Below are positions 1 through 64,000 of a stretch of DNA of 64,000 nt, in pieces. Under the pieces are notes generated by a model that was not told the origin of the DNA, did not search any database, and was given only the letters and a program-made list of their open reading frames with translations. The DNA comes from an uncultured Bacteroidales bacterium. Its GTDB lineage: Bacteria; Bacteroidota; Bacteroidia; Bacteroidales; P3. The position numbers and the translations under genes are program-made. The stretch lies in the NCBI GenBank assembly GCA_900318835.1, contig ONLW01000011.1:1-64000 (forward strand), given 5' to 3'. Position 1 is the first letter of the stretch, and the number at the start of each line of letters is the position of its first letter.

Positions 1-560
1 TCGCCATAGCCGAAGGTCTCCATGCCTTTCTCGATGGCGTCTCCTATGGCGGTGCCTTGTGAGGCTATCATGTCGCAAGATACCTGGTCGAGGAAAAGTT
101 TAGTGGCACTATAGTCGTTGGTGAGCGGCATCTGGATGAAACTGGTGCCGGCGTAGACCACTAGGCTGACACGGTCGCCCGTGAGGGTGGAAAGCAGGTT
201 GGTGACCACCTTTTTGCTACGTTCCAGACGGTTGGGCTGTATGTCTTCGGCCATCATGCTGTTGGAGACATCAAGACAGATGGCGATGTCGCTACCAGAG
301 CGCTTGCCTTTTTCAATTTTGGTGCCGAACTGGGGGTTGGCCAACGCTACAAGGAGCAGGGCTATGCCCGTGAGCGTTAGCGCCATCTTGAAAGCAGGAC
401 GCCAACCAGAGCGGTCGGGGATAAGCCGTCCGAACATTGAGCGGTCGCCCCATTCTTCCAGGCGTTTCCGTTCGCGCCAGCTCATCACTCCCCACATCAC
501 TCCTGCCAGCGCTACCAGGAGCAGCAGCCACAGATATTCTATATGTTCAAAATGTACCAT
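1..560 (-). CDS. batB: BatB-like von Willebrand factor A membrane protein (partial, 3' end missing)
   Basis: The reading frame begins at the ATG at 560-558 and runs off the left edge. It encodes an N-terminal membrane segment (around residues 10-25), a second hydrophobic segment (around 58-72) and the start of a vWA domain with the MIDAS motif DVSNS followed by NRLERSKK. BatB proteins belong to the Bacteroides aerotolerance operon and are thought to work with a MoxR chaperone at the inner membrane; their biochemical role is not settled. It lies 5 bp downstream of batA on the same strand, so the two are almost certainly co-transcribed. Confidence 0.9.
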   Translation of the reverse strand, partial: MVHFEHIEYLWLLLLVALAGVMWGVMSWRERKRLEEWGDRSMFGRLIPDRSGWRPAFKMALTLTGIALLLVALANPQFGTKIEKGKRSGSDIAICLDVSNSMMAEDIQPNRLERSKKVVTNLLSTLTGDRVSLVVYAGTSFIQMPLTNDYSATKLFLDQVSCDMIASQGTAIGDAIEKGMETFGYG

Positions 561-565
561 AATGT

Positions 566-1558
566 TTATACTTTAAACCAAACCCACTTTACCAGTGCTT
601 CTGCAATGAGTGCAATAAAGGCAAGCCAGAGCCAGAGGGCATACTCGTCTTTGGTCTGAGCATACTGCGTGACGTCAATCTTGCTTTTCTCCATTTCGTC
701 AATTTGGTCGAAGATTTCTTTGAGGGCTTTTTTGTTGGTGGCGCGGAAATAGCGGCCATCGTTGGTGGCTTCGGACATCTGGCGCATCAGAGGCTCGTCG
801 ATTTCCACATCGATATTTTGGTAATGCACACGTCCGAACTGGTCGCGGAAAGGGTAGGGGGCTTTGCCCAGCGAACCTACGCCGATGGTGTAGAGACGGA
901 TGCCGTACATGGCAGCTATTTCGGCGGCGCTCAGGGGGTCCATACTGCCCTGATTGTTGACACCGTCGGTCAGCAGGATGATAACTTTGCTCTTGGCCTC
1001 GCTGTCTTTGATGCGGTTGATGGCAGTGGCCAACCCGTCGCCGAGGGCGGTACCGTCGCGCATGGTGCCGCTCTTGAGGTTGCCAAGTTGCTTGAGTAGC
1101 ACTTGATGGTCAATAGTCAAAGGCACCTGAGTGAAGGCTTCTCCGGCAAACACCACCAGGCCCATGCGGTCGGTCTTGCGGCCTTCGATGAAGTCTGCGG
1201 CGACATTCTTGGCGGCTTCCAGACGGTTGGGCTTGAAGTCTTCGGCGAGCATGGATCCCGAGAGGTCCATGGCCATTACGATGTCGATGCCTTCCACGGT
1301 CATTTCCTGACGGCTCAGTTGGCTTTGCGGACGTGCCAATGCTATCACCATAGCGCCCACGGCCGCCACACGCAAGGCATAGGGTAGCCAGCGCAGACGG
1401 GTACGGAGGCTCTGTTTCACGCCGTCGAAGAGGGCAATGTTCGAGTGTTGGAGGGCGGCTTCCTGCTTGCGGTAGCGCCACAGCCACCAGCTAGCCATCA
1501 GCGGCACCAGCAGCAATCCCAACAGTATCCACGGATGTTCAAAGGTGATGTTATGCAT
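566..1558 (-). CDS. batA: BatA-like von Willebrand factor A membrane protein
   Basis: This 330-residue protein has an N-terminal transmembrane segment (about 8-26), a second one (about 60-78), a vWA domain (about 90-280) and a C-terminal transmembrane helix (about 306-325). The metal-binding MIDAS motif reads DLSGS, and a TDG motif follows in LLTDGVNNQG. Membrane-spanning ends around one vWA domain are typical of BatA. The start overlaps the 3' end of the upstream gene by 8 bp, which supports operon membership. By family it should act with MoxR as a membrane-associated assembly or stress complex; that is inference. Confidence 0.92.
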   Translation of the reverse strand: MHNITFEHPWILLGLLLVPLMASWWLWRYRKQEAALQHSNIALFDGVKQSLRTRLRWLPYALRVAAVGAMVIALARPQSQLSRQEMTVEGIDIVMAMDLSGSMLAEDFKPNRLEAAKNVAADFIEGRKTDRMGLVVFAGEAFTQVPLTIDHQVLLKQLGNLKSGTMRDGTALGDGLATAINRIKDSEAKSKVIILLTDGVNNQGSMDPLSAAEIAAMYGIRLYTIGVGSLGKAPYPFRDQFGRVHYQNIDVEIDEPLMRQMSEATNDGRYFRATNKKALKEIFDQIDEMEKSKIDVTQYAQTKDEYALWLWLAFIALIAEALVKWVWFKV

Positions 1559-2408
1559 TCGGTACCTCCTCTTTTGGTTTCACCTGTTCCCACAATGATT
1601 TCACAAATTCCATGGCTTCGCTCATCGAACGGTCGTGCTCGTGAGGTAAGGGCTCGCTCTTGGCGAATTTCACCAAGTCGGCGGTAGTGAATATATCGAG
1701 TAGCAGCGAATGGTTTACCATCCACTTTCCGCTTTTCATTTCTTCGACGGTCTCGTCGCTTGTCATGTCGGTGGCGCGGATGCCTGTGGCCTCTTCGATG
1801 AATGTGCGCACGGTGTCGGTGAGTTCGGTGTGGTACTCTTTGGCACGGCCCGATTGCCACAACTGTTTCTGTCTTAGGTTTTCGAGGTTGTCAAGGGCGC
1901 GCTCTTCGGGCGTACGGGTGTCGACGGGTTCGTTGCTCAGCCACTCGCTCACTTTTCCACTTTTCCACTTCTTCCAGAACCACCAGCCGCCAAAGGCCAA
2001 TGCCAGAATGCCCAGGCCCAGCAGTACCCAGCGGAATATCTCCCAGAAGGTGTAGGGTACTTTCTCGATGGATGCAATGTCGCGGATTTCGGCCGAGGTA
2101 GTGTCCACGTCGACATCGAGCACCGTCAACATTAGAGAATCGTCCTCGCTCAGCCTCACATAGTGTGTGCCGGGCTCGAAGCTTGTCAGCGTGGTGTAGA
2201 GGGTGTGCTGCGTGCTGTCGTAGTTCTGACTCAAGGCCACAATGCCGTCCTGACTCAGCTGTTCGGTCGAGGGATAGGTGCGGGCACGCTGGATGCTCAG
2301 TGTTGTCTGGTCACCCAGTGCAATGGTGTCGGCGCTCAATTTGGCAATGGCCTGCCCATGCACTTGGCCCATTAGCCCCATTAGCCCTATGATGATTATC
2401 TTCTTCAT
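1551..2408 (-). CDS. membrane-anchored protein of the moxR-bat operon
   Basis: The 285-residue product has a signal peptide (MKKIIIIGLMGLMGQVHGQA), an extracytoplasmic beta-rich region to about residue 120, one transmembrane helix (about 126-147, LLGLGILALAFGGWWFW) and a cytoplasmic helical tail to residue 285. This is the layout of the uncharacterised protein usually found between the DUF58 and batA genes in Bacteroidetes. It starts immediately after the DUF58 stop and overlaps batA, so translation is probably coupled. No catalytic motif is visible. It may link periplasmic sensing to the MoxR/vWA proteins, but nothing in the sequence proves this. Confidence 0.8.
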   Translation of the reverse strand: MKKIIIIGLMGLMGQVHGQAIAKLSADTIALGDQTTLSIQRARTYPSTEQLSQDGIVALSQNYDSTQHTLYTTLTSFEPGTHYVRLSEDDSLMLTVLDVDVDTTSAEIRDIASIEKVPYTFWEIFRWVLLGLGILALAFGGWWFWKKWKSGKVSEWLSNEPVDTRTPEERALDNLENLRQKQLWQSGRAKEYHTELTDTVRTFIEEATGIRATDMTSDETVEEMKSGKWMVNHSLLLDIFTTADLVKFAKSEPLPHEHDRSMSEAMEFVKSLWEQVKPKEEVPNA

Positions 2409-3272
2409 TTAACTTCTCCTTGCAAGTAAGTTTTTCAGCGGTTTGACGAAATCCTCGCCTGTCCAGAGCGTGGCCATGTCGATGCCGTAGCGTTTCATAG
2501 TGGTGTCCACCATTTGCTCGTGCTCGGCATAGCGGGCGTCGGCCATGCGGCGTACCTCGGCGTTGCCTGTATCAATCCATACGGTGCGTGTGCTTTCAGG
2601 GTCATAGAATTTCACCAGGCCGAGGTCCGTCAGTTTCGCTTCTCTCCGGTCCACCAGCCGCAGGGCCACCAGGTCGTGCTTGCCGGCCACTAACTTCAGC
2701 GCGTCGGTCCAGCCACTGTCGTAGAAATCGCTGAGCAGGAATGTTGTGCAGCGTTTCTTGATGGCATTGCTGAAGTAGCGCAACGCTTCGCCGAGGTCGG
2801 TACCGTTGCTTTCTGGGCGGAAGGTGATGAGCTCGCGGATGATGCGGAGGATATGGGTGCGGCCTTTCTTCGGCGGGATGAATTTCTCGATGCGGTCGCT
2901 GAAGAGTATCATGCCTACCTTATCGTTGTTGGCTATGGCACTGAATGCCAGCGTGGCGGCGACCTCGGCGGCCAACTCTTCCTTGAACTGTCCGTTGGTG
3001 CCGAAACGACCGCTGCCACTCACGTCAACCAGCAGCATCACCGTCAGTTCGCGCTCCTCCTCGAAGACTTTCACGTAGGGGTGCGCCAGACGGGCGGTGA
3101 CGTTCCAGTCGATGTTACGCACGTCGTCACCGTACTGGTATTCGCGTACTTCGCTGAACACCATGCCGCGCCCTTTGAAGGCCGAGTGGTACTCGCCGCT
3201 GAACATCTGCTGGCTCAACCCGCGGGCCTTGATTTCTATCTTGCGGACTTTCTTTATTATGTCTTCGTTCAT
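2409..3272 (-). CDS. DUF58 domain protein (vWA-like)
   Basis: The 287-residue soluble protein carries the DUF58 signature RNIDWNVTARLAHPYVKVFEEERE-type block (about residues 53-76, key residues DW, R, E) followed by a vWA-like fold with DVSGSG at about 84-89. DUF58 proteins are the usual partner encoded directly downstream of moxR and upstream of the Bat genes. No signal peptide or membrane segment is seen, so it should be cytoplasmic. A 214-bp gap separates it from moxR, longer than the other gaps in this operon. Confidence 0.88.
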   Translation of the reverse strand: MNEDIIKKVRKIEIKARGLSQQMFSGEYHSAFKGRGMVFSEVREYQYGDDVRNIDWNVTARLAHPYVKVFEEERELTVMLLVDVSGSGRFGTNGQFKEELAAEVAATLAFSAIANNDKVGMILFSDRIEKFIPPKKGRTHILRIIRELITFRPESNGTDLGEALRYFSNAIKKRCTTFLLSDFYDSGWTDALKLVAGKHDLVALRLVDRREAKLTDLGLVKFYDPESTRTVWIDTGNAEVRRMADARYAEHEQMVDTTMKRYGIDMATLWTGEDFVKPLKNLLARRS

Positions 3273-3486
3273 TATTTTAGTTTAAGTTTCAAGTTTTTGT
3301 TTTTAGTTGTCACTAACGATTTGGCCAAAACATGAAGCATCTTTGCAAGGAAATTTCTTGATAAGAATGTATATTTTCCTCATGACTTCCATGGACTTTC
3401 TCCAAACCATCAAGTCTTTAAAATCCCTTGATTGTATAGGCCGTAAGCAAGAACTAACAACTAAAACTAATAACTAACTACTAAAA

Positions 3487-4488
3487 TTAGGGCACATCCA
3501 CGCGGTTCAGCACTTCGTTCACCAGTTCCTCGCTGGTGATGTTTTCGGCTTCGGCCTCATAGGTCAGGCCGATGCGGTGGCGCAGCACGTCGAGGGCAAT
3601 GGCGCGCACGTCCTCGGGAATGACGTATCCGCGGCGCTTCATAAAGGCGTAGGCTTTGGCGGCGGCAGCTAGGTTGATGCTGCCACGCGGTGAGGCACCA
3701 TAACTAATCATCGGCGCAATCTTTTCCAGGCCGTAGTCCTTCGGGAAACGGGTGGCGAAGATGATGTCGGTGATGTAGTTCTCTATCTTCTCATCCATGT
3801 AAACCTCGCGCACCAGTTCGCGTGCCTTCATGATGTCGGCCGGCTTCAAGATGGGCTGCTGGTTGGCGGCGGCGGTCGGCTGACCGTTCACTATCTGGTG
3901 CAGTATCTCCTTCTCTTCCATGCGTTTGGGGTAAGTGATGACCACCTTCAGCATGAAGCGGTCCACCTGAGCCTCGGGCAGGGGATAGGTGCCCTCCTGC
4001 TCGATGGGGTTCTGCGTGGCGAGCACGAGGAAAGGTTCCTCGAGGCGGTAGGTCTGTTCGCCGATGGTCACTTGGCGCTCCTGCATGGCCTCCAGCAGTG
4101 CGCTCTGCACCTTGGCGGGGGCGCGGTTGATTTCATCGGCCAGAATGAAGTTGCTGAAAATGGGGCCTTTCTTCACCTGGAAGGTTTCGCTCTTCTGACT
4201 GTAGATCATGGTGCCCAGCAGGTCGGCGGGCAGCAGGTCGGGGGTGAACTGGATGCGGCTGAACTTGGCATCGATAGCCTTGGCAAGTGTGGTGATGGTC
4301 AGAGTCTTGGCCAGTCCCGGGACGCCTTCGAGCAGCACGTGGCCGTTGCTCAGCAGACCAATCATCAGGCTTTCCACCATGTGTTTCTGGCCAACAATCT
4401 GCTTGCCGACTTCCATCGTCAGCATCTCCACCATCGCGCTCTCGCGTCCGATTTTCTCATTCAATTCCTGAATGTTCACAGATTCCAT
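3487..4488 (-). CDS. moxR: MoxR-family AAA+ ATPase
   Basis: The 333-residue protein has a Walker A motif (GVPGLAKT, about residues 56-63), a Walker B motif (ILADEINR, about 116-123) and a sensor region with ATQNPIEQEGTYPLPEAQ, all typical of MoxR AAA+ ATPases. MoxR proteins act as chaperones for vWA-domain partners such as the DUF58, BatA and BatB proteins encoded just downstream. It is the first gene of the minus-strand operon 4488-1, with a long non-coding stretch upstream that should hold the promoter. Confidence 0.93.
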   Translation of the reverse strand: MESVNIQELNEKIGRESAMVEMLTMEVGKQIVGQKHMVESLMIGLLSNGHVLLEGVPGLAKTLTITTLAKAIDAKFSRIQFTPDLLPADLLGTMIYSQKSETFQVKKGPIFSNFILADEINRAPAKVQSALLEAMQERQVTIGEQTYRLEEPFLVLATQNPIEQEGTYPLPEAQVDRFMLKVVITYPKRMEEKEILHQIVNGQPTAAANQQPILKPADIMKARELVREVYMDEKIENYITDIIFATRFPKDYGLEKIAPMISYGASPRGSINLAAAAKAYAFMKRRGYVIPEDVRAIALDVLRHRIGLTYEAEAENITSEELVNEVLNRVDVP

Positions 4489-4816
4489 ATTCCTTATTTT
4501 TAGTGTTTCTTTTTGTCCTAATATTAGGTTGCGCAGCCTTTATGTCGCGCGTCATTTGCCCCTATTAACTCCGAAAATTTATCTTTATTGCCTATTTAAT
4601 ATTTTTTATATTTTCCATTTATGCACACTTTATCAACAGCCGAAGCAATTGTTCTTGTCCGAGGTGGCAGGTCGGGTCTGGGAACTTTTCTGTCTCCCGA
4701 AAAAAATACATTTACACGCTTTGAGCAAATGTTAAAATTAACTTAAAATCCATCTCGTAAACGATAAAAAAAGCTTCTCTTGACACTAGAAGTTAACTAG
4801 CTATAAACCAGTTATT

Positions 4817-4875
4817 AACTCCCTATCAACTCCTAACCAACTCCTACCATGGTAGGTGTTGGTAGGGTGGTGTTA
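4817..4875. repeat. CCATGG-centred mirrored repeat, copy 1
   Basis: Degenerate ~10-bp units of the type ACCAACTCCT are followed by the centre CCTACCATGGTAGG and then by mirrored units of the type AGGTGTTGGT. An AACTAGCTATAA motif lies just upstream. Five further copies occur at 10.4, 19.6, 28.3, 35.9 and 48.1 kb, always between genes. Confidence 0.85.
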
Positions 4876-4943
4876 GTGCGATGTCAGGATATTCATTTTT
4901 TTAACATATTTAAGATTTCCTCTCACCCCTCTCTTTACCCTTC

Positions 4944-5017
4944 TGTAGAGACGCAGCCTGCGGCGTCCCCATGACAACCGAAGTCAACCGGAAGACGCAG
5001 CAGGCTGCGTCTCTACA
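4944..5017. repeat. REP-like inverted repeat
   Basis: Two 24-nt arms starting with TGTAGAGACGCAGC (4944-4967) and ending with its complement GCTGCGTCTCTACA (4994-5017) flank a 26-nt spacer. The right arm is itself a hairpin (GACGCAGC-AG-GCTGCGTC). This GTAGAGACGC form is typical of REP elements moved by RAYT transposases; a RAYT gene lies at 24967-25503 but its own flanking hairpins differ. Confidence 0.75.
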
Positions 5018-5094
5018 AGGGAAGACGGGCCGGGATGAAATGACGCTGTTGATAAAAAAAAATGAATTATTTTTATATATATAGAAAAAATGTG

Positions 5095-5102
5095 TATCTT
5101 TG
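5095..5102 (+). promoter_or_regulatory. Bacteroidetes -7 promoter box
   Basis: TATCTTTG matches the TAnnTTTG -7 consensus of the Bacteroidetes primary sigma factor and lies 53 bp upstream of the ATG at 5156. Confidence 0.7.
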
Positions 5103-5155
5103 TACATTCAATGATTGAAAAGAAAATAAAATATCTAATTAATTATTAATATCTT

Positions 5156-8100
5156 ATGAAAAGAAACAAAGTACTTCTCGGCTTGTATGTGGGCCTTTTG
5201 ACTTTGGCCGGCGGTGTCGCCAACGCGCAAACCGACAGATTCTACGAGGTTGGACCCGACAATATCGGTGGCCAGGTTTCGAGTATCGTCGTCGACTGCC
5301 AGGACACTAACCGCAACACTCTTTATGCCGGTGCCACCACCGGCGGTCTCTTCGTCAAATCCATGAGTGAGGAGATTCTCCGCAATCTGTATGACAAACT
5401 TGGAGTGGACGCGGCCAAGGCTGAAGCGCTCTCCGCCATCCACGACAGCTGGCATCACGTGCCATTCTATGTTGGTACTGGTGCAACCCGCCAGGAAATC
5501 AACCTCCCCATCAGCAGCATGACCCAGGCTCCCTCCGGTGAAATCTTCATCGGCACGGGTAGCGATATTTTCGCCTATGGCACCACCTACGAAAAGATGT
5601 CGCGCAAGGGCATGGGCGTCTACTGCTACATCCCCGCCACCAACGAGTTCAAGTCCCTCGCCGCCACCGCCACCGACACCAACTTCAGGGTCGTCAACGC
5701 GATGGAAAGTTTCTATGACGGTGATGTCTTCTATGTCTTTGTCGCCACCAATGCTGGTCTCTACCGCTGGGCTCTGGTGGGTGGAAGAGAGAATTGGAAC
5801 TGGAATGCCGCTCCGACCACCGTCTTCACTGGTCGCGTGGACAATATCGTCATTTCCCACTACTACAGAATGGCATTTTTCAATGTCGGTAACCAGGTCT
5901 ACCGTATCGGTGACGTCTCCGCCGCCCCCAGCAACCTGCGCACTGTCAACATTTCGTCTTCCAACACCGCCTTTGGCGGCACCAACATCGGTGTTAAGCT
6001 GGCGGTCTCGCAGGGCAGCGACATGGTGCTCTACGCCATGGTGATTAACCAGAATGGTTACATGGATGCTTTATACATGACTCCCAACGAGCAGACTTGG
6101 TACACCGTTACCACTTCTTCCGTCATGCCTTTGACCTACAATTCTGGCAGAGAGTGCGGCGCCATTTCCGTCGACCCCTCCAACTCCCGCCGTGTTATTA
6201 TCGGTGGCACCAACGTCCTTGTCGGTGAGGGCTTCGTCGACGGTGCCTACTACCAGTGGACCACCGCCTCCGCCAGCGAGTACGATCTTAACAATGGTGA
6301 CTACATGGCCAATGTCTACAACAACACTTCCTTTGTCCACTCCGGTATCCACCAGATTGTCCCCGTCTACCACATTGGTCGCGATGGTCACTCCTACCAC
6401 ACTATCTATTTTGCCACCAATGGCGGTATATATTCCTCAAAGTTCTATGGTCGCGATGGGTTCGACACCGTCAAGAACGAGAACATGGGCCTGAACAACA
6501 TCCAGATTAACGCCCTCGCTGTTGCTCCCGACGGTACTATTATTATGGGCGCCAACAACAATTCCTGCCCGATGGTGGAACCCCGATTGAGCCACGTCGG
6601 TGGCAGTACCACCCTCTCCTGGTATGATGATGGGTCTCTCGGCAACTTCAATCATTCGGCTAACGTGTTGTGGAATGGTAATGGTGGCGCTGTGGCAGCC
6701 TCGTCTTTCCAGCAAGTTTATCCCAATTCTCGCCGTACCATTCTCGTCTCTTCCGGAAATGCCAATATCGGTCGATCCTATGCCGACTACCTTGACTATA
6801 ACAACACCACCACTTGGACTACTGGATCAAGTTTCCTGACCAACGAGCCTAAGGGAGGTCCTGCCATTGGATCCCTTGCTCTATGGGAGACTGAAAACAA
6901 TGCAGCCTTTAATAATATGATGAAGGGGTCGATAGATACTCTTGGTTATATTTTCCGCAAGCGCGGCAACGTTTGGGATACTGTTTGGTTGGCGCTTCCG
7001 GGTACTCGCAGTGCAGTGCGTCTTCAGTACCGCGACTCCGTTGCTGGTAGCGAGACCATCACTATCATTGACACCATCGCTGTCGGTACTGGACGTGGCA
7101 GTAGTTTCAAGATTAAGAAAGACGATATTGCCATCTTCAACAGCCGTGGCAATGCTGACTATCCTTTCGAGTATCAGTTCACCACGAATGATCTGCGCGT
7201 CCCCAATGTTTCGGGTTCTGGTACCCATGAACGTACCGCAATTGACAGCATTATTGTCCGCAACCCCATTCAGGCCCGCATGGCTTTTGTGGCCGACCTT
7301 GCTCTTCCGAGCGACAAGAAACCCGGCTCCCGTGCTGTCTGGTTCTCATGGGAACCTACCGACTTCACCAAGGTGTTCGACTCTGTTGAGTTGAACAGTG
7401 CCCTTGACCTACAGAAACAAGGTTACGACGTCGACCTTCACGCTCTCTATGAGAAATTCCACAATGTTGTGCCTATCTTCAACATTCAGCGCAATAATGG
7501 TACCTACACTGAGAATCTCTATCCTCGTCAGACTGTTTTTAGCAAGGACGCCCTCTGCATGTATGTGTCGGCTTATGACGAAGTGAACCACCATTCTATG
7601 CTCTTCCGTATCAGTGGCTTTGAAAATGCTGATTTTACCAAGTATCCCAATGATCTTTATTACGACCTCAGCTATACGAATAGCATGCCAATCTTACATG
7701 TTGATACTTTGCGCTACAATAACAATGTTATTTTCCCGCGACCCATCAGTCACATTGCTGTTGATGGCCGCAATGGTCAGGATCGCCTGGTGCTTACCTT
7801 TGAAGACTACTCGAATGCTATGCCCAATGTGATTATGGTCAACAATGCCAGCACCAGCAGCTATACGATGAATGAGATTCCTCTTGCCGATGCCACCCTG
7901 CCTGTTTACACAGCCATCGTTGAGGATTCCACCGGTACTATTTTTGTCGGTACTGACAACGGTGTCTTCACCAAGACCGCTACCGGTTCCTGGCAGTCCT
8001 ATAACAAGCTTTCGGGTGTTCCTGTGACGACCATTGTCCAGCAGACCGACAAATTGCCCGTCCGTCGCAACCTTACTCACACTGGTATCACCGCCAATAA

Positions 8101-8515
8101 CAACGTCTTTGCCAAGACCAAGTGGCCTCGTGCTATCTATTTTGGCACCTATGGCCGCGGTGTCTTCATGGATATGAACTATGTTACCGACACCGTTAAT
8201 GAGATTGTTGATCCCAGTGACTACAATCCCGTCAGCATCCCCACTGTCCACAGCATTGGCAACAACAGCATCAAGCTGTTCCCCAATCCCGTCTTTGATG
8301 AGGCTCACATGGTTCTCAATGCCGCCACTGCCGGTGCTGGCGAAATCCGCGTCTACGACCTCAATGGCCGTCTCGTGATGCGTCAGAACCTTGGCTATGT
8401 CACCGAGGGTGAGCACAACTATACCATCGACTGCAATGGCATGAACAAGGGTATGTACTTGATCAACGTCACCATCAGTGGCCATACCGCCACCACCAAG
8501 ATGGTTGTCCGCTAA
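5156..8515 (+). CDS. large secreted protein with type IX secretion C-terminal domain
   Basis: The 1119-residue product has a signal peptide cut near VANAQ (about residue 25), a long beta-rich body with propeller-like repeats such as LYAGATTGGLF near the start and IFVGTDNGVFT and IYFGTYGRGVF near the end, and a C-terminal sorting domain from about residue 1040. The domain has the usual landmarks: LFPNPV, then IRVYDLNGRLV, GMNKGMYLI and a final KMVVR. Such domains direct export through the Por (type IX) system and cell-surface attachment. The ligand is unknown and no enzyme motif was recognised. It is monocistronic, with its own promoter and a hairpin terminator. Confidence 0.88.
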   Translation: MKRNKVLLGLYVGLLTLAGGVANAQTDRFYEVGPDNIGGQVSSIVVDCQDTNRNTLYAGATTGGLFVKSMSEEILRNLYDKLGVDAAKAEALSAIHDSWHHVPFYVGTGATRQEINLPISSMTQAPSGEIFIGTGSDIFAYGTTYEKMSRKGMGVYCYIPATNEFKSLAATATDTNFRVVNAMESFYDGDVFYVFVATNAGLYRWALVGGRENWNWNAAPTTVFTGRVDNIVISHYYRMAFFNVGNQVYRIGDVSAAPSNLRTVNISSSNTAFGGTNIGVKLAVSQGSDMVLYAMVINQNGYMDALYMTPNEQTWYTVTTSSVMPLTYNSGRECGAISVDPSNSRRVIIGGTNVLVGEGFVDGAYYQWTTASASEYDLNNGDYMANVYNNTSFVHSGIHQIVPVYHIGRDGHSYHTIYFATNGGIYSSKFYGRDGFDTVKNENMGLNNIQINALAVAPDGTIIMGANNNSCPMVEPRLSHVGGSTTLSWYDDGSLGNFNHSANVLWNGNGGAVAASSFQQVYPNSRRTILVSSGNANIGRSYADYLDYNNTTTWTTGSSFLTNEPKGGPAIGSLALWETENNAAFNNMMKGSIDTLGYIFRKRGNVWDTVWLALPGTRSAVRLQYRDSVAGSETITIIDTIAVGTGRGSSFKIKKDDIAIFNSRGNADYPFEYQFTTNDLRVPNVSGSGTHERTAIDSIIVRNPIQARMAFVADLALPSDKKPGSRAVWFSWEPTDFTKVFDSVELNSALDLQKQGYDVDLHALYEKFHNVVPIFNIQRNNGTYTENLYPRQTVFSKDALCMYVSAYDEVNHHSMLFRISGFENADFTKYPNDLYYDLSYTNSMPILHVDTLRYNNNVIFPRPISHIAVDGRNGQDRLVLTFEDYSNAMPNVIMVNNASTSSYTMNEIPLADATLPVYTAIVEDSTGTIFVGTDNGVFTKTATGSWQSYNKLSGVPVTTIVQQTDKLPVRRNLTHTGITANNNVFAKTKWPRAIYFGTYGRGVFMDMNYVTDTVNEIVDPSDYNPVSIPTVHSIGNNSIKLFPNPVFDEAHMVLNAATAGAGEIRVYDLNGRLVMRQNLGYVTEGEHNYTIDCNGMNKGMYLINVTISGHTATTKMVVR

Positions 8516-8534
8516 CAGGGCGTAAACAAAGAAA

Positions 8535-8567
8535 AGAGGTACCGCCCAGAGGCAGTACCTCTTTTTT
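8535..8567 (+). terminator. Rho-independent terminator
   Basis: The stem AGAGGTAC (8535-8542) pairs with GTACCTCT (8555-8562) and is followed directly by a run of T. It ends the transcript of the type IX cargo gene. Confidence 0.85.
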
Positions 8568-8599
8568 AATAAATAAATGAATACAATAATATAATATAG

Positions 8600-9877
8600 A
8601 TGAACACAAACCTAGTTGAAGAACTGAAATGGCGCGGCATGATTCATGACATTATGCCCGGCACCGAAGAACAGCTCCGCAAAGAAGTCACCACGGCCTA
8701 TGTGGGCATTGATCCTACAGCCGACTCTCTCCATATCGGACACCTCGTTTCCATCATGTTGCTGAAGCACCTCCAGATGGCAGGTCACAAACCTCTGGCT
8801 GTCGTGGGTGGTGCCACCGGCATGATTGGTGACCCGAGCTTCAAGGCTCAGGAAAGAAAACTTCTCACCGTGGAGGAAATCCAGCACAATGTGCAGTGCA
8901 TCCGCAAGCAGCTCGGCCGTTTCCTCGACTTCGACAATCCCGTCAACGGCGCCGAGATCCTCAACAACTACGACTGGATGAAGGACTACCTCTTCCTCGA
9001 TTTCATCCGCGACGTGGGTAAGCACATCACCGTCAACTACATGATGACCAAGGACAGCGTCAAAAAGCGCATGGAGACCGGCATCTCGTTTACCGAGTTT
9101 AGCTACCAGCTTCTCCAGGGCTACGACTTCCTCACCCTCTACCGCACCAAGGGCTGCAAGCTGCAGATGGGCGGCAGCGACCAGTGGGGCAACATCACCA
9201 CCGGCACCGAACTTATCCGCCGTATGGAAGGCGGCGAGGCCTTTGCCCTTACCTGTCCGCTCATCACCAAGGCCGACGGAACCAAGTTCGGTAAGACCGA
9301 GGGGGGCAATGTGTGGCTCGACCCTGAGAAGACCAGCCCCTACAAATTCTACCAGTTTTGGCTCAACTGTTCCGACGTCGACACTGCGCGTTATATCCGT
9401 ATCTTTACCCTCTTCTCGAAAGATGAGATTGAAGCCCTCGAGAAGCAGCATGCCGAGGCTCCCGAGCAGCGCATCCTTCAGAAGGCTTTGGCCAAGGATA
9501 TCACTGTCCGTGTCCACGGCGAGGAGGCTTATAACACTGCCATTGCCGCCAGTGAACTCCTCTTCGGCAAGGCCACCACAGAGCAACTCAACATCCTCGA
9601 CCGCAATACCCTACTAAGTGTCTTCGACGGCGTGCCGCAGTACACCGTCAGCCGTGCCACCATCGAGGCTGGTGCTTCGCTGGTTGACCTCTCCGCCGAG
9701 GTGGGCATGTTCGCCAGCAAGGGCGAGATTCGCCGCGAGCTGAAGCAGAACTCCATCAGCGTCAACAAGCAAAAGGTTACAGAAAGCTACATGCTTACTT
9801 CTGCCGATATCCTCGATTGTAGTTATATCCTAGTCCAGAAAGGTAAGAAGAACTACTACCTCCTCAACGTGGAGTAA
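8600..9877 (+). CDS. tyrS: tyrosyl-tRNA synthetase
   Basis: The 425-residue protein is a full-length bacterial TyrRS that charges tRNA-Tyr with tyrosine in the cytoplasm. It shows the class I HIGH motif (SLHIGHLVS, about residues 43-51), the tyrosine-binding block [22 protein letters not shown], the KMSKS-equivalent KFGKTEGG (about residues 230-237) and a C-terminal S4 RNA-binding domain (about 355-425). It is followed by a convergent thioesterase gene. Confidence 0.97.
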
Positions 9878-9880
9878 TAA

Positions 9881-10270
9881 TTATAGTAAAGAATCCAATG
9901 TGGGATGGCCGGCCAAAAGCCGGCCATTTTGCGTTGCTACGCAGTCCACCTGTGCCTGACAGCAGAGTTTGTTGTCGGCTTTGCGGAAGATTGCCTGGTG
10001 GAAGATGTAGCGGATGCCTTTTTTTTCGGGTAGCAGGCGGCAGACATATTTGTCGCAGGGACGCAACGGCACCTTGTAGGCAATCTCGAACCGTGCCACC
10101 ACTACGTCGATGCCCTCATTGTGCAACTCGGCGAAACTCACCCCGCGGTCGAGCACATAAAGGTGGCGTGAGTGCTCCATGTAGTGCTGATAGTTGGCGT
10201 TGTTTACAATGCCTTGAATATCACATTCGTAGTCGCGAACGATGTCGCTGTTCTCAAAGATATATTCCAT
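9881..10270 (-). CDS. 4-hydroxybenzoyl-CoA thioesterase-family (hotdog fold) protein
   Basis: Starting at the ATG at 10270 gives a 129-residue protein beginning MEYIFENSDIVRDYECD, which fits the hotdog-fold acyl-CoA thioesterase family. The family block DxQGIVNNANYQHYMEHSRH carries the catalytic Asp (residue about 17) and the N-x-x-Y-x-x-Y/E region. It probably hydrolyses an acyl-CoA in the cytoplasm; the substrate is not evident. An upstream in-frame start at 10324 is possible, but the family begins at the chosen one. It is convergent with tyrS, and its last codons contain a terminator hairpin. Confidence 0.85.
   Translation of the reverse strand: MEYIFENSDIVRDYECDIQGIVNNANYQHYMEHSRHLYVLDRGVSFAELHNEGIDVVVARFEIAYKVPLRPCDKYVCRLLPEKKGIRYIFHQAIFRKADNKLCCQAQVDCVATQNGRLLAGHPTLDSLL
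9905..9931. terminator. bidirectional terminator hairpin inside a gene end
   Basis: ATGGCCGGC (9905-9913) pairs with GCCGGCCAT (9919-9927) around the loop CAAAA, followed by T residues on the plus strand. It can end tyrS transcription while lying within the last 15 codons of the convergent thioesterase gene. Confidence 0.7.
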
Positions 10271-10344
10271 ACCCCTCAAACGTGAAAAACGGCAAAATAT
10301 TGTTCCTGTTGCACGAAATGCCAACTAGCTGATAACCACCTATG

Positions 10345-10425
10345 AACGCCTTACCAACTCCTAACCAACTCCTACCATGGTAGGAGTTGGTAGGGTGTTG
10401 GTAGGCCGATGGTAGGGTGTTGGGG
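10345..10425. repeat. CCATGG-centred mirrored repeat, copy 2
   Basis: The centre CCTACCATGGTAGG (10371-10384) is flanked by ~10-bp ACCAACTCCT-type units on the left and AGGAGTTGGT-type units on the right. AACTAGCTGATAACC precedes it (from about 10324) and AAATGTTAA follows it (about 10432). This is the fullest copy and lies between the divergent thioesterase and MFS genes. Confidence 0.85.
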
Positions 10426-10487
10426 CTAAGCAAATGTTAATTTTAACCTTTTTTTCAATTTGTCGCCGCTATGTCATTTTTTATTCG

Positions 10488-10495
10488 TATCTTTG
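10488..10495 (+). promoter_or_regulatory. Bacteroidetes -7 promoter box
   Basis: TATCTTTG followed by C fits the TAnnTTTG consensus and lies 36 bp upstream of the MFS transporter ATG. Confidence 0.65.
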
Positions 10496-10531
10496 CAATT
10501 CATTTGGAATGTTAAATTAAATTAAAATATT

Positions 10532-12163
10532 ATGACACAAACAACTATCAAAACACTGAGAGACAACGCCGGAATGCGCTGGACTGCTCTGTTGCTGCTG
10601 GCTCTGGCTATGTTCTGCAGCTATGTTTTCATGGACATTTTGTCGCCTATCAAGGACCTGATGCAGGAAACCCGTGGCTGGGACAGCGAGTCGTTCGGCC
10701 GCATGCAGGGCGCCGAGGTGTTCCTCAACGTCTATGTCTTCTTCCTTATCTTTGCCGGTATCATCCTCGACAAGATGGGTGTGCGTTTCACCGCCGTGCT
10801 TTCGGGTGCAGTGATGCTCATTGGTGGCATCATCAAGTTCTACGCCTGCAGCGAGAGCTTCATTGGCACCGGTCTTGAGGCTTGGTTCACCAACCATCTC
10901 AACTGGGATGGCCAGATTCCCGTCATCGGCACTATCCTTCCCTTCGCCGAAGGTATGCCCGCAAGTGCCAAGCTGGCTGCTTGCGGTTTTATGATTTTTG
11001 GTTGCGGCTGTGAGATGGCCGGTATCACCGTGAGCCGCGGTATTGTGAAATGGTTCAAGGGTCGCGAGACCGCTCTGGCCATGGGTTCCGAGATGGCTTT
11101 GGCCCGTCTGGGTGTGGCCACCTGCATGATTTTCAGCCCCTATTTCGCTAAGCTCGGCGGCGAGGTCAGCGTGTCGCGTTCCGTCGCTTTCGGTGTGGTG
11201 CTGCTCTGCATCGCCCTCATGATGTTCGTTGTCTACTTCTTCATGGATAAGAAACTCGACGCTCAGACTGGCGAGGCCGAAGAGAAGGACGACCCCTTCA
11301 AAATCAGCGACCTTGGCAAGATTTTCACCAGCCTTGGATTCTGGCTGGTGGCCCTGCTCTGCGTGCTCTACTACAGTGCCATCTTCCCCTTCCAGAAATA
11401 TGCCGTCAACATGTTGCAGTGCAACTTGACCCTCAATCCCGCAGAGCCCGGTTCCTACTGGGCTGGCGATTCTGTGACCTGGGTCCAGTACATTTTGATG
11501 CTTGTTGTTGCCGCAGGTTCGTTCTCCAGCAACTTCATGAAGAACAACAAGGCTATGAAATATGGTCTGATGGGTGTCGCTGTGGTGGCACTCGTGGTCT
11601 ACTGCTACATGGGCTACATGCGTGGCACTGCCGAGACCATCTTCGCCGTGTTCCCGCTGTTGGCTGTGGCCATCACTCCCATCCTTGGCAACTATGTCGA
11701 CCATAAGGGTAAGGCTGCCTCGATGCTGATGCTCGGCTCCATCCTGCTGGTCATCTGCCACCTCACCTTTGCATTCATTCTGCCTGCCTTCAAGGGCAAT
11801 GCCATCGGTGGCACTGTTGTGGCTTATGTCACCATTCTCGTCCTAGGCGCAAGCTTCTCGCTGGTGCCTGCAGCCCTGTGGCCCTCGGTGCCCAAACTGG
11901 TTGACGAGAAGATTATAGGTTCGGCCTACGCTGCTATCTTCTGGATTCAGAACATCGGTCTTGGCCTGTTCCCCGCTCTCATCGGCATTGTGCTCAACAA
12001 GACCAATGACGAGGGTACTGCCGCCCATGAGCTCGACTACACCTGGGCGCTTGTCATGCTGGCTGCCCTCGGTATCGCCGCCCTGCTTATCTCGGTCTAC
12101 CTGAAGGCCGTCGACAAGAAGAAAGGCTATGGCCTTGAGGAACCCAACATCAAGGGTGAATAA
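10532..12163 (+). CDS. major facilitator superfamily transporter
   Basis: The 543-residue protein has about 12 hydrophobic helices and an MFS motif-A-like loop between helices 2 and 3 (ILDKMGVRF, residues about 83-91). A second conserved block GCGCEMAGITVSRGIVKWFKGRETALAMG carries the Arg and Lys residues common in anion or sugar-phosphate type MFS permeases, but the substrate cannot be told from sequence. It has its own promoter and is followed by a strong hairpin terminator, so it is probably monocistronic. Confidence 0.88.
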   Translation: MTQTTIKTLRDNAGMRWTALLLLALAMFCSYVFMDILSPIKDLMQETRGWDSESFGRMQGAEVFLNVYVFFLIFAGIILDKMGVRFTAVLSGAVMLIGGIIKFYACSESFIGTGLEAWFTNHLNWDGQIPVIGTILPFAEGMPASAKLAACGFMIFGCGCEMAGITVSRGIVKWFKGRETALAMGSEMALARLGVATCMIFSPYFAKLGGEVSVSRSVAFGVVLLCIALMMFVVYFFMDKKLDAQTGEAEEKDDPFKISDLGKIFTSLGFWLVALLCVLYYSAIFPFQKYAVNMLQCNLTLNPAEPGSYWAGDSVTWVQYILMLVVAAGSFSSNFMKNNKAMKYGLMGVAVVALVVYCYMGYMRGTAETIFAVFPLLAVAITPILGNYVDHKGKAASMLMLGSILLVICHLTFAFILPAFKGNAIGGTVVAYVTILVLGASFSLVPAALWPSVPKLVDEKIIGSAYAAIFWIQNIGLGLFPALIGIVLNKTNDEGTAAHELDYTWALVMLAALGIAALLISVYLKAVDKKKGYGLEEPNIKGE

Positions 12164-12185
12164 ATAATTCTGTTTTAAAATATGT

Positions 12186-12220
12186 GGAGACGTGCCACAC
12201 GGCACGTCTCCTTATTTTTA
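12186..12220 (+). terminator. terminator with REP-like stem
   Basis: GGAGACGTGCC (12186-12196) pairs with GGCACGTCTCC (12201-12211) around ACAC and is followed by TTATTTTTA. The GAGACGTGCC stem also resembles REP elements common in Bacteroidetes. Confidence 0.8.
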
Positions 12221-12234
12221 ACCAAACTCGTTCT

Positions 12235-13590
12235 ATGGCAAATAATAAAACCGGTTTTTCCTCCTCGTTCGGAGTGGTGATGGCCGCTGCCGGCTCGGCG
12301 GTGGGCTTGGGCAACATTTGGCGTTTCCCATACATTTGTGGACAATATGGCGGCGCCGCCAGTTTGATTGTGTATCTTCTTTTTGTTTTTTTGATTGGCA
12401 TGGTGTTGCTGATGACGGAGTTCGTCATCGGGCGCCGTTCGGGTTATGCTCCTGAAAAGGCTTTCCCCGCCCTTGCCCCCAAACGCCCGTCGTGGAAGTT
12501 GGTTGGCCTTTTTGGCATGTTTACCTGTTTTCTTATTCTTGCCATCTACCTCGTCATATCGGGCTGGACATTGGGCTACTTCTGGGAATCGATGACCGGG
12601 ACGCTCGCCTCCATCGCCGATGACGGCTTTGCCGACCACTTTGCCAGTTTTGCTGCATCGACATGGAAACCGGTGCTGTTTTTGGTAGTGTTTCTGGTAT
12701 TCACGCTACTGATTATTCTTGGAGGTGTCCAGAAAGGTATCGAACAGGTGTCCAAATTGTTGATGCCCATTCTTTTGGTGCTAGTGATAGCGCTTTGTGT
12801 GCGTTCGCTGACGCTACCCGGAGCCTCCAAAGGCCTTGACTACCTGTTCCATCCCAACTTTGCGCTTCTCACCTGGAAGGGAATCCTTGCCATTCTTGGC
12901 CAGGCTTTGTTCTCGCTCTCGGTGGGCATGGGGGCAATGATTGTCTATGGTTCCTATATTCCGCGCGACAGCAACATTCTGAAGAGTGCCACCTGGATTA
13001 CTGTTTGCGACGTGGCTATCGCTGTGCTGGCTGGTGTTGCCATCTTCCCGGCCGTCTTTGCCGCTGGACAGGATCCTGCCGGAGGTCCGGGTTTGGTCTA
13101 TCAGGTGCTGCCTGTGGTGTTCAATTCTATGGGCACAGTGGGAACGGTTTTTGCTGTGCTGTTTTTCCTGCTGTTGTCGTTGGCGGCGCTGACGTCGGCT
13201 ATCTCTCTCCTTGAGACGTTGACGGCATGGCTTGCCGATAAGGGCATGAAACGCAATCTTGCGGCGGTGCTCGTTTCGGTGGCTGTGGCGGTGTTGGCGA
13301 TTTTTGTCGCTTACTCGTTCAGTGGAGGTCCATTGAGCTATATCACGCTCGGCGGAATGAATATCTTCGACTGGGTCGACAAACTTACCGGCTCTTATCT
13401 GCCTCCCATTGGAGCTTTGTTCACTGTCATCTTCTTGGGCTGGGTGATGAAGAAGGAGGATATCCACGACGAACTCTCCAACCACGGCGTATTGGAGATT
13501 TCGTGGTTTAGGGTGTTCTACTATTTCTTGGTGCGGTTTGTGGCACCGGCGGCGTTGCTGGTGGCCCTTTTGGCCGACCTTCTCACCTGA
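12235..13590 (+). CDS. sodium-dependent transporter, NSS/SNF family
   Basis: From the ATG at 12235 the protein has 451 residues and about 11-12 transmembrane helices. The first helix has the neurotransmitter:sodium symporter signature GSAVGLGNIWRFPYICGQYGG, in which backbone positions bind Na+ and substrate. Bacterial members import amino acids or similar solutes with sodium. A longer frame from 12184 would read through the terminator hairpin and is rejected. The 3' end overlaps the convergent DUF2461 gene by 8 bp. Confidence 0.92.
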   Translation: MANNKTGFSSSFGVVMAAAGSAVGLGNIWRFPYICGQYGGAASLIVYLLFVFLIGMVLLMTEFVIGRRSGYAPEKAFPALAPKRPSWKLVGLFGMFTCFLILAIYLVISGWTLGYFWESMTGTLASIADDGFADHFASFAASTWKPVLFLVVFLVFTLLIILGGVQKGIEQVSKLLMPILLVLVIALCVRSLTLPGASKGLDYLFHPNFALLTWKGILAILGQALFSLSVGMGAMIVYGSYIPRDSNILKSATWITVCDVAIAVLAGVAIFPAVFAAGQDPAGGPGLVYQVLPVVFNSMGTVGTVFAVLFFLLLSLAALTSAISLLETLTAWLADKGMKRNLAAVLVSVAVAVLAIFVAYSFSGGPLSYITLGGMNIFDWVDKLTGSYLPPIGALFTVIFLGWVMKKEDIHDELSNHGVLEISWFRVFYYFLVRFVAPAALLVALLADLLT

Positions 13591-14284
13591 TCTCTTCCAT
13601 TGCTCGCTGCACAAAGCGGTTCAGCGGCACACTGGCCTGCCACACTTTCAAAACCTCATCGAAAAGCTTCTCACTCCCGAGGAGCTTTTCTGGCATTGTG
13701 TAGGCGGTGCAGTAGTCTTTGTATTTCAATAGGTCTGCGTATTGCCAGTCGGCAGGGTATCCTTTGGGGACGCGCTGCAGCTTCTTCATGGTGAAGAACT
13801 CGTTGCCGAAATACTTTTTATATGTGGGGTTGTTGATGATGGAGAGGAACTCGTCTGTGCAGTAGAATATCTCCTGACGGATGGCGTTGAGGGCGTCGGG
13901 TGTGGGCATGAAGATGCCACCGCCGAGGTTGCAGGTACCCTTTAGGCCGTAGGCCTCCTCGGTGCCCAGCTGGAAGTAGTATCCTGGCACACCGCTGTTC
14001 TTCGGCCCCCAGCTGCTGAGAAAGCAGGCGATATGGGTCTTGTAGGGTGTCTTGTCAGCCGAGAAGCGCGTGTCGCGGTAGATGCGGTACACCGAGTTCT
14101 TGGCTGTAAGGCCGATAAGGGTGTCGTCGTATTTCACCATCTCGTCTATCAAAGCCTGTGTGAAGGCCTCGAACTGTTCCTTGATGGCCAGCCAGCGGTC
14201 CTTGTGGTCGTTGAACCATGGGCGGTTGTTGTTGACGGTCAGTTCCTGCAGGAAGGGTAGGGTGTCAGGGTGTAATCTATTCAT
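13583..14284 (-). CDS. DUF2461 family protein
   Basis: The 233-residue soluble protein matches DUF2461 (TIGR02453). It has the family start FLQELTVNNNRPWFNDHKDRW, the block YRIYRDTRFSADKTPYKTH and the region GGGIFMPTPDALNAIRQEI. The function of the family is unknown. It overlaps the preceding gene 14277-15062 by 8 bp on the same strand, so the two are probably co-transcribed. Confidence 0.9.
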   Translation of the reverse strand: MNRLHPDTLPFLQELTVNNNRPWFNDHKDRWLAIKEQFEAFTQALIDEMVKYDDTLIGLTAKNSVYRIYRDTRFSADKTPYKTHIACFLSSWGPKNSGVPGYYFQLGTEEAYGLKGTCNLGGGIFMPTPDALNAIRQEIFYCTDEFLSIINNPTYKKYFGNEFFTMKKLQRVPKGYPADWQYADLLKYKDYCTAYTMPEKLLGSEKLFDEVLKVWQASVPLNRFVQRAMEEIR

Positions 14285-15062
14285 AATAAGTGATTTTGCG
14301 TGTGGTAATACAAATTCCTTCGGTGCGTGTCAGCCAATTGCCATGATTGTCGTAAGTGTATTCGTAGTGATGGTATTCGGTGGCGCCATCCGAATCAGTG
14401 CGTTGATACTCGGTTATATCTCCGAGAAGGTTGCGAGAGTATATGATTTCGCGGGTAAAGTTGTCATTTTTGAGGACAAACTTAGTGAGATTGCCTTGGT
14501 TGTCATATTCAAAGGTGTTGGAATAATAACTGCCGCTCCTTGTAACAAGATGTCCTGCACGGTTGTAGGTGTAGAATGTGGAATCCTTATTTATTTCTTT
14601 TTCCATAATGATGCGGCACAGTTCGTCGCACTGTATATGCGCTGTGTCCTCTGTCCGTTTGTCTACCATGTAGTCATAGTAGTTACAGCGAACGGTTTCT
14701 AGACAGCCGTCTGCCGTATAATGATAGAACAAGCGTATGGTGTCCTCCCAGTTCCAGCATATCACCTCTGTCAGCAAGCTGCCGGAGTAGATGTATCTTT
14801 CGTAAGGGTATTCTGCATGCCAAAGGCTTTTCTGTTCCAGCAGTCGGCCGTTCGGGTCGAAGTGCAGATAAAGTGTGTCATCCCGTTCTTCCTCGCCATC
14901 AACGTAGTATATCTCCACCTGCTCCAACTCTTTGACAGAACCGCGCAGTCCTTTGGTGGCGGTGGTTGTTGGAGCATAATATGGAGACGCTATAAACTGG
15001 GCTTGCGTACCGGATGCCACCAGCAGTAGGGTGGCAATCAAGAAGGTTTTCTTTGTTTTCAT
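14277..15062 (-). CDS. secreted protein with YD/RHS-like repeats
   Basis: The 261-residue product has a signal peptide (MKTKKTFLIATLLLVASGTQA). Its body contains short beta-strand repeats resembling YD repeats, for example LYLHFDPNGRLLEQ, FYTYNRAGHLVTRSG, FEYDNQGNLTKFV and YEYTYDNHGNWLTR. Such repeats form extended beta sheets in surface proteins of Bacteroidales. No enzymatic motif is seen. It lies between endonuclease IV and DUF2461 in a minus-strand run. Confidence 0.75.
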   Translation of the reverse strand: MKTKKTFLIATLLLVASGTQAQFIASPYYAPTTTATKGLRGSVKELEQVEIYYVDGEEERDDTLYLHFDPNGRLLEQKSLWHAEYPYERYIYSGSLLTEVICWNWEDTIRLFYHYTADGCLETVRCNYYDYMVDKRTEDTAHIQCDELCRIIMEKEINKDSTFYTYNRAGHLVTRSGSYYSNTFEYDNQGNLTKFVLKNDNFTREIIYSRNLLGDITEYQRTDSDGATEYHHYEYTYDNHGNWLTRTEGICITTRKITYYE

Positions 15063-15068
15063 AAATAT

Positions 15069-15911
15069 TTATAGGCTGCGGAGCCATTTGATTTCCTCGG
15101 CCCATCGCATGGGGTCGGGGGTCTCGAGGATGATGGGCATGTTGTCGAAACGCTCGTCGTGCATGAAGCGTGAGAAGAAGGCTTTGCCGAGGAAACCCTC
15201 GCCGAGCACCTCGTGGCGGTCGACATGGCTGCCGTTGCCCTTCTTGCTGTCGTTGAGGTGGATGGCACGGAGGTATTTTTGTCCTATCAGGCGTTCGAAC
15301 TCCTCGAAGCAGAACATGTAGCCCATCTCGGTACTCAGGTTGTAGCCTGCGGCGAGCGTGTGGCAGGTGTCGATGCAGACGCCCACGCGACTCTTGTCGT
15401 CGATGCCCTCGATGATGCGGGCGATATGCTCGAATTTCCAGCCGAGGTTGGTGCCCTGTCCGGCGGTGTTCTCTATCACGGCGGTGACGCCTTCGGTCTT
15501 GCTGAGGGCGAGGTTCACCTCGCGAGCTATCTGGTCGAGGCATTCCTCCTCGCTGATCTTGTTCAGGTGGCTGCCGGGGTGGAAGTTGAGCATGGTGAGA
15601 CCCAGTTGCTCGGCACGCTGCATCTCATCGAGGAAAGCCGCACGGCTTTTTTGTAGGGTATCCTCGTCGGGCGAGCCGAGGTTTATAAGGTAGCTGTCGT
15701 GCGGCAGCACCATCTCGGGCTTGAAGCCCCGGTCGACGAGCAGCGCCCGGAAGCCGTCAATCTCCAGTTGCGGCAGCGGCTTGCTCACCCAGCTGCGTTG
15801 GTTCCTTGTAAACAGGGCAAAGGCGTTGGCCCCGATGGCCTCGGCATTCAGTATGGCGTTCCCCACGCCGCCCGATGCGCTCACATGAGCACCGATGAAT
15901 TTAGAAGTCAT
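15069..15911 (-). CDS. nfo: deoxyribonuclease IV (AP endonuclease)
   Basis: Starting at the ATG at 15911 the protein has 280 residues and begins [16 protein letters not shown], the usual N-terminus of endonuclease IV. Metal-binding blocks are present in order: [35 protein letters not shown] and [22 protein letters not shown]. The enzyme cuts DNA 5' of abasic sites in base excision repair using three zinc ions. The start overlaps the end of the upstream secreted-protein gene by 11 bp. Confidence 0.96.
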
Positions 15912-16650
15912 AACTTTCTGGATCATTAACTAAGAATTCGAAATAATTATAAATAAGGGTCTTTTGGAAAGTCTCGTAGGAGTAGTCAAACGTCTTTGGC
16001 AGCAGGGCACAGAGGTGCCGGTAGATATTCAGATTGAAATGGTCGCCGTGAAGGTTGTATGGACGGTCTGGATAGTAACGCCAGAAACTGATAACAGTTT
16101 TATCGTTAATTTTGATATTGATAAAAACGAAATCGTCGGTGACAAATAGGACTTGGTTGGAGTCTTTGTTCTCTTCGTAAAGTTTGTTCAGCCATCGGTC
16201 GAACTTCGCCAAACCACCTGTCTTGACATGATAAGAAAGGATGTCTCTGGAATTTCTGCTAAAACTCTGGCGAACGACGCGGTCTTTGACATGTTTCCGA
16301 ATCATCTTTTCCGTGATGCCGAGGTCGGTAGCCGAGGCCGGACGAGTAACGCTGAGTTCTTTCATCAGGCTGTCGAGGTGCATCCGCGTTGTATTGTCCA
16401 TTGTTGTGGTCTGGGTACGTTGTGCCTTTCTGGCAAGCAGTACCTGTCTGTCGTCCCATGTCGGAAAGAACTCAATCCAGGCAGAAGGCAGATATACCAT
16501 CTCGTGGTCATTCCAATCAAGGTAACTGTTGTCTTCCGCAATCTTGATCCATCTTACGGTGTCCCCACGGAAGGTAATGATATTTTGTGCTGTTGCTGGC
16601 AGCCAAGCCGTCAGGCAGAGCAATATGAAGAGTGTTTTCCTAGTTGTCAT
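15901..16650 (-). CDS. secreted protein of unknown function
   Basis: The 249-residue protein has a signal peptide ending near ATAQ (about residue 22). The mature part is mixed alpha/beta with no motif I recognise. A C-terminal region ([20 protein letters not shown]) looks helical. A promoter with a clear -7 box lies upstream, so this gene probably starts the transcript that continues through nfo, the YD-repeat gene and DUF2461. Confidence 0.65.
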
Positions 16651-16670
16651 TTCGGTGTTTTTTCAAAGTG

Positions 16671-16678
16671 CAAAAATA
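16671..16678 (-). promoter_or_regulatory. Bacteroidetes -7 promoter box (minus strand)
   Basis: On the minus strand this reads TATTTTTG followed by CACT, 20 bp upstream of the ATG at 16650. Confidence 0.7.
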
Positions 16679-16703
16679 CGCTTTTTAATCCACACAGCAA
16701 AAT

Positions 16704-16735
16704 AAGCGGCCGCACAAAATGTGAGCCGCTTTTAA
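16704..16735. terminator. hairpin terminator downstream region of divergent units
   Basis: AAGCGGC (16704-16710) pairs with GCCGCTT (16725-16731), with CAC/GTG pairs continuing inside and TTTTAAT following on the plus strand. It lies between the peptidase E gene and the start of the next minus-strand gene, upstream of that gene's transcription direction, so its role is uncertain. Confidence 0.5.
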
Positions 16736-16764
16736 TATCTGTAAGATCTACAGTGTATTGAGTG

Positions 16765-17523
16765 CTACGCTTTCAGCAAGAAGTCGATGTTGCTGCGGAG
16801 GCCGTACTCCTTGGTGTTCTCCATCTTGGTCTTGAAGACTTTCATCTTGTTGGGCTTGCCGATGAGGTGGAGTTTGCCGTCCTCAAGGAGGAGGGCTGTG
16901 GCTTCGCGGATGGCGGCGACGGTGGCTTTGGGATTCACCATGATGTACTCTTTCAGACGATCGTCGCGGGTCTCGCCACCGTGCTTCGGGTCGAAGAAGT
17001 CGGTGTAGTGCGGGTTGATCTGGAACGGCACCAATCCCATGCAGTCGAACGAGGCGGGCATGACGATGGGCATGTCGTTGGCGGTGCAGAGGGTGGGACC
17101 TGCCACATTCGAGCCGGCGCTCCAGCCCATATAAGGCATGCCGTCGAAGGCGCGCTGGCGGATGGCCTGCATGAGGCCTGTGCGTTGCAGCTCGCGGACG
17201 AGGTGGAAGGTGTTGCCACCGCCCACGGCCACGCAGTCGGTTTCGTATACGGCGTTGATGGGCAGCGCCTTGTGGTGCACCGAGGTGAGTTTCACTCCGA
17301 ACTCCTTGTACACGGCGGCCACCTTGGCCTCGTAGGCGTCGTAGCTCTTGGTGAGACCATTGGGAGCCAGCGACACGCCGGCGTAGGGCACGAAGAGCAC
17401 TTTTTTCACGTTGTGCCGACGGCAGAAGTCGGCAATCATGTCCTTGCACCAGCCGAGGTAAGCCTCGCCGCGCATGGTGCTGTTGCTTATGAGCAGTAAA
17501 TTGCGCTTATCCATATTTTTCAA
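16765..17523 (-). CDS. pepE: peptidase E (alpha-aspartyl dipeptidase, family S51)
   Basis: The 252-residue protein matches bacterial peptidase E, which cleaves dipeptides with N-terminal aspartate. The nucleophile Ser lies in GWSAGSN (about residues 131-137), with a conserved His in FQINPHYTDFFDPKHGG and the glycine-rich AVGGGNTFHLVREL block. A start three codons downstream (MDKRN) is equally possible. It follows gyrB by 20 bp on the same strand. Confidence 0.92.
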   Translation of the reverse strand: MKNMDKRNLLLISNSTMRGEAYLGWCKDMIADFCRRHNVKKVLFVPYAGVSLAPNGLTKSYDAYEAKVAAVYKEFGVKLTSVHHKALPINAVYETDCVAVGGGNTFHLVRELQRTGLMQAIRQRAFDGMPYMGWSAGSNVAGPTLCTANDMPIVMPASFDCMGLVPFQINPHYTDFFDPKHGGETRDDRLKEYIMVNPKATVAAIREATALLLEDGKLHLIGKPNKMKVFKTKMENTKEYGLRSNIDFLLKA

Positions 17524-17542
17524 TTTTCAACTTTCAATTTGC

Positions 17543-19549
<2,007 letters not shown>

Positions 19550-19626
19550 TTATTATATAAATGTTTTCAACATATAATTAACATGCCTTTTTCGACGGGA
19601 CTGATGGGGGGCAAACTCGCACTTTG

Positions 19627-19686
19627 TACCTACCAACTACCTACCAACTCCTAACCAACTCCTACCACAGTAGGAGATGATAGGTC
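19627..19686. repeat. CCATGG-centred mirrored repeat, copy 3 (degenerate)
   Basis: ACCAACTACCT and ACCAACTCCTA units run into the centre CCTACCACAGTAGG and a short right wing AGGAGATGATAGG. The element lies between divergent gyrB and the PorD-like gene. The rest of the 338-bp gap (19484-19821) is AT-rich and shows only the two promoters. Confidence 0.75.
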
Positions 19687-19802
19687 GTTTTTTGGGTTAA
19701 AAATTGTCATTTTAACGTTTATTAGGAAAGTTCAGTACCTGTTTGTGACATGTTCGATTTCCAGGAGGGAATAATAATTTTCCATATATTAATATTATTT
19801 TG

Positions 19803-19810
19803 TATATTTG
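19803..19810 (+). promoter_or_regulatory. promoter -7 box giving a very short leader
   Basis: TATATTTG matches TAnnTTTG and ends only 11 bp before the ATG at 19822, so the transcript would be almost leaderless. This supports the start at 19822 over the longer frame from 19750. Confidence 0.65.
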
Positions 19811-19821
19811 CAAGATTAAGT

Positions 19822-20739
19822 ATGCGCCGGATATTGTCTATAACACTGATAATGTTCTGCTTCTGTGTCTTGCGGGGGCAGGAATTCCGTTGCTCCGTGC
19901 AGGTGAACAGCCAAAAGCTCATGACCACCACCCAGGCTTATGAGACCACGGACAAGAAGGTGTTCGACAATATGAAGCAGGCCATCGAGGACTTTATCAA
20001 TGGTCGCCAATGGTCCATGTACCAGTTCGAGCAGCATGAGAAAATCGACTGCTCCTTCTCCCTTATCCTCCAGCAGCGCAACTCGGCCACTGACTTCGTG
20101 GGGCAAATCTCCGTACAGATGCGTCGCCCCGTCTACAACTCCACCTACACCACCGGCCTCTTCAACTATATGGAGCAGCCCAATTTCTCCTTCTCCTACA
20201 ACGAGAGCCTGCCGTTGGAATTCGACCCGAATAACTTCTCCAATATTCTCTCGTCGGTCTTGTCCTATTACTGTTATATCATGCTCGGCGTCTATTTCGA
20301 CAGCTTCTCTCGTTTCGGTGGGCAACCCTACTACGAAATGGCGCAGGCGGTGGTGCAGACTATCGACTTGGCAAAGTATTCCGGCTGGGATGGAAATGGT
20401 GGACGCAATCGCTACTGGTTCATGGAGAACCATACAAACAGCGCCTATGCCGACCTTCGCGACGCCTACTATACGTACCATCGCCTTGGGCTCGACATGA
20501 TGACCAAGGACCAACCCAAGGCGCGGCAGGCCATCATCCAGAGCCTCCAGAGCCTCCAAAAGGCTCACAAGCGCAACACCAGCATGCTGTCGCTCCAGCA
20601 GTTTGTCGATGTGAAGATACAGGAAATCGTCTCCATCTTCACCCCGGCACCGCCCGAGGAGCAGAAGACAGTCTACAATCTTATCAAAGATATCAGTCCC
20701 ATTAATATCGTGAAACTGAAAGGATTTAATACAAAATAA
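19822..20739 (+). CDS. DUF4835 family protein (PorD-type, type IX secretion associated)
   Basis: The 305-residue protein starts with a signal peptide (MRRILSITLIMFCFCVLRGQ) and has the DUF4835 hallmarks QEFRCSVQVNSQKL, EKIDCSFSLIL, RRPVYNSTYTTGLFNY and GVYFDSFSRFGGQPY. Members of this family are annotated in some genomes as the type IX secretion protein PorD; that link is recalled, not shown here. It should be periplasmic. Its presence agrees with the type IX cargo at 5156-8515. The next gene starts 12 bp downstream. Confidence 0.85.
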   Translation: MRRILSITLIMFCFCVLRGQEFRCSVQVNSQKLMTTTQAYETTDKKVFDNMKQAIEDFINGRQWSMYQFEQHEKIDCSFSLILQQRNSATDFVGQISVQMRRPVYNSTYTTGLFNYMEQPNFSFSYNESLPLEFDPNNFSNILSSVLSYYCYIMLGVYFDSFSRFGGQPYYEMAQAVVQTIDLAKYSGWDGNGGRNRYWFMENHTNSAYADLRDAYYTYHRLGLDMMTKDQPKARQAIIQSLQSLQKAHKRNTSMLSLQQFVDVKIQEIVSIFTPAPPEEQKTVYNLIKDISPINIVKLKGFNTK

Positions 20740-20751
20740 AACATAAATATC

Positions 20752-22068
20752 ATGACACAAATACCTATACAGAAAGAAACGATAGACCGCATTGCCGCGG
20801 CCAACAAAATCCAGAACCCCGGCAAGGCCAGCATCCGCGAGATGCGCAAGATGATACAGGATGTGGAAAAGGAGACCGGTGTCCGCTTCGTGAAGATGGA
20901 GATGGGCATCCCCGGCTTGCCCGCACCGCAGGTGGGCGTGCAGGCTCAGATCGAGGCCCTCAAGAGCGGCGTGGCCAGCATCTACCCCGAGATCTACGGC
21001 ACCGCCGACTTCAAGAAAGAGGCTGCTCGCTTTGTGAAGAACTTCCTCGACATCGACGTCACCCCCGACTGCTGCGTGCCCACCGTGGGCTCGATGCAGG
21101 CAGGCTTCGCCAGCTTCCTCACCCTCACCCGCTACGATGCCAAGAAGACCAAGGTGCTCTTCATCGACCCCGGCTTCCCCGTGCAGAAGCAGCAGTGCCG
21201 CGTGCTGGGCATCCCGATGAAGGCTTTCGACGTCTATGAGTACCGTGGCGACAAGCTGCGCGACAAACTCGAAGAAGAACTGAAGGACGGCGACGTGGCC
21301 TGCATGATTTTCAGCAGCCCCAACAATCCCGCCTGGTTCTGCTTCACCGACCACGAGCTGCAGATTATCGGCGAGATGGCCAACAAATACGGCGTGGTGG
21401 TGATGGAGGACTCGGCCTACTTCCTCATGGACTTCCGCAAGGACTACAGCGTCCCCGGCAAGGCCCCCTTCCAGCCCACCGTGGCCAAGTATACCGACCT
21501 CTACGTCATCATGATTTCCGGCTCGAAGAGTTTCAGCTATGCCGGTGAGCGTATCGCCATGATGGTCTGCTCGCCCAAGCTGTTCAATATGGAGTGCCCC
21601 GACCTGGCCCGCTACTACAGCCAGACGCAGCTCGGCCGCGCCCTCATCTTCGGTACCCTCTACTGCCTCTCCTCTGGCACCGCCCATAGTGTGCAGTACG
21701 CCATGGCCGCCATGCTCAAGGGCGCCAACGACGGCACCTTCAACTTCGTCAAGGACATCAAGGAGTACGGCGAGAAGGCCGGCATCATGAAGAAACTCTT
21801 CACCGACAACGGCTTCTATATCGTCTACGACAAGGACATGGGCGAGGACATCGGCGACGGCTTCTACTTCACCTTCTGCTATCCCGGCTACGAAGGTGTC
21901 GCCCTGCTCAACGAGCTTATCCGCTACGGCATCAGTGCCATCGCCCTCGACATCACGGGCTCCCACAAGCAGGGCATCCGCGCCTGCGTCGCCCTGGTGC
22001 AGCGCGACCAGTTCCCCGACCTCAAGGAACGTCTGGAGAAGTTCCACGCAGATCATCCCATCAAATGA
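20752..22068 (+). CDS. pyridoxal-phosphate-dependent aminotransferase (class I/II fold)
   Basis: The 438-residue protein has the fold-type I aminotransferase pattern: FSSPNNPAWFCF (Asn-Pro block), VMEDSAYFLMDFR (PLP-ring Asp and Tyr), and the PLP lysine in SGSKSFSYAGERIAMM (about residue 255). A C-terminal Arg block is seen in HKQGIRACVALV. The substrate cannot be assigned. It overlaps the downstream YARHG gene by 4 bp (ATGA), so the two are translationally coupled. Confidence 0.9.
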   Translation: MTQIPIQKETIDRIAAANKIQNPGKASIREMRKMIQDVEKETGVRFVKMEMGIPGLPAPQVGVQAQIEALKSGVASIYPEIYGTADFKKEAARFVKNFLDIDVTPDCCVPTVGSMQAGFASFLTLTRYDAKKTKVLFIDPGFPVQKQQCRVLGIPMKAFDVYEYRGDKLRDKLEEELKDGDVACMIFSSPNNPAWFCFTDHELQIIGEMANKYGVVVMEDSAYFLMDFRKDYSVPGKAPFQPTVAKYTDLYVIMISGSKSFSYAGERIAMMVCSPKLFNMECPDLARYYSQTQLGRALIFGTLYCLSSGTAHSVQYAMAAMLKGANDGTFNFVKDIKEYGEKAGIMKKLFTDNGFYIVYDKDMGEDIGDGFYFTFCYPGYEGVALLNELIRYGISAIALDITGSHKQGIRACVALVQRDQFPDLKERLEKFHADHPIK

Positions 22069-23267
22069 AAAGTTTGAACAATCGTTTAGGGGTCTCGCTT
22101 TTCAAAGCCAGACCCCTTTTCTTGACGCTGCTGCTGTTGCTGGCATCGTTTATGCCCGTGGCGGCCAACGACGGCATCTATTATACCAAGGGCAACCAGC
22201 TTGTGCCGCTCCAGGAGACCGACATCAGCGTCCGCAAGGAGGTGCTGACCATTAGCCTTATGGATAACGGCTATGCCCGTGTGGATGTCTACTATGAGTT
22301 CTGGAATCCCGGCAGTGCCGTGAAGCGTCTCCTCATGGGCTTCGAGGCCGACCCTCCTTACAACGATGACTACATGTTTCATCCCGACGGCAGACATCCC
22401 AATATCAAGGACTTCACCGTCGAGATGAACGGTCGGTGCCTCGCTTATCACAACGCCGCCTGCGTGAGGGACACTTTGCCGCTACGACCTATTGACACCT
22501 CCAAACGCTATTATGTCTGGGATGACAATGCACTCTATGAGGTGAGCGATGATAATGGTGTCGAGCCAATTGATGGTGATTTGCGCATTTTCTTCAACTA
22601 TGTCTACTATTTTGACGCCGATTTCCAGCCAGGACTCAACCGTGTGCACCATACCTACACCTACTGCATGTCCAAAGTGGTCGGCACGCCCTATGTGCTG
22701 GAGTATAAGCTGACTCCTGCCGGACGTTGGGCAGGGGGCAAGATTGACGATTTCACGCTCGTTATCCGTGTTGACAACACGGCAAAGCATTTTTATGTCC
22801 TTGACGACGCAACATTGAGAGGGGCCGATTGCGATGTGACGGAAGGGATGGGCAAGGTGCGACTCGCGAAGTTATACAAAGAGGGCTGTCATGAAGTGTC
22901 GCTCCGAAACGGTGCTATTCAATTTCACCTCAATGATTTCCATCCTATGAGTGAGTTGCGCATCGAAGGTGTCAGTATGTATGAATGTGTTGACAAGGGA
23001 GATGTATTTCATTTCGGTGCCACCTACGACCGCTCCGCACCTGTCTGTTTGTGGTATAGCGCGGATAAGGTCGAACCTGCCGACAAGGCTTTTCTCCGCC
23101 GTGTGGCACGCAACTTGCCTTTCGCTCATCGTGGACATGTGTTCCGCGATAAGAGGTTGCGAGAGTTTTTCGAAAGCCTGTGGTGGTATATGCCAGACCC
23201 CGACTACAGGGACTCCACTGATGATTTCACCGATGTAGACCGCATGTACATTAACGCCGAGTTTTGA
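22065..23267 (+). CDS. secreted protein with YARHG-type C-terminal domain
   Basis: The 400-residue product has an N-terminal hydrophobic signal (LTLLLLLASFMPVAA, cut about residue 34). The central part resembles DUF4424-type extracytoplasmic domains, and the C-terminus (RNLPFAHRGHVFRDKRLREFFES..WWYMPDP, about 338-375) is a YARHG domain, thought to bind cell-wall or envelope ligands. Its start overlaps the aminotransferase stop. The stop codon lies in the loop of a bidirectional terminator. Confidence 0.78.
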   Translation: MKSLNNRLGVSLFKARPLFLTLLLLLASFMPVAANDGIYYTKGNQLVPLQETDISVRKEVLTISLMDNGYARVDVYYEFWNPGSAVKRLLMGFEADPPYNDDYMFHPDGRHPNIKDFTVEMNGRCLAYHNAACVRDTLPLRPIDTSKRYYVWDDNALYEVSDDNGVEPIDGDLRIFFNYVYYFDADFQPGLNRVHHTYTYCMSKVVGTPYVLEYKLTPAGRWAGGKIDDFTLVIRVDNTAKHFYVLDDATLRGADCDVTEGMGKVRLAKLYKEGCHEVSLRNGAIQFHLNDFHPMSELRIEGVSMYECVDKGDVFHFGATYDRSAPVCLWYSADKVEPADKAFLRRVARNLPFAHRGHVFRDKRLREFFESLWWYMPDPDYRDSTDDFTDVDRMYINAEF

Positions 23268-23292
23268 TTGATAAAACTCGGCGTTTTTTTTT
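23253..23292. terminator. strong bidirectional terminator overlapping a stop codon
   Basis: A perfect 13-bp stem, AACGCCGAGTTTT (23253-23265) with AAAACTCGGCGTT (23273-23285), has a 7-nt loop and is followed by nine T on the plus strand. It serves the YARHG gene, whose TGA is inside it, and the convergent gene ending at 23292. Confidence 0.9.
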
Positions 23293-23933
23293 TAGAACCA
23301 AATGTTCAGGCTAATGTCGCTTCGGTTCAGCTGCCACATGGTCTGGTTGCTTTTGACGGTGACGTCGTCGACAGTTACTTGGGTTGTGCTGTGAACGAAT
23401 GCCCCAACAGTCAGCCCGATGGAAATTCTGTCCGAGGCTCGGAACTCCAGTCCAAGGGGTGCGACAATGACCATCGCCCCCTTATAGTTTGTCTCTATCG
23501 GGCTACCGCCATTCAGGTCTTCGTGGTATTTGCCGCAGCCAAACGCTGCGCTGGCCGAAATCACCCAGTATAGTTGGTCGGTGATTGGTACATAATCACG
23601 CAACTCGGGGCCAATCTGGAATCCGTAGGTTGTGTTGTACATGTAACTGCCGTTGGTTGTCTTGCCAATGGGCGTTCTGGTGTAGGGAACCATGATGTTG
23701 CCGCCAATGGAGAATCTGTTGAACAGAAAGTAGGTGTATCCCACCGAGAGGCCCATTTCCATGGTGGCGGGTTGCAGGTTGGCAGCATTATCGTTTACAA
23801 AGATGTCTTGTGCTTTTGATGAGTAGATGGCTGTCAGAGATAAATTTTGTTCACCTTTCTGAATTTGTCCGAAAGTGTTTGGTGCAGCGATGAGGAGAAA
23901 CAGAGCTGCAAGTGTGTAGTGTTTAATGTTCAT
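23292..23933 (-). CDS. outer membrane beta-barrel protein
   Basis: The 213-residue product has a signal peptide cut near NTFGQ and a mature domain of alternating amphipathic strands (for example LSVGYTYFLFNRFSIGGNI, YGFQIGPELRDYV, LGLEFRASDRISIGLTVGAFV) ending in an aromatic residue (IWF), as in small 8-strand outer membrane barrels. Its exact role is unknown. The gene is transcribed toward the shared terminator. Confidence 0.75.
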   Translation of the reverse strand: MNIKHYTLAALFLLIAAPNTFGQIQKGEQNLSLTAIYSSKAQDIFVNDNAANLQPATMEMGLSVGYTYFLFNRFSIGGNIMVPYTRTPIGKTTNGSYMYNTTYGFQIGPELRDYVPITDQLYWVISASAAFGCGKYHEDLNGGSPIETNYKGAMVIVAPLGLEFRASDRISIGLTVGAFVHSTTQVTVDDVTVKSNQTMWQLNRSDISLNIWF

Positions 23934-23939
23934 TTTATA

Positions 23940-24872
23940 TTATTTTTTTAGGTATTCATCGACGTGGCCGAAGACGATGTCGGCGCGGGCGGCGAAGCTC
24001 TCCTCGGTGGCGAAGGCTACGTGGGGTGTCACCAGGCAACGGTTGGTGGAGAGCAGCAGGTGGTCGAGGGGCAGGGGAGGCTCGTGCTCGAAGACATCGA
24101 AGGCGGCACCGGCAATGCGGCCGTCGACGAGGGCCTTGCCCACGGCGGCGATGTCGCACACGGGGCCGCGGGCGGTGTTCACCAGCAGGGCCGTGGGCTT
24201 CATCAGAGCCAGCTCCTTCTCGCCGATGAGGCCGCGGGTCTCGTCGCACAGCGGCACATGGAGGGTGACGATGTCGCTCTCCTTGAGCAGCTCCTCCAGC
24301 GTCACGTACTTCACACCCATGGCCTTCACCTCGGGGCGCTCGCTGCGGCTCCAGGCGATGACCTTGGCACCGAAAGCCAGCAGGAGGCGTATGGTGGCGG
24401 TGCCGATGGCGCCGGTGCCGACGACACCGACGGTCTTGCCCCTCAGCTCGCGGCCGAGGAAGGTGCCGCGGCTGCCGCCCTGGCGTATTTTCTCGTTCAG
24501 CGTGACAATGTTGCGCAGCAGGTCGAGCATCATGCCCACGGCCAGCTCGCTGACGGCCGTAGTGCTGTAGCCCGCGGCGTTCTGCACCGTGATATTATGC
24601 TCTTTGCAATAGGCGAGGTCTATATGGTCGAGGCCGGTGAAAGCCACGCTGAGGTACTTGAGCTTTGTGCACTGGCTGAGGACATTGGCCGAAAGCTTAA
24701 TGTTGCTGATGACGGCAATGTCAGCCTCGCGCATGCGTTCAATGAGCGTCAACTCGTCCTCCTTGCGGTCAAGGTAATAGGTGAAAGTGTGGCCCATGGA
24801 GGCATAATGCTTCTTGAGTTCCTCGAAGCGGGTCTGGGGGATGCCTAGGGATTCTACGCAGGTGATGTTCAT
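23940..24872 (-). CDS. D-isomer specific 2-hydroxyacid dehydrogenase
   Basis: Starting at the ATG at 24872 the protein has 310 residues. It has the NAD-binding block GVVGTGAIGTATIRLL and catalytic residues in VNTARGPVCD (Arg), FDVFEHEPPLP (Glu) and LVTPHVAFATEES (His). The family reduces 2-keto acids with NAD(P)H; members of this length include glycerate, lactate and phosphonate-type dehydrogenases, so the substrate stays open. The longer frame to 25019 crosses the REP hairpin and is an artefact. Confidence 0.9.
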   Translation of the reverse strand: MNITCVESLGIPQTRFEELKKHYASMGHTFTYYLDRKEDELTLIERMREADIAVISNIKLSANVLSQCTKLKYLSVAFTGLDHIDLAYCKEHNITVQNAAGYSTTAVSELAVGMMLDLLRNIVTLNEKIRQGGSRGTFLGRELRGKTVGVVGTGAIGTATIRLLLAFGAKVIAWSRSERPEVKAMGVKYVTLEELLKESDIVTLHVPLCDETRGLIGEKELALMKPTALLVNTARGPVCDIAAVGKALVDGRIAGAAFDVFEHEPPLPLDHLLLSTNRCLVTPHVAFATEESFAARADIVFGHVDEYLKK

Positions 24873-24893
24873 TGTTTTCTGGTTTTTATTGTT

Positions 24894-24960
24894 CGGGCGT
24901 ACACGGGGGTACGCCCCTACGGTTGTCGTTTTGGTAGGGGCGTACCCCCGTGTACGCCCG
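24894..24960. repeat. REP hairpin flanking RAYT, copy 1
   Basis: A perfect 27-bp inverted repeat has arms starting CGGGCGTACACGGGGGTACG (24894-24920) and its complement at 24934-24960, with the 13-nt loop GGTTGTCGTTTTG. A second copy in the same orientation lies at 25543-25609, on the other side of the transposase gene. Confidence 0.92.
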
Positions 24961-24966
24961 TATCGT

Positions 24967-25503
24967 TCATTGTTTTGTTGTTGTTTCCGTACCCATGTGT
25001 ATGCTTGCTGGTAGGCCATCTATATCTTCGTCACATCCATTGTTCCACCGTTTTGGGTTGTCTCTAATGTACAATCTGATATTTTCGAAGGCCTGTTGGT
25101 TGCGGATAATATGTTCATAGTAGTTGCGTTGCCATAATGTCTTGTTGAAGCGAGTCCATCCTTGTTCGTTGACGCCATGAATGTAGCGGTTGGTGGAAAC
25201 ACTCTTGAACCAACGAATAATGTCGGGTACATAGTGCTCGCCTCCATTGAAAAACAAAAGATGAACGTGGTTTGGCATAACAATATATTCAGTTATCTCG
25301 GTCTTGTCAAATCTTGTGGCAATCTCATGTATTGTCTGTCGGATTATCTCTCCCCCAGAAGATAGGTGTATCATCCCATTGATGATATTCCCGAATAGAT
25401 GAAGTTTGTCGTTTACCGCAATGGTACAGAAATAGTAAGCGGGACGGGTGTAGTCATAGCCCTGTAGTCGGAGTTGTTTTCGGTATGGCAATTGTTGTTC
25501 CAT
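24967..25503 (-). CDS. REP-associated tyrosine transposase (RAYT, Y1_Tnp / HUH family)
   Basis: From the ATG at 25503 the protein has 178 residues. It has the HUH motif in EYIVMPNHVHLLFF (HVH) and the catalytic tyrosine region in WQRNYYEHIIRNQQAFENIRLYI, both typical of IS200/IS605-like RAYT proteins that bind and cleave REP hairpins as single strands. Two identical-orientation 27-bp-stem hairpins bracket the gene, which is the classic REPtron arrangement. The longer frame from 25614 reads through a hairpin and is not used. Confidence 0.93.
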   Translation of the reverse strand: MEQQLPYRKQLRLQGYDYTRPAYYFCTIAVNDKLHLFGNIINGMIHLSSGGEIIRQTIHEIATRFDKTEITEYIVMPNHVHLLFFNGGEHYVPDIIRWFKSVSTNRYIHGVNEQGWTRFNKTLWQRNYYEHIIRNQQAFENIRLYIRDNPKRWNNGCDEDIDGLPASIHMGTETTTKQ

Positions 25504-25542
25504 GTATTGGCGGAAGTAAACGGAGGTACGTTGGTTGTTGTT

Positions 25543-25609
25543 CGGGCGTACACGGGGGTACACCCCTACGGTTGTCGTTTTGGTAGGGGCGTACTCCCGT
25601 GTACGCCCG
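25543..25609. repeat. REP hairpin flanking RAYT, copy 2
   Basis: The arms at 25543-25569 and 25583-25609 match copy 1 with two single-base changes (GTACACCCC in the left arm, GTACTCCCG in the right). The loop GGTTGTCGTTTTG is identical and in the same orientation. Confidence 0.92.
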
Positions 25610-25624
25610 AACAATGTATCGCTT

Positions 25625-26191
25625 TTATTTTCTTTTCTTAACGCTGAAGCCGAAGCCGCCGAGTTTCTCGCCGAGGCCGTAGTATTTGCCGTGCGAGTAG
25701 GCGAGGGGGCCGGCGTGGTTGAGCTGGAACTGGCCGGTGGTCTTGTCGATGAGGTCCTCTTCGGCGTCGATGGCCACGACGTTGGCGATGAACATATCGT
25801 GGCTGCCGAGGTGTTTCACTTCCACTACCTTGCACTCGATGTTCAGCGGACTCTCCTTGATGAGGGGCGCCTTCACCAGCTGTGCCGGTTCGGTATGTAG
25901 GCCCATCTCGCGGAACTTGTTGTACTCGCGGCCGCTCTTCACGCCGCACCAGTCGGTGGCACGGGCCAACTCGGTGGTGGTGAGGTTGATGACAAACTCG
26001 CCAGTGCGCTCGATGATGGCGTGGCTGTGGCGGTTGGGGCGCACGCTGATATAGCACATGGGCGGGTCACTGCAAATAGTGCCCGTCCATGCGATAGTGA
26101 TGATGTTATAGTTCTCGGGGCTGTCGCCGCAGCTTACCATGACGGCCGGCAGCGGGTAGATCATTGTGCCCGGCTTGAATGCTGTCTTCAT
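25625..26191 (-). CDS. flavin reductase-like FMN-binding protein
   Basis: The 188-residue protein starts at 26191, where ATGA overlaps the dnaA stop codon. It has the FMN-binding split-barrel features of the flavin reductase family: PLPAVMVSCGDSPENYNIITIAWTGTI-type strand block (key residues around 13-40), SVRPNRHSHAIIERTGEFVINL and a Gly-rich end. Such proteins reduce or bind flavin for partner oxygenases or act as flavoredoxins. Translation is probably coupled to dnaA. Confidence 0.9.
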   Translation of the reverse strand: MKTAFKPGTMIYPLPAVMVSCGDSPENYNIITIAWTGTICSDPPMCYISVRPNRHSHAIIERTGEFVINLTTTELARATDWCGVKSGREYNKFREMGLHTEPAQLVKAPLIKESPLNIECKVVEVKHLGSHDMFIANVVAIDAEEDLIDKTTGQFQLNHAGPLAYSHGKYYGLGEKLGGFGFSVKKRK

Positions 26192-27660
26192 GCTTCTTTG
26201 AACTTCTTCTCGAGCTCGTCGACCAGGTTGCGGATGTAGCGGTCGGTCTGGCGCAGGTTCTCGATGGTCTTGCAGGCGTGGAGTACCGTGGCATGGTCCT
26301 TGTTGCCGCACTGCATGCCGATGACGGCGAGGCTCGACTTGGTAATCTTCTTGGCGAAATACATGCTCAGCTGGCGGGCCTGCACAATCTCGCGCTTGCG
26401 CGACATCTGCTGGATGCTGTCCACCGGCAAATCGAGGCTGTCGCACACCACTTTCTGGATGTAGTCGATGGTGATTTCGCGCGTGCTGCTCTGCACGTAC
26501 TTGTCAATCATCTGTTTGGTGAGTTCGAGAGTGATCTGCTTGCGGTTCAGCGAGCTCTGTGCGATGAGGGAGATGAGGGCGCCCTCAAGTTCGCGCACGT
26601 TCGTATTAATATTATAGGCGATGTATTCGATGACTTCGTCGCTCATCTCGATGCCGTCGTTCTGCAGCTTCTGGCGCAGGATAGCCTTGCGGGTCTCCAC
26701 ATCGGGAGCCTGCAGGTCGGCGTTGAGACCCCATTTGAGGCGGCTGAGCAGGCGGGGTTCGAGACCCTGGAGCTCTCCAGGAGCTTTATCGGAAGTTATG
26801 ATAATCTGGCAGTTGCGCTGGTGTAGATGGTTGAAGATATGGAAGAAGGCTTCCTGAGTCTTTTGAGCTTTTCCTGCCCAGAACTGGATATCGTCGATGA
26901 TGAGCACGTCGATTTGCTCGTAGAAGTGGATGAAGTCGTTGGTGGTGCCGGCGCGTCCAGCCTCGGCATACTGCTGCATGAACTGTTCGCTGGTGACGTA
27001 AAGTACGGTCTTGTCAGGGTGCAGTTCATTGGTTTTCAGTCCTATGGCATTGGCAAGGTGGGTCTTTCCAAGGCCCACGTTGCTATGCAGCAATAGGGGA
27101 TTGAAACTGGTGGTGCCGGGTTTCTCGGCCACGGCGTAGCCAGCCGAGCGGGCCAGACGGTTGCAGTCGCCCTCCACGAAGTTCTCCAAAGTGTAGTTGG
27201 GGCTCAGCTGCGAATGCACACGGGTCTTCTGGATGCCGGGGATGACGAAGGGGTTGGGCAGCTCGCGCGCGTTATCATTATTTATATTAATAGGCATGTC
27301 GGTGAGGGGGTTCTGCACCGAGCGGCGGCTGTTCGACTCGAGGGTGGTCTTTATCGGGTTTGTTGGAATGGTCTGGTCCATGACGATGCTGTATTTCAGC
27401 ATGCCGTTGGGACCCAGCTGCATACGGATGACACGCTTCAACAAGTCGATATAGTGTTCCTCAATCCATTCATAGAAAAACGGGCTCGGCACCTGTACCA
27501 GCAGCGTGCTCCCGTCCAGCTGGAGGGGCACGATGGGCACGAACCACGTGTCGAATGCTTTCTTGTTTTCCGGTCCGAGGGCGTCCTTGATCACTTCCAG
27601 GCATTCAGCCCATACTCTCTTATAGTCTTCCTCTATCATTTTGGTATTACTATACTCCAT
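26188..27660 (-). CDS. dnaA: chromosomal replication initiator DnaA
   Basis: The protein has domain I (about 1-90), a linker, the AAA+ domain with Walker A (NVGLGKTHLAN), Walker B (VLIIDDIQFWAGK) and the initiator arginine region, and the C-terminal DNA-binding domain with the signature CGNKDHATVLHACKTI. It binds DnaA boxes and opens oriC. The start is either the ATG at 27660 (MEYSNTKMIEED) or at 27639 (MIEEDYKRVW); relatives begin near the second. A DnaA box lies upstream at 27722-27730, which would allow autoregulation. Confidence 0.96.
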   Translation of the reverse strand: MEYSNTKMIEEDYKRVWAECLEVIKDALGPENKKAFDTWFVPIVPLQLDGSTLLVQVPSPFFYEWIEEHYIDLLKRVIRMQLGPNGMLKYSIVMDQTIPTNPIKTTLESNSRRSVQNPLTDMPININNDNARELPNPFVIPGIQKTRVHSQLSPNYTLENFVEGDCNRLARSAGYAVAEKPGTTSFNPLLLHSNVGLGKTHLANAIGLKTNELHPDKTVLYVTSEQFMQQYAEAGRAGTTNDFIHFYEQIDVLIIDDIQFWAGKAQKTQEAFFHIFNHLHQRNCQIIITSDKAPGELQGLEPRLLSRLKWGLNADLQAPDVETRKAILRQKLQNDGIEMSDEVIEYIAYNINTNVRELEGALISLIAQSSLNRKQITLELTKQMIDKYVQSSTREITIDYIQKVVCDSLDLPVDSIQQMSRKREIVQARQLSMYFAKKITKSSLAVIGMQCGNKDHATVLHACKTIENLRQTDRYIRNLVDELEKKFKEA

Positions 27661-27721
27661 TATCAATAACTTATGCGAATAGCACACTTCTTTGTTCTGC
27701 TTGCAAAGGTCACTCTTTTTT

Positions 27722-27730
27722 TGTGCATAA
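27722..27730 (-). promoter_or_regulatory. DnaA box
   Basis: The minus strand reads TTATGCACA, a full match to the TTWTNCACA consensus, 62 bp upstream of the dnaA ATG at 27660. Confidence 0.6.
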
Positions 27731-28179
27731 AAATCAAAAAAAAAATTTGCAACTTTCACTGGAAATTAGTAAAGTTCCCGCCCAACTCCGACATGATGAA
27801 AAAGCTTCATTTTCATAACTAGCTAAAAAACAACATTACCAAAATTTTTTAACATTTAAAACCGCTTTTAAATATACGAAAAATTTCCTTCAGATTAAAA
27901 TTTTTTTTCTTATTTCAGCCCTTGAGGGCCGATTTTTGTTGAAAACTTAATAGTATGTTGTAAATGTGCCAGTTGTTTACTAATAACTTTTTTAAATGGC
28001 TGAAAAGAAACGGTTTGCCGTAAATGTTTGAAAATCAAAAAGGGTTTTTCCGGCTGTTGATTATAAGTGCCTGTTTTCGAGAAAAAACGCTACGATATGC
28101 ACCGAAAGGGGTTGAAAAATATTTTCTGGAATGGGGGGATTTTTCTTTTGAAAAAGTGCAGCGGCAGACCCTACCCTTA

Positions 28180-28275
28180 ATCCCTCCCGGCAGAGAGGGG
28201 ATGGCTACGCGGGCAAAACAGTCACCACGCCAGCGTCCCTTCCCTGCAGGGAGGGGTGCCCCAACGGGGTGGGGT
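28180..28275. repeat. REP-like GC-rich hairpins
   Basis: Three short palindromes follow each other: TCCCTCCCGGCAGAGAGGGGA, CCCTTCCCTGCAGGGAGGGG and GCCCCAACGGGGT. The base composition differs sharply from the AT-rich surroundings. They look like an imported REP cluster. Confidence 0.6.
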
Positions 28276-28304
28276 GGGGGTAAGTTGAACACCCTACTAT
28301 TCCC

Positions 28305-28375
28305 CTACCAACACCCTATCAACTCCTACCGTGGTAGGAGTTGATTAGGAGTTGGTAGGGTGTTGATAGGTGGTT
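28305..28375. repeat. CCATGG-centred mirrored repeat, copy 4
   Basis: Wings of ACCAACACCCT and AGGAGTTGGT units surround the centre CCTACCGTGGTAGG (28326-28339). The trailing GTCAGCTAGTTGTC is the complement of the AACTAGCTGAT motif seen in copies 1 and 2, so this copy is inverted. Confidence 0.85.
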
Positions 28376-28490
28376 GTCAGCTAGTTGTCGTTTAGGGTTC
28401 AGAAAGGGGATTCCGACCGTTTTTGGGGGTGGGAAGAGCGCTGTTTTTCCAAGATGGGAAAAAAAATTTGGCCATGTCGGCTTGATTTCG

Positions 28491-28498
28491 TAATTTTG
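28491..28498 (+). promoter_or_regulatory. lpd promoter -7 box
   Basis: TAATTTTG fits TAnnTTTG, and a TTTG at 28468-28471 lies about 20 bp upstream, fitting the -33 element. The lpd ATG is 41 bp downstream. Confidence 0.7.
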
Positions 28499-28539
28499 CA
28501 TTTTATTTAGTACATATAATAATAAAAGAGATATACGCT

Positions 28540-29919
28540 ATGAAATATGATTTAATGGTGATTGGCAGCGGTCCGGGAGGCTATGTGGCTGCCGTGAAAG
28601 GTGCCCAGCTGGGCCTGAAGACTGCCGTTGTGGAACGCGAAAACCTGGGTGGCATTTGCCTCAACTGGGGTTGCATCCCCACCAAGGCTTTGATGAAGAG
28701 CGCACAGGCCTTCAACTATGCCAAGCATGCCGCTACCTATGGCTTCAAGGCCGAGGGGGTGGAGCCCGACCTCAACGCCATGGTCGACCGCAGCCGTGGT
28801 GTGGCCTCGACGATGAACAAGGGGGTCGAGTTCCTTCTCAAGAAGAACAATGTCGATGTTATCAACGGCACCGCCAAGGTGTTGCCCGGCAAGAAGGTGA
28901 GTGTGGACGGCACCGAATATGAGGCCGACCATATCATCATCGCCACGGGTGCCCGCAGCCGTGTGATGCCCGCCATGCCCCAGGACGGTAAGCGTATCAT
29001 CGGCTACCGCGAGGCTATGACCCTCCGCGAGCAGCCCGCCAGAATGCTGGTGTGCGGCAGCGGCGCTATCGGAAGTGAGTTTGCTTTCTTCTACCAAAGC
29101 ATTGGCACTCAGGTGACCCTGGTGGAGTTCATGCCCCAGATCCTCCCCAACGAGGACGAGGAGGTAGCTGCCCAGATGAGCCGTTCGTTCCGTAAGATGG
29201 GCATGAAGGTGATGCCCAGTTGCTCGGTGGAAAAGGTTGACATCGAGGGCAATGTGTGCCATGTTACTGTGAAAGACCTGAAGAAAAACACTGAAACTGT
29301 CGTCGACGTCGACGTGGTGCTGAGCGCTGTGGGCGTGGTGACCAATCTGGAGAACCTCGGCCTCGAGGAGACCGGCATCAAGTTTGAGCGTGGCAAGATT
29401 GAGGTCAACGACTGGTACGAGACCAATGTCCCCGGCTACTATGCCATCGGCGATGTGGTCCATGGTCCCGCCTTGGCCCATGTGGCTTCGAAGGAAGCTA
29501 TTTGCTGCGTGGAGCACCTGGCCGGAAAGGAGGCCCATCCCGTAAACTATAGTAATGTCCCCGGTTGCACCTACACCACTCCCGAGGTGGCCAGTGTGGG
29601 CCTCACCGAGAAGAAGGCCGTCGACGCCGGCTACGAGGTGAAGGTGGGCAAATTTTTCTTCAAGGCCAGCGGCAAGGCCACGGCGGCCGGCAACACCGAC
29701 GGCTTCGTGAAGATTGTGGCCGACGCCAAGACCGACCTCATCCTGGGTTGCCACATGTGTGGCGACAATGTCACCGAGATGATTGCCGAGGCCGTTGTTG
29801 CCCGCGAGAAGGGCATGACCGCCCGCGAGTTGGCACAGGCCATCCACCCACACCCCACCATGAGCGAGGGCGTCATGGAGGCTCTGGAGGCTGTCCACGG
29901 CGAAGCCATCCACGGTTAA
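28540..29919 (+). CDS. lpdA: dihydrolipoyl dehydrogenase
   Basis: The 459-residue flavoprotein has the FAD-binding GSGPGGYVAAVKGAQLG, the redox-active disulfide in GGICLNWGCIPTKAL (CxxxxC, about residues 41-46), the NAD-binding CGSGAIGSEFAFFY and the C-terminal catalytic His-Glu in HPHPTMSEGVMEAL. It reoxidises lipoyl groups of 2-oxoacid dehydrogenase or glycine cleavage complexes. No E1 or E2 gene is adjacent. Two genes follow closely on the same strand. Confidence 0.95.
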   Translation: MKYDLMVIGSGPGGYVAAVKGAQLGLKTAVVERENLGGICLNWGCIPTKALMKSAQAFNYAKHAATYGFKAEGVEPDLNAMVDRSRGVASTMNKGVEFLLKKNNVDVINGTAKVLPGKKVSVDGTEYEADHIIIATGARSRVMPAMPQDGKRIIGYREAMTLREQPARMLVCGSGAIGSEFAFFYQSIGTQVTLVEFMPQILPNEDEEVAAQMSRSFRKMGMKVMPSCSVEKVDIEGNVCHVTVKDLKKNTETVVDVDVVLSAVGVVTNLENLGLEETGIKFERGKIEVNDWYETNVPGYYAIGDVVHGPALAHVASKEAICCVEHLAGKEAHPVNYSNVPGCTYTTPEVASVGLTEKKAVDAGYEVKVGKFFFKASGKATAAGNTDGFVKIVADAKTDLILGCHMCGDNVTEMIAEAVVAREKGMTARELAQAIHPHPTMSEGVMEALEAVHGEAIHG

Positions 29920-29937
29920 GAATAATAATCCGGAATA

Positions 29938-30909
29938 GTGAAGATATTGCCCAAAAAGCGCGTGAAAGTGGCTGAAGGCCTGCATGTGTGGATTTCGAAT
30001 CACTTCTGCAACAGTGATTTCGGAATCCACGACATGGATGGTCGACACTTCGACAGCCGTCGTTTTGTGATGACGGGCACGCCGGGCACGGGCTTTATCG
30101 AACGCGACAGTGAAAGCCACAGCTATCATGTGTATGTGCGAGCGTGCGTGGCTGGGCAAAAGCCCAGCTACCGTCGCATGCTCTTGGGACGGGAGCCCAG
30201 TTTCGACAAAGCCCTCGCGGCAGCCAACAAGGCAATGGCCAATTGCAGCGACCCTTACAAGAAGGACCTTCTGGAACACTATGCCAATGCCCTGACGGTG
30301 GCTCAAAGTGCGGAGTATGCCGAACGTGTCATCCGTGGCATCAAGGACAAGATGGGTCACAAGAACGACCAGTTCATGTCGGGCGTGTTGGGGCACTACA
30401 AGAACAGGATCCGTCACATGAGGCACGACATGAGTTCGGTGGTTTGGCATGTGAGGGAACATTGCTCCGAGGAGACCTACCAGGCCTATTGCGAGGCGGT
30501 TGACGCTTTTTCGCAGGTGGCAGCCTGCCGACGCATCTGGTATTACGACCGTTCGTCGAAGCGGCCTTTCGTGCAGATGTTCTTCGGTGTGGGAGTGTTT
30601 GATTTCATCCACTCCGAGGTCTATCTGCCCTATATGTGTACTCCTGACGGGACACACTACTACCTGCTGCCCGATGTCGCCATCGTGGCGCGTAGCAATG
30701 CCGATTTCGACGTGGTGCCGCTCAAGGGGCTGACCGTCGTGTGCCAGGAAATGGCCATCGAGGAGGTCAACGAGTCGATGTTGGGCTACATGGGCGATGC
30801 CGCCAGCATGATCAAGATTCCGGAATTCGACTTGAATTTCTACTTCAACCACCTGCACCCCGTGGTGCGGTTTGTCGAAGCATTTGATAAACTGAAAGCA
30901 ACTCTTTGA
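29938..30909 (+). CDS. conserved protein of unknown function
   Basis: The 323-residue protein starts at a GTG 18 bp after lpd. There is no signal peptide or transmembrane segment. It is rich in His, Tyr and Met, with a helical middle part (about 95-190) and a beta-rich C-terminal third. I do not recognise a family. It lies between lpd and an M23 peptidase, which also starts with GTG 6 bp downstream, so it is part of the same transcript. Confidence 0.7.
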   Translation: MKILPKKRVKVAEGLHVWISNHFCNSDFGIHDMDGRHFDSRRFVMTGTPGTGFIERDSESHSYHVYVRACVAGQKPSYRRMLLGREPSFDKALAAANKAMANCSDPYKKDLLEHYANALTVAQSAEYAERVIRGIKDKMGHKNDQFMSGVLGHYKNRIRHMRHDMSSVVWHVREHCSEETYQAYCEAVDAFSQVAACRRIWYYDRSSKRPFVQMFFGVGVFDFIHSEVYLPYMCTPDGTHYYLLPDVAIVARSNADFDVVPLKGLTVVCQEMAIEEVNESMLGYMGDAASMIKIPEFDLNFYFNHLHPVVRFVEAFDKLKATL

Positions 30910-30915
30910 GGAAAA

Positions 30916-31899
30916 GTGAAGAAACCACGCCATACCTACCGCTTTAATCCCCATACCTTGAGGTATGAGAAATTTTTTGTGCCACTGCGCGAGAAAGTGC
31001 GTCGCATCAGTTTCAATGTGCTGTTCGGCGTGGTGCTCGGTGTAGTGCTGGTGGTGGTGGGCATGCAGTTTATGGAGTCGCCCTCGGAGCGTGCCCTGAA
31101 ACGCGAGCTTTCCAAGTTCAAGCGTCAGTCGAAGGTGCTCAACGCCCGTGTGGCGCGTGCCGAGAAGGTGCTGCAGAACCTTGAGGAACGCGATGATGCC
31201 CTCTACCGTACCATCTTTTCGAGCGAACCTGTCAGCCCCGCTGAACGCTACAGCGGCATCGGTGGTGTGGAACGCTATGCTGAGTTCGACGAACTGGAAA
31301 ACGGCGAGCTCCTCAAGATGACCACCAAGCGCGTCGACGACCTCACCAAGCGCCTCTATGTCGAATCGAAGTCATTGGACGAGATTTACGAGATGGCGCG
31401 CACCAAGAACGAACGTATGGCTGCCATGCCGGCCATCCTGCCGATGGCCAAGAACAAGTGCAAGGTTGTCAGTGGTTTCGGATTGCGCTTTCATCCCATT
31501 CTGAAGTATCACCGCATGCATACCGGCATTGACATGACGGCCCGCCAAGGTACGCCTATCTACGCCACGGGCGACGGCACCGTGGTGACTGCTGGCCGCA
31601 ACCCCGAAGGATATTCCGGCTACGGCGTGGTGGTTATCATCAACCACGGTTTTGGCTTCCAGACGCTCTATGCACACATGAACAACACCTCTGTCAGAAA
31701 CGGGCAGAGGGTGAAGCGTGGCGAACAGATTGGCACAGTGGGCAGTAGCGGAATGTCATCGGGTGTGCATCTCCACTACGAGGTCATCCTCAACGGCAAG
31801 AAAGTTGACCCCGTCTACTACTTCTTCAACGACCTTACACCTGCCGAATATGAGGAAGTCCTCGAACAAGCACGTCAGGAGAACCAGAGCATGAGTTAA
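30916..31899 (+). CDS. M23 family metallopeptidase (membrane-anchored)
   Basis: The 327-residue protein has one transmembrane helix (about 34-52), a coiled-coil region (about 60-100) and a C-terminal M23 domain (about 185-300). Zinc ligands are visible in YHRMHTGIDM (HxxxD) and GVHLHYEV (HxH). M23 enzymes with this layout cut peptidoglycan cross-links in the periplasm, often as cell-shape or division factors. The start is GTG. The next gene, ispH, begins 3 bp downstream. Confidence 0.92.
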   Translation: MKKPRHTYRFNPHTLRYEKFFVPLREKVRRISFNVLFGVVLGVVLVVVGMQFMESPSERALKRELSKFKRQSKVLNARVARAEKVLQNLEERDDALYRTIFSSEPVSPAERYSGIGGVERYAEFDELENGELLKMTTKRVDDLTKRLYVESKSLDEIYEMARTKNERMAAMPAILPMAKNKCKVVSGFGLRFHPILKYHRMHTGIDMTARQGTPIYATGDGTVVTAGRNPEGYSGYGVVVIINHGFGFQTLYAHMNNTSVRNGQRVKRGEQIGTVGSSGMSSGVHLHYEVILNGKKVDPVYYFFNDLTPAEYEEVLEQARQENQSMS

Positions 31900-31901
31900 T
31901 T

Positions 31902-32756
31902 ATGGAAATCAGGATTGACGACAACGCAGGCTATTGCTTCGGTGTGGTGAAAGCCATCGGTGCCGCCGAGGAGGAACTATCGCACGACGGCAGTCTCTAC
32001 TGTTTGGGCGACATCGTGCACAATAGCGCCGAAGTGGAGCGTCTGCGCAACCTGGGTCTCGAGGTGATCGATCACCAGCGCCTCCCCGAGCTTACGGGCA
32101 AGAAAGTGCTTATTCGTGCCCACGGCGAGCCTCCTGCCACCTATCGCACTGCCGAGCAACTGGGCATTCGTCTCATTGACGCCACTTGCCCCATCGTTCT
32201 TGCCCTCCAGCAACGTATCCGCAAGGGCTACGATGAGATGCGACGCGTCAACGGCCAGATAGTCATCTTCGGCAAACCCGGTCACGCCGAGGTGGTGGGC
32301 CTCACGGGCCAGACCGACGGCTCGGCAGTCATCGCCAGCACTCCCGACGACCTCGACAACATTGACTTCTCTCGCCCAGTCCGTCTCTATTCGCAGACCA
32401 CCAAGAGCCGTGAGGAATACCAGCAACTTATTGCCAACATCCATTCGCGACTGCCGCAAGAGGCCGACTTTGTAGCCTACGACACCATCTGCAACCGCGT
32501 GGCCAACCGTGCACGCGAACTGGAGACTTTCGCCCGTAGCGTCAATGTGCTCCTCTTTGTGGCCGGTGCCAACAGCAGCAACGGACATTATCTCTACGAA
32601 TATTGCCGCAAGGTGCAGCCACGTACCCATTTCATCGCCGACGCCGCCGACCTGCAGCGCGAGTGGTTCGACGGGGTCCATAGTGTGGGCATCAGCGGCG
32701 CCACCTCAACTCCACGCTGGCTCATGGAGGAAGTGGCCGAAAGATTAAAACAATAG
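31902..32756 (+). CDS. ispH: 4-hydroxy-3-methylbut-2-enyl diphosphate reductase
   Basis: The 284-residue protein is IspH (LytB), the last enzyme of the MEP isoprenoid pathway. The three cysteine ligands of the iron-sulfur cluster lie in GYCFGVVKAI, ATCPIV and DTICNRVANR. Substrate-binding residues are in RAHGEPPAT and GKPGHAEVVGL, and an SSNG-type block appears in ANSSNGHYLYE. The stop codon is followed immediately by the recF ATG. Confidence 0.96.
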   Translation: MEIRIDDNAGYCFGVVKAIGAAEEELSHDGSLYCLGDIVHNSAEVERLRNLGLEVIDHQRLPELTGKKVLIRAHGEPPATYRTAEQLGIRLIDATCPIVLALQQRIRKGYDEMRRVNGQIVIFGKPGHAEVVGLTGQTDGSAVIASTPDDLDNIDFSRPVRLYSQTTKSREEYQQLIANIHSRLPQEADFVAYDTICNRVANRARELETFARSVNVLLFVAGANSSNGHYLYEYCRKVQPRTHFIADAADLQREWFDGVHSVGISGATSTPRWLMEEVAERLKQ

Positions 32757-33860
32757 ATGATACTCAACAGGCTTATAGTAAACAACTTCAAGAACTACAG
32801 TGAGGCTGACGTCGAGCTCTGCGACAACGTCAACTGCTTCGTGGGCAACAACGGTGCCGGCAAGACCAACCTACTCGACGCCGTCTACTACCTTTCCTTC
32901 TGCAAGAGCTATTTCAACCCCGTCGACAGCCAGAATATAAGGCTTGGCGAGGAATTCTTTGCCATACATGGCCATTATGATGGCGACATTGCGTCGCTGT
33001 CATTGCGTCGCGGACAGGGCAAGCAGATGAAGTGGAACAAGAAGACCTACAAGGCCCTCTCCGAACATATCGGCAAGATACCGCTCGTCATGGTTTCGCC
33101 CAACGACCAGCAGCTTATCACCGGCGGCAGTGATCTTCGCCGCAAGTTCATGGATGGTGTCATTTCGCAGACAGACCACCGCTACCTCGAACACCTGATA
33201 GCTTATACCAAGGCTCTCGAGCAACGCAATCGCCTCCTCAAGCAGATGTGGGACGACCGCATGTGGGATGATGCAATGGTCGCCATCTGGGACACCCAGT
33301 TGAGTGTCAACGGCGAATACCTCACAGAGAAGCGCGTCGAGTTTGTTCGTGGCTTCTCCCCGCTCTTTGCCGAATACTACCATTGGATTGTCGGCACCGA
33401 CGAGCCCGGAATCATCGACTACCGCCACGACTCCCGCCCCATGCTTCTGCAGCTTGAGCAATGCCGTCAGGCCGACAAATATTCGCAGTACACCAATGCA
33501 GGCCCGCACAAGGATGACCTGATATTTCTGTTGAGCGAGGGTAATTCCGACTTCACCCTCAAGAAATTCGGCTCCCAAGGCCAGCAGAAAAGCTTCGCAC
33601 TGGCACTCAAACTGGCTCAGTTCCAGTACATGCTCAACCATTCGGGTGAGAAGCCCATCCTTCTGCTCGACGACATTTTCGACAAGCTCGACCTACTCCG
33701 CATCAAGCGCCTCATCGCCCTCGTCGGCAGCGACCGTTTCGGCCAGGTCCTCCTCACTGACACCCAGCCCGGTCGTGTTCAGACCATCTTCGACGAACTT
33801 CCCACCCTTGACCACAAAATCTTCACCGTCACCAACGGCACCTTAAACCTTAAACCTTAA
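32757..33860 (+). CDS. recF: DNA replication and repair protein RecF
   Basis: The 367-residue protein has the Walker A motif GNNGAGKTNLLDAVYYL (about residues 30-46), the SMC-like signature in KKFGSQGQQKSFALALKLAQ and Walker B in PILLLDDIFDKLD. RecF loads RecA at gaps with RecO and RecR. Its last codons are formed by a CCTTAAA heptamer repeat. The DUF721/DciA-like gene follows 10 bp downstream, a usual pairing in Bacteroidetes. Confidence 0.95.
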   Translation: MILNRLIVNNFKNYSEADVELCDNVNCFVGNNGAGKTNLLDAVYYLSFCKSYFNPVDSQNIRLGEEFFAIHGHYDGDIASLSLRRGQGKQMKWNKKTYKALSEHIGKIPLVMVSPNDQQLITGGSDLRRKFMDGVISQTDHRYLEHLIAYTKALEQRNRLLKQMWDDRMWDDAMVAIWDTQLSVNGEYLTEKRVEFVRGFSPLFAEYYHWIVGTDEPGIIDYRHDSRPMLLQLEQCRQADKYSQYTNAGPHKDDLIFLLSEGNSDFTLKKFGSQGQQKSFALALKLAQFQYMLNHSGEKPILLLDDIFDKLDLLRIKRLIALVGSDRFGQVLLTDTQPGRVQTIFDELPTLDHKIFTVTNGTLNLKP

Positions 33861-33867
33861 ACCTTCC
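33842..33867 (+). repeat. heptamer tandem repeat CCTTAAA
   Basis: Three perfect CCTTAAA units plus a partial fourth cover the last four codons and the stop of recF and the gap to the next gene. Related heptamers occur at 34149-34176 and 46141-46257. Confidence 0.8.
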
Positions 33868-33870
33868 CCC

Positions 33871-34155
33871 ATGCAGCCCGACCGCACACTCGACTACTTC
33901 CTGCAGATTGCCCTGCGTCGCTTGGACCATGGCGATTTTGCCGACGAGTTGCGTGTCGAGCGTGTCTACCGCCAGTTGGCCGGCGACCTCATCAGCCGCC
34001 TCACCTCCTCTGTCCAGTTCTCCCACGGTGTCCTCTCCCTGCGCCTCTCCTCGGCGGCCCTGCGCCACGAGATGATGATGCGCCGCGAGAACCTTCGCCA
34101 GCGCATCAACGACCACCTTGGCGCCGAAGTGGTTAAATCAATCTATATCCGTTAA
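33871..34155 (+). CDS. DUF721 protein, DciA-like helicase loader candidate
   Basis: The 94-residue protein matches the DUF721 family, with the typical VYRQLAGDLISRLTSSVQFSHGVL start and LSSAALRHEMMMRRENLRQRIN helix. DUF721 includes DciA, the ancestral loader of the DnaB replicative helicase. It sits directly after recF, near dnaA and gyrB, which fits a replication role. The assignment to DciA function is by family only. Confidence 0.82.
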   Translation: MQPDRTLDYFLQIALRRLDHGDFADELRVERVYRQLAGDLISRLTSSVQFSHGVLSLRLSSAALRHEMMMRRENLRQRINDHLGAEVVKSIYIR

Positions 34156-34176
34156 CCTGTAATCCGTAACCTTTAC
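34149..34176 (+). repeat. degenerate heptamer tandem repeat
   Basis: CCGTTAA, CCTGTAA, TCCGTAA and CCTTTAC follow each other with an exact period of seven. They overlap the stop codon of the DUF721 gene and fill the gap to the ABC transporter ATG. Confidence 0.7.
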
Positions 34177-34178
34177 CC

Positions 34179-35801
34179 ATGAAAAACCTCTGGAAAGCCC
34201 TCCTCATGGTCCGCGACTGCGATCCGGGCTCCTTTTGGCGCCGCCTCGTCTACCAGCTACTTGAGAGTATTCTACCATTGGTGAACCTATACCTGCTCAA
34301 GCTCTTGATTGACAGTGTTCAGGTTGGCGGAGACCCTACACTCTTTGTGCGCTACCTATTGGCCATGTGCGGCATCTTCCTTGCCAATCGCATAGTGGCG
34401 GCCCTCAGCGGTATCAACAACGATGTCCTCTCGCAGCGTCTTATCGATTACCTCAGCGACCTGTTGCAGCGGCAGTCCTCGCGACTCGACATGCAGTACT
34501 ACGACAACCCCACTTACCACGACACCCTTCACCGTGCCCAGCAGGAGGCCTCCTTCCGACCGCTGCAGATACTGGCCAACTTCAGCGCCCTGGTGGGTGC
34601 CGTCGTCTCTATCGCAGGCGTTGTGGCGCTGCTCGTCGGCGCCTCCTGGTGGGTCATCGTCGTCATGATAGTGGCCGTCCTGCCTGGATTCGCCGTCCGT
34701 CTCTACAAAGCACGCCAAATCTATCGTTTCCGCCGCGGCAACACCCAGCTCTACCGCCGCACCTCCTACTATTCTGCACTCCTCACGGCCCGCGAATTTG
34801 CCAAAGAACTGCGTGCCTACCGCCTCGCACCACTCTTCCGTGGCCGTTTTGTTGAAGTGCGCAAAAGGCTGTCCGCCAAATTGCTCGCCATCTCTAGAAA
34901 ACTCGGCATGCTCGACATACTTTGCGCCTTTATCGAGGCCGGCGCCATGCTCGCCGTCGTATGGCTCCTTGCGCATCAGGCCTTTGTCGGAGCCATCACC
35001 ATCGGCACTTTCGTGATGCTCTTCGAGGCCTTCCGCCGCGGTCAGGGATACCTCTCCTCCCTCGTCGGCGCACTCTCCGGACTCTACGACAACCGCCTCT
35101 TCGTGGGCAATCTCTTTGAATTCCTCTCCCTCCAGCCCACTATCCTGGCCCCGGAAGAGCCAATGTCTGTGCCTGAGGAAATTACGGAGGTGGAATTCCG
35201 CGACATCACCTTCCGCTACCCCGACATGGACCGCGACGTCCTCTCGCACTTCTCGCTCCGCGCACCACGAGGGAAAATCACCCACATCGACGGCCGCAAC
35301 GGCTTCGGCAAATCCACACTCATAAAACTCCTCCTCCGCCTCTACGACCCCCAGCAGGGCACGGTGCTCCTCAACGGCATCGACATCCGACGCTTCCGTC
35401 CTGAGGAGTTACGCTCACGCTTCGGTGTTCTCTTCCAGGACTTTGTACGCTACAACCTTACTGTCACCGACAATGTCCAGCCCAACCCCACTCAAGCATT
35501 CAAACAATCAGGGAGTCAAGCAATAAAATTAGCCGGAGCCGACACCTTCGTCGACCGTCTTCCGCAGAAAGAGGCTACCGTCCTGGGACGTGTGTTCGAC
35601 GGAGGTTCCGAACTCAGCATGGGACAATGGCAGCGTCTGGCGTTGGCCCGCGCACTCGCCACCGACGCCCCGGTGATCCTTCTCGACGAACCCTCCGCCT
35701 GGCTCGACGTCGATGCCCGACACCATTTGCAGGAAACCCTCCGCACCCTTGAGTCCGACAAAATAATCCTCCTCATCACCCATTCGCAGAATCTGGATTA
35801 G
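34179..35801 (+). CDS. ABC transporter, fused permease and ATPase
   Basis: The 540-residue protein has a six-helix exporter membrane domain (about 1-310) and a nucleotide-binding domain (about 330-540). Motifs are Walker A (GRNGFGKST), the Q-loop (VLFQDFVRY), the signature LSMGQWQRLALARAL and Walker B (PVILLDEPSAWLD). It is an exporter-type half transporter that should work as a dimer; the cargo is unknown. A degenerate 8-bp-period repeat (35493-35524) inserts TQAFKQSGSQAIK between the Q-loop and the signature. Confidence 0.92.
   Translation: MKNLWKALLMVRDCDPGSFWRRLVYQLLESILPLVNLYLLKLLIDSVQVGGDPTLFVRYLLAMCGIFLANRIVAALSGINNDVLSQRLIDYLSDLLQRQSSRLDMQYYDNPTYHDTLHRAQQEASFRPLQILANFSALVGAVVSIAGVVALLVGASWWVIVVMIVAVLPGFAVRLYKARQIYRFRRGNTQLYRRTSYYSALLTAREFAKELRAYRLAPLFRGRFVEVRKRLSAKLLAISRKLGMLDILCAFIEAGAMLAVVWLLAHQAFVGAITIGTFVMLFEAFRRGQGYLSSLVGALSGLYDNRLFVGNLFEFLSLQPTILAPEEPMSVPEEITEVEFRDITFRYPDMDRDVLSHFSLRAPRGKITHIDGRNGFGKSTLIKLLLRLYDPQQGTVLLNGIDIRRFRPEELRSRFGVLFQDFVRYNLTVTDNVQPNPTQAFKQSGSQAIKLAGADTFVDRLPQKEATVLGRVFDGGSELSMGQWQRLALARALATDAPVILLDEPSAWLDVDARHHLQETLRTLESDKIILLITHSQNLD
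35493..35524 (+). repeat. in-frame 8-bp-period repeat inside the ABC gene
   Basis: CAAGCATT, CAAACAAT, CAGGGAGT and CAAGCAAT are four degenerate octamers in register. They encode the peptide QAFKQSGSQAIK in a variable part of the ATPase domain. Confidence 0.7.
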
Positions 35802-35846
35802 GGGATTTAACATCTGTTAACTTAAATTCCGGCATAACAACCGCTT

Positions 35847-35882
35847 AGGGCACCCGTTCAAGCCACGAATGCCCTTTTTTTT
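35847..35882 (+). terminator. Rho-independent terminator
   Basis: AGGGCA (35847-35852) pairs with TGCCCT (35870-35875), with TTC/GAA pairs inside the loop and a run of eight T after it. It ends the lpd-to-ABC gene series. Confidence 0.75.
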
Positions 35883-35913
35883 GCACCTAATTCATTGTAT
35901 CATATAGCGATAA

Positions 35914-35990
35914 ACTACCTACCATCTCCTTACCAACTCCTAACCAACTCCTACCATAGTAGGTGTTGATAGGGTGTAGGTGGGGTGTTG
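35914..35990. repeat. CCATGG-centred mirrored repeat, copy 5
   Basis: Left wings ACCATCTCCT and ACCAACTCCTA run into the centre CCTACCATAGTAGG, then the right wings GTGTTGATAGGGTGTAGGTGGGGTG. It lies between the ABC and leucyl aminopeptidase genes; a GTTAACATTTT motif follows. Confidence 0.82.
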
Positions 35991-36095
35991 CCGTTTAAGG
36001 GTTGTTAACATTTTCGTTTTTTTTGTCGGCTGGCACAATAAAAGCCGCGCCGGGGCGTTACTTTTTATATTACTTACTTTATTAAAATAGATACT

Positions 36096-37547
36096 ATGAT
36101 TTACACGTTGCAAGATATCAACCCGAAGGAATACGAAGGTAGCTTGATTTTTCTTTATGGTGACGAGTGTGCGGAGAGGAACTTGCCGTTGGGAAGAAGG
36201 GAGTTGGAGAGTGTAAAGCGGAAAGAGGAAAAAGAAAAGAGTTTTGTGGTGGGGTTCGACCGGTTGCCCGAACGGTTGTATTTTGTCAGGTTCGACAGTG
36301 AGCGTCCCGCTCCGGAGGTGCAGGAGGGTCTGCGCCGTCAGGCCGTTGAGGTGCTGAAAATGATGGAGAAGGACGATGTGAAGGATGTGGCGCTGTGCGG
36401 CGAGGGTACGCTGCCGGAAGAGATGGCCGCTTTTGTTGAGGGCCTGACGCTGGCGGACTACAGTTTCGACCGTTTCTGCTCGAAAGACCGTTTTCATGTG
36501 GACCAGTTAATAATCAACTCGGTGTATTTTACTCAGGAAGAACTGGATGCCCAGCAGCGGTTGTGGAACCGTGTGTTTTGGTGCCGCGAGTGGGTCAACC
36601 TTCCGGTACAGGATCTGAACGCTGCCCAGTTTGCGGAAGAGTTGCAGAGTGTGGCGGAAAGCTTTGAGAATGTGAAGTGCACGGTGATGGACAAGCGGAA
36701 AATCGAGAGCCTGCGCATGGGCGGCTTGCTGGCTGTGAACCGGGGCAGCGTGGATGAGCCTCGCTTTGTAGTGCTAGAATACAACGGACTCAAGCAATCA
36801 AGCAATCAAGCAATCAAGCAATCCCCCATCTGTTTGGTGGGCAAGGGCATCATGTATGATACCGGCGGTCTGAACATCAAGCCCGAGGATTATATGCAGG
36901 AGATGAAGAGTGACATGGCGGGAGCTGCGACAATGGCAAGCGTGGTGTTTGCTGCAGCCGACAATGCGCTTCCAGTACATGTGGTGGCCCTCCTGCCGCT
37001 GACCGACAACCGTCCTGGATTCAACGCCTATGCTGCCGACGATATCCTCACCATGTATGACGGCACGACCGTCGAAGTGGTGAACACCGACGCCGAGGGC
37101 CGCCTGATTCTGGCCGACGCCATTGCCTATGCCGTGAAGAATTATAATCCACGCGTCATCATCGACGCCGCCACGCTGACGGGTGCCGCAGTGAGAGCCA
37201 TCTCCACTTTCGGCATTGCTGCCATGCAGCAGAATGCCGGGCGCGAGCTGGAAATGCTCAAGATTGTCGGCAACGAGGTGTATGAGCGTCTGGTTGAGTT
37301 CCCAATGTGGAAAGAATATGACGAGCTCATCAAGAGCGATTTCGCCGACCTGCGCAACTGTGGCAACACACCTCAGGCAGGCACCATCACGGCTGGCAAA
37401 TTTCTGGCGCACTTCGCCAAAGAGGTTCCTTACGTCCACCTGGACATCGCAGGCGTGGCCTATTTCACCAAGGCACAGCACTATTTCCGTGCGGGCGCCA
37501 GCGGATATGGCGTGAGACTGCTTTATGCGTATTTGCAGATGCAATAA
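36096..37547 (+). CDS. pepA: leucyl aminopeptidase (family M17)
   Basis: The 483-residue enzyme has the M17 metal-binding blocks VGKGIMYDTGGLNIKP (Lys and Asp ligands) and VNTDAEGRLILADA (Asp and Glu ligands, Arg). It removes N-terminal residues from peptides with two metal ions, normally as a cytoplasmic hexamer. A perfect four-unit octamer repeat (36791-36822) adds the peptide KQSSNQAIKQS just before the catalytic domain, between VLEYNGL and PICLVGKG. A change of one octamer would shift the frame and destroy the enzyme. Confidence 0.93.
   Translation: MIYTLQDINPKEYEGSLIFLYGDECAERNLPLGRRELESVKRKEEKEKSFVVGFDRLPERLYFVRFDSERPAPEVQEGLRRQAVEVLKMMEKDDVKDVALCGEGTLPEEMAAFVEGLTLADYSFDRFCSKDRFHVDQLIINSVYFTQEELDAQQRLWNRVFWCREWVNLPVQDLNAAQFAEELQSVAESFENVKCTVMDKRKIESLRMGGLLAVNRGSVDEPRFVVLEYNGLKQSSNQAIKQSPICLVGKGIMYDTGGLNIKPEDYMQEMKSDMAGAATMASVVFAAADNALPVHVVALLPLTDNRPGFNAYAADDILTMYDGTTVEVVNTDAEGRLILADAIAYAVKNYNPRVIIDAATLTGAAVRAISTFGIAAMQQNAGRELEMLKIVGNEVYERLVEFPMWKEYDELIKSDFADLRNCGNTPQAGTITAGKFLAHFAKEVPYVHLDIAGVAYFTKAQHYFRAGASGYGVRLLYAYLQMQ
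36791..36822 (+). repeat. perfect octamer repeat (CAAGCAAT)4 inside leucyl aminopeptidase
   Basis: Four identical CAAGCAAT units stand in the linker between the N-terminal and catalytic domains. Eight is not a multiple of three, so slippage by one unit would frameshift the gene. Confidence 0.92.
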
Positions 37548-37549
37548 GG

Positions 37550-37677
37550 CCTCACCCCCGCCCCCTCTCCGAGCGGAGAGGGGAGTAGAATGATAAATAA
37601 TAATGTATAACAGATAAAACAACCGACAGCTCAGGTACCTACCCCCCTCTCCGTACGGACAGGGGCTGGGGGTGAGG
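37550..37677. repeat. MITE/REP-like inverted repeat element
   Basis: The 128-bp element starts with CCTCACCCCC and ends with GGGGGTGAGG. Each half contains a hairpin: CCCCTCTCCGAGCGGAGAGGGG and CCCCTCTCCGTACGGACAGGGG. The middle is AT-rich. It fills the gap between leucyl aminopeptidase and pdxA. Confidence 0.8.
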
Positions 37678-37686
37678 CTGATTACA

Positions 37687-38736
37687 ATGGAAAATAAAAA
37701 CAACGAAGAGAGAAAAATACGCGTGGCCATTACGCACGGCGACATCAACGGCGTGGGCTACGAGACTATCATTAAGACTTTTGCGGACAGTCGCATGTTC
37801 GATGTCTGCACGCCGGTGCTGTACGGCAGCACCAAGGTGGCAAGCTACCACAAGAAACTGCTGGGAAGCGTTCAGCAGGAGATGACCTTCTTCCCCATCA
37901 AGGACGCCAGCGAAGCGCAGGACCGTAAGTACAACACCATCAACCTGACGCAGGAGGAAATCAAGATCGACCTCGGCAAGAGTACCGAAATTGCCGGAAG
38001 GCTAAGCCGCGAGAGCTTGAACCGCGCCTGCGAGGACCTGAAGGCTGGTAAAGTGGATGTGCTGGTGACGGCGCCCATCAACAAACGCAATATTCAGGCA
38101 CCGGACTTCGACTTTCCGGGACACACGGAGTATCTGAGCCATCAGTTCGGATGCTCGAGCTTGATGATGATGGTGTGCGACCGCATCCGCATCGGCATCA
38201 TGACGAACCACTTGGCGCTTAAGGACGTGCCCGGTGCTTTGACTCACAACCTTCTGTATGATAAGATTATGCTGATGAACGAGAGCCTGAAGCGCGACTT
38301 CGGCATCACCATTCCGAAGATTGCGGTGTTGGCATTGGATCCGCATGCAGGCGACAACGGTGTGATTGGCGACTTCGACATGAAGGTCATCAAGCCTGTC
38401 ATCGACGAGGTGCAGGGCAAGGGTGTCCTCGCCTACGGTCCCTTCCCGAGCGACGGCTTCTTCGGCTCGTCCGAGTTCAACAAGTTTGACGGTGTGCTGG
38501 CACTCTACCACGACCAGGGCCTCATCCCCTTCAAGCTGATGTCGTTCACCGAAGGTGTGAACTATACGGCCGGTTTGCCCTATGTGCGCACCTCTCCTGC
38601 CCACGGCACTGGTTACGATATCGCGGGTAAGGACAAGGCCAGCGAGCAGTCGATGCGCTCGGCCGTCTACCTTGCTTGCAATATCCTGCGCAACCGTAAG
38701 GAATATGATGAACTGACGGCGAATCCGCTGAGATGA
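37687..38736 (+). CDS. pdxA: 4-hydroxythreonine-4-phosphate dehydrogenase
   Basis: From the ATG at 37687 the protein has 349 residues. It has the PdxA blocks AITHGDINGVGYETIIK, FPGHTEYLSHQFG and FDGVLALYHDQGLIPFKLM, including the metal-binding histidines. It acts in the DXP-dependent pyridoxal phosphate pathway. Starting at the earlier frame position 37672 would begin inside the REP element, so 37687 is preferred. It overlaps polA by 4 bp (ATGA). Confidence 0.94.
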   Translation: MENKNNEERKIRVAITHGDINGVGYETIIKTFADSRMFDVCTPVLYGSTKVASYHKKLLGSVQQEMTFFPIKDASEAQDRKYNTINLTQEEIKIDLGKSTEIAGRLSRESLNRACEDLKAGKVDVLVTAPINKRNIQAPDFDFPGHTEYLSHQFGCSSLMMMVCDRIRIGIMTNHLALKDVPGALTHNLLYDKIMLMNESLKRDFGITIPKIAVLALDPHAGDNGVIGDFDMKVIKPVIDEVQGKGVLAYGPFPSDGFFGSSEFNKFDGVLALYHDQGLIPFKLMSFTEGVNYTAGLPYVRTSPAHGTGYDIAGKDKASEQSMRSAVYLACNILRNRKEYDELTANPLR

Positions 38737-41378
38737 AGAAACTGCTGCTGATAGACGGGATGGCGGCAGTGTACCGCGCCTATTATGCGTTGAACAAGAA
38801 CCCGCGCGTGAACTCGAAGGGTATGAACACTTCGTGTGTGCTTGGCTTCACAACGACACTTTATGACCTGCTGCGGAGCCAGCGCCCGACGCATGTGGGG
38901 GTGGCTTTCGACCTGCAGAAGCCTACGTTCCGTCACGAGATGTATGCCGAGTACAAGGCTAACCGCGAGGCAATGCCGGAGGAGATACAGATGGGGTTGC
39001 CGTGGGTGAAGAAGATGATAGAAGCTTTCCGCATTCCCATACTAACCTGCGAAGGCTATGAGGCAGATGACGTGATAGGCACCCTGTCGCATGCTGCCGA
39101 AGAGGCGGGATTCGACGAGGTAGTGATGGTGACGCCCGACAAGGACTTTGCACAACTGGTGACGGGTGTGGTGAAGATGTACCGCTTCGGCCGCATGGGC
39201 AAGCCCGACAGTATCATGGGCATCGAGGAGGTGAAGGAGAAGTTCGGCGTGAACAATTGCCGTCAGGTGATAGACCTGCTGGGCCTATGGGGCGATGCTT
39301 CGGACAATATTCCCGGCATTCCGGGAGTGGGGGAGAAAACGGCCAAGAAACTTATCGACCAGTTTGGCAGCATTGAGGAAATGGTGGCGCACGCTGACGA
39401 GATAAAGAACGAGAAGATGCGCCGCTTGGTGGAGGCGCACGGCGAGCAGGCGTTGTTCTCGAAGGAGTTGGCGACCATCCGGCTCGATGCACCCATTGCC
39501 CTCGAAGAGGAGAAACTGGTACTCGAGGAACCCGACTATCAAGAACTTAAGGTCATTACCGACGAATTGGAATTCCGTCAGTTTGCCAAGAAAGTCTTCA
39601 CCGACTTAACAGTGAAAGACCCATCGAAGGCTGTGGCTTGGGGGAATATGAAACCGAAGAGTGCTCTGAGTAATCCGAGTGCTCCGACATTGTTCGACCT
39701 GGCACCGTCGGTGCAGCAGGCTCCTGCGGTGGAGCAGGAGGCGTTGACCACCGAGGTGCTGGAGCAGATGGAGGGCAAGGACGTGGCGCTGATTGTCGAC
39801 GGTCCCAACGTGGTGTTGAGCACCGATGCCGACTCGGTATGGGTGGCAAAGGTGTCTGACCTCGACCTGCCGCGTTTGGCCAAAGTGCTGCAGAACCCCA
39901 ATACAACTAAACTTTGCTGTGATCTTAAGAACCTTAAATACATCCTTGTCGAGCTCGACATGGAATTGCTGGGCGAGATTTTCGACGTACAGTTGGCGCA
40001 CTATCTGATTGATGCCGAGATGCGTCACTCGTTGGACTTCATCTGCTCGGCAATGCTGGGCTTCGAGCCGGAAGGTCGTACGGCGCAAACTGCTGCTTTG
40101 TGGCAGCTGTATCCTTTGATGGTGTCGAAATTGCGCGATGCACAGTTGGAGAGACTCTACCACGAGGTGGAGCTGCCGCTGGTCGACGTGCTGATGGACA
40201 TGGAGAAAGAGGGTGTGCGCATTGATGTCGAGGCTCTGAGGGAATATTCGCGGCAACTCACCAACGAGCGTGCCGAGATAGAAGAGAAAGTCTACGAAAT
40301 GGCAGGAGAGCGATTCAATATCGGCTCACCCAAGCAGTTGGGAGAGATACTTTATGAGAAACTGAAGGTGACCGACAAGCCTCCACGGACAGCAACGAAG
40401 CAATACTCGACCGCAGAGGATGTGCTAGCGAAGCTTGCCGACAAGCATCCCATCATACCGCTGATACTCGATTACCGTTCGGTGACGAAGTTGGTGGGCA
40501 CCTATCTTGACAGTTTTCCGAAGCTCATCAATCCTGCCACTGGTCGCCTGCATACGGTGTATAACCAAACGGTTACCGCCACGGGACGTCTCTCGTCCTC
40601 CAATCCCAACCTGCAGAATATCCCCATCCGCACTGAGCGTGGTCGCGAGATAAGGCGTGCTTTTGTGGCACGCGACAACGACCACTTGTTGCTTGCTGCC
40701 GACTACTCGCAGATAGAACTGCGCATCATTGCTTCGCTGGCTGGTGACCGTCACATGCTTGAGGCTTTCGCCAACGGTTTCGACATTCATGCCGCTACTG
40801 CCGCCAAGATTTACCATTTGCCTATGGCTGAGGTGACAAAGGACCAGCGAAGGAATGCCAAGAGCGTCAACTTCGGCATCGTCTACGGCATCTCGGCTTT
40901 CGGCCTCAGCGAGCAGCTGGGCATCCCCCGTAAGGAGGCTGCGGCGTTGATTGACGAGTACTTCGCGCAGTATCCCGACATCCGCCGCTTCATCGACGAG
41001 AGTGTTGCCGCCGCGCGTGAACGTGGCTACGCACAGACCCTTTTAGGACGTCGACGTTACCTGCCCGACATCAACTCCCGCAATGCCTCGGCCCGATCTT
41101 TCGCCGAGCGCAACGCCGTGAACATGCCTATCCAGGGTACCTCGGCCGACATGATTAAGTTGGCTATGGTGCATATCCACCGTTGTCTCAAGCAACAGAA
41201 GCTCCACACAAGGATGATTCTGCAGGTGCACGACGAATTGGTCTTCGACCTCTATCGTCCCGAGGAGGCGCTTGTGAGACAGATAGTGGCGCGCGAGATG
41301 AAACAGGCATTGCCGCTGCCGGGCATAGACATCGAAGTCGGTATCGACGTGGGTGAGAACTGGCTCGAAGCACACTAA
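38733..41378 (+). CDS. polA: DNA polymerase I with apparently inactive 3'-5' exonuclease domain
   Basis: The 881-residue protein has an N-terminal 5' nuclease (LLIDGMAAVYRAYYAL, YEADDVIGTL, TPDKDFAQLV, NIPGIPGVGEKTA) and a C-terminal polymerase with motif A (AADYSQIELRI), motif B (RRNAKSVNFGIVYG) and motif C (QVHDELVFD). The middle exonuclease domain (about 330-480) is short and lacks the carboxylates: where DTE is expected the sequence is VALIVDGPN, NLKYD is replaced by LKNLKYIL, and no YxxxD is found. It should replicate and repair DNA without 3'-5' proofreading. The start overlaps pdxA. Confidence 0.95.
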   Translation: MKKLLLIDGMAAVYRAYYALNKNPRVNSKGMNTSCVLGFTTTLYDLLRSQRPTHVGVAFDLQKPTFRHEMYAEYKANREAMPEEIQMGLPWVKKMIEAFRIPILTCEGYEADDVIGTLSHAAEEAGFDEVVMVTPDKDFAQLVTGVVKMYRFGRMGKPDSIMGIEEVKEKFGVNNCRQVIDLLGLWGDASDNIPGIPGVGEKTAKKLIDQFGSIEEMVAHADEIKNEKMRRLVEAHGEQALFSKELATIRLDAPIALEEEKLVLEEPDYQELKVITDELEFRQFAKKVFTDLTVKDPSKAVAWGNMKPKSALSNPSAPTLFDLAPSVQQAPAVEQEALTTEVLEQMEGKDVALIVDGPNVVLSTDADSVWVAKVSDLDLPRLAKVLQNPNTTKLCCDLKNLKYILVELDMELLGEIFDVQLAHYLIDAEMRHSLDFICSAMLGFEPEGRTAQTAALWQLYPLMVSKLRDAQLERLYHEVELPLVDVLMDMEKEGVRIDVEALREYSRQLTNERAEIEEKVYEMAGERFNIGSPKQLGEILYEKLKVTDKPPRTATKQYSTAEDVLAKLADKHPIIPLILDYRSVTKLVGTYLDSFPKLINPATGRLHTVYNQTVTATGRLSSSNPNLQNIPIRTERGREIRRAFVARDNDHLLLAADYSQIELRIIASLAGDRHMLEAFANGFDIHAATAAKIYHLPMAEVTKDQRRNAKSVNFGIVYGISAFGLSEQLGIPRKEAAALIDEYFAQYPDIRRFIDESVAAARERGYAQTLLGRRRYLPDINSRNASARSFAERNAVNMPIQGTSADMIKLAMVHIHRCLKQQKLHTRMILQVHDELVFDLYRPEEALVRQIVAREMKQALPLPGIDIEVGIDVGENWLEAH

Positions 41379-41399
41379 TGGAATTATGAGGTAGGAATT

Positions 41400-42569
41400 A
41401 TGAAAACTATTTTTTTTAAGAGAAGATGGCTATGTCTTTTCTTGGCACTTAGTTCTTACTTCATACCCCTATCGGCGCAGCAGCCGTGGAACTACTCCAC
41501 CTTGCAGGAGATACGCCTCGACGATGCCTATTTTGTCGAGCCACCTGCGGCGCTGAAGGCTAGGATTGCCCAATATTCAGGGAAGATTGAGGTGCCTTAC
41601 AACGGTCTCTACCGCCTCTCTGTCTCTTGCAATAATAATGGAATTTACCAGATTCTATTCCAGTCCGACAGCCTTGACTTCGTTATTCCCGAACCTCTCG
41701 CCTCGGAGATTCTGCCTTACCTCGTCTCTGATCGCTATTGGCGTGAGCGCTACCGTCGCATACAGGAGTGGGCTTTCGTCAATATGGACAATGATTACAT
41801 GATTGACGTCGACACTGCCGACCACCGATATGGCCATTTCTCCCCCGTGACATGGTTGGGCTATCACTACCAGCCGTCGTCCGAATGGCCGGTGCTCTTC
41901 ACTATCCGCACCAACAACCACGCTCTTCAGATTCTCACTCTTCCTGTCCTCCAGCGGTTGGCGGAGTGGGGAGCCTTCACCACCGATGCTGGCATGCTGG
42001 CCTACGAGCAGAAACTGGAGCAGCAGAGGGTTAAAGAGCTGACTCGTCAGCGGGAATTGCAGCAACACCTCGATTCGCTCGACCGTGTCAGCGAACAATT
42101 TGCCCGTCAGGCCGACAGCATCACCGTTGTCCTCCAGCGCGACTCTTTGGCTTTCGCCGAAGAACGTCTCATGGCTGAGGTACAGGCCACCAAGGAACGC
42201 ATGAACCGTGACCAGATATTTCTAATGAGCGTCAATACCGCCCGTAGCGATTACATGTTCGGCCTCGAGTTCAACTTCTACAATTGTTTCCAGAAAGTCA
42301 TCTCCAAGATTGAAATCACTGTCGCTCCGGTCAACGACCGAGGCCAGGTACAGAAAGACCAGTTCAACCGCGACGTGCGCACCGTGCGCTGCATGGGGCC
42401 CGTGCAGCCTGGCTCGCCAGCGCAGTACACCTTCGACGAACTCTTCTGGGACGACAAGGGCCGCATCAAATATATGCGCGTCACCTCTGTCATTTTCCAT
42501 TTCCCCGACGGTACCCGCAAGAGTTTCTACGGATATGAGCGTATATTGAAGCATACCCTCAACAAATGA
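41400..42569 (+). CDS. secreted protein with coiled coil
   Basis: The 389-residue product has a signal peptide cut near PLSAQQ (about residue 27), a beta-rich N-terminal half, a charged coiled coil (about 198-275, Glu/Gln/Arg rich) and a C-terminal beta domain. I do not recognise a family. It follows polA by 21 bp and precedes two other secreted-protein genes on the same strand. Confidence 0.65.
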   Translation: MKTIFFKRRWLCLFLALSSYFIPLSAQQPWNYSTLQEIRLDDAYFVEPPAALKARIAQYSGKIEVPYNGLYRLSVSCNNNGIYQILFQSDSLDFVIPEPLASEILPYLVSDRYWRERYRRIQEWAFVNMDNDYMIDVDTADHRYGHFSPVTWLGYHYQPSSEWPVLFTIRTNNHALQILTLPVLQRLAEWGAFTTDAGMLAYEQKLEQQRVKELTRQRELQQHLDSLDRVSEQFARQADSITVVLQRDSLAFAEERLMAEVQATKERMNRDQIFLMSVNTARSDYMFGLEFNFYNCFQKVISKIEITVAPVNDRGQVQKDQFNRDVRTVRCMGPVQPGSPAQYTFDELFWDDKGRIKYMRVTSVIFHFPDGTRKSFYGYERILKHTLNK

Positions 42570-42573
42570 CATT

Positions 42574-43413
42574 ATGAGAAGGACGGTTCTTATGCTCTTC
42601 CTGATTATGGCAGTTGCCTCGCAGGCTCAGGTGCCGCTGCATTTCAAGGTGAATTACCATTTTTGGGAAGAAACGAAGCCTCAAGAGGCGCCCTTTAGGT
42701 TGGTTGTTGTTGGCCCCGATGGACGTGCTGATACCCTCAGCCAGACACCCTTGCGCAATGGCCGCCGCTCGAAGGATGGATTCGGTCGTCGCTACGATCG
42801 CCAGCTTGCCCTCCCCGGCCTCTACCGTCTGCTGCTCACTCTCGACACCTGCACGCTTGAGATGCCCTTTACCCTCGACGGCACCGAGCTCCTTGTCGAC
42901 GCCGGCCTTTACGTCGACTGCTACGATACCCAATACACCGCCTATCCCACCATCAACCTTTACCGTCGTGCACCCTCCAATGTGTCGCTCTATTATCTTG
43001 GCGTCGACACCGCCCGTTCGATTCTCTTTAACTTTGTTAACCATTCCTCCGATACCCTCAGCGACGGCCTTCGAAACCATTTCTATGTCGACATACGCAA
43101 ATACATCGGTAACGAGCAGCCGGAATTGGAACACCATGCGAACTATCGTGGCTCCTTCGAGGCGCCCCTTGCCCCCGGCCGTTCGCGCCGCCTGCAGGAA
43201 AACGCTTCCCTCGTCAATCTCGGTCGCTGTCACGCCACCCTCTGCTACACCGTTGACCCTCATACATTCTATAGTCATCCTGCTATCGATAGATGCGGCT
43301 GCGTCATCTATACCCGTCCCGACGCCTCCGTCTACTGGCGCCACATCACCAACCAAATCTGGTATGTGGCCACCTGCGATTTATTTCTCACCACCCTCGA
43401 CCTGAATCCGTAA
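42574..43413 (+). CDS. secreted protein, tandem paralogue A
   Basis: The 279-residue protein has a signal peptide (MRRTVLMLFLIMAVASQA). It is related to the product of 43637-44551: both share a DCYDTQYTAYPTINLYRR / DSYDSAVYRAYPTVNVYRS block, a FNFVN / FNLVN block and the identical end FLTTLDLNP. The fold looks beta-rich. Function is unknown. The DNA after the stop repeats the left arm of the terminator that follows paralogue B. Confidence 0.7.
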   Translation: MRRTVLMLFLIMAVASQAQVPLHFKVNYHFWEETKPQEAPFRLVVVGPDGRADTLSQTPLRNGRRSKDGFGRRYDRQLALPGLYRLLLTLDTCTLEMPFTLDGTELLVDAGLYVDCYDTQYTAYPTINLYRRAPSNVSLYYLGVDTARSILFNFVNHSSDTLSDGLRNHFYVDIRKYIGNEQPELEHHANYRGSFEAPLAPGRSRRLQENASLVNLGRCHATLCYTVDPHTFYSHPAIDRCGCVIYTRPDASVYWRHITNQIWYVATCDLFLTTLDLNP

Positions 43414-43636
43414 TAAAGAAAAGAGCTGCAAGGTGGCAGAAAATTCGTAAGCATACAATCGACACATAATGTTAAATATTCATAAAAAGCACCCCCTCTT
43501 GTAGAGATTTGGCGAAAAGGGTGTTATATATATTATATGAATATTTTAAAATGCCACTATATCGCTAATATCCTCCTTTCCTCAATCGACTCTTTGTATC
43601 TTCCCTCCAAAGCACATTAGTCTTTCAAATTGCCTT

Positions 43637-44551
43637 ATGAAAAATAAAATTAAAATTGGAATCATTCTTTTATTACTGCTGCCGCTGACCCCATCGGTGC
43701 ACGCGCAGGAGGTTCCGTTCGTATTTACTTGGAGTCGTGAAAACGTTGTTCTAAAGCCCACGCTCTTTCGTGTGGTACTCTTCAATGCCGTCGGCGACCC
43801 CGATACCCTTGTCAACACCACCCTGCGTTTCCTCACTCCGTCAAATCGGTTGGACAAGAAATATGCAGAATATTATATTAGTCGGCGTATCACACGCAGT
43901 CTCCCTGTGCAGGACAGTTGTCGATTGTTTTTCCAGATAGATTCCGATACTCTTTCATTGGCTTTTCCTGTCGAAACCTCCTCCGTAGGCTATGGCATTC
44001 ATGCCAGACTTTCTCTTGATATTGATAGCTATGATTCCGCCGTCTATAGGGCTTATCCCACCGTTAACGTTTACCGCTCAGGCGATTCTTTGGTTCACCT
44101 ATATTATTGTGGCCTTGACACTCCTTCGCCCCAAAGTGTCGGTGACCACAATCCTCGACCGGTCTTCAACCTTGTCAATGCCACCGACAAACCCATCTAT
44201 TCTGGCAATTCCTCCTTGGGTTTTCAACATTTTATTGTCATTGATGACCGCAAAGCAGACAATAAGCCTTTCTTTCTCTATAGCCATGATTGGGGAGACG
44301 ACGGTAATGTACTTCCACCTCACCGCTCCGCGCTTATTCCCGTCAAACGGTCTTGGCTTTCTCCTGGCGGACATCGGATTTATGTAGTCTATTCGTTTGA
44401 TTCTTATATGAGAATATTGGATTGTGGTGGCTGCATTGCTTATAGAGGCGATTCCGAACACATTTCTGTTTGGCGCCACCCCAAAGTCCAGACTTGGTAC
44501 GTCTCCTCCCAGTTGTTCTTTCTCACCACCCTCGACCTGAATCCGGAATAA
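43637..44551 (+). CDS. secreted protein, tandem paralogue B
   Basis: The 304-residue protein has a signal peptide cut near PSVHAQ. It is a diverged copy of the product of 42574-43413, with longer loops (for example YSHDWGDDGNVLP). The last 27 nt of coding sequence are nearly identical in both genes, suggesting a tandem duplication whose 3' end has been kept uniform. The 223-bp gap before it (43414-43636) holds AT-rich DNA and a possible promoter around 43590. A strong hairpin terminator follows. Confidence 0.7.
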   Translation: MKNKIKIGIILLLLLPLTPSVHAQEVPFVFTWSRENVVLKPTLFRVVLFNAVGDPDTLVNTTLRFLTPSNRLDKKYAEYYISRRITRSLPVQDSCRLFFQIDSDTLSLAFPVETSSVGYGIHARLSLDIDSYDSAVYRAYPTVNVYRSGDSLVHLYYCGLDTPSPQSVGDHNPRPVFNLVNATDKPIYSGNSSLGFQHFIVIDDRKADNKPFFLYSHDWGDDGNVLPPHRSALIPVKRSWLSPGGHRIYVVYSFDSYMRILDCGGCIAYRGDSEHISVWRHPKVQTWYVSSQLFFLTTLDLNPE

Positions 44552-44557
44552 TAGAAA

Positions 44558-44593
44558 GAAAAGAGCTGCAATTTTTCTTGCAGCTCTTTTCTT
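44558..44593 (+). terminator. Rho-independent terminator
   Basis: A perfect 14-bp stem, GAAAAGAGCTGCAA (44558-44571) with TTGCAGCTCTTTTC (44578-44591), carries its own U tract. The left arm AAAGAGCTGCAA recurs after paralogue A near 43421 without its partner. Confidence 0.9.
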
Positions 44594-44603
44594 CAGTTAT
44601 TGG

Positions 44604-44626
44604 ACTGCCGGCTGGAAGCCGGCAGT
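44604..44626 (-). terminator. terminator hairpin of hutH
   Basis: ACTGCCGGCT (44604-44613) pairs with AGCCGGCAGT (44617-44626) around a 3-nt loop, just downstream of the hutH stop. Only a weak T run follows on the minus strand. Confidence 0.6.
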
Positions 44627-44637
44627 ATTCCTGATTA

Positions 44638-46140
44638 TCAATTCTCAATGTTCATCTCCTGCAGGAAGCGGACGCTGCTATGGATATGCTTGTACATGAT
44701 CTCGTCGATGTCGACGAAGTTCACGCTCTTGCGATAATCAGCAATCATCTTCTCGATAGCGGGGCTGCTCTTGAGACCTTCCTGGTGGCGGAAGTCGAGA
44801 GCCTGGGCGGCGTTGAAGAGCTCGATGGCAAGCACGCGCTCGGTGTTCTCGCACACTTTGTAGCACTTGGTGGCGGCGTTGCCACCCATGCTCACGAGGT
44901 CTTCCTGGTTCTGGCTGCTGGTGATGCTGTCGACCGAGCAGGGGGTGCAGAGCTGCTTGCTCTGGCTCACGATGCTGGCGGCGGCATACTGAGGAATCAT
45001 GAAGCCGCTGTTCAGACCGGGTTTGGCGACGAGGAACGAGGGCAGGCCGCGTTTGGCGTCGATGAGTTGGTAGGTGCGGCGCTCGCTGATGGCGCCAAGT
45101 TCGGCGACGGCGATGGCCAGGAAGTCGAGCACCATGGCCAGAGGCTCGCCGTGGAAGTGACCGCCACTGATGACCATGTCCTCGTCAGGGAGGACGATGG
45201 GGTTGTCGGTGGTGGAGTTGATTTCGGTTTCAACAACGGAAGCCACATAACGGATGGTGTCCTTGGCGGCGCCGTGCACCTGCGGGGCGCAGCGGAAACT
45301 GTAGGGATCCTGCACGTGCTCTTTGTGGCGCTTGATAATCTCGCTGCCGTCGAGCATCTCGCGCACAGCGGCGGCGGTCTCCAGCTGGCCCTTGTGGGGG
45401 CGCACTAGATGGAGGCTCTCGTAGAAGGGCTCGATGCGGCCGTCGAAGGCGTCGAGCGAGAGGCTCAGCACCATGTCGGCCTGACGGCTCAGGCGGCGGG
45501 CCTTGAGGAGGCTCCACACGGCGAAGGAGCTCATGAACTGGGTGCCGTTGAGGAGGGCGAGGCCTTCCTTGCTCTGCAGCTCGATGGGCTGCCAGCCTTT
45601 CTCGGCGTAGACTTCCTTCACGTCGCAGCGACGGCCTTTGTAGTAGACGTCGCCCATGCCGAGGATGGCGGGGAGCATCAGGTTAGCCAAGGGACAGAGG
45701 TCGCCGCTGGCGCCGAGGCTACCTTGCTGGTAGACCACGGGGAGGACGTCCTCGTTGTAGCAGTCGATGAGGCGCTGCACGGTCTGCAGCTGGGCGCCAC
45801 TGTAGCCGAAGCAGAAGTTCTGGGCTTTGAGCAGTAGCATGAGGCGCACCACATCCTGCGGCACCTCGTCGCCGACGCCGCAGGCGTGGCTCATCACGAG
45901 GTTTTTCTGCAGCTGGCTGAGCTGCTCCTTGCTGATGCTGATGTTGCAGAGGCTGCCGAAGCCGGTGGTGACACCGTAGATGGGCACCTTCTGAGTCTCC
46001 ATCTTCTGGTTGAGGTAGTTGCGGCATTTCTCAATGCGGCGCTTGGCCTCGTCGCTGAGGGCCAGCGTTATCTTTTTATCGATAATCTCCTGAATCTTGT
46101 CCAGGGTGAGCTTTTCTTCGGGGTTGAAATGATAAATCAT
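44638..46140 (-). CDS. hutH: histidine ammonia-lyase
   Basis: The 500-residue enzyme has the Ala-Ser-Gly triad that forms the MIO cofactor in GSLGASGDLCPLANL (about residues 142-156) and the family blocks YGVTTGFGSLCN and QNQEDLVSMGGNAA. It converts histidine to urocanate and ammonia. No other hut gene is nearby, so the rest of the pathway must be elsewhere. A heptamer-repeat spacer lies upstream. Confidence 0.96.
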   Translation of the reverse strand: MIYHFNPEEKLTLDKIQEIIDKKITLALSDEAKRRIEKCRNYLNQKMETQKVPIYGVTTGFGSLCNISISKEQLSQLQKNLVMSHACGVGDEVPQDVVRLMLLLKAQNFCFGYSGAQLQTVQRLIDCYNEDVLPVVYQQGSLGASGDLCPLANLMLPAILGMGDVYYKGRRCDVKEVYAEKGWQPIELQSKEGLALLNGTQFMSSFAVWSLLKARRLSRQADMVLSLSLDAFDGRIEPFYESLHLVRPHKGQLETAAAVREMLDGSEIIKRHKEHVQDPYSFRCAPQVHGAAKDTIRYVASVVETEINSTTDNPIVLPDEDMVISGGHFHGEPLAMVLDFLAIAVAELGAISERRTYQLIDAKRGLPSFLVAKPGLNSGFMIPQYAAASIVSQSKQLCTPCSVDSITSSQNQEDLVSMGGNAATKCYKVCENTERVLAIELFNAAQALDFRHQEGLKSSPAIEKMIADYRKSVNFVDIDEIMYKHIHSSVRFLQEMNIEN

Positions 46141-46257
46141 AGTTCAAGGTTTAAAGTTTAAGGTTTATGGTTTAAGGTTCTTGGCGGTCTGCGGTTTTTG
46201 GCTTCGGACTGCGTAGCATCCTTAAACCTTAAACCGTATACCGTAAACCTTACTTCT
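46141..46257. repeat. two opposed heptamer arrays
   Basis: AGTTCAA, GGTTTAA, AGTTTAA, GGTTTAT, GGTTTAA (46142-46176) face CCTTAAA, CCTTAAA, CCGTATA, CCGTAAA (46221-46248). Both have a period of seven and are roughly complementary, so they can form an imperfect long stem. The second array reaches the stop codon of the zinc-ribbon gene. Confidence 0.75.
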
Positions 46258-47071
46258 CCAAGTTGGCTTTAGCTTTCGCGGCGATGTCGTCGTCGACGAG
46301 GATACGTCCGCAGTTCTCGCAGACGATGACCTTCTTGTGCATCTTGATTTCCATCTGGCGCTGGGGCGGGATGTTGCTGAAACAGCCACCGCAGGCGTCA
46401 CGGTCAATCTGCACCACGGCGAGACCATTGCGGGCGGCGCCGCGGATGCGCTTGTAGGCGGTCAGGTAGCGGTCGTCGATATACTGTTCCTGCTCTTTCG
46501 ATTTTTCGCGCAGGCGCTTCTCGTCCTTCTCGGTTTCGGCGATGATGGAGGTCAGCTCCTCGCGTTTGGCCTCAAGGTCCTTGGTGCGGTTTTCCACGAG
46601 GGTCTTGGCGGCGGCGATGTGCTCCTTGAGTTCTTTCACTTTGGCGGCACCTTCCTTGTTCTTGCGCTCGCAGAGCTGGATCTCGAGGTTCTGGAACTCA
46701 ATCTCCTTGGCGAGGGACTCGTACTCGCGGTTGTTGCGCACGTTGTCCTGTTGCTTTTTGTACTTCTTGATTTGCTCTTCGTGGTCGGCAACCTCGGTGT
46801 TGCGGGCCTTGGAGGCGGCTTCGGTCTCCTTGATGTCGTTGGTGAAATTCTCGATGCGGGTGTTCAGACCGGCAATTTCGTCCTCGAGATCCTGGACAGC
46901 CTGCGGCAGTTCGCCACGGATAATCTGGATCTTGTCAATCTCGCTGTCCACGCTCTGAAGGGTGTAGAGGGCCACGAGGCGTTTCTCGATGGCCAGGTCC
47001 ACGTCGGGACGCAGGATGACGGGGGCTTCAACTTGCTCTTCTGCTTTTTTGGTGCTGACTTTTTTTGCCAT
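46250..47071 (-). CDS. coiled-coil protein with C4-type zinc ribbon
   Basis: The 273-residue protein has a long coiled coil (about 30-200) and a C-terminal zinc ribbon with paired cysteines in CGGCFSNIPP and CENCGRIL. This matches the widespread C4-type zinc ribbon family, whose function is not firmly known. It is probably cytoplasmic. It lies 84 bp downstream of the Nif3 gene, a common neighbour. Confidence 0.88.
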   Translation of the reverse strand: MAKKVSTKKAEEQVEAPVILRPDVDLAIEKRLVALYTLQSVDSEIDKIQIIRGELPQAVQDLEDEIAGLNTRIENFTNDIKETEAASKARNTEVADHEEQIKKYKKQQDNVRNNREYESLAKEIEFQNLEIQLCERKNKEGAAKVKELKEHIAAAKTLVENRTKDLEAKREELTSIIAETEKDEKRLREKSKEQEQYIDDRYLTAYKRIRGAARNGLAVVQIDRDACGGCFSNIPPQRQMEIKMHKKVIVCENCGRILVDDDIAAKAKANLEK

Positions 47072-47155
47072 TGTTATGTATATATTTTATATTTGTTTCA
47101 ATAATTTGTTGTTTCGAGACGCATCCTTCGGGTTGCACAGGTTATTGTCAACCAG

Positions 47156-47971
47156 CTAAATATACTGAATCAGACTTCCCTGGTTCTCGGAAATTCGGCA
47201 TGCAAAGTTACTAAATTTTTCTGATATGGCGCGAGAAATTATTTCTTTTGCAAATTGTTCGGTCTCATAGTGGCCGGCGTCGACCAGAGTGATGCGCCCT
47301 TCGGCACGCTGGAAGTCGTGGTATTTCATGTCGGCGGTGAGGTAGAGGTCGGCACCCGAATCGATGGCGTTACCGATAAGGAAACTGCCGGCACCGCCGC
47401 AGATGGCGATGCGTTTTACCTTCCTTTTCGGGTTATGCTTCGAGATACAGAGGGAGCGCCGACACCCTGTCGGCATAAGCACTTCTTTCACTTTCAGCAG
47501 GAACTTGTCGGTTTCCATGGCTTTTGGCAACTCGCCCACCATGCCGGCCCCCGTCTCAAATGGAGCACTGGCATCCTGTCGGCATAAGATTCTGCAATTC
47601 TTCATTCCCAACTTTTCGGCGAGAATGCCGTTGACGCCCCATGGCAGGTTGTCGAGGTTGGTGTGGGCGGCGTAGACGCTGATGCCGTTGCGCACCAGTT
47701 GGATGACCATACGGCCAGTCTCGCTGCTGTCGGTGATTCGTTTCAAACCGCTGAAAATGAACGGGTGATGAGTGACGATTAGGTTGAGGCCATGCTCAAT
47801 GGCTTCCTCGATAACCTCTGGCGTCAGGTCGAGTGCCACCAGTGCTCCACGATACGCCGTGCCGTGCTCGCCGAGAAGGAATCCGGCGTTGTCATAGTCT
47901 TCCTGCAGCTCCGGACGAAACTTCTTGTTGAGGAACGAAATCACCTCGCCAATGGATATTTTTTTATTCAT
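47156..47971 (-). CDS. Nif3-like dinuclear metal centre protein
   Basis: The 271-residue protein has the family blocks DNAGFLLGE, IVTHHPFIFSGLKRI (metal-binding histidines) and a C-terminal DAGHYETE. It matches the short form of the Nif3/YbgI family, similar in length to E. coli YbgI, without the inserted PII-like domain common in longer Bacteroidetes members. Its substrate is unknown. Confidence 0.9.
   Translation of the reverse strand: MNKKISIGEVISFLNKKFRPELQEDYDNAGFLLGEHGTAYRGALVALDLTPEVIEEAIEHGLNLIVTHHPFIFSGLKRITDSSETGRMVIQLVRNGISVYAAHTNLDNLPWGVNGILAEKLGMKNCRILCRQDASAPFETGAGMVGELPKAMETDKFLLKVKEVLMPTGCRRSLCISKHNPKRKVKRIAICGGAGSFLIGNAIDSGADLYLTADMKYHDFQRAEGRITLVDAGHYETEQFAKEIISRAISEKFSNFACRISENQGSLIQYI
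47203..47210 (-). promoter_or_regulatory. possible promoter of the zinc-ribbon gene inside the Nif3 gene
   Basis: The minus strand reads TAACTTTG followed by CA within the last codons of the Nif3 gene, about 130 bp upstream of the zinc-ribbon ATG. It may provide independent transcription. Confidence 0.4.
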
Positions 47972-48067
47972 AGGAGTGACAATTTAACATTTGTAACGCC
48001 GAAAAAGGCAAAATATTGCCCTTAGGAACGCTGAAAACATAACCTGTTGATAACTAGTCATTAATTA

Positions 48068-48148
48068 CTTACCATCTACCTACCAACGCCCTACCAACTC
48101 CTACCATGGTAGGAGTTGGTAGGGCGTTGGTAGGGTCTTCGTAGGGTA
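48068..48148. repeat. CCATGG-centred mirrored repeat, copy 6
   Basis: The centre CCTACCATGGTAGG (48100-48113) has mirrored wings (ACCAACGCCCT / AGGGCGTTGGT). TTGATAACTAG precedes and TAAATGTTAA follows. It lies in the 249-bp gap between Nif3 and the M13 peptidase. Confidence 0.85.
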
Positions 48149-48160
48149 ATTGTCCTAAGT

Positions 48161-48208
48161 AAATGTTAAAAAAAACGCCCCGGATTCCGGAGCGTTTTTT
48201 TAACATTT
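48161..48208. terminator. very long bidirectional terminator
   Basis: AACGCCCCGG (48174-48183) pairs with CCGGAGCGTT (48187-48196). The stem continues outward through A and T runs to AAATGTT and AACATTT, giving about 22 near-perfect pairs. It ends the M13 peptidase transcript. Confidence 0.88.
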
Positions 48209-48220
48209 GGCAGTTGATGA

Positions 48221-50281
48221 CTACCACAGCTGGACACGTTTTTCGGGGGCGAGCCACATGCCGTCACCTTCCTTGATGCCGAAGGCCTCGATGAACTCGG
48301 TGACCTGGGGCAGGGCGACATTGACGCGGTTGCGGCCGAGGGAGTGGACATCGTTCTGGGTAAGGTTCAGGATGCCCTCATTGTTGATGTTGCTGGCCCA
48401 GACGGTGGCGTAGGCCAGGAAGAAGCGCTGCTCGGGGGTGAAGTTGTCCATCTTCTCCTTGTTGACCTGCTTCTTGGCCATGGCGTTCTGCATGGCGAGG
48501 TAGCTGACGTGGAGACCACCGTTGTCGGCGATGTTCTCGCCGAGGGTGAGCTGGCCGTTTCCGTAGAGAGGCTCGCCGTTGCCGGCATCCTCGAGGACTT
48601 TGACGGCGCTGAAGGCGCTGATGAGGGCCTGCTTGTTGTTGTCGAAGTTCTTGGCGTCTTCTTCACTCCACCAGTCGTTGAGGTTGCCGTTCTCGTCGTA
48701 CTGACGGCCCTGGTCGTCGAAGCCATGGGTCAGCTCGTGGCCGATGACCACGCCGATGGCGCCGTAGTTGGCGGCTTCGTCAGCATTCATGTTGAAGAAG
48801 GGGGGCTGAAGGATGGCGGCGGGGAAACAGATTTCGTTGGTGGTGGGGTTGTAGTAGGCGTTGACGGTCTGGGGGGTCATGAGCCACTCGTCTTTGTCGA
48901 CGGGTTTGTTGATCTTGCTGAACATGTAGGCCATATCGAACTCGTTGCTACGCACCACGTTGGCATAGTAGCTGTCGTTCTGGATGTTGAGTTCGCTGTA
49001 GTCGCGCCATTTGTTGGGGTAGCCGATTTTGACGTAGATGGTGCTGAGTTTCTTGTGGGCGTTGGCCTTGGTGGCGTCGGTCATCCAGGTGGCCATATCG
49101 ATACGCTGTCCGAGGGCTTCGATGAGGTTCTGCACGAGGGTCTCCATGCGGGTCTTGGCCTCGGCAGGGAAGTATTTGTCCACATAGAGTTTGCCGAGGG
49201 CTTCGCCCAGGGCACCGTCGACGGTGGAGGTGACGCGTTTCCAGCGCGGACGGTTCTGCTCGATGCCGTTCATCTGGGTGCCGAAGAAGGCAAACTTGGC
49301 GTTAACGAAGTCGTCGCTCAGGTAGCTGGCGGCACCAAGGATCTCATGCCATGCGAAGTAGGCCTTGAAGGTCTCCACATCGGTGTCTTTCATCACCTTG
49401 TTGACCTCGGCGATGTATTTCGGCTGGGCGATGTTGAAACTCTTCATGCCGTCCATGATGTTCATGGCGGTGAAGTAGCCCTTCCAGTTGATGTTGGCAA
49501 ATTGGGTAGCGGCCTCTTCCACGGTGAAGCGGTTGAAGGTGGCCTGCGGGTCGCGGTTCTCGAGCTGGGTGTTCTGGGCTTTGGCCAGACGGGTCTCGAA
49601 AGCCATGACGGTCTGGGCCAGTTTGTTGGCGTTCTTTCCGCTGAGTTTGTCATAGCCACTCATGGCAAAGAGTTTCTCCATCAGGGCCACGTAGCCGGCA
49701 CGGAACTCTTTGTTGCGACCCTCGTCGGTGACGTAGCGGTCGCGGTCGCCAAGGCCGAGGCCTCCCTGGTAGGCCCAGGCGATGCACTGGCTGGCGTCAT
49801 CCTTGTCGGCTTCGCCAAAGACTCCGAAGATCACCACGTTGCCGCGCTTGTGCATCTTCAACATCTCGGCCCACACGTCTTCGCGGGTCTTCACGTTGTT
49901 GATCTCCTCGAGGAAGGGGGTCAGCGGGGTCACGCCGTCGGCCTGCAGTTTGGTGCTGTCCATACCGAGGTTGTAGAGGGTGGCAATTTTGTCGGCCAAC
50001 GAGCCTTTGTCGTTTTTGGCCTTCGACACGGAGTCGATGATGTCGTTGATGTTCTTCTGAGCGTTCTCGTGGAGGACGTCGAAGGCGCCGTAGCGCGAGT
50101 GCTCGGCGTCGAGGGGGTTCTTGGCCATCCAGCCGCCGCAGGCAAACTGGTAGAAGTCGTCCTTGAGATTGGCGGTGGTGTCGAAATTGTCAGGGTCGAT
50201 GCCCGAAGTGAGCTGGGCCTTGTTCTGACAACCAGTGGCGATAACTGCCACAGTGGCAATGCTTAACAATGTTTTCTTCAT
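48221..50281 (-). CDS. M13 family metallopeptidase (neprilysin/PepO-like lipoprotein)
   Basis: From the ATG at 50281 the protein has 686 residues. It begins with a lipoprotein signal peptide (lipobox around VIATGC, Cys about residue 18), so it should be membrane-anchored outside the cytoplasm. The zinc site HExxH is in VIGHELTHGFDDQG and the third ligand Glu in GENIADNGG. NAYYNPTTNEICFPA is the usual substrate-binding strand. M13 enzymes cleave short peptides. Confidence 0.95.
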   Translation of the reverse strand: MKKTLLSIATVAVIATGCQNKAQLTSGIDPDNFDTTANLKDDFYQFACGGWMAKNPLDAEHSRYGAFDVLHENAQKNINDIIDSVSKAKNDKGSLADKIATLYNLGMDSTKLQADGVTPLTPFLEEINNVKTREDVWAEMLKMHKRGNVVIFGVFGEADKDDASQCIAWAYQGGLGLGDRDRYVTDEGRNKEFRAGYVALMEKLFAMSGYDKLSGKNANKLAQTVMAFETRLAKAQNTQLENRDPQATFNRFTVEEAATQFANINWKGYFTAMNIMDGMKSFNIAQPKYIAEVNKVMKDTDVETFKAYFAWHEILGAASYLSDDFVNAKFAFFGTQMNGIEQNRPRWKRVTSTVDGALGEALGKLYVDKYFPAEAKTRMETLVQNLIEALGQRIDMATWMTDATKANAHKKLSTIYVKIGYPNKWRDYSELNIQNDSYYANVVRSNEFDMAYMFSKINKPVDKDEWLMTPQTVNAYYNPTTNEICFPAAILQPPFFNMNADEAANYGAIGVVIGHELTHGFDDQGRQYDENGNLNDWWSEEDAKNFDNNKQALISAFSAVKVLEDAGNGEPLYGNGQLTLGENIADNGGLHVSYLAMQNAMAKKQVNKEKMDNFTPEQRFFLAYATVWASNINNEGILNLTQNDVHSLGRNRVNVALPQVTEFIEAFGIKEGDGMWLAPEKRVQLW

Positions 50282-50318
50282 TTTATTTTTATTAAAGATT
50301 GTTTCCAACAACAAAATG

Positions 50319-50326
50319 CAAAAATA
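50319..50326 (-). promoter_or_regulatory. promoter -7 box of the M13 peptidase gene
   Basis: The minus strand reads TATTTTTG followed by CATTT, about 38 bp upstream of the ATG at 50281. Confidence 0.65.
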
Positions 50327-50356
50327 CGAAGATTCAGTGATATGACCAAAAATATT

Positions 50357-52516
50357 TTACAGCTCGTACTGCTGACCACTCTCCAAATATTCGGCCACGA
50401 GGGCGAGAAGTTCGTCGCCATATTTCTCCACAGTCTTGGGACCCACGCCGAGTTGTTTCTTGAGCTCCGACGGGGTGCGCGGCATATTGGTGGCGATGGA
50501 CTGGAGGGCTTTCTGTTGCAGCACCATATAGATGGGTAGACCCTCCTCCTTGGCTTTGGCGGCACGCCATTGGCGGATGAGGGTGGCGAGGTCGTTGTTG
50601 CTTGCTTGTTTGTATGCTTGCTTGTTTGAGCGCTTTTTCTTCTCTTGCTCCATCATTGCTTCCACCTTGGCTTTCTGCACGTCCTGCACGCTGTAGCCTT
50701 TCTCCTTGACGGTGCGGAGGCAGGCAACCTTGACTTTCAGCGCTTCCAATAGTTCTTTGCCCGATTCTTCCACGTTTTTGGAGATCTCTTTGTTGTCGAT
50801 CTCCACTTCGAGGAGGGCGGGCAATTGGGCGTTTGCTTCACTGCGGTCGCAGACCGTGTCTCCTGCGGAGCCAGGCATGAAGAGGGCGAGTTGTGCGAGG
50901 TAGTATTCGGCTCCTTTCTGGGCGCGTTCGTCTTGTTGCCTTTCGTCGAGGCGCATCAGCTGGGATTTGAATTTCTCGCTGACACTTTGCAGGTCTAGTA
51001 GATTGGAAATATGATTGTTAAGGAATGTGAGTTGCTCTGGGTAGATGTTCTTTAGTTTGGAGTAGTGCTCCTGCAAACGTTCTGCGAGATGTACTAGGTC
51101 GTCCATGCCAAAGAGCTCCATGAGCTTGTCCAGTCGGTACTGCCGTTCGTATTCGTCGGCGGCCTCGGTGGTCTGCTCGAAGGTGGGCTGGTTGCAGACA
51201 AACTGACTGACAGAGCGGTCTTCGAAGGCTACGTTGGCGGTCAAGGGGGTGGAGAGGGTGAGGCCTTCGAGTGTGCGGCAGCGTGAGAGCGCCACATAGA
51301 CTTGTCCAAAGGCGAAGGCGTCGGCAGCATCGATGACCACGCGGTCGAAGGTGAGGCCCTGCGCCTTGTGGATGGTGACGGCCCATGCCGCCTGCAGGGG
51401 GTACTGGCTGAAGGTTCCCTCCACCTCTTGCTCTATCTCATTGGTCTTGGCGTTGAGTTGGTATTTCAGGCTCTCCCATGTTTCGCGGCCGGTGAGGATG
51501 GTGTCACCATCGTCATTGATTACCTCGATAAAGTCTTTCTTTTCTTTTTCGTCGTAGATAAATTGTGTCACGGTCCCCAGCATGCCGTTGTAGTAGCGGT
51601 GGCCGCCGGAGGAGTCATTCTTCACGAACATTACGCGCTCGCCAATCTTTATCTCCAGGGTGCGGTCGCAGGGCAGTGACTTTTCGGGGAAGTTGCCTTT
51701 GAGGAGGGCCTCGAAGGTGCGAGGCTCGCCCTGGAGGGCTTCCATGTGGCGTCGGTTAATGGCGTCGGCCTGCCGGTTATGAGTTGTCAATGTGATAGGT
51801 GGAGTAGCTGAGTGACTGGGTGACTGGGTGACTGGGTGACTGACGCGGGCGTTGAGGGCTTGGAGGGTGGCAGGGTCTATATTGTTGTCGCGCACATGGT
51901 TCAGCAAGTCAACAAAGGTCTGGTCCTGCTGGCGGTAGACAGTGGTGAGTTCTATCGTGACATAGGGTGTCCTCTGCAACGCCTTGCTGGCGAAGAAGTA
52001 AGGGCTTGGATACACTATCTCCATGAAGGGCCGTTCTGTCTCCGTGACCACGGGCGAGAGCTGATGCACATCGCCAATCATCAGCAGTTGCACGCCGCCG
52101 AAGGGACGGCTCGAGCGACGGTAGCGCCGCAGGGTCATGTCGATGGCGTCGAGGAGGTCAGCCCTCACCATCGATATCTCATCGATGATGAGCAACTCCA
52201 GGGTACGTATGACGTTGATCTTATTTTTGCTGAGGGATTTGAACTTGTCGGGCAGTTGGTATTCGGTGACAAGTTCCTTGACGTCGGGCAGGTAGGGATC
52301 GAAGGGTAGCTGGAAGAAGGAGTGGATGGTGACGCCGCCGGCATTGATGGCCGCCACGCCCGTGGGTGTCACGATGGCGTGGCGCTTGGGGCAGCGTGCC
52401 GCCACTTCGCGGAGGAAGGTCGTCTTGCCCGTGCCCGCCTTGCCGGTGAGGAACACCGACACGCCCGTCTGCTCCACATAGCGGCGTGCCAGTTCTATCT
52501 GAGGGTTTGTTTCCAT
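50357..52516 (-). CDS. PIF1/RecD-like helicase with C-terminal HRDC domain
   Basis: From the ATG at 52516 the protein has 719 residues. Walker A is FLTGKAGTGKTTFL (about residues 22-35) and Walker B is LLIIDEISMVRADLLDAID. A UvrD-like second domain ends in AWAVTIHKAQGLTFDRVVIDA. The C-terminal part (about 620-719) has an HRDC-type domain ending PSELKKQLGVGPKTVEKYGDE. It is probably a 5'-3' DNA helicase in replication or repair. Two 8-bp-period repeats encode low-complexity peptides (SHPVTQSPSHSATPP and RSNKQAYKQASNN) at domain borders. Confidence 0.9.
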   Translation of the reverse strand: METNPQIELARRYVEQTGVSVFLTGKAGTGKTTFLREVAARCPKRHAIVTPTGVAAINAGGVTIHSFFQLPFDPYLPDVKELVTEYQLPDKFKSLSKNKINVIRTLELLIIDEISMVRADLLDAIDMTLRRYRRSSRPFGGVQLLMIGDVHQLSPVVTETERPFMEIVYPSPYFFASKALQRTPYVTIELTTVYRQQDQTFVDLLNHVRDNNIDPATLQALNARVSHPVTQSPSHSATPPITLTTHNRQADAINRRHMEALQGEPRTFEALLKGNFPEKSLPCDRTLEIKIGERVMFVKNDSSGGHRYYNGMLGTVTQFIYDEKEKKDFIEVINDDGDTILTGRETWESLKYQLNAKTNEIEQEVEGTFSQYPLQAAWAVTIHKAQGLTFDRVVIDAADAFAFGQVYVALSRCRTLEGLTLSTPLTANVAFEDRSVSQFVCNQPTFEQTTEAADEYERQYRLDKLMELFGMDDLVHLAERLQEHYSKLKNIYPEQLTFLNNHISNLLDLQSVSEKFKSQLMRLDERQQDERAQKGAEYYLAQLALFMPGSAGDTVCDRSEANAQLPALLEVEIDNKEISKNVEESGKELLEALKVKVACLRTVKEKGYSVQDVQKAKVEAMMEQEKKKRSNKQAYKQASNNDLATLIRQWRAAKAKEEGLPIYMVLQQKALQSIATNMPRTPSELKKQLGVGPKTVEKYGDELLALVAEYLESGQQYEL
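50597..50628 (-). repeat. in-frame 8-bp-period repeat in the helicase, site 1
   Basis: On the minus strand the units are CAAACAAG, CAAGCATA, CAAACAAG and CAAGCAAC. They encode NKQAYKQAS just before the HRDC domain. Confidence 0.8.
51803..51842 (-). repeat. in-frame 8-bp-period repeat in the helicase, site 2
   Basis: On the minus strand the units are CAGTCACC three times, CAGTCACT and CAGCTACT. They encode VTQSPSHSATP between two helicase subdomains. Confidence 0.85.
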
Positions 52517-52525
52517 AAGTGAATG

Positions 52526-52533
52526 CAAAAGTA
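52526..52533 (-). promoter_or_regulatory. helicase promoter -7 box with very short leader
   Basis: The minus strand reads TACTTTTG followed by CATTC. It ends 9 bp before the ATG at 52516, so the mRNA would be nearly leaderless. Confidence 0.6.
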
Positions 52534-52586
52534 CGAAGTTTTTGCCATACGGCAAAATATAATCCTCTATCTCGCGTTATATCAGC

Positions 52587-52643
52587 ATGGAAACACCGAT
52601 TTTAATTGAACATAACAAGCAGGAGTACCTGCCGATGCACACT
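52587..52643 (+). repeat. alaX 5' leader repeat, copy 1
   Basis: Nineteen codons encode METPILIEHNKQEYLPMHT, about 11 positions identical to the alaX leader after one gap. It is the most diverged and most distal copy. Confidence 0.8.
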
Positions 52644-53120
52644 GGAGGAAAAATAAAGATGGTAGTCTTGATGTTCGGACTGTTTGTGTTATGTGGTTGT
52701 GGAAACAAGGGAACTGCTGATAGTATTTCTTCGGATAGCATTGTCTGTGGTATTGTTGATGAGGGACAACATGACGACAGTCTTTCAAATGAAATCCCGC
52801 CGCCGCCAGAACCAGAGTGGAAGAGTGATTCAAAAAATATGTATCGCGAACTGACAGATTCTGAAATTACAGGCCTTTTATTTGACGGATACAGCTCGAA
52901 ATGGTCATTGGTGCACCTTGAGAGGTGGAAGGAGTTTGTAGAGGGACATCACCCATATTATTCAAAATCGGGTTGTTCCCAATGCGGACAACAACTATTG
53001 GTTGTTTACAGCGAGTCACCGCAGGAATACTGGGAGGGTTTGAGTGGCCGTGGGGGCTATTTCTTCATTTGTACCCATTGCAAGAGAATAGATGATTTTG
53101 AATGTACCGTTATGAACTAA
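52587..53120 (+). CDS. leader-fused lipoprotein with paired CxxC motifs (leader copy 1)
   Basis: The 177-residue product begins with the leader METPILIEHNKQEYLPMHT, a diverged copy of the N-terminus of the AlaX protein at 54272. It continues GGKIK and then a lipoprotein signal (MVVLMFGLFVLCGC). The mature part has CxxC pairs in SGCSQCGQQ and FICTHCKR, a possible zinc-binding fold. If translation began at the internal Met at residue 25, a normal lipoprotein would result. The body is AT-rich compared with the core genes. It is first in a five-gene plus-strand unit, divergent from the helicase. Confidence 0.7.
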   Translation: METPILIEHNKQEYLPMHTGGKIKMVVLMFGLFVLCGCGNKGTADSISSDSIVCGIVDEGQHDDSLSNEIPPPPEPEWKSDSKNMYRELTDSEITGLLFDGYSSKWSLVHLERWKEFVEGHHPYYSKSGCSQCGQQLLVVYSESPQEYWEGLSGRGGYFFICTHCKRIDDFECTVMN

Positions 53121-53126
53121 AATGAT

Positions 53127-53186
53127 ATGGAACAAGAACCTATTTTAAACGCTCATAACAAAGAGGAATACACTCAGATGCACACG
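53127..53186 (+). repeat. alaX 5' leader repeat, copy 2
   Basis: Twenty codons encode MEQEPILNAHNKEEYTQMHT, 17 of 20 residues identical to the alaX start; the DNA shares long stretches such as TTAAACGCTCA. Confidence 0.85.
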
Positions 53187-53528
53187 GTAGGAACGGACCA
53201 ATCCTCAGCATTAGAACGCTTTTTTGCTTGTTTGTTGAAATATTGGTGGGTACCTGTCTGTGTGACAATGCTGTGTTATCTTTTCAATTTGGTAGGCGAT
53301 TTCTATTCGTATGCCAATAATACAGACTATTTGATTGATTGGGCACCATTTGCTCAGTTGCCGTTTATGATAGGTTGCCTTTCATTTCTGTGGAGAGGTA
53401 CAGCATTCTTTATGGCACTGGCCAAAAAGAAATGGACGGTTACATTATTGTTGTTTCTGTTTCATTTGTTGTGTTGGGTGCTTTTTTACTTTGTGAATCT
53501 GCGATATTATCCATATAGCGAATTATAG
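53127..53528 (+). CDS. leader-fused small membrane protein (leader copy 2)
   Basis: The 133-residue product begins MEQEPILNAHNKEEYTQMHT followed by VGTDQ, then three hydrophobic segments (about 40-60, 72-88 and 103-123). It looks like an integral membrane protein of no known family. The leader matches that of the AlaX protein at 17 of 20 residues. The remainder is AT-rich and unrelated to the neighbouring products. It starts 6 bp after the previous gene. Confidence 0.68.
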   Translation: MEQEPILNAHNKEEYTQMHTVGTDQSSALERFFACLLKYWWVPVCVTMLCYLFNLVGDFYSYANNTDYLIDWAPFAQLPFMIGCLSFLWRGTAFFMALAKKKWTVTLLLFLFHLLCWVLFYFVNLRYYPYSEL

Positions 53529-53541
53529 AAGTATATCAATT

Positions 53542-53601
53542 ATGGAACAAAAGCCTGTTTTAAACGCTCATAACAAAGAGGAGTACCCGCCGATACATAC
53601 G
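53542..53601 (+). repeat. alaX 5' leader repeat, copy 3
   Basis: Twenty codons encode MEQKPVLNAHNKEEYPPIHT, 18 of 20 residues identical to the alaX start. It is the copy nearest alaX and the most similar. Confidence 0.88.
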
Positions 53602-54270
53602 GGAGGATTGAACACATCCTTAATACTATTATTGCTGCCCTTATTGATGATGGTTGTTTCATGTCAACGAAATAGTGACAGGATAATTCGACAGACTTAC
53701 TATGTTGATGATACCTCGTGTGTTTTATTGTGTCCTATCCAGAGCACATACGGAGACAATGCTGAAATAATTGTCAAAATTGGTGATAAAGAAGGCAAAT
53801 GTGAGATTTCATACAGAGAAAACCCGTATAGTTATCATGAAATAACACCTTATATTTATGATGTTTATGAAGATACGATTGTAGTTATGTATGAGATGAC
53901 GCATACCCCTTGGACAAAAGACACAGAGGAAGTGTGGTTTGTTGAGCATGTTGATGTTGAAGGCTGTGGTAATTATGTTGTCAAAGGGGTGTACCGCAAT
54001 TACTACAATGGTTGGTCTGTTGGGAGAATTGAAGGAATGAATTGGGATGAAGACTATTCATATGTCATCGACAGTGTTGTCAGTATTAATGACTCGTTTT
54101 ACGTCTATAAAGGGAAGGATATCATATATGAGGCGCATCAACGAGATGTAGAATGGGACTCGGATAAAGGATATTGGAAGGTCTCATATATGAATAGTTT
54201 TAAGAATGTGGACGGTTATACATACAGGATGAGGAATGACATTAGATTTGTTAAGAAACACAATAGATAA
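53542..54270 (+). CDS. leader-fused lipoprotein (leader copy 3)
   Basis: The 242-residue product begins MEQKPVLNAHNKEEYPPIHT, then GGLNT and a lipoprotein signal (LILLLLPLLMMVVSC, Cys at about residue 42). The mature part is rich in Tyr, Asp and Val, likely beta-structured, and of no known family. Unlike copy 1 there is no Met directly before the hydrophobic segment except inside it, so the leader is probably translated as a long signal-peptide n-region. The stop is one base before the alaX ATG. Confidence 0.7.
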   Translation: MEQKPVLNAHNKEEYPPIHTGGLNTSLILLLLPLLMMVVSCQRNSDRIIRQTYYVDDTSCVLLCPIQSTYGDNAEIIVKIGDKEGKCEISYRENPYSYHEITPYIYDVYEDTIVVMYEMTHTPWTKDTEEVWFVEHVDVEGCGNYVVKGVYRNYYNGWSVGRIEGMNWDEDYSYVIDSVVSINDSFYVYKGKDIIYEAHQRDVEWDSDKGYWKVSYMNSFKNVDGYTYRMRNDIRFVKKHNR

Positions 54271-54271
54271 A

Positions 54272-54331
54272 ATGGAGCAAGAACCAGTCTTAAACGCTCA
54301 CAATAAAGAAGAATACCCGCCGATGCATACG
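54272..54331 (+). repeat. alaX 5' leader repeat, copy 4 (parental)
   Basis: Here the 20-codon leader is continuous with the rest of the enzyme, and its last residues H19-T20 belong to the catalytic HTAEH motif. This makes alaX the likely source of the other three copies. Confidence 0.85.
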
Positions 54332-54748
54332 GCGGAGCATATTCTGAACCAGACGATGGTGCGGATGTTCGGCTGTCCGAGGTCAAGGAACGCGCATATT
54401 GAAAAGAAAAAGAGTAAGTGCGATTATCTGCTTGATGCCTGCCCTACGGAGGACCAGGTGCAGGAGATTGAACGCCGCGTGAACGAGGTGATAGGCCGTC
54501 ATCTGGATGTCAGCTACGAGTTCGTGAAGAGGGGGGAGGTGCCGCCGGAGGTGGACCTCTGGAAACTGCCCGACGATGCCAGCGAGACGCTGCGCTTGGT
54601 CCGCATCGGCGACTACGACCTCTGTGCCTGCGTCGGCACCCATGTGCAGAGCACCTCCGAAATCGGTACCTTCAAAATCCTCTCCCACGACTATAACCCC
54701 GACACCCACATCTGGCGGATGCGGTTCAAACTGGATGAGATAAAGTAA
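54272..54748 (+). CDS. alaX: AlaX-type tRNA-editing hydrolase (threonyl/alanyl-tRNA SAD domain)
   Basis: The 158-residue protein starts MEQEPVLNAHNKEEYPPMHT and continues AEHILNQTMVRMFGC. It has the HxxxH zinc motif HTAEH (H19, H23) and the CxxxH motif CVGTH near residue 125, both diagnostic of the AlaX/SAD editing domain that hydrolyses mischarged tRNA-Ala. The GC-rich body resembles the core genome, unlike the three AT-rich genes before it. The upstream frame start at 54236 overlaps the previous gene and is not used. Confidence 0.9.
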   Translation: MEQEPVLNAHNKEEYPPMHTAEHILNQTMVRMFGCPRSRNAHIEKKKSKCDYLLDACPTEDQVQEIERRVNEVIGRHLDVSYEFVKRGEVPPEVDLWKLPDDASETLRLVRIGDYDLCACVGTHVQSTSEIGTFKILSHDYNPDTHIWRMRFKLDEIK

Positions 54749-54760
54749 CTAAACATCAAC

Positions 54761-55246
54761 ATGAAAAACGCCTTTTTACTCGGAGCGTTGATAATCGGGA
54801 TGTTCGCCGCTTGCAAGGGTGGTGCGACAAGCGAGGTTGCAACTGACTCTATGATTGAAAGAGACCATTCCGACATCGACATCGTGTCGCAATACAGAGG
54901 GACAGAAGATGTGTATGTCGACGGGGACCAGACAGAATATGTGCTGATATTCCGCTCCGAAGGATGTATCAACAGGATGTTGCACGAGGTGGAAAACGAT
55001 TCCGTGGCGATGGAAGATTTCTACGTGGCGATAGACGATCTGTGGTATTACTATTATCTGTGCCATGAACGGCTTGAAAGGATGGGTGTCAAATTTCATT
55101 CGACATCTGCAGACAAGACGGTGTTTTGTCAAGGCGGCGTTGCATACCGACCGCAAGACAGTTGTGCTTGCGGAGTCCTGATGGTCAAGCCTGGTTGTCG
55201 GTTTGAGTTTGTGGACCTAATGGATTTCTTATTCGGAAAAGAATGA
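54761..55246 (+). CDS. lipoprotein of unknown function
   Basis: The 161-residue product has a lipoprotein signal (MKNAFLLGALIIGMFAACKGG, Cys at residue 18). It lacks the leader of its upstream neighbours. The mature part contains several cysteines toward the end (FCQGG, DSCACGVLMVKPGC) but no family I know. It starts 12 bp after alaX and probably ends the five-gene unit. Confidence 0.68.
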   Translation: MKNAFLLGALIIGMFAACKGGATSEVATDSMIERDHSDIDIVSQYRGTEDVYVDGDQTEYVLIFRSEGCINRMLHEVENDSVAMEDFYVAIDDLWYYYYLCHERLERMGVKFHSTSADKTVFCQGGVAYRPQDSCACGVLMVKPGCRFEFVDLMDFLFGKE

Positions 55247-55249
55247 GAT

Positions 55250-55460
55250 GACCTCTTCGTGAAGAGGGGAGAGGCGCCTTCCGAGGAAAAAGCCGACAGG
55301 CCCCGCTCCATCGAACACGACTTGCGTCACCCCAACCGAGGCAAAGTGCACCGCCTCATTGAGGTGTTTTGGCAGAAGTTGGAAGACGGCGTGAGAAGCT
55401 GTCCAGGCTATACCATCCCGAGACCAAGACGCTCACAGTTTGTCACCGCAAGCTGACGGT
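55250..55460 (+). pseudogene. degraded segment with a short alaX-like stretch
   Basis: The DNA at 55253-55290 reads LFVKRGEAPSEE in one frame, resembling FVKRGEVPPEV inside alaX (54522-54554). The downstream sequence has only a short frame (to 55456) of unknown kind and no start signal. It may be a decayed alaX fragment or unrelated non-coding DNA. Confidence 0.35.
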
Positions 55461-55476
55461 GGTTGTTTTATTTCCA

Positions 55477-56022
55477 TTACCAAACTACGGTATCGGGAAT
55501 CCATGGCAAAGCAAAAACATTGCTGTCAAATGCAGCGAAATATTTGTCTGGATGTTGTAAGTGTTCAGCAGCACCAATATTGCTATAAAAATCAATGCTG
55601 TCTCTGTATGTGGTTAAATGCATCTTGTGCAAGTCGATTGTAAACCAACGTTCAGGTTGGGAACTTTCTGGAAAACAATGATTAGCCCCTTGGCATTCGG
55701 AAAGGTTGTGACAATAAATCATATTGCTGTCGCAATATACAAGGTCAACTAACGTGTATTGTCCCAGAATATTATCCTGCTTGCATTGACCAACATTGAT
55801 TGACCATCCAAAGCAATCAGTTTTTTCCATTTCGAATGGATAAATCAATGGGAATCTGGGGCAATCTACAGATACATTGCGAGTATAGAAAGTGCGTCGT
55901 GGTTTTTCGTTCCAAGTGAGCCAATACAAGGCTTTCTTTGTCTTGTCAGGATTGCATGAGGTCAGCATTGGAATGATGCTCAACGCCACCATCGCCGCGC
56001 ATAGCATCAGTATCTTCTTCAT
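55477..56022 (-). CDS. lipoprotein of unknown function
   Basis: From the ATG at 56022 the protein has 181 residues, beginning with a lipoprotein signal (MKKILMLCAAMVALSIIPMLTSC, Cys at residue 23). The mature part has several further cysteines and aromatic residues and no known motif. It is convergent with the unit ending at 55246 and lies 32 bp downstream of the HU-family gene. Confidence 0.65.
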   Translation of the reverse strand: MKKILMLCAAMVALSIIPMLTSCNPDKTKKALYWLTWNEKPRRTFYTRNVSVDCPRFPLIYPFEMEKTDCFGWSINVGQCKQDNILGQYTLVDLVYCDSNMIYCHNLSECQGANHCFPESSQPERWFTIDLHKMHLTTYRDSIDFYSNIGAAEHLQHPDKYFAAFDSNVFALPWIPDTVVW

Positions 56023-56054
56023 TGTCTCAATGTGTTTTTGTTCATCAATCGGTT

Positions 56055-56537
56055 TCATTCCTCCACCCGCACCTTCTGCGGCTGCTTGTCGCGGGCGAAG
56101 AGGCGGCTGAACTTGATGCCCACCGTGGCGCCGAGCGTCCAGCTGAGGCGGTCGGCCGTCAGGTCGCCCTCCTCGGCCACCGTGCGGACCTTCTTGCGGG
56201 GGTCCTTGGCGTGGGCCTCGGTGGTCTCGCGCAGGATGTCGGCGTCGCTCACCGAGCCGCTGACTTTGTGGTAGATAGTCACCATCTTGTTGCCCTGCGA
56301 GTCGGCCAGCGACACGCGGTTGCTCTCCAGCACCTCCTCGGCCACCACCTCGGCCACCGCCGCGATGACGGCCTGCACCTCATAGCGCTTGAAGCCGGTG
56401 CGGGCCTCGACGCGCCGCGCCACGTCCTCGTTCGTCAGCTCGCCGGCGTACACCGCCTCGGCGTAGAAGCTGTGGCAGCGCCCGGCCATGTTCTCGGTCG
56501 GCACGAACTCGCGGCTCCTCCATTTTGTCTTTGCCAT
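56055..56537 (-). CDS. HU-family DNA-binding protein (Bacteroidetes histone-like type)
   Basis: The 160-residue protein fits the HU-like family common in Bacteroidales (about 150 residues, with an HU fold and a basic tail). Recognisable parts are YAGELTNEDVARRVEARTGFKRYEVQAVIAAVAEVV and the strand region VTIYHKVSGSV. It should bind DNA without strict sequence specificity. A five-copy 23-bp palindrome array lies in its upstream region, so it may control itself or be controlled through that array. Confidence 0.85.
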   Translation of the reverse strand: MAKTKWRSREFVPTENMAGRCHSFYAEAVYAGELTNEDVARRVEARTGFKRYEVQAVIAAVAEVVAEEVLESNRVSLADSQGNKMVTIYHKVSGSVSDADILRETTEAHAKDPRKKVRTVAEEGDLTADRLSWTLGATVGIKFSRLFARDKQPQKVRVEE

Positions 56538-56580
56538 AACTGTTTCTGTTTCGTTTTACCCTATGTTCTTGTTCCGGGAT

Positions 56581-56683
56581 AGTATACTATCTGTATCAAA
56601 CTTAGTATACTATCTTTGTTACACTTAGTATACTATCTTTATTAGACTTAGTATACTATCTTTGAGTGACTTAGTATACCATC
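56581..56683. repeat. five 23-bp iterons with AGTATACT palindrome
   Basis: AGTATACTATC cores start at 56581, 56604, 56627, 56650 and 56673, an exact 23-bp period; the last has one change (ATACC). Between the cores is a partly conserved CTTTG..ACTT. The array lies between the HU-gene ATG (56537) and its -7 box (56703-56710), so it would be in the transcribed leader. The rest of the 250-bp gap shows nothing else. Confidence 0.9.
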
Positions 56684-56702
56684 TCTGATACAAATCCCGC
56701 TG

Positions 56703-56710
56703 CAAAGATA
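56703..56710 (-). promoter_or_regulatory. HU-gene promoter -7 box
   Basis: The minus strand reads TATCTTTG followed by CA, 165 bp upstream of the HU-gene ATG and just beyond the iteron array. Confidence 0.6.
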
Positions 56711-56789
56711 CAACAAATCCCCGACATGGCAAAAAAAATAATGGGTGATGCGGACGAGACGTCCGCGCTCCCAGAGTCTACAGGAAATA

Positions 56790-59066
56790 TCATCTTACCA
56801 TGCCGTTGTCGTATCCGCCGTTCTGAAGGGTTTTCTCTCCTTTGCGGTATTGCTTGCCGAAGTCCATTTGCCAGGTGAGGCCGAGAACGAGCATGTTGCC
56901 GTTGTTGGCAGTCCAGTTGGTGTGGCGGTAGGGATGCACGGTGCTGAGGCCAAGGCTCTCATAGCGGTAGCCGTCGGGATTGAAGGGGCAGTGCCACATG
57001 AGTATTGCGGTGAGGCTTTCCCAGCGGTACTGCACATAGAGGCTCTGTGCCATCTCGCTCATGGAATAATCTTCGCCATAGAGTTGCCACTCCGGCAGGA
57101 GCGTGAAGCTGGCGCCCACCACAAGGCTCTTCCAATAATACTGGGCGTTGAGGGTGGCGGTGAAGTTGTTTCGGGTGTGCGAGAAGTTCTCGCCCTCGGT
57201 AGTGTAGTGGCCGTAGTCCCAGAAGAGCGTGAGGTTGAGGCACTGCCATAGCCCTTGTACTCCCATCTTTGCATTGGCGAAGAGGACTTGCCACCGGTCG
57301 GCGTTCTGTAGGGTACGGATAAACAGGTCTCGCGATGGATCGTATGTGTAGGTCTGCACCATGGGATGGAACCAACGCCCATAGCCAACAGAGGCGTTGA
57401 TGTACCAGCCTTCGGAATGCGACCATCGTAGTCTCAATCGATTGACCCAGTATTCACTTGGTTTTAGGTTGGGGTTTCCCTGCTGTCCTTCCACGTCGTC
57501 GGTCTGCTGAAAGACTGGCGAGAGTGCGGAGAGCGATGGCAAGGTGGGCGTGAATTGAGAGGAGGCGGTGAGCGACCACTGCTGGTCGATGCGCCATTGC
57601 AGGCGGGCGGTGCTGAGGTTGCGGAGATAAAGCTGGCTGTTCACGCCGTCGGTGACGTTGAACAGCTTGACTCCCGTACCGACGGAGTAGCTCACCTTGC
57701 TGCCGATGGCTCCCTGCACCTCGGCATACAGGTAGGCGTTGTCCTTGGTCATGCTGGTGGTGGTGCCGTAGAGCGTGTACTCGTTCTCGGCGAAGTTGTG
57801 CTGGTATTGGAGGCCGGTGCGCAGTTCCACCTTGGCGAATTGCTTGCTGTAGACCCCCTCGCCGCTGAGGGCGTAGCCGTGACCGAGGACGGTGGTGGCG
57901 TAGGTACCGCTGGTGTAGGTGAGTGTGTTGTCGTAGCGGTCGGTGGCGTACTCGCCCACCACATTCAGCTCCACCTTCTGGCCGTGCGGCATGCTGTGGA
58001 TGTAGAAGAGGTCGAGCTTCGGCAGGTTGTCTTTCTGGTAGCTGTGCTGCTGCATGGTCTGGTTGGTGGTAGTGCCGCGGTCGGTTTCGGTCATCGTGCC
58101 GTTAGCATCGAGCGTCTTGGAGAAGAAGTCGTCCTGTACGGAAGCAACGAACATCGTGCTGTCGTCGTGCTGGTAGGTGTACTCGGCATTGAGTGTGTGG
58201 GTGATGTACCAGAACGGCATGTTGGTGCGTTGGGAGCGTGTGACGGTGCGGGTCGCGTCGAGGTAGCTGTCCTCCAGTTCGTAGGGGACATTGTCGTAGT
58301 TGCGGTAGCCGAGGGTATACTCCAAAGCGAACTCGCTTTTGCCCTTGTGGTAGGAGCCGAGCAGGTAGCCGTCGGCAAAGCCTGTGGAGAAAGCAGTATT
58401 CCCTTGCGCCACGATGCTGCCGCCGTCCTCGCGTTCCTTCAATATGATATTGATGATGCCGGAAGCGCCACGGTCGAGGTAGCGGGTGCCGGGGTTGTTG
58501 CTGTATTCCACACGCTTCACTTGATCCGCCCGCAGGTTGGCCAGCCGTGCCACGGGAACTTCCTTGCCGTTGATTTGGAGGATGACCATGCCGCCGTCGA
58601 CGGTGATGGATTGTAGCGCCACGTCAACCTTCAGGCCAGGCAGTCCGAGCATGTCGAGCAATACAAGTGTACGTCCTGCGGCCTCGACCTCCTCTTGTTT
58701 AGGCAACACAACGAAGCGGTCAACCTCCTCTGTGGTGCGGCTGGCGGTGACGGTGACGGCTTCAATCTGCTTGGCACTCATCGTCAATGTGCCGAGGTCG
58801 CCCGTCTGGCAGCGGACGCTGAGCTTTTCGTATCCCACATATGATGCCACAAGGTTGTAGGTTCCGTCGCTGCACTCAATAGAGAACGCGCCGTCCTCGC
58901 CCGTAGTGGTGCCTCGGATGAGGCTATCCGTCGTGATTGTTTTCAACACCACATTGGCGAAAGCAACGGGTTGCCCGCTGTCGTCAGCTAAGCGGCCGGT
59001 GATGTTCTGCGCTGATAGGCTCAAGCCCATGAGGGCGAGCGCGAGGGTGAAAAGGATTCGTTTCAT
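56790..59066 (-). CDS. TonB-dependent-receptor-like outer membrane protein
   Basis: The 758-residue protein has a signal peptide (MKRILFTLALALMGLSLSAQ), a carboxypeptidase-regulatory-like beta domain (about 22-100, NITGRLADDSGQPVAFANVVL), a plug-like region with VEYSNNPGTRYLDRGASGIINIILK (about 192-215) and a long C-terminal outer-membrane barrel. It lies downstream of the anti-sigma and sigma genes on the same strand and carries the same promoter motif as the sigma gene (59095-59129). It probably imports or senses a ligand; the ligand is unknown. Confidence 0.88.
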   Translation of the reverse strand: MKRILFTLALALMGLSLSAQNITGRLADDSGQPVAFANVVLKTITTDSLIRGTTTGEDGAFSIECSDGTYNLVASYVGYEKLSVRCQTGDLGTLTMSAKQIEAVTVTASRTTEEVDRFVVLPKQEEVEAAGRTLVLLDMLGLPGLKVDVALQSITVDGGMVILQINGKEVPVARLANLRADQVKRVEYSNNPGTRYLDRGASGIINIILKEREDGGSIVAQGNTAFSTGFADGYLLGSYHKGKSEFALEYTLGYRNYDNVPYELEDSYLDATRTVTRSQRTNMPFWYITHTLNAEYTYQHDDSTMFVASVQDDFFSKTLDANGTMTETDRGTTTNQTMQQHSYQKDNLPKLDLFYIHSMPHGQKVELNVVGEYATDRYDNTLTYTSGTYATTVLGHGYALSGEGVYSKQFAKVELRTGLQYQHNFAENEYTLYGTTTSMTKDNAYLYAEVQGAIGSKVSYSVGTGVKLFNVTDGVNSQLYLRNLSTARLQWRIDQQWSLTASSQFTPTLPSLSALSPVFQQTDDVEGQQGNPNLKPSEYWVNRLRLRWSHSEGWYINASVGYGRWFHPMVQTYTYDPSRDLFIRTLQNADRWQVLFANAKMGVQGLWQCLNLTLFWDYGHYTTEGENFSHTRNNFTATLNAQYYWKSLVVGASFTLLPEWQLYGEDYSMSEMAQSLYVQYRWESLTAILMWHCPFNPDGYRYESLGLSTVHPYRHTNWTANNGNMLVLGLTWQMDFGKQYRKGEKTLQNGGYDNGMVR

Positions 59067-59094
59067 GTCGGTAGCGTTTTGGGGGTCCTTACGC

Positions 59095-59129
59095 CAATAT
59101 AATACGCAAAATCGGAGCCGAATCTTACA
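59095..59129 (-). promoter_or_regulatory. putative ECF sigma promoter of the receptor gene
   Basis: On the minus strand TGTAAGAT (59129-59122) is followed after exactly 15 bp by CGTATTATATTG (59106-59095). The same two blocks with the same spacing lie upstream of the sigma factor gene. Confidence 0.7.
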
Positions 59130-59183
59130 GGGGGAATGTTTTTTTTGAAAATCTCATCGGGATTTTTGAAAACATACCATGGT

Positions 59184-59690
59184 CTAATCGCGTTTAGACC
59201 TTGGTTTATTTCCGCGCACACCATGGTGTGCGTCCGTTTTGTCTACACCATTGTTGCCAATCCCGACGCCCTTGCCGTTGATCTTCACTCCACTGGCGCC
59301 AATCACGATGCTGACGGACTCTTCGTCGTCGCCACCGGTGATGCGAACACCGTTTTCGTCGATGTCGATGCTGCCCCAATCCCCTTCATTATTGCCGCCG
59401 ATGTGGATACCGCCGGGTTCCTCTGTAGCCTCATCCTTTGACGGTGAGGAAATCACTGTGTCGTGGATAATTACGGGTGCCTGAGCTGTGTCGTTGACGT
59501 AAACATACTTCACCGTCTCGCGGCGCCAGGGGAAGAAGACTTGCACCACCACGGCGGCGGCCACGGCCAGCACGCCCAGCCCCACGTGCAGCCAGCGGCG
59601 ACGGCGGCGTTGCTCGCGCTCGCGGCGGTCCATCCACTCGCCTAGCCCCTCGGTCATCATCCGCAGCTGTTCTTTATAGTCCTGTTCCAT
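59184..59690 (-). CDS. membrane protein in the position of an anti-sigma factor
   Basis: The 168-residue protein has a short cytoplasmic N-terminal part rich in Arg, one transmembrane helix (about 33-51) and an extracytoplasmic tail. It overlaps the sigma gene by 17 bp on the same strand, which is the usual position of an anti-sigma factor. The tail contains glycine-rich repeats such as GGIHIGGNNEG and ITGGDDEES. No classical zinc anti-sigma motif is seen, so the role rests on context. Confidence 0.7.
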   Translation of the reverse strand: MEQDYKEQLRMMTEGLGEWMDRREREQRRRRRWLHVGLGVLAVAAAVVVQVFFPWRRETVKYVYVNDTAQAPVIIHDTVISSPSKDEATEEPGGIHIGGNNEGDWGSIDIDENGVRITGGDDEESVSIVIGASGVKINGKGVGIGNNGVDKTDAHHGVRGNKPRSKRD

Positions 59691-60177
59691 AACGCTTCCG
59701 CAATTTGGTTATTATTCTGTTGATGCGCACATAGACAGCGTTGCGCTCTATCTTGAACTCGTCAGCAATCTCCTGCGCGTCGTAGCCATCGAGGCGCATC
59801 CGCATCATTTTTTGCTCGTCATCGGTGAGTGCCGTCATCAGATCGTCGATGCTCTCGGCGTAGTCGATATAGGTGTCAGGCAGCGTATTGATGAGCGCCG
59901 GTGTGAGTCTTTCCGGATCAGGCCCCGCGCGGCGGTAGAGGTCGACGAGCACCGACCGTGAGATGCGCTTCACCCATGCCCGCTGCTCCCACTCCGTAAC
60001 TTCGGTCTTCAGTTCGTCGAACTTCAGCCACAGCGCAATCCACACCTCCTGCACCATATTCTCGCACCGTGCGCGGTCGCCCTTGGCATAGCGCCAGCAC
60101 ACGCGCCACACCGCCTCGCGGTGTCGCTGCATAAAGGCATTGTATGCCTCGTGCCGTGGTGATCTAAATTCTGCCAT
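59674..60177 (-). CDS. RNA polymerase sigma factor, ECF type
   Basis: The 167-residue protein has sigma region 2 (about 16-80, WRYAKGDRARCENMVQEVWIALW) and region 4 (about 110-162, DEQKMMRMRLDGYDAQEIADEFKIERNAVYVRINRIITKLR). The -10 element of its own putative promoter lies only a few bases before the ATG at 60177, so the start may be the Met at residue 16 (60132). It is followed by the overlapping anti-sigma-like gene and then the receptor gene. Confidence 0.9.
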   Translation of the reverse strand: MAEFRSPRHEAYNAFMQRHREAVWRVCWRYAKGDRARCENMVQEVWIALWLKFDELKTEVTEWEQRAWVKRISRSVLVDLYRRAGPDPERLTPALINTLPDTYIDYAESIDDLMTALTDDEQKMMRMRLDGYDAQEIADEFKIERNAVYVRINRIITKLRKRYGTGL

Positions 60178-60181
60178 TCAT

Positions 60182-60216
60182 CAATATAATACGCAAAAAC
60201 GAGGGCAAATCTTACA
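60182..60216 (-). promoter_or_regulatory. putative autoregulated ECF promoter
   Basis: On the minus strand TGTAAGAT (60216-60209), a 15-bp spacer and CGTATTATATTG (60193-60182) match the motif upstream of the receptor gene. The spacer ends TTTTG in both. Confidence 0.72.
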
Positions 60217-60279
60217 TGGAGTACAAATTTTTTTCAAAAAACATTATAAGTAACGCACATTTCCATTTTTTTATTGTGA

Positions 60280-60323
60280 AAAAAGAAGAGAGAATCCTCA
60301 ATCGAGTACTCTCTCTCTTTTTT
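60280..60323 (-). terminator. groEL terminator
   Basis: On the minus strand AAAAAAGAGAGAG faces CTCTCTTCTTTTTT with a central loop of about 18 nt. The terminator is intact although the gene before it is broken. Confidence 0.75.
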
Positions 60324-60738
60324 AGACATTACTGTCGGCTTAGTACATTCCACCCATGCCGGGGTTGCCGGCGGGCATCGGGGGTTCGGGTTCTTTGATG
60401 TCGCAGAGGACGCACTCGGTGGTGAGGAGCATGCCGGCGATGCTGGCGGCGTTCTCCAGGGCCACACGGGTCACCTTGGCGGGGTCGATGACGCCGCTCT
60501 GGAACAGGTTCTCGTACTTCTCGGCGCGGGCGTTGTAGCCGTAGTCACCCTTGCCGTTCTTCACCTCGTTGACGACGACGCTGCCTTCCAGGCCGGCGTT
60601 GGCGACAATCATGCGCAGAGGCTCCTCGACGGCGCGACGGATGATCTCGATACCGAGCTTCTCGTCCTCGTTCTCGGGCTTCACGGCCTCGAGCTTCTGG
60701 GCGGCGCGGATAAGGGCGGTGCCGCCACCGGGGAAGAA

Positions 60739-60780
60739 GAAGTGCCAGTGGCACTTCGATAGCGAAGCGGTGAACCCCAA
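60739..60780 (-). repeat. hairpin insert in groEL (type B, copy 1)
   Basis: A 42-nt in-frame insert adds [14 protein letters not shown] between EEG and FFPGGG. On the plus strand GAAGTGCC-AGT-GGCACTTC forms an 8-bp stem followed by CGATAGCGAAGCGG. Copy 2 is at 61611-61642. Confidence 0.8.
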
Positions 60781-60803
60781 GCCCTCTTCGACGGCTGCGC
60801 GGG

Positions 60804-60826
60804 CGAAGCTCCACTGGAGCTTCGCT
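60804..60826. repeat. short palindromic hairpin insert in groEL
   Basis: CGAAGCTCC-ACT-GGAGCTTCG forms a near-perfect hairpin placed between the DALHA and RAAV codons of groEL. Its stem and 3-nt loop follow the same plan as the type B inserts. Confidence 0.75.
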
Positions 60827-60839
60827 CATGCAGGGCGTC

Positions 60840-60872
60840 TCGTGCTATGGCTGCCGACCGTAGTGGAGGCAA
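60840..60872 (+). repeat. 33-nt insert in groEL
   Basis: It replaces the codons expected between EMKEKKDR and DALHA. Read on the plus strand it contains TGCTATGGCTGCCGACCGTA, similar to the minus strand of the insert at 61542-61578, so the two look like inverted relatives. Confidence 0.6.
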
Positions 60873-60979
60873 GCGGTCTTTCTTCTCCTTCATCTCGACC
60901 TCAGAGGCAGCGCCGACATAGATGACGGCTACGCCGCCGGCCAGCTTGGCCAGACGTTCCTGGAGCTTCTCGCGGCGTT

Positions 60980-61024
60980 GCTCACTGCATCAAATATTAT
61001 TCAGCGGTGTTCGCAGGCACACCA
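60980..61024 (-). repeat. ~44-nt groEL insert, copy 3
   Basis: On the minus strand it reads TGGTGTGCCTGCGAACACCG then an AT-rich middle and GATGCAGTGAGC. It interrupts groEL after TTSD and brings a TGA stop in frame. Confidence 0.85.
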
Positions 61025-61096
61025 GTCGCTGGTGGTCTTCTCGATCTGGGCTTTGATCTGACCCACGCGGGCCTTAATCATCTCGCTGTCGCCCTT

Positions 61097-61140
61097 GCTC
61101 ACTGCATTTGATTTATTAAGCGGTGTTCGCAGCCGTAGCA
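61097..61140 (-). repeat. 44-nt groEL insert, copy 2
   Basis: On the minus strand it reads TGCTACGGCTGCGAACACCG, an AT-rich middle and AATGCAGTGAGC. It stands cleanly between the codons for SG and KGDSE. Confidence 0.88.
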
Positions 61141-61167
61141 GCCGCTGACGATGGTGGTGTTGTCCTT

Positions 61168-61211
61168 GCTTACTTCATTTAGTTGATTCAGCGGTGTTCG
61201 CAGCCTTAGCA
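61168..61211 (-). repeat. 44-nt groEL insert, copy 1
   Basis: On the minus strand it reads TGCTAAGGCTGCGAACACCG, an AT-rich middle and AATGAAGTAAGC. It stands cleanly between the codons for KISID and KDNTT and brings a TAA stop as its second codon. Confidence 0.88.
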
Positions 61212-61541
61212 GTCGATGCTGATCTTCTCGCTCTGGCCGAGCATGCTGAGGTCGGCGTCCTCAAGCTTGTAGCCCTTCTCCTCGCTGATGACGGTGCCAC
61301 CGGTGAGGATGGCGATGTCCTCGAGCATCTCCTTGCGACGGTCGCCGAAGCCAGGGGCCTTGACGGCGGCAATCTTCAGGCTGCCGCGCAGGCGGTTGAC
61401 CACGAGGGTGTCGAGGGCTTCGCTCTCGACATCTTCAGCGATGATGAGGAGCGGACGGCCGGTGTTGACCACTTTCTCGAGCACGGGCAGCAGGTCCTTC
61501 ATGGTGCTGATTTTCTTGTCGTAGATGGGGATATAGGGGTT

Positions 61542-61578
61542 TGCACCACGTTGGTCGCAGGCCATAGCAGTCGTAGGC
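61542..61578 (-). repeat. 37-nt groEL insert
   Basis: On the minus strand it contains GACTGCTATGGCCTGCGACC. It lies between KMEC and [10 protein letters not shown], replaces about three expected codons and shifts the frame. The TGCTA.GGC.TGCGA part is shared with the 44-nt inserts. Confidence 0.7.
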
Positions 61579-61610
61579 ACACTCCATCTTCTCGGTGTCG
61601 GTGACGTGAA

Positions 61611-61642
61611 GAAAGTCCGGTGGACTTTCGATAGCGAAGCGG
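61611..61642 (-). repeat. hairpin insert in groEL (type B, copy 2)
   Basis: On the plus strand GAAAGTCC-GGT-GGACTTTC is followed by CGATAGCGAAGCGG, which is identical in copy 1. The stem sequences differ between the copies but remain fully paired. It lies where the N-terminal half of groEL is missing. Confidence 0.8.
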
Positions 61643-61744
61643 AGAAAAAGGGCTGATGCCAAAAAAGATCCTTCTTCGATCCTTCGGTGACCCTTCGATG
61701 ATGTCTCGGTGAAAAAAACATTTTGCCATGTCAAATAATTGTCG

Positions 61745-61752
61745 TATTTTTG
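61745..61752 (+). promoter_or_regulatory. promoter -7 box of mntA-hepT
   Basis: TATTTTTG followed by CAAATT fits TAnnTTTG and lies 20 bp upstream of the mntA ATG. Confidence 0.65.
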
Positions 61753-61772
61753 CAAATTGAAAATCAGAAAAA

Positions 61773-62075
61773 ATGACAGGAAACGTCACAAATATCACCA
61801 AAAAGATAAGCGGCTATCTCGCCACACAGCCGGTGCAACGTGCTTGGCTGTTCGGCTCTTTTGCCCGTGGCGAACAGCGCGAGGACAGCGATATCGACAT
61901 CTTGGTTGCATTCGACCCGACTGTCGGGCTGTTCAAATATGCTGCCATTTATACCGATTTGAAAGAACTGCTCGGCCGCGAAGTGGACCTGGTGCAGGAA
62001 GGGGCATTGAAACCCTATGCTGCCGCCACTGCCGACCGAGACAAAATATTGATTTATGAGAGACCCACGGCGTGA
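61773..62075 (+). CDS. mntA: MntA-type antitoxin nucleotidyltransferase
   Basis: The 100-residue protein has the minimal nucleotidyltransferase motif GSFARGEQREDSDIDILV, an exact GS-x10-DxD (about residues 28-41), and a third acidic residue in REVDLVQE. In MntA-HepT systems the MNT protein transfers AMP to a tyrosine of the HEPN toxin and so neutralises it. The gene overlaps hepT by 20 bp, as usual for such pairs. It is divergent from the groEL remnant. Confidence 0.92.
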   Translation: MTGNVTNITKKISGYLATQPVQRAWLFGSFARGEQREDSDIDILVAFDPTVGLFKYAAIYTDLKELLGREVDLVQEGALKPYAAATADRDKILIYERPTA

Positions 62076-62403
62076 CAAAAGCCTGCTTGGCAACATGGTC
62101 GAATCCATCGACTTTGCCCTCGCTTTTGTCGAGGGTTACGACTACAAGACATTCGTGGCCGACAAGCGGACATATTTCGCTGTGGTAAAGAACATGGAGA
62201 TTATTGGTGAGGCCGCCTACCAACTCACCAACGAGTTCCGCGACAGCCATCCGCAGACACCGTGGAAGGTCATTATCAACATGAGGCATGTTCTTGTTCA
62301 TGGTTATGCAGACATAGTGCCGTCGGTACTATGGAAAACACTCAAAGACGATTTGCTTCCGCTGAAGGAACAATTAATATACTATATGGATAAAATGACA
62401 TAA
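62056..62403 (+). CDS. hepT: HepT-type toxin, HEPN domain ribonuclease
   Basis: The 115-residue protein has the HEPN motif Rx4HxY in MRHVLVHGYAD (about residues 76-84), with the tyrosine that MntA modifies. HepT proteins cut RNA as dimers. The start lies inside mntA, so translation is coupled. No other toxin-antitoxin or phage gene is visible nearby. Confidence 0.92.
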   Translation: MRDPRRDKSLLGNMVESIDFALAFVEGYDYKTFVADKRTYFAVVKNMEIIGEAAYQLTNEFRDSHPQTPWKVIINMRHVLVHGYADIVPSVLWKTLKDDLLPLKEQLIYYMDKMT

Positions 62404-62452
62404 AGCGTAGAAATATAGGAAATACATATTGAGCTAACCGCCCATTATTCTC

Positions 62453-62566
62453 GATGTATGAATCTGCAAAATTCTAATGAGTAAGAGAATAAGCTCGCGG
62501 GGTTCACGCTTGGGCGTGAATTATTCGCACCTTATTATTACTCAGGCTTTGCAGAGCCCATACATC
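62453..62566. ncRNA. candidate structured RNA or cruciform element
   Basis: Four inverted repeats are nested in order: GATGTATG/CATACATC (62453-62460, 62559-62566), CTGCAAA/TTTGCAG (62464-62470, 62548-62554), GAGTAAGAGAATAAG/CTTATTATTACTC (62479-62493, 62531-62543) and the apical hairpin TTCACGC-TTGG-GCGTGAA (62503-62520). Such order is unlikely by chance. No known RNA family is recognised and a mobile inverted element is an alternative. The rest of the 305-bp gap (62404-62708) shows no gene. Confidence 0.5.
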
Positions 62567-62708
62567 TAATAAGGAGCAACAAAAGAATAATTCCACGTCC
62601 TTTTTCTTTTGTACCTGTCTCCAGAGAGTCATCGACGGCATCGCTCACAACAATAAGCAGAGCCGCCGAAAACTGCATTATAGAGTAGACACAAAATAAC
62701 ATGATATT

Positions 62709-63302
62709 ATGGCACACGCAAAAACAATGGCAGAATTTATCCCCTCTGTAGATGAAGCCCTACTTTACAAAAGGGAATGGATGCAATCAAGGGGAAGAGA
62801 TTATACCACTTACATTGACTTACTCCATACATTTAAAGAGCCCCCAGTATCAATAGATGTATTAACAAGACAATGCGAACTAATTTATAAAGCTTATAAT
62901 CAACGAGCAGAGATTGAACGAAGGTCAATTTCGGCAAATTATTTATTGACAATTGACAATCTGACAGAACGTCTTTCAGACGGAGACCTCTCGCTCCCAG
63001 ACGACATAGTAAATGGGAATATTGGTAACCAATTCGTTTTTGCTGTAATGTTTTGTCATCATAGCAATCCCAATGTGTACTTTGGCTGTTCAGAAAAAAT
63101 CATGAACATTATTGTTGCATTAAACAAGTTTGACCATTTTTGGAATCAAGAAATAAACAATGTTGTTTTGAGAAAATATACAATATTTCATAGTGTGATG
63201 AATTCTCTTGTCTATTATTATCATTTAGAAAGCCTTTCTCATTTGGAATTAGATATATTATTGCGTAAAGCAAGCGAAAAAATAATGGAGGAAAAACAAT
63301 GA
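62709..63302 (+). CDS. protein of unknown function
   Basis: The 197-residue protein appears mostly helical, soluble and AT-rich in codon use compared with the core genes. I do not recognise a family. The final ATGA overlaps the start of the next gene, so the two are translated together. A start at the second Met (MAEFIPS) is possible. Confidence 0.6.
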   Translation: MAHAKTMAEFIPSVDEALLYKREWMQSRGRDYTTYIDLLHTFKEPPVSIDVLTRQCELIYKAYNQRAEIERRSISANYLLTIDNLTERLSDGDLSLPDDIVNGNIGNQFVFAVMFCHHSNPNVYFGCSEKIMNIIVALNKFDHFWNQEINNVVLRKYTIFHSVMNSLVYYYHLESLSHLELDILLRKASEKIMEEKQ

Positions 63303-64000
63303 AACGTTTATTATTGTCAATACTAGTTGTTTTTACATCATTAAATGCTACCGCCTATAATTTCTCTGCCGTAGCACCGTCGGGACAAACTCTCTACTAT
63401 AATATTGTTGATGGTCATGCTGAGGTCGTCCGCCCCAGTTCGGGTAGCCCTTACAGCGCATATGTGTCTGGTAACTTAATAATACCATCCTCCGTGACAT
63501 ATAATAGCGTGACTTATTCGGTCACAGCACTATCTAATAGTGAAGGTGGAACATTTAGGGGTTGTGGCGGCTTGATTTCTGTCACAATTCCATCGAGTGT
63601 TACCACAATAGGCAATCATGCATTTTATCAATGTACAGGTTTGGAGGATGTGATATTTGCTAATGGTTTACAAACCATAGGTAATTATGCTTTTCAAGAA
63701 TGCCATAGCCTTGATTCCGTCAATCTGCCTAATGGATTAACTTCTATTGGTAGTGGAGCGTTCAGGTATTGTAGTAATTTAAAACACGTAAGCTTGCCTA
63801 ATAGCCTTATTTCCATTGGCGCGAATGCATTTGTACAGTGTAATTGTAAAAACATCATTATCCCAGATGGCGTTCAAAGTATTGGCAATTGGGCATTCGC
63901 TTGCATACGTCATATTGAGTATCATGGCACAGCATCAGGTGCACCCTGGAGTGCAATGTCAATGAATGGATTTTTAGAGGGTAATATGATATTTGAAGAT
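63299..64000 (+). CDS. BspA-type leucine-rich repeat surface protein (partial)
   Basis: The frame starts at ATG 63299 (overlapping the upstream stop) and runs off the right edge with 234 codons visible. It has a signal peptide (MKRLLLSILVVFTSLNATA) and LRR_5 repeats of the type LISVTIPSSVTTIGNHAFYQC, with the spacing of BspA proteins. Such proteins are surface adhesins or binding proteins in Bacteroidales. The AT-rich composition matches the gene before it. Confidence 0.88.
   Translation, partial: MKRLLLSILVVFTSLNATAYNFSAVAPSGQTLYYNIVDGHAEVVRPSSGSPYSAYVSGNLIIPSSVTYNSVTYSVTALSNSEGGTFRGCGGLISVTIPSSVTTIGNHAFYQCTGLEDVIFANGLQTIGNYAFQECHSLDSVNLPNGLTSIGSGAFRYCSNLKHVSLPNSLISIGANAFVQCNCKNIIIPDGVQSIGNWAFACIRHIEYHGTASGAPWSAMSMNGFLEGNMIFED

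Follow-up and report, generated by a model that had tools for sequence, protein, structure and literature searches.

The first about 20 codons of alaX, a gene coding for an AlaX-type editing protein, probably constitute the joint through which a gene-cassette platform recombines, a reading to which we assign a probability of about three in four on the strength of sequence comparisons. According to this reading, the 3' end of a leader (...ATGCATACGG) would mark the start of a cassette, which would open with a conserved extension of about 22 nucleotides (GGAGGATTGAACACACCCTTAA), run through a single open reading frame (ORF) and its stop codon and end in a short AT-rich tail that is followed by the 5' part of a leader (ATGGAACAAGAACC...CCGATGCAT). 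This leader would recombine with any resident leader, including the one of alaX, in an insertion by which the incoming ORF takes over the resident start codon and the leader brought by the cassette provides the start for the gene behind it. In this process both sides would keep the reading frame and alaX would be left intact. The resulting array would probably form one operon transcribed from the alaX promoter, and the exchange may involve a circular or other free intermediate. As responsible enzyme, a site-specific recombinase acting in trans appears most likely, for which we consider the odds as even, and otherwise host homologous recombination might catalyze the reaction.

Arrays of leader-bearing genes upstream of alaX

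In the window, the 64,000-nucleotide stretch of DNA that was analysed, four consecutive ORFs with intervening gaps of 6, 13 and 1 nucleotides share the same N-terminal leader (Table 1). This feature, described in an earlier note on this DNA, is found in the protein sequences and equally in the underlying DNA, where it gives rise to the direct repeats D1 (59 nucleotides, four copies) and D2 (80 nucleotides, three copies), with copies showing 63–81% identity to the reference copy. As also stated in the note, only the fourth leader continues as AlaX, which matches the family PF07973 (tRNA_SAD) with an E-value of 8.1e-13, above the gathering cut-off, while the first three are joined via GG, VG and GG to unrelated proteins. 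HTAEH and CVGTH, as read in the sequence of the fourth ORF, correspond to the HxxxH and CxxxH motifs of tRNA_SAD, which we take to be the hallmark of alanyl-tRNA editing by AlaX, and its product is an AlaX-type editing protein with predicted activity. When the 20-residue leader was used for a BLOSUM-based scan, the maximum score in simple shuffles of 40 loci was 30 and leaders in related loci mostly scored between 56 and 113, with a few weaker ones from 32 up, which excludes chance as origin of the leader likeness. A search of the own genome with the leader located four places among the matches listed, all in the window array. The helicase-like gene flanking the array is found in 15 of 102 loci, the window being counted. 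No RNA families were found between positions 52000 and 56000, and a candidate alaX fragment at 55256–55286 (23 nucleotides, E-value 0.06) was dismissed as not significant. Directly 3' of alaX, a lipoprotein-like gene without leader occupies positions 54761–55246.

Table 1. Features of the leader array in the window and of its left flank.
Feature	Position	Strand	Description
Helicase-like gene (named by eye)	50357..52555	-	divergent, left flank of the array; common to empty-site relatives
Cassette ORF 1	52587..53120	+	leader METPILIEHNKQEYLPMHT, native-type (presumably displaced) alaX start, fused to lipoprotein-like cargo of family F0
Inferred joint, leader 1	52635..52643	+	ATGCACACT; core +33..+41, by analogy with mapped cassette pairs
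Cassette ORF 2	53127..53528	+	leader MEQEPILNAHNKEEYTQMHT and small membrane-like protein of family F2
Inferred joint, leader 2	53178..53186	+	ATGCACACG; core +33..+41, by analogy with mapped cassette pairs
Cassette ORF 3	53542..54270	+	leader MEQKPVLNAHNKEEYPPIHT, GGLNTSLI extension and lipoprotein-like cargo F16
Inferred joint, leader 3	53593..53601	+	ATACATACG; core +33..+41, by analogy with mapped cassette pairs
Cassette-side extension	53602..53623	+	GGAGGATTGAACACATCCTTAA; DNA conserved across unrelated cargos, alaX without it
alaX (AlaX-type editing protein, predicted activity)	54272..54748	+	leader MEQEPVLNAHNKEEYPPMHT, 6-codon cassette-type lead-in MEQEP..; PF07973
Inverted repeat CCGCCG-ATGCATA-CGGCGG in alaX	54317..54335	+	around the commonest joint ATGCAT|ACGG; read in the sequence

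Similar arrays recur in related genomes. From a genome collection, 80 of 223 alaX relatives were kept, to which 40 longer stretches were added, resulting in 102 loci after the removal of 19 duplicates (L001–L033 and L114–L150 being outside the counts). Loci that carry titles are metagenome assemblies, and neither loci nor pairs of loci are mutually independent. Within the genus, searches with alaX matched 114 of 120 genomes, some of which contributed only weak AlaRS-like sequences, and the leader profile was detected in at least 88 of 119 genomes, with alaX leaders counted in. The same profile is found in 98 of 190 genomes of the family, distributed over 4 of its 12 genera, and in 53 of 393 genomes of the order. 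Cassettes or stray leaders are present in 47 of the 102 loci and together contain 98 non-alaX leaders, three of which are really alaX-like (two assigned to F13 and one broken by Ns). At least one leader cassette precedes alaX in 32 of the 78 alaX loci with sufficient upstream sequence, with loci containing less than 700 upstream nucleotides being left out of this count and of the empty class in the lead-in analysis described below.

The cargos define 15 families that occur in two or more loci (10 loci each for F0 and F1, 8 for F2, 7 each for F3 and F4, 5 each for F5 and F6 and fewer for the others), and another six cargos of at least 100 residues are found in one locus each. F2 is present in 10 of the 119 genomes of the genus and F16, among the 102 loci, in the window only, where its extension shows 0 mismatches to the shared pattern. 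The order of cassettes is shuffled between loci, as illustrated by the sequences F0-F2-F16-alaX in the window, F12-F0-F8-F2-F3-F1-alaX in L165, which with six cassettes reaches the maximum per array, F8-F6-F11-alaX in L170 and F0-F5-F3-F26-alaX in L167. No leader on the opposite strand was found at a score of at least 50 in the 102 loci. The gap to the next leader ORF is shorter than 20 nucleotides in 52 of 83 cases, between 20 and 199 in 12 and 200 or longer in 19, the latter containing other genes or remnants. The occupied loci are one-orientation arrays of exchangeable one-ORF cassettes.

The cassette unit and the position of the joint

Comparison of same-family cassettes delineates their apparent unit as an ORF without a start of its own, followed by its stop codon, a short tail and the 5' part of the leader with which the next gene begins. 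In 51 same-family pairs of more than 85% identity, ungapped identity is 28–39% before the left leader, 67–75% in the tail, with indels included, and 40–43% from position +48 on, behind the right leader. Between genomes, the DNA preceding the left leader is mostly unrelated, and the DNA past the right leader shows relatedness only where the same follower is present. The 5' part of the leader therefore tends to move together with the cargo that precedes it. This is seen for F11, whose cargo is 98–99% identical in L163, L166 and L170. Its tail and the next leader are identical in these loci up to +38..+40, after which the followers, a cassette, a different cassette and alaX, diverge. Some pairs of F4, F6, F8 and F10 already differ inside the leader, and the tail is mismatched in 9 of 29 right-side pairs, in some through indels. 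For the F2 cassette of the window, the 3' tail and the following leader resemble those in L178, L164 and L049. A likeness of the F5 tail to the 3' end of alaX, which extends over 13 nucleotides and is barely above shuffles, was discarded.

The extension of about 22 nucleotides that follows the joint is common to unrelated cargos, and alaX is without it. In 36 rows, one per cluster, its third codon positions are about as conserved as the first and second. Among the matches listed for the 119 genomes, 23 copies of it are located at leaders and 4 at other places that have no leader, compared to 2 matches of a reversed-pattern control.

In pairs of at least 93% identity (25 on the left, 12 on the right), identity flips reciprocally at core +33..+45, GATGCATACGG, and the commonest joint sequence is ATGCATACGG. 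Pairs below 93% or below 85% identity were excluded from the mapping, which on the right relied on 12 of 29 pairs for the identity flip and on 15 pairs for a likelihood fit. In this fit, the interval +38..+41 includes 17 of 25 left and 6 of 15 right joints, with one of the six (L163_3/L182_1, at +38) containing Ns at this position, and the remaining joints are located between -19 and +30 or at +44 to +60. ATGCAT|ACGG is the most frequent position of left joints, and right joints of F11, F8 and F4 also pile up there. The best common point, at +39 on the left and +8 on the right, fits poorly on both sides. Leaders are slightly more alike within arrays (0.803) than between them (0.777; all 500 permutations lower), which indicates a homogenization by conversion or homologous recombination. 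The left side has a preferred joint point, while conversion or homologous recombination also acts. The inverted repeat found at this point in alaX shows a DNA fold with a z-score of -2.5, calculated from a hand-typed consensus, and the fold of the cassette version of the joint is no better than shuffles (z -0.85).

The main alternative is ordinary homologous recombination, for which the leader of about 60 nucleotides would provide a short stretch of homology and selection would keep the in-frame products, with no dedicated enzyme being required. We regard this as a serious possibility, at odds of roughly one to two. The 9 of 15 right joints outside of +38..+41, the homogenized leaders and the lack of an integrase among the ORFs searched speak in its favour, and so do near host-identical leader copies located next to RhuM-Fic genes in other families. 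The concentration of left joints and of the right joints of three cargo families at a single point, the ends that unrelated cargos have in common and an extension that is conserved at all codon positions, which alaX homology alone would not require, all argue against it. We tentatively propose, at somewhat less than even odds, that the arrays reflect a separate type of gene-capture system. In such system, a dedicated recombinase acting in trans would recognize the start of alaX as a coding attachment site, which would give a start codon and an N-terminal peptide to the gene that follows, thereby making a captured gene immediately translatable and leaving the anchor intact.

The RhuM-related leader copies were found in G475, G293, G563 and G499 (L211, L212, L213 and L214), where a RhuM-like gene begins with a near-exact copy of the host's own leader and, in three genomes, is directly followed by alaX, with G293 containing a leader remnant only. 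The one RhuM-like protein scanned matches PF13310 and PF02661 (Fic). These copies fit recombination within the leader combined with homogenization, or a recent duplication. RhuM was considered as driver of the process and rejected, as 25 of 29 readable loci in a set of 30 other RhuM loci are without a repeat around the gene. Of the four with a repeat, L249 contains tandem RhuM copies and the repeat is thus RhuM's own start, and in L237, L252 and L259 ordinary RhuM genes are flanked by direct repeats of 21–108 nucleotides, which are located about 200–330 nucleotides before the RhuM match and not at its start, and which recur behind the gene. A start-donating leader is therefore not a general feature of RhuM.

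The own genome encodes three tyrosine recombinases, by reading two Xer-like and one of mobile-element type, and two serine recombinases. With these five proteins as queries, which would not retrieve a very different enzyme, no recombinase was found in or beside the arrays among 513 ORFs of at least 70 residues from 47 loci. A recombinase, if any, would thus act from elsewhere or be of another type.

Cassettes appear to move between hosts. Cargos are more similar than the bodies of the respective alaX genes in 59 of 77 same-family pairs and not in 18. The 99.8% identity of the cargo in L165 and L176 beside alaX bodies of 72.3% identity implies a movement between species, and comparable values are obtained for L165/L180 (98.9% and 76.9%) and L185/L066 (98.7% and 74.5%). 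In IMG/VR, the leader pattern had 0 matches and the F0 profile no relative, and among plasmids no match was found for F11 and F2 proteins. In phage records, alaX-like matches were found in 12 cases. A candidate for plasmid carriage, the Parabacteroides record NZ_OY725748.1, was rejected, as the alaX relative at 150207–150668 adjoins genes for phosphoglycerate kinase, nrfA and pullulanase, and the record, which is labelled as plasmid, looks like chromosomal DNA.

Native and cassette-borne leaders

The direction in which leaders travel is best seen in a pair of closely related loci, where L066 contains one F5 cassette and L063 is empty. The flank of both loci is 98.4% and the distal leader of L066 98.1% identical to the empty counterpart, compared to 81.1% for the alaX leader and 91.1% for the alaX body. 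Homology of L066 to the empty site extends to core +40 in the comparison with L063 (+37 with L057) and resumes in the alaX leader. The comparison shows the distal leader of L066 as the native start of alaX, displaced upstream, and the leader now found on alaX as cassette-borne. In the best cases, architecture and direction of leader travel are in this way both apparent from sequence alignments. The DNA behind alaX varies between the two loci, with L066 containing about 1.4 kb of extra sequence.

The length of the lead-in preceding LNAHNK agrees with this assignment. Of the 46 empty alaX genes, 31 have a lead-in of 5 codons and 9 one of 6, whereas among the 32 occupied ones 3 have 5 codons and 28 have 6 (Fisher p 9e-9, which is not a clean probability because the loci are related). 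Internal leaders contain 6 codons in 24 of 28 cases and never 5, and the 32 distal leaders 5 codons in 11 and 6 in 15. Wherever the distal leader is of the 5-codon type, as in 11 loci including the window, the lead-in of alaX is 6 codons long. The 5-codon lead-in of ORF 1 in the window is thus of the type that is commonest among empty alaX genes. When compared to more distant empty relatives, the alaX leader of the window (0.83 and 0.89) is closer than its distal leader (0.76 and 0.74), which makes this comparison unresolving and leaves the length of the lead-in as evidence at this locus. In L165 and L168, alaX genes with a 5-codon start are located 95 and 1770 nucleotides behind the array, and the alaX of L179 also has a 5-codon start.

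These properties are relevant for two explanations raised, in similar form, in the earlier note. Its claims that cargo genes are inserted in frame at the 5' end of alaX through the leader and that the leader is portable both gain support. If the leader were instead selected as N-terminal protein or mRNA tag that has spread by duplication, with mobility being incidental, it should be in frame with its cargo, which is mostly the case, and 81 of the 98 leader ORFs contain at least 60 codons (three of the 17 shorter ones are cut by contig ends). We nevertheless consider this explanation as improbable, since in several families the 5' parts of leaders go with the upstream cassette and since, away from alaX, only contig ends and degenerate remnants carry leaders among the matches listed. 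Unrelated genes that carry these leaders at a large distance from alaX, which the note had named as evidence against insertion at alaX, were not seen among these matches. Apparently distant leaders are mostly found at contig ends, indicating that assemblies end within an array, and the exceptions are three degenerate remnants in L156, L158 and L221. The lone leader of L158 (leader strand, about 2652–2756), which is without alaX, breaks off right after ATGCAT, the usual joint. The one in L156, at about 4736–4801, is equally without alaX, and the remnant in L221 is interrupted by Ns.

The second explanation, by which successive insertions would each leave a copy of the alaX 5' end as original target and place the oldest farthest away, now appears very improbable. 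It had been based on leader identities that rise towards alaX, of which 17/20 and 18/20 were reproduced but the first is 13/19 by hand count and not about 11/19. In general, this gradient is weak (Spearman rho -0.36 against the distance from alaX, p 0.02, for 41 leaders that are not independent, from 13 arrays with at least two cassettes). The host-specific leader copies with RhuM-Fic genes would also suit such duplications. However, for the cassettes of this genus the model is contradicted by the empty-site pair, where the farthest leader is the native one and the leader of alaX is foreign, and it disagrees with the lead-in lengths and with the F11 cassette, whose downstream leader is shared between genomes. 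As the distal leader is native in the clearest occupied locus, the position in an array is not an age scale.

Relation to known systems and properties of the cargo

The alaX array operates in the manner of an integron array without belonging to this class. Both have promoterless cassettes arranged in shuffled order on the same strand, one common joint at the cassette end, horizontal spread and probable expression from an upstream promoter. For integrons, PMC8876359 describes GTTRRRY as crossover core of attC and attI and, in class 1 integrons, a short ORF encoded by attI that aids translation of the first cassette. GTTRRRY was not found at the joint, where ATGCAT|ACGG is commonest, and none of the 119 genomes of the genus passes the 265-bit cut-off for IntI (TIGR02249), with the best score of 91 bits originating from a partial match and none of 14 control genomes passing either, so that the search is without positive control. 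The lack of IntI and the different core set the arrays apart from integrons, as does the location of the joint inside a conserved housekeeping ORF. Unlike in integrons, each cassette supplies the start and the initial codons for the gene that follows it, while its own ORF relies on those provided by the preceding one. A true integron that has lost a nearby integrase would account for cassette logic and array order, but in light of the described differences and of a site that consists of coding sequence, we consider it as the least probable of all explanations.

SXT in prfC and the dusA islands integrate in the 5' end of a gene and re-supply the start of their target. They thus resemble the alaX cassettes in displacing the 5' end of the host gene and restoring its start but are large and carry their own integrase, whereas here single genes form arrays in which no integrase was found and the gene of each cassette uses the displaced start. 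CIMEs and SCC composites grow by tandem accretion of integrase-less elements and share with pdif modules and the described arrays the presence of small gene modules between repeated sites, which are moved, or in the alaX arrays would be moved, in trans. With the five recombinases of the own genome as queries, a recombinase in the element or in a same-site relative, as would characterize integrative elements and CIMEs, was not found among the 513 ORFs of 47 loci. Modules of the XerCD (pdif) type are characterized by a dif-like site of 28 bp with arms for XerC and XerD. By eye, the joint is unlike what we take to be the dif site of E. coli, from which the host's own dif may differ. In Acinetobacter, pdif modules are described to have Xer sites on both flanks (PMC12907356), whereas the arrays described here have as their site a coding leader that is linked to alaX. 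Finally, AID orphan-immunity clusters form arrays, for which we know of no leader joint. In gut Bacteroidales, these clusters are described to collect variable small genes (PMC12247911, a preprint). They differ from the arrays described here, where scanning of ten proteins provided one weak match to a defence model (Cmr5, E-value 7e-4). Among the papers listed in searches of the open-licence PMC literature, no report of alaX-anchored cassettes was found.

If correct, the proposed platform would constitute a second solution to the task of integrons, supplying translation starts and not only promoters, in rumen and gut bacteria where a search of 119 genomes from one genus found no integron integrase. 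With ATGCAT|ACGG it provides a site that can be tested, together with a natural pair of empty and occupied loci and a defined set of cassettes, and the same ends on unrelated cargos bear on the question of how gene cassettes are born. For annotation it should be considered that N-termini of cargos are here joints and that several assemblies end inside arrays.

By eye, many cargos resemble lipoproteins or membrane proteins and most match no family. Sub-threshold matches were obtained for F6 (leucine-rich-repeat models), F12 (carboxypeptidase-regulatory) and F2. For ten proteins, comprising three window ORFs and seven other cargos, no NCBIfam match exceeded the cut-off, and PADLOC detected one weak match, on F1, in the ten proteins scanned. 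Predicted structures have a mean pLDDT of 52 for F0 and 35 for F4.

Certain loci show variations of the described organization. A leader variant with an insert of about 26 residues (LAESESKANPICFAEPKQGHELNAHNK), found in the loci L049, L085, L091, L095 and L099, is present in the alaX of L085 and L099 and in cassettes, and thus constitutes a leader polymorphism common to both. L163, L173, L174 and L182 contain a short leader ORF ending in ..KECQSCKPQ[NK]QYE, which is followed by a stretch of about 840 nucleotides that in L163 harbours a cargo ORF with an ATG of its own, representing a start-independent type of cassette. Genes with their own start, which we take to encode DUF1016/YhcG-like nucleases, are located in or adjoining the arrays of L159, L161, L163 and L173.
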